Source of the DNA: Nonomuraea sp.
GTDB lineage: Bacteria; Actinomycetota; Actinomycetes; Streptosporangiales; Streptosporangiaceae
Length of the DNA: 8,259 nucleotides
Direction of reading: 5' to 3'
Assembly: GCA_013362835.1 (NCBI GenBank)
Contig: JABFVJ010000416.1
Span: 1 to 8,259 of the forward strand
This document shows, in pieces, positions 1 through 8,259 of this stretch; within the stretch, counting starts at the first letter, position 1; each line of letters begins with the position of its first letter. The position numbers were made by a program, and so were the translations under genes. Under the pieces are notes generated by a model. The model made no database searches and was not told where the DNA came from. It was given only the letters and a program-made list of their open reading frames with translations.

Positions 1-1358
1 CGCACGAGCCGCTCCCGGTCGCCGCCGAAGCGCGCCAGCGCCTCGCGCTGCCACGCCGCGCCGGTGCGGCGCAGCCGGGTGCGCTGGGCGACGACGTCCA
101 GGGCGGTGTCGGCGTCGTGCGGCGTCACCCCGGCCGCGAGCAGCGCCGCGCGTGCCTCGGGCAGCAGGTTGAGCACCAGGTCGGCGGCCTCGAACTCGCC
201 TTCGACGCCCGGCCAGGTCATCTTGGCGTCCAGCCCGTCCCTGGCCGCGCGGTAGAAGTTCTGGTACGCCTCCGCGAACCGATAACCGGTCAGGTCGCGC
301 TCGGCCTGCGCCAGCGTCAGCCCGATCAGGAACGCGGTGTTCGCGGCCATGTCCGCGCACGAGGGCCCGGCGGGCAGCGCGCGCATCTCGATCCGCAGGT
401 GGCCGCCGTCGGCCGGGTCGTAGACGGGCCGGTTCCACTGCCAGATCGTGCCCTGGTGCAGCCGCAGCTCGGGCACCTCGTACGGCCGGGCGTCGTCGGT
501 CAGGTCGGGCACGATCGGCTCGTAGTCCCGTACGTACCGCTCGAACAGCTCGTGGGCGCCCTCCCGCACCCAGTCGGAGCCGAACGTGACCCGCCCGTCC
601 CTGCGCCCGCGCCGCTCCACGTCGCGGTCGTCGGCCGCCTCCTCCATGAGCGCGATCCGCGTCTCCGCCCACAGCTCCCTGCCCAGGAAGAACGGCGAGT
701 TGCCGCACGCGGCCAGCACCGGCCCGATGGCGAGCTGGGCGGCGTTGAACACCCGGGCGAACCGGTCGGGCGGCACGCGCATGTGCACCTGCCAGGAGGT
801 GTTGGCGCTTTCGAGTATCACGTCCTCCACGGCCAGCTCCAGGTCCTCGATCTTGACCAGGAACGGTTCGAGCCGCAGCCGCCTGATTCCCCTGCTCATC
901 GCCCGGTAGCGGTTCTGGTCGCTCATCGCGCCGACGGTGAAGTCGTCGGCGTCGAGCGTGGGCAGGATGCCGATCGGCAGCGCGCCGCCGCCCTCGACGG
1001 CGGTGTCCACGGCGGCGTCCACCTTGGTCAGCGTCTCCTGGATCTCCGCGCCCATCCGCTCGAAGGGCGCGCCCGCGAGGGGCGTGGGGGTGAGGTTGAC
1101 CTCTATGTTGAAGCGGCCCAGTTCGAGCACGACGCGGGGGTCGTCGAGCAGGTCCCGCACCTCGTCGTTGCGCGGCAGGGGCCGCCCGTCCTCGTCGATC
1201 AGGAACAGCTCCAGCTCGGCCCCGATCGTGGCCGGGCCCTGTCCGAAGCCGGGGGTTTCGAGCAGCTCGCGGAGGGTCGCGAGCTGCTCCTGGACGCGTT
1301 CCCCGAAGCGCACGTACTCCGCCTCGGAAAATCGCTCTTTATCCAGATCTCGTCCCAT
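1..1358 (-). CDS. Glutamate-cysteine ligase family protein (GCS2-like carboxylate-amine ligase), C-terminus cut by window edge
   Basis: Reading the minus strand from the ATG at 1358 gives an open frame of 452 codons that leaves the window at base 1 without a stop. The protein shows ligase-family landmarks: GAELELFLID (residues 46-55), LELGRFNIEVNLTP (78-91), ESANTSWQVHM (183-193), a GNSPFF segment near 216, HQGTIWQWNRPVYD (301-314) and HLRIEMRALPAGPS (320-333). In this family the acidic residues of the first two motifs are expected to bind metal-ATP, and members join the gamma-carboxyl of glutamate to an amine such as cysteine. Relatives are about 500 residues, so some tens of residues are probably missing. 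No mycothiol or ergothioneine gene is visible nearby, so the true acceptor amine is unknown. It lies 35 bases after the reductase gene on the same strand and may be co-transcribed. The purine-rich AAGGGAG sits only 2 bases before the ATG, which is short; a GTG at codon 16 is an alternative start. No signal peptide; cytoplasmic. Confidence 0.85.
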   Translation of the reverse strand, partial: MGRDLDKERFSEAEYVRFGERVQEQLATLRELLETPGFGQGPATIGAELELFLIDEDGRPLPRNDEVRDLLDDPRVVLELGRFNIEVNLTPTPLAGAPFERMGAEIQETLTKVDAAVDTAVEGGGALPIGILPTLDADDFTVGAMSDQNRYRAMSRGIRRLRLEPFLVKIEDLELAVEDVILESANTSWQVHMRVPPDRFARVFNAAQLAIGPVLAACGNSPFFLGRELWAETRIALMEEAADDRDVERRGRRDGRVTFGSDWVREGAHELFERYVRDYEPIVPDLTDDARPYEVPELRLHQGTIWQWNRPVYDPADGGHLRIEMRALPAGPSCADMAANTAFLIGLTLAQAERDLTGYRFAEAYQNFYRAARDGLDAKMTWPGVEGEFEAADLVLNLLPEARAALLAAGVTPHDADTALDVVAQRTRLRRTGAAWQREALARFGGDRERLV

Positions 1359-1393
1359 CGCTCCCTTCTGTCCAGCATGTAAGTGTTGACACC

Positions 1394-2104
1394 TCACCAG
1401 CCGATAGGACCTGCATCCTCCAGGTAGGCCCCGGTCGGACCGTCGTCGTCCAGGGTCGCCAGCCGTACGGCGATGGCCGCCCCCTGCTCCGGCGTACGGA
1501 ACCCGCTGTTCCCGTTGAGGTCGGTGGCGCAGTAGCCGGGGTTGGCCGCGTTCACCTTGATCGGAGTGCCCATCAGCTCCTTGGCGTAGGAGACGGTGAT
1601 CATGTTGAGCGCGGTCTTGGAGGAGTTGTACGCGACGAAGTTGGCTTCCCAGTACGGCGTGTCCGGGTTCAGCGCCAGGCTGATCGAGCCGAGCTCGCTC
1701 GACATGTTCACGATCCGGCCCGCCGGCGACCTGCGCAGCAGCGGCAGCATGGCGTTCGTCACGGTGACCACGCCGAACACGTTGGTCTCGTAGACGTCCC
1801 TGAGGTCCTGGGCGCCTGCGGCGCTGGGGACGGTGGCGCTCATGCTGCCGGCGACCCCGGCGTTGTTGACGAGGACGTCGAGCGAGCCGTACTCGGCCTC
1901 GATCCACTTGGCGGCGGCGGCCACGCTCGCCTCGTCGGTCACGTCGATCGGCACGTACGGCTGCCCCAGCCGCGCGGCGGCGGCCCGGCCGCGCTCCTCG
2001 TCGCGGGCCCCGACGATCGCGGTGATCCCCCGCTCGGCGAGCAGCCGCGCGATCTCGAAGCCGATTCCCTTGTTGGCACCCGTGATGAGGGCGGTTGTCG
2101 TCAT
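1394..2104 (-). CDS. SDR family NAD(P)-dependent oxidoreductase (carbonyl-reductase-like)
   Basis: A 236-residue classical short-chain dehydrogenase/reductase. The cofactor-binding glycine motif TGANKGIG is at residues 8-15, the structural NNAG motif at 80-83, the active-site serine in NMSSELGS (probably Ser136), and the catalytic YNSSK gives Tyr159 and Lys163. The VGAR at 31-34 after the second strand places Arg34 where NADPH-preferring members carry a basic residue, so NADPH is likely. The serine-to-tyrosine gap is 23 residues instead of the usual 13, from an insertion around 140-157, as in carbonyl-reductase and isopiperitenone-reductase-like members. The substrate is unknown. The gene is divergent from an MmyB-like regulator 114 bases away, a pairing reported to recur in actinomycetes, and that regulator probably controls it. 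A G-rich stretch just before the ATG at 2104 could serve as ribosome binding site; it overlaps a 10-base palindrome. The start is secure because the glycine motif falls at the usual distance from it. Confidence 0.92.
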   Translation of the reverse strand: MTTTALITGANKGIGFEIARLLAERGITAIVGARDEERGRAAAARLGQPYVPIDVTDEASVAAAAKWIEAEYGSLDVLVNNAGVAGSMSATVPSAAGAQDLRDVYETNVFGVVTVTNAMLPLLRRSPAGRIVNMSSELGSISLALNPDTPYWEANFVAYNSSKTALNMITVSYAKELMGTPIKVNAANPGYCATDLNGNSGFRTPEQGAAIAVRLATLDDDGPTGAYLEDAGPIGW

Positions 2105-2108
2105 GCCC

Positions 2109-2118
2109 CCAACGTTGG
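2109..2118. promoter_or_regulatory. Perfect 10-base palindrome before the reductase gene, candidate operator
   Basis: CCAACGTTGG reads identically on both strands and ends 4 bases before the start codon of the reductase, overlapping its presumed ribosome binding site. It lies in the divergent region shared with the XRE/MmyB-like regulator, where a dimeric regulator would be expected to bind. The palindrome is seen directly; operator function is inferred. Confidence 0.4.
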
Positions 2119-2138
2119 CGCAGGCCGGAGCACGTACG

Positions 2139-2154
2139 GGAGAGACCTGGAGAG
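2139..2154. promoter_or_regulatory. Phased direct repeat GGAGAG-N4-GGAGAG, candidate regulator or promoter element
   Basis: Two copies of GGAGAG (2139-2144 and 2149-2154) are spaced exactly 10 bases apart, one helical turn, in the middle of the divergent region between the reductase and its regulator. A GGTACC palindrome follows at 2167-2172. Such same-face spacing suits a protein contacting both copies, but in G-rich DNA a short repeat could arise by chance. No convincing -10/-35 pair was found here. Confidence 0.3.
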
Positions 2155-2218
2155 GCTGGGATCAGCGGTACCACCCACGCGGGCCCGCTCGTCCCCGCTC
2201 AGGGCGGAAGATGGAGGC

Positions 2219-3049
2219 ATGAACCGCGACGAACTGGCCGAATTCCTGCGCAGCAGGCGCGCCCGCGTCACCCCGTCCGAGGTGGGCCTGCCGAGCGGCG
2301 GGCAGCGCCGCACCCCCGGCCTGCGCAGGCAGGAGGTGGCCCAGCTCGCCGGCATGTCGATCGACTACTACATCCGGCTGGAGCAGGGCAGGGGCCCGCA
2401 CCCGTCACGGCAGGTGCTGAGCGCCCTGGGCCGGGCTCTCATGCTCGGCCAGGACGAGCGCGCCCACCTGTTCCGGCTGGCCGGGCAGACGCTGGACACG
2501 CCCAGGATCAGGCACGACGTGCCGCAGAGCATCCTGCACCTGATCGCGTTCATGGAGGAGGTCCCCGCCTACGTCCTGGACGCCCGCTACGACATCCGCG
2601 CCTGGAACCCGCTGGCGAGCGCGCTCATAGGCGGCCTGGAGTGCCGGCCGCCCGAGCAGATGAACGTGATCCGCTGGGTGTTCACCGCGCCCGACCTCGC
2701 CGAGCACCTCGGCGACGAGGAGAAGGGCCGCTTCGCCCGCGCCTCGGTCGCCGACCTGCGCGTGGCCGCCGGCCGCTACCCCGACGACCGGGCGCTCCAG
2801 GCGCTGGTGGCGGAGATGATGGCGCTCAGCCCCTGCTTCGCGGAGCTGTGGTCGATGCACGAGGTGGAGGTGCGCAGGGAGCAGCGCAAGCGCGTCATCC
2901 ACCCGGTCGTCGGCGTGATCGACACGATCTGCCAGGTGCTGCCCGTGCCCGACCGCGACGATCTCCGGCTGGTGCTCTACACCACAGAACCTGGGTCGCC
3001 CTCCCACCAGGCCTTGCGCGACCTGCGGCGACTCACTCTAAGCTCATGA
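2219..3049 (+). CDS. XRE-type helix-turn-helix regulator with MmyB/MltR-like ligand-binding domain
   Basis: A 276-residue regulator. Residues about 30-85 form an XRE-type helix-turn-helix ([20 protein letters not shown], then [13 protein letters not shown]). Residues about 103-270 match the MmyB-like C-terminal module, with the landmarks [19 protein letters not shown] (118-136), a WVFTAPD segment (153-159) and HPVVGVID (228-235). This module is PAS-related; the structurally studied member MltR from Chloroflexus was found with a bound fatty acid, and MmyB activates the methylenomycin cluster. An amphipathic ligand is therefore plausible here but not shown. The N-terminus [14 protein letters not shown] is typical for the family and fixes the start. 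GGAGG lies only 1 base before the ATG; the CGGAAG at 2205-2210 is at better spacing. The gene diverges from a reductase it likely controls, and its stop is 1 base before an alcohol dehydrogenase that may share its transcript. Confidence 0.92.
3014..3044 (+). promoter_or_regulatory. Possible leaderless promoter for the alcohol dehydrogenase
   Basis: TTGCGC (3014-3019) and TAAGCT (3039-3044, fitting the actinobacterial TANNNT -10 pattern) are separated by 19 bases. The -10 element ends 6 bases before the A of the dehydrogenase ATG at 3051, the geometry expected of a leaderless transcript. No good ribosome binding site precedes that ATG. The spacer is long and the -35 poor, so the alternative is translational coupling to the upstream regulator. 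Confidence 0.22.
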
Positions 3050-3050
3050 G

Positions 3051-4088
3051 ATGCGAGCGGTTGCCTTTGACATCTTCGGTGGGGAGCTCGACGTGCGCGA
3101 GCTGCCCGATCCCACGCCTGCGCCACACGGGGCGGTGATCAGGGTCGAGGCGACCGGGCTGTGCCGTTCCGACTGGCACGGCTGGCAGGGGCACGATCCC
3201 GACATCAAGGCCCTCCCCCACGTTCCCGGCCACGAGCTGGCGGGCGTGATCGAGGCCGTCGGCTCCGACGTGCGCGGCTGGCTGCCGGGGGCGCGGGTGA
3301 CGGTGCCGTTCGTCTGCGCCTGCGGCTCCTGCGCGTCCTGCGCCACCGGCGACCAGCAGGTGTGCGAACGGCAGACCCAGCCGGGCTTCACCCACTGGGG
3401 CTCCTACGCCGAGTACGTCGCGATCGACCACGCCGACGTCAACCTGATCGCGATCCCCGAGGAGATGGCCTACGTCACCGCCGCCGGGCTCGGCTGCCGC
3501 TTCGCCACCGCCTTCCGCGCGGTCGTCCAGGTGGGCGGCGTGCGGCCGGGCGAGTGGGTCGCGGTGCACGGCTGCGGCGGCGTCGGGCTGTCCGCCGTGA
3601 TGATCGCCTCCGCGGCCGGGGCCCGCGTGGTGGCCGTGGACATCAGCAGCGACGCGCTGCACCTGGCCGAGATGGCCGGCGCCACCCACTTCGTCAACGG
3701 CTCGGCCGGTGACGCGGCGGCCCAGGTCAGGGAGCTGACCAGGGGCGGCGCGCACGTGTCACTCGACGCGCTCGGCAGCGACCGCACGTGCGCGGCCTCC
3801 GTCGAGAGCCTGCGCCGCCGGGGCCGGCACGTCCAGGTGGGGCTGCTGCCCGGAGGGGCGACGCCGGTGCCGATGGACCGCGTGATCGGCCACGAGCTGC
3901 GGCTGCTCGGCAGCCACGGCATGGCCGCGCACGCCTACCCGGAGATGCTGGAGCTGATCAGGGCCGGGATCCTCCACCCCGACCAGCTCGTCACCCGCAC
4001 GATCGGGCTCGCCGACGCGGGCAAGGCCCTGGCCTCGATCGGCTCGGTCCCGGGCGTCACGATGATCACCCCGCGCTCCGGCGTCTGA
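3051..4088 (+). CDS. Zinc-dependent alcohol dehydrogenase (medium-chain dehydrogenase/reductase family)
   Basis: A 345-residue medium-chain dehydrogenase with both zinc sites intact. Catalytic zinc ligands are Cys38 (GLCRSDW), His61-Glu62 (GHE) and Cys149 (GLGCRFATA). The structural zinc ligands are Cys91, Cys94, Cys97 and Cys105 in the usual spacing. The Rossmann motif GCGGVG is at 174-179, and Asp197 at the end of the next strand (VVAVDIS) indicates NAD(H) over NADP(H). Length is normal and there is no signal peptide. It should interconvert an alcohol and an aldehyde or ketone in the cytoplasm; the substrate cannot be read from sequence. The start lies 1 base after the regulator's TGA, which suggests a shared transcript with coupled translation, or a leaderless transcript. 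It ends 26 bases from the convergent carboxymuconolactone-decarboxylase-family gene, with no strong terminator hairpin between them. Confidence 0.93.
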
Positions 4089-4114
4089 AGGGCCGGACGA
4101 TCGCGCCGAGGTCC

Positions 4115-4603
4115 TCACTCCTCCAGCTGCACGCGGAGGGTCCGCAGCACCAGCGCCAGCATGGCGTAATGCGCCACGAGCATGACCAGCTCCATCCTGC
4201 ACGTCTCGTCGTAGCGGTCGCAGAGCGCCGCCCAGGTGGCGTCGGTGAGGTCGCCCGCGTAGTGGAGGTCGTCGGCCACCTGTAAGACCAGGCGGTCCTC
4301 GACCGGCCACAGGGCGTCCGGCTGGCGGATCGACTCGATCTCCAGATCCGTCAGCCCCGCCTCGCGGCCGATGCGGACGTGGTGGGCCCACTCGTACGCG
4401 CTGCCGCTGTGGTAGGCGGTGCGCAGGATGGCGAGCTCGCGGTCGCGGGCCGGCAGCGTGCCGTTCAGCAGCGCGCCGCCGAAGCGCAGCCACTCCTTGT
4501 AGACCGCGGGGTGCCGGGCGAGCGTGGTGAACACGTTGTAGGGGTTCGCCTTCTGAAAGTCGTCCCACTCTTCCGGGGGCAGGGGCTCCACTCGAGGCTT
4601 CAT
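4115..4603 (-). CDS. Carboxymuconolactone decarboxylase family protein without the redox cysteine pair
   Basis: A 162-residue all-helical CMD/AhpD-like protein. The family core is RELAILRTAYHSGSAYEWAHH (R55 to H75), followed by HVRIGREAGL. In AhpD peroxidases this helix carries a CxxC pair; here those positions have no cysteine, and the only cysteines (Cys128, Cys135) lie elsewhere, so AhpD-type peroxidase chemistry is unlikely. The retained Glu56, Tyr70, Glu71 and His74/His75 suggest the acid-base subgroup with YEW..H. The substrate is unknown; lactone or peroxide-related roles are both reported in the family. The start at 4603 is supported by GGGGAAGG about 8 bases upstream; a second ATG at 4610 is in another frame. 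Leu107 is encoded by TTA, rare in this GC-rich DNA. A 16-base inverted repeat lies upstream at 4621-4636. Divergent from the response regulator by 127 bases. Confidence 0.85.
   Translation of the reverse strand: MKPRVEPLPPEEWDDFQKANPYNVFTTLARHPAVYKEWLRFGGALLNGTLPARDRELAILRTAYHSGSAYEWAHHVRIGREAGLTDLEIESIRQPDALWPVEDRLVLQVADDLHYAGDLTDATWAALCDRYDETCRMELVMLVAHYAMLALVLRTLRVQLEE
4283..4285 (-). other. In-frame TTA leucine codon (codon 107 of the CMD-family gene)
   Basis: TAA on the plus strand at 4283-4285 reads TTA in the frame of the gene starting at 4603. I found no other in-frame TTA in the genes of this window by eye. In Streptomyces and relatives TTA is read by the single developmentally controlled bldA tRNA, so this codon can delay translation until aerial growth. 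Whether that holds in this organism is inferred. Confidence 0.85.
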
Positions 4604-4620
4604 GGCCCATACCTTCCCCG

Positions 4621-4636
4621 AAGAGCGGGCGCTCTT
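4621..4636. promoter_or_regulatory. 16-base inverted repeat, candidate operator of the CMD-family gene
   Basis: AAGAGCG and CGCTCTT are perfect 7-base inverted arms around a GG spacer. The element ends 17 bases before the CMD-family start codon and sits just downstream of a candidate minus-strand promoter, around the expected transcription start. That is a typical position for a dimeric repressor, or alternatively a small 5' hairpin. No dedicated repressor gene is adjacent; the nearest regulator is the response regulator at 4731. Confidence 0.45.
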
Positions 4637-4642
4637 GACGCT

Positions 4643-4673
4643 TACATAGGGGGACTTTTCACGCCGCGGTCAA
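4643..4673 (-). promoter_or_regulatory. Candidate promoter of the CMD-family gene
   Basis: On the minus strand TTGACC (4668-4673) and TATGTA (4643-4648) are 19 bases apart, giving a predicted start near 4636, where the inverted repeat begins. The -35 is a good match to the housekeeping sigma consensus, the -10 only partial. GGTCA also repeats on the plus strand at 4668-4672 and 4676-4680, and a GGTCGACC palindrome lies at 4712-4719. I see no clear promoter for the plus-strand response regulator. Confidence 0.35.
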
Positions 4674-4730
4674 TAGGTCAGGATTGAGGCGCCCGCAGAC
4701 GTTGCAAGCCTGGTCGACCGCAAGGACCCC

Positions 4731-5339
4731 ATGGTGATTCGAACGTTGCTCGCTGAGGACATGCACCTGGTACGAGGAGCGCTCGTGGCGTTGCTGGCCT
4801 ACGAGGACGACATCGAGATCGTGGCGGAGGTGGAACGGGGCGACGCCATCCTGGCCGCGGCCAACGCCTGCCGTCCCGACGTCGCGGTGCTCGACATCGC
4901 CCTCCCGGGCCTGGACGGCCTGGCCGCGGCCGGCCAGCTCCACGAGCAGCTGCCCGAGTGCGGGGTGCTGATCCTGACCGGGGTCGGCACGCCCGGCCTG
5001 CTGAAACGGGCGCTGGAGGTGCACGTACGCGGGTTCATGGCCAAGGACGCGCCGCCGGGCCGGCTGGCCGACGGGATCAGGAGGGTGGCCGACGGGGAGC
5101 GCGTGATCGACTCCGAGCTGGCCATCGCCGCCATGCGGCCGGAGGAGTCGCCGCTCACGCCCCGCGAGCTGGACGTGATCGGCGCGGCGGCCGACGGCGC
5201 CTCGATCGGGGAGATCGCGGCGTCGCTGTTCCTCGCCGAGGGCACGGTCAGGAACTACCTGTGCAGGACGACGGCCAAGCTCGGCGCCCGCAGCCGGATC
5301 GACGCCATCCGCATCGCCCGCGAGTCCGGCTGGATCTGA
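4731..5339 (+). CDS. NarL/LuxR-type response regulator without adjacent sensor kinase
   Basis: A 202-residue two-domain regulator. The receiver domain (about 3-118) keeps the acidic pair Glu9-Asp10, phospho-acceptor Asp55 (VLDIALPG), Thr83 (ILTG) and Lys105 (MAKD), so it should be phosphorylatable. A LuxR-type helix-turn-helix follows (about 141-200): LTPRELDVI, SIGEIAASLFLAEGTVRNYL, KLGAR. No histidine kinase gene is adjacent. That makes it an orphan here, like RamR and AmfR, the regulators of SapB and AmfS lanthipeptide loci in streptomycetes. A DesR-like regulator with a distant kinase is the alternative. AAGGA at 4722-4726 lies 4 bases before the ATG and supports the start. It converges on the prolyl oligopeptidase gene with a 9-base gap, and diverges from the CMD-family gene. 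A natural target would be the exporter/peptidase operon, but this is not shown. Confidence 0.9.
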   Translation: MVIRTLLAEDMHLVRGALVALLAYEDDIEIVAEVERGDAILAAANACRPDVAVLDIALPGLDGLAAAGQLHEQLPECGVLILTGVGTPGLLKRALEVHVRGFMAKDAPPGRLADGIRRVADGERVIDSELAIAAMRPEESPLTPRELDVIGAAADGASIGEIAASLFLAEGTVRNYLCRTTAKLGARSRIDAIRIARESGWI

Positions 5340-5348
5340 CCCCGGGGC

Positions 5349-7328
5349 TCAGGGCCGGGTGTGCGCCGCGAGGAAGGCCAGGACGTCGGCGGCCAGGGCG
5401 ATCGAACGGCTGACCGCCCGCGCCCCGTGGCCGACGCCCGTCTCGTACCGCAGCAGGACCGGCCGCGTCCCCGAGGTCGCCCACTGCATCGCCGCGCACA
5501 TCTTGCGGGCGTGCATCGGGTCCACCCGCGTGTCCCCGGCCGAGACGGTGAACAACGTCGCCGGATAGTCGGCGCCCTCGCGCACCCGGTGGTACGGCGA
5601 GTACGCCAGCAGCCAGGCCAGGTGGTCGGGGTCGCCGGGGTCGCCGTACTCGCCGGTCCAGGAGGGGCCGAGGCCGGTGCGGTGGTAGCGGGCCATGTCC
5701 AGCAGCCCGGCGGAGCACACGGCGGCGGCGAACAGGTCGGGGCGCTGGGTGAGCGCGGCGCCCACGAGCAGGCCGCCGTTGGACTCTCCCCAGATGCCGA
5801 GCCGGTCGGGGGTCGTCCAGCCGTCGGCGACCAGTTTCTCGGCCGCCGCGACGAAGTCGTCGAACACGTTCTGCTTGCGTTCGAGCATGCCGTCCCGGTG
5901 CCAGGACTCGCCCTCCTCGCCGCCGCCGCGCAGGTTGGCGATGGCGAGCACGCCGCCCGCCTCCACCCAGGCCAGCGAGTCGGCCGCGTAGCCGGGCATG
6001 AGGGGGATGCCGAAGCCGCCGTAGCCGGTGAGGATCGCCGGGCGGGGGCCGGAGTCGGAGGAGAGCGCGACGACCACCATGCGGACGCGGGTGCCGTCGG
6101 CCGATTCGTACTCGACGTGGTGGCTCTTCACGTCGGGGAGCGCGACGCCGCCGGGAGGGGCGGCCCAGAGGGTGGCGGCGCCGGTGCGGGCGTCGTAGCG
6201 CCAGATCTCGGCGGGGGTGACGGCGTCGGTGTAGGTGAACCACGCCTCGTGGCCGCCCTCGGGGCGCGAGGTGAGCGAGGCGATCGAGCCGCTGCCGGGC
6301 AGCGGCACCTCGCCCAGCCGCTCCCCCGTGCGGGCGTCGTGCACGGCGATCTCGCCGACCGCGTGGCGGGTCCTGGAGACGAGCAGGCGGCCGCCGTCCA
6401 GCAGGGTGAACGCGCCGAGCACCGCCCCCGGCTCCTCGGGGACGAGCTCGTGCCACGCCTCGGGCTCGTCAGGATCGGCCACGCACAGCCTGCGCCGGGG
6501 GGCGTTCCTGTCGGTGAGCAGGTACAGGCGGCCGTCGCAGGCCACCGCCCCCGCCGTGCGCGCGTGCCCTTCCTCCTGTACGGCCCGCAGCCGCGGCCTG
6601 CCCGGATCCCCGCCGGCCAGGTCGGCCAGCCAGAGCGAGTTGCCCGTCGAGCCGCCCGCGGAGATCGTCAGCCAGCGGCCGTCCGCGCTGAGCTGGACGC
6701 CGTAGGAGACCGGCCCTCTTTCGAAGACCGGGACGTCGACGGGGTCGCCCAGCCGGTGCAGGTGCACGCCCTGGTGGAAGCGCACGTAGTAGAAGCCTTC
6801 GCCGCCGGGCAGCCAGGCGACCGGCGAGTAGCGGCAGCCGCCGATCGGGCCGTCGACCACCCTGCCGGTGTCGACCTCCTCGACGTACAGGTCGGCCTGC
6901 TCGTCGCCGCTCCTGGAGATCTGGTACGCGACCAGGCGGCCCTCCGGGTCCGGCTGCCAGTCGTCCAGGGTGGTCAGGCCGGTCGGGTCGCGGTCGGCCG
7001 GGTTCAGGAAGGGGCGGTCGTCGCAGTAGAGGATCGGGTGTTCCTGGCAGCCGGACTGCCGCAGGTGGAAGCGGCGGCCGCCGCGCCACACGGGCGGGGT
7101 GACCAGGCCCGTGACGCTGAGCTCGGTCAGCCTGGCCAGGAACCGCTCGCGGTCCGGCAGCCCGGCCGCGGCCGACCGCCACAGCCGGTCCTGCGCCTCC
7201 AGCCAGGCGGCGGTCCGCGCGTCGAGGGGGTCCTCCAGCGACCGGTACGGGTCGTGGATCTCGTGCCCGTGGACGCGGTCGGTGACCGGGTGGCGCTCGG
7301 CGTGCGGGTACTGATCTGGAAATGTCAT
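5349..7328 (-). CDS. Prolyl oligopeptidase family serine peptidase (S9A)
   Basis: A 659-residue S9A peptidase of usual length. An N-terminal helix segment (YPHAERHPVTDRVHGHEIHD) leads to a beta-propeller (about 75-400), then the alpha/beta-hydrolase domain. The catalytic triad is Ser516 (GESNGG), Asp599 (AGDTRVDP) and His634 (GVGHGAR). By motif alignment with porcine prolyl oligopeptidase, Tyr436 (GYGGF) matches the oxyanion tyrosine, Trp557 (SWTGEYGDP) the proline-stacking tryptophan and Arg601 the substrate-carboxylate arginine, so cleavage after proline in short peptides is likely. NLRGGGEEGESWH (465-477) is also characteristic. There is no signal peptide, so it acts in the cytoplasm. Its ATG overlaps the exporter stop as ATGA, with GGAG (7337-7340) 8 bases upstream, so the two are translationally coupled. 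FlaP, a member of this family, trims the leader of the class III lanthipeptide flavipeptin; a similar role is possible. A general peptide-degrading role is the alternative. Confidence 0.93.
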   Translation of the reverse strand: MTFPDQYPHAERHPVTDRVHGHEIHDPYRSLEDPLDARTAAWLEAQDRLWRSAAAGLPDRERFLARLTELSVTGLVTPPVWRGGRRFHLRQSGCQEHPILYCDDRPFLNPADRDPTGLTTLDDWQPDPEGRLVAYQISRSGDEQADLYVEEVDTGRVVDGPIGGCRYSPVAWLPGGEGFYYVRFHQGVHLHRLGDPVDVPVFERGPVSYGVQLSADGRWLTISAGGSTGNSLWLADLAGGDPGRPRLRAVQEEGHARTAGAVACDGRLYLLTDRNAPRRRLCVADPDEPEAWHELVPEEPGAVLGAFTLLDGGRLLVSRTRHAVGEIAVHDARTGERLGEVPLPGSGSIASLTSRPEGGHEAWFTYTDAVTPAEIWRYDARTGAATLWAAPPGGVALPDVKSHHVEYESADGTRVRMVVVALSSDSGPRPAILTGYGGFGIPLMPGYAADSLAWVEAGGVLAIANLRGGGEEGESWHRDGMLERKQNVFDDFVAAAEKLVADGWTTPDRLGIWGESNGGLLVGAALTQRPDLFAAAVCSAGLLDMARYHRTGLGPSWTGEYGDPGDPDHLAWLLAYSPYHRVREGADYPATLFTVSAGDTRVDPMHARKMCAAMQWATSGTRPVLLRYETGVGHGARAVSRSIALAADVLAFLAAHTRP

Positions 7329-8259
7329 GAAACGGGCTCCGGTTGCCAGTGGCCGGCCAGGTCGGCGTACAGGGGCGAGACCCGGACCAGCTCGTCGTGG
7401 GTGCCGATCGTGATCCGGGGACCGTCCATGAGCAGGACGCGGCGGGCGCGCAGCGCGGAGGTTAGGCGGTGCGCGACCACGACGAGCGTGCCGCCCCTGG
7501 CCGCGAACGCGTTCTCGGCGCGGGCCTCGGCGGCGGGGTCCAGGTGGCAGGTGGCCTCGTCCAGGATGATCAGCGGGGCGGGGGTGAGGTGGGCGCGGAC
7601 GAGGGCGACGAGCTGCCGCTGCCCGGCCGACAGCGCGGACGGGTCCAGCGTGGCGTCGTACCCGCCCAGGCTCTCGACCAGGTCGCCCGCTCCCAGGTCC
7701 GCGACCGCCCTGTCCAGCTCGGTCGTGCCCGGCGCGAGGTAGGTGAGGTTGTCGCGCAGGGTGCCGCGGAAGACGTACGCCTCCTGGGGGATCAGCACCC
7801 GTACGGCGGGGTCGACCCGGTCGGCGGGGACGCCGCCGATCAGCACCTCGCCGTCGCGGGGGCGCAGGGTGCCGCTGATGAGGGCGGCCAGCGTGGACTT
7901 GCCCGCGCCGCTCGGCCCGACGACGGCCAGGTGGTCGCCCTCCGGGACGGTGAGGTCCATCCGGTCGAGCACCGGCGCGGAGTGGGGGCCGTAGGAGAAG
8001 GTGGCGGACGTGATCGTGACGGCGGTGCCGGGCGGCCGGATCCGGGGCGTGTCCGGTGGCGGGGGCGGCGCGGCGGCGGCGATGCGGGCCAGCGTGGCGG
8101 CGAGCCTGACGCCGCTCACCCCGAGCCCCTGGACGAGCCCGCCGAGCGCGGGGGCCAGCGACTGGGTGACGTAGGCGAGCGCGCCGACGATCACGCCGGG
8201 GCCCGCGCCGCCGTCGAGCAGCCAGGGGGTGCCCGCCAGGACGAGGACGACGGGCAGCC
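7325..8259 (-). CDS. ABC exporter half-transporter (membrane domain fused to ATPase), N-terminus cut by window edge
   Basis: The frame stays open to the right edge, so the GTG at 8194 is not the real start. Reading in from the edge gives hydrophobic sequence (LPVVLVLAG, VIVGALAYVTQSLAPALGGL) that looks like the last transmembrane helices of a type I exporter, then a proline-rich linker, then a complete ATPase domain. The ATPase has an A-loop tyrosine (FSYGP), Walker A GPSGAGKST (7892-7918), a Q-loop Gln (7784-7786), signature LSAGQ (7619-7633), Walker B LIILDEA (7553-7573, catalytic Glu present) and the H-loop His (7469-7471). All catalytic residues are intact. DEATCHLDPAAEARAE after Walker B resembles, from memory, exporters of SapB/AmfS-type loci (RamA/RamB, AmfA/AmfB), which are membrane-plus-ATPase half-transporters used in pairs. 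Exported substrate is therefore perhaps a peptide. It is translationally coupled to the downstream prolyl oligopeptidase. Confidence 0.9.
   Translation of the reverse strand, partial: LPVVLVLAGTPWLLDGGAGPGVIVGALAYVTQSLAPALGGLVQGLGVSGVRLAATLARIAAAAPPPPPDTPRIRPPGTAVTITSATFSYGPHSAPVLDRMDLTVPEGDHLAVVGPSGAGKSTLAALISGTLRPRDGEVLIGGVPADRVDPAVRVLIPQEAYVFRGTLRDNLTYLAPGTTELDRAVADLGAGDLVESLGGYDATLDPSALSAGQRQLVALVRAHLTPAPLIILDEATCHLDPAAEARAENAFAARGGTLVVVAHRLTSALRARRVLLMDGPRITIGTHDELVRVSPLYADLAGHWQPEPVS

What the first reader, a model, noticed from the sequence alone, without database searches (positions are those of the whole stretch)
4731..8259. Possible tail of a class III lanthipeptide-like (SapB/AmfS or flavipeptin-like) cluster
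Seen: an orphan NarL/LuxR response regulator converging on a minus-strand operon of an ABC half-exporter and a prolyl oligopeptidase. Known: ram/amf loci combine a LanKC synthetase, a small precursor, two ABC half-exporters and an orphan LuxR-type regulator; the flavipeptin locus uses the prolyl oligopeptidase FlaP to remove the leader. Inferred: this is the downstream end of such a cluster, with the second half-exporter, precursor and synthetase beyond base 8259. The combination of RamR-like regulator and dedicated S9A peptidase in one locus would be noteworthy, because many ram/amf-type loci lack an obvious leader protease.
Basis: partly seen in the sequence, partly recalled or inferred. Interest (0 to 1): 0.75.

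Follow-up and report, generated by a model that had tools for sequence, protein, structure and literature searches.

The report
Tail of a flavipeptin-type lanthipeptide cluster
This stretch of a soil actinomycete's chromosome (very probably Nonomuraea) looks like the end of a gene cluster for a small ring-bearing peptide, carrying that peptide's exporter, leader-cutting protease and regulator; it is a new genus for a known kind of cluster rather than a new kind.

Summary
The window has the 3' end of an ABC half-exporter (7325-8259, minus), a prolyl oligopeptidase (POP, 5349-7328, minus; ATGA overlap) and a convergent NarL/LuxR response regulator (RR, 4731-5339). No genome is held for it, so its own flank was not read; relatives supply the missing half. 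The nearest, in the genus of Nonomuraea jiangxiensis, is 88-90% identical over most of the window. All 31 such loci with enough contig carry LanKC, a 43-residue precursor, T1, T2 and POP in the window's order; the RR is beside POP in 30, displaced in one. Commonest precursor: MVLLDLQGLEAPAASDVASGGSTLTVLSCHSGKPSNLSVALCH. In trees the exporter groups with LanKC-linked T2 proteins, the RR with most LanKC-linked RRs, and the POP with all 39 LanKC-adjacent POPs sampled, apart from 30 unlinked ones. Kribbella, home of flavipeptin, has the same genes with POP further upstream. This is a new genus-level branch of flavipeptin-type class III clusters; RR plus POP is their normal layout. Leader Pro12 does not mark POP (22 of 44 POP-less loci have it); a PSNLSxxLCH core does (59 of 59 against 0 of 44), on only two evolutionary changes.

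The parts
7325..8259 (-). C-terminal 310 residues (ATPase domain and end of the membrane part) of ABC half-exporter T2 (RamB-like); runs off the window
   Evidence: ABC_tran; 87% identical to T2 of the nearest relative and inside the LanKC-linked T2 clade (44 rows, 99/94*) in the tree
5349..7328 (-). Prolyl oligopeptidase (S9A, FlaP-like), 659 aa, putative triad S516/D599/H634; no signal peptide seen by eye (no tool run)
   Evidence: Pfam S9_N + S9; triad by alignment with 2bkl; in one clade with all 39 LanKC-adjacent POPs sampled, SH-aLRT 100
7325..7328 (-). ATGA overlap of exporter stop and POP start (translational coupling inferred)
   Evidence: sequence
4731..5339 (+). NarL/LuxR-type response regulator, RamR-like, presumed phospho-acceptor Asp55, convergent with the POP operon
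   Evidence: Pfam; groups with most LanKC-linked RRs, 94/91; D55 position
4115..4603 (-). Carboxymuconolactone decarboxylase-like protein; neighbour, not part of the biosynthesis
   Evidence: beside the RR in many but not all relatives
3051..4088 (+). Zinc alcohol dehydrogenase; neighbour conserved in most relatives
2219..3049 (+). HTH_31 + MLTR_LBD regulator; neighbour in many relatives
1394..2104 (-). Short-chain dehydrogenase; neighbour in many relatives
3..1364 (-). YbdK-like glutamate-cysteine ligase family protein (weak, below-cut-off family match), cut at the window start; neighbour in many relatives

Best explanation
The window is the 3' end of a flavipeptin-type class III lanthipeptide locus in a Nonomuraea chromosome. 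Beyond base 8259, on the minus strand, lie the rest of T2, then T1, a precursor (LanA) of about 43 residues and LanKC. Working model: the RR activates the lanKC-lanA-T1-T2-POP operon; LanKC phosphorylates, dehydrates and cyclises two Ser-x-x-Ser/Thr-x-x-x-Cys units; the POP then cuts the ring-bearing precursor in the cytosol after Pro12 of the leader; a general aminopeptidase trims the remaining SDVASGG-type spacer; and the T1/T2 pair exports the peptide, perhaps a SapB-like surface-active developmental peptide. Shown here: gene content and order in relatives, clade membership of the three window genes, alignment of the catalytic residues, Pro12 in every precursor found in the POP-bearing loci. 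Inferred: the window's own upstream genes, the RR target, the cleavage site, the second trimming step and the biological role.
For: The nearest relative L153 (genome G086) matches the window collinearly at 90.5% (1-4081) and 88.0% (4583-8259) and continues into T2, T1, LanA and LanKC. LanKC there scores 1077 bits against a cut-off of 575 for NF038151 and LanA 46.7 bits against a cut-off of 25 for NF033212, SapB/AmfS lanthipeptide. Of 33 loci with this type of POP in the genus set, two are cut by contig ends and 31 of 31 others carry LanKC + LanA + T1 + T2 + POP. Nonomuraea gerenzanensis, a named organism, has LanKC, T1, T2, POP, RR and the window's other neighbours in the same order (its LanA was not called separately, but L160, with the same layout and coordinates, has one). 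Trees: POP, RR, exporter. The precursor is under purifying selection (pN/pS 0.20 over 31 sequences). Published analogues: FlaP cuts FlaA efficiently after Pro(-12) only when the rings are in place (PMC10885120, passages); ramR lies beside ramB and RamR activates the ramC operon (PMC5650626, passages).
Against: The window's own flank was not seen. Support for the group of LanKC-linked RRs is moderate (94/91), one unlinked paralogue (L294) falls inside it and RRs of three other LanKC loci fall outside. Pro12 also occurs in 22 of 44 POP-less loci, and only one of six Brevibacterium precursors in loci with a weak FlaP homologue has a leader proline (PMC5719810, passage), so the cut site is not proved by the leader. 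Nothing here shows expression, product or RR binding.
Confidence: 0.93

Rival explanations
1. The exporter and POP are ordinary housekeeping or efflux genes and the lanthipeptide link is coincidence.
For: S9A POPs are common; four Nonomuraea genomes carry other POPs 57-59% identical to this one, and 79 RR and 60 exporter-like matches at E<=1e-12 occur in G086 alone.
Against: POP, exporter and RR each fall with LanKC-linked proteins; 31 of 31 relatives with enough contig carry the full gene set; none of the 30 unlinked POPs has a LanKC match in the stretch held.
Confidence: 0.03
2. The cluster is degenerate: the tail remains but LanKC, LanA or T1 has been lost in this strain, so no peptide is made.
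For: One Kribbella locus, L192, has LanKC pieces, POP and RR, with no T1, T2 or LanA detected, so decay happens.
Against: The window's POP, exporter fragment and RR are open and intact in key motifs; no locus of the Nonomuraea genus set with enough contig lacks a part (31 of 31).
Confidence: 0.03
3. The locus is a SapB/AmfS-type (ram-like) cluster that recruited a POP on its own, not flavipeptin-type.
For: NCBIfam files the precursors under SapB/AmfS; RR and both exporters are homologous to those of SapB-like loci.
Against: All LanKC-adjacent POPs sampled form one clade; LanKCs of POP-bearing loci group apart from those of SapB-like loci; none of the 10 precursors with a GDSSLS unit lies beside a POP, whereas all 59 in POP-bearing loci have the PSNLSxxLCH core.
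Confidence: 0.03

Closest known systems
Flavipeptin (Fla) locus of Kribbella flavida, with POP FlaP
   Same: LanKC, LanA, POP, T1, T2 and convergent RR in Kribbella stretches; LanKC-linked POPs of both genera in one clade; precursor with LDLQGL(E/Q)(A/T)P leader and two ring units ending PSNLSxxLCH
   Different: POP follows T2 here but sits before T1 in 20 of 20 Kribbella stretches that have a T1; spacer after Pro12 is mostly SDVASGG rather than Gly/His-rich. The original FlaP paper is not in the library; known here from passages in PMC10885120, PMC5719810 and PMC8960859
ram/amf loci making SapB/AmfS in Streptomyces
   Same: LanKC-LanA-T1-T2 with a convergent RR at the far end in 8 of 10 loci with a GDSSLS (SapB-like) precursor; leader Pro12 in 8 of those 10
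Class V lanthipeptide loci with a POP (Nonomuraea gerenzanensis plasmid p1, Streptomyces plasmid pADI95-16a)
   Same: A related S9A POP sits beside lanthipeptide genes
   Different: Different synthetase (LxmK), and these POPs fall outside the LanKC-linked clade

Membership tests
Flavipeptin-type class III lanthipeptide locus | LanKC synthetase in the locus | tested here: inconclusive
   Not in the window, which ends too soon; present in 31 of 31 relatives with enough contig
Flavipeptin-type class III lanthipeptide locus | LanA with LxLQ leader, leader Pro and two Ser-x-x-Ser/Thr-x-x-x-Cys units | tested here: inconclusive
   Outside the window; present in 31 of 31 relatives with enough contig, all with Pro12
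Flavipeptin-type class III lanthipeptide locus | FlaP-clade POP with intact triad | tested here: met
   FlaP itself was not named in the tree, only Kribbella LanKC-linked POPs
Flavipeptin-type class III lanthipeptide locus | Two ABC half-exporters | tested here: inconclusive
   T2 is in the window and in the right clade; T1 is seen only in relatives
Flavipeptin-type class III lanthipeptide locus | POP cleaves the modified precursor after the leader Pro | not testable with these tools
   Biochemical; reported for FlaP (PMC10885120, passages)
RamR-like response regulator | NarL/LuxR-type RR converging on the exporter end, grouping with RRs of SapB-like loci | tested here: met
   Position; tree 94/91 with one unlinked paralogue inside. 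RamR of S. coelicolor itself was not in the tree under that name
RamR-like response regulator | Binds upstream of lanKC and activates it | not testable with these tools
   Reported for RamR (PMC5650626, passages); a short conserved box upstream of lanKC was seen but not linked to the RR
SapB/AmfS (ram) locus proper | No POP; LanKC grouping with SapB-type LanKCs | tested here: not met
   POP present; LanKCs of POP-bearing loci group apart from SapB-like ones

The most novel reading that the evidence does not exclude
Nonomuraea carries a developmental lanthipeptide of the flavipeptin line, widespread in the genus at one chromosomal site, in which the dedicated POP acts as a quality check: it came with, and in one lineage left with, the ring core ending PSNLSxxLCH rather than with the leader proline it cuts, so recognition of the closed rings rather than the cut site would define the protease-substrate pair.
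Probability: 0.3. Interest if true: 0.5.

Novelty: new member of a known kind. Interest (0 to 1): 0.33.

Why it matters
Class III loci of actinobacteria usually lack a protease gene (PMC7268733, passage), which hinders production of their peptides. This adds a genus (FlaP-type POP in at least 34 of 54 genomes of the set) to those published with a clustered FlaP-like protease, with near-identical precursors and naturally varied spacers and cores for testing how a POP recognises a modified substrate. It also shows that leader Pro12 is shared with POP-less loci, so it cannot by itself predict POP processing.

Tried and rejected
Leader Pro as a marker for POP: rejected, since 22 of 44 POP-less loci with a detected LanA also have Pro12. 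Core type as a marker: 59 of 59 against 0 of 44, but only two independent changes on the LanKC tree (sign test p 0.5), so suggestive only. The 44 come from 71 POP-less stretches among L205-L283; in the other 27 my motif rule found no LanA and they were dropped. Among these is L274, which has a partial POP match (45% identity, 193 bits) about 4.7 kb from LanKC; I did not pursue it. A POP beyond the roughly 6 kb read on each side would have been missed.

Unlinked FlaP in the Pro12-bearing sister loci L243, L244, L247, L250: searched. Their best POPs (L344, L345, L347, L348) fall with unlinked POPs; a split match in G108 (L352, L353; 61% and 48% identity) and L351 were not put in the tree. The L249 genome (G242) likewise has only an unlinked-type POP at E<=1e-60 (L346).

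Plasmid origin of the window: a plasmid search with the POP found the closest copy (79.9%) in a record labelled plasmid but 11.85 Mb long, which I take for the N. gerenzanensis chromosome; the three smaller plasmids I opened carry other loci.

Regulator motif: an alignment of 31 lanKC upstream regions showed a conserved TGT-x-ACTAG box; I could not link it to the RR and left it.

The genus search missed G072. G009 is unnamed; its 7,579,488-base contig is what I recall for the K. flavida chromosome, but no call confirms that.

Trees: searches are quick searches, and all four trees used a simple model; several long branches were flagged (L216, L357, L039 and others). Rows used: the window, 18 Nonomuraea, 13 Kribbella and 8 other LanKC-adjacent POPs, 28 of 51 Nonomuraea and Kribbella loci plus all 52 others with a LanA. 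L251 dropped out of the RR tree. In one search, 27 paralogues were used of the 30 loci returned from 101 matches, the other three being T2 of POP loci and labelled so.

One search recounted the tallies.
Full report
What is in the window. The exporter stop and POP start overlap as ATGA. The POP aligns over its length with solved prolyl endopeptidases, best 2bkl; its S516, D599 and H634 stand opposite S533, D616 and H651 of 2bkl (counted; that these are the catalytic three is recalled). To the left lie a CMD-family protein, a zinc dehydrogenase, an HTH/MLTR regulator, a short-chain dehydrogenase and a YbdK-like ligase, the last on a weak match.

Whose genome it is. No whole genome is held for the window. 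Of the 28 closest POPs in the protein database (75-88% identity), 24 are named Nonomuraea, one Actinomadura sp. ATCC 31491, and three bear no organism. The nearest genome, G086, matches the window collinearly at 90.5% over 1-4081 and 88.0% over 4583-8259 (locus L153). G086 belongs to the set returned as the genus of G039, the genome of Nonomuraea jiangxiensis. I take the source to be a Nonomuraea.

The missing half. Of 54 genomes in that genus set, 33 have a POP at E<=1e-235; G072 was missed there and turned up as L224, so at least 34 of 54. All 34 places were fetched. One, L184, is a second POP of G051, 88.8% identical to the unlinked L006, on a contig that ends within 3 kb upstream. Two, L164 and L166, are cut by the contig end. 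The other 31 of 31 show LanKC, a 43-residue LanA, T1, T2 and POP in that order. The RR follows POP on the opposite strand after 4-169 bases (match edges) in 30; in L151 the block from RR to ligase lies the other way round, with the ligase next to POP. The precursor of G086 reads MVLLDLQGLEAPAASDVASGGSTLTALTCHSGHPSNLSVALCH and passes the NCBIfam model for SapB/AmfS lanthipeptides (46.7 bits, cut-off 25). Its LanKC scores 1077 bits against a cut-off of 575. Across 31 precursors pN/pS is 0.20, so the small gene is under purifying selection. Nonomuraea gerenzanensis, a named organism, has the same layout.

Kribbella and others. The best of the 80 loci kept in the named-genome scan is Kribbella antiqua, POP 62% identical, with LanKC, precursor, POP, T1, T2 and a convergent RR. 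Of 38 genomes of that genus set, 28 have a POP at E<=1e-180, in 37 places. I read 21 of the 37 at about 20 kb (L001): a convergent RR in 21 of 21, LanA in 20 of 21, POP before T1 in the 20 that have a T1. The exception, L192, is a decayed locus with LanKC pieces, POP and RR. Kribbella flavida is the source of flavipeptin and FlaP (PMC5719810, passages). POP precedes T1 also in L246, L248 and L254; it follows T2 in the Nonomuraea set and in L216, L224, L245, L252 and L259.

Trees. POP: the window's POP and all 39 LanKC-adjacent POPs sampled form one branch (SH-aLRT 100) apart from 30 other actinobacterial POPs and two POPs of class V plasmid loci. None of the 30 has a LanKC match in the DNA held around it (20 stretches of 7-22 kb, 10 of about 5 kb). 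Exporter: the window fragment sits among T2 proteins of LanKC loci (44 rows, 99/94; 46 rows, 100/100, with two G086 exporters lying about 4 kb from other LanKC-like matches that are below the cut-off), while the other 25 exporters sampled from G086 and G009 lie outside. RR: the window's RR is with its Nonomuraea orthologues (100/100) inside a group of 52 rows (94/91) that holds all 26 RRs of POP loci, 16 of SapB/AmfS-like loci (37-53% identical to the window's), 5 of POP-less sister loci and 4 of 7 RRs of other LanKC loci; one unlinked paralogue, L294, is inside, and L208, L258 and L262 are outside. So RamR-like is a fair description, with moderate support.

What distinguishes POP loci. To sample class III loci without regard to POP, I searched 296 genomes drawn from the class (49 with LanKC at E<=1e-170, 61 places) and fetched the 59 stretches that hold the 60 places other than that of G086: 6 of the 59 have a POP. 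To these I added 20 of the 26 over-cut-off LanKC places of the Nonomuraea set that lie outside the 31 loci. Of 103 loci with a detected precursor, the 59 with POP all have leader Pro12 and all have a PSNLSxxLCH-type core (last residue before Cys L, I or V); of the 44 without POP, 22 have Pro12 and none has that core. Most of the 59 were chosen because they have POP (51 come from the Nonomuraea and Kribbella POP searches), and they are related, so these counts are not independent. On the LanKC tree POP and core each need two changes, and go together both times: most simply one gain at the base of a 37-row group and one loss in L249, which also lacks Pro12. With two events this is not statistical evidence (p 0.5).

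Mechanism. Shown: gene set, order, clade membership, alignment of catalytic residues, Pro12 in 59 of 59. Inferred from FlaP (cuts efficiently after Pro(-12) only when the rings are installed; the rest of the leader probably removed by metalloproteases; PMC10885120, passages) and RamR (activates the ramC operon; PMC5650626, passages): RR activates the operon, LanKC makes the rings, POP cuts after Pro12 in the cytosol, an aminopeptidase trims the spacer, T1/T2 export. Pro12 lies 10 residues before the first core Ser in the usual Nonomuraea precursor and 12 before it in several Kribbella ones such as L201 (counted). A developmental role is a guess from family, spread in the genus and a conserved chromosomal site. 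Against simple reading from leader Pro: of six Brevibacterium precursors in loci with a weak FlaP homologue, only one has a leader proline (PMC5719810, passage).

What is known and what is new. FlaP-like proteases with class III precursors are reported for Kribbella, Streptomyces, Amycolatopsis and Jiangella (PMC8960859, passages), weak homologues for Brevibacterium (PMC5719810, passages), and POPs, for which the name LanPB is proposed, for Streptococcus pneumoniae class III loci (PMC7268733, passages). My searches for Nonomuraea with lanthipeptide and prolyl (no paper), with class III lanthipeptide (four papers listed, one seen in passages, where the class III mention concerns the catenulipeptin-like clusters of two isolates) and with SapB (four papers, listing only) showed no report of this family in Nonomuraea; the library lacks most subscription journals, and supplementary files were not open to me. 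So the find is a genus-level branch of a known kind.

Noticed in passing
L355 (Nonomuraea gerenzanensis plasmid p1, NZ_CP084059.1) 6791-14025: A 48-kb plasmid carries a class V lanthipeptide locus (lxmK, an LxmA-like precursor, flavin-dependent oxidoreductase, flavoprotein) with its own prolyl oligopeptidase about 56% identical to the window's; Streptomyces plasmid pADI95-16a (L357) has lxmK and a POP together too. Both POPs fall outside the LanKC-linked clade.
   Followed up: partly
L151 10001-18061: In this Nonomuraea genome the RR-ADH-MLTR-SDR-ligase block lies the other way round relative to POP, putting the RR about 5.5 kb from the cluster.
   Followed up: no
L192 10949-14803: Decayed flavipeptin-type locus in a Kribbella genome: LanKC pieces, POP and RR, with no T1, T2 or LanA detected.
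   Followed up: no
L249 5974-13148: Locus inside the POP-bearing LanKC clade that lacks POP between T2 and RR and whose precursor has neither leader Pro12 nor the PSNLS core: a possible natural case of joint loss.
   Followed up: partly
L243, L244, L247, L250 downstream of LanKC: POP-less sister loci with two or three tandem precursor genes, cores like SNLSLLGCTPHENSSLSIICG, leader Pro12 kept.
   Followed up: partly
L183 and L216 (genome G080): One genome of the Nonomuraea set holds two separate POP-bearing LanKC clusters; the POP of L216 is strongly diverged (long branch).
   Followed up: no
upstream of LanKC in 31 Nonomuraea loci: A conserved TGT-x-ACTAG box in the otherwise variable upstream region, a possible promoter or regulator site.
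   Followed up: no
L213, L215, L222, L223: Nonomuraea LanKC genes with a convergent RR 50-53% identical to the window's but no T1, T2 or POP match in the stretch read: possibly a further LanKC-RR locus type.
   Followed up: no
L274 8669-9433: A partial POP match (45% identity, 193 bits) about 4.7 kb from a divergent LanKC, near the end of the stretch fetched.
   Followed up: no
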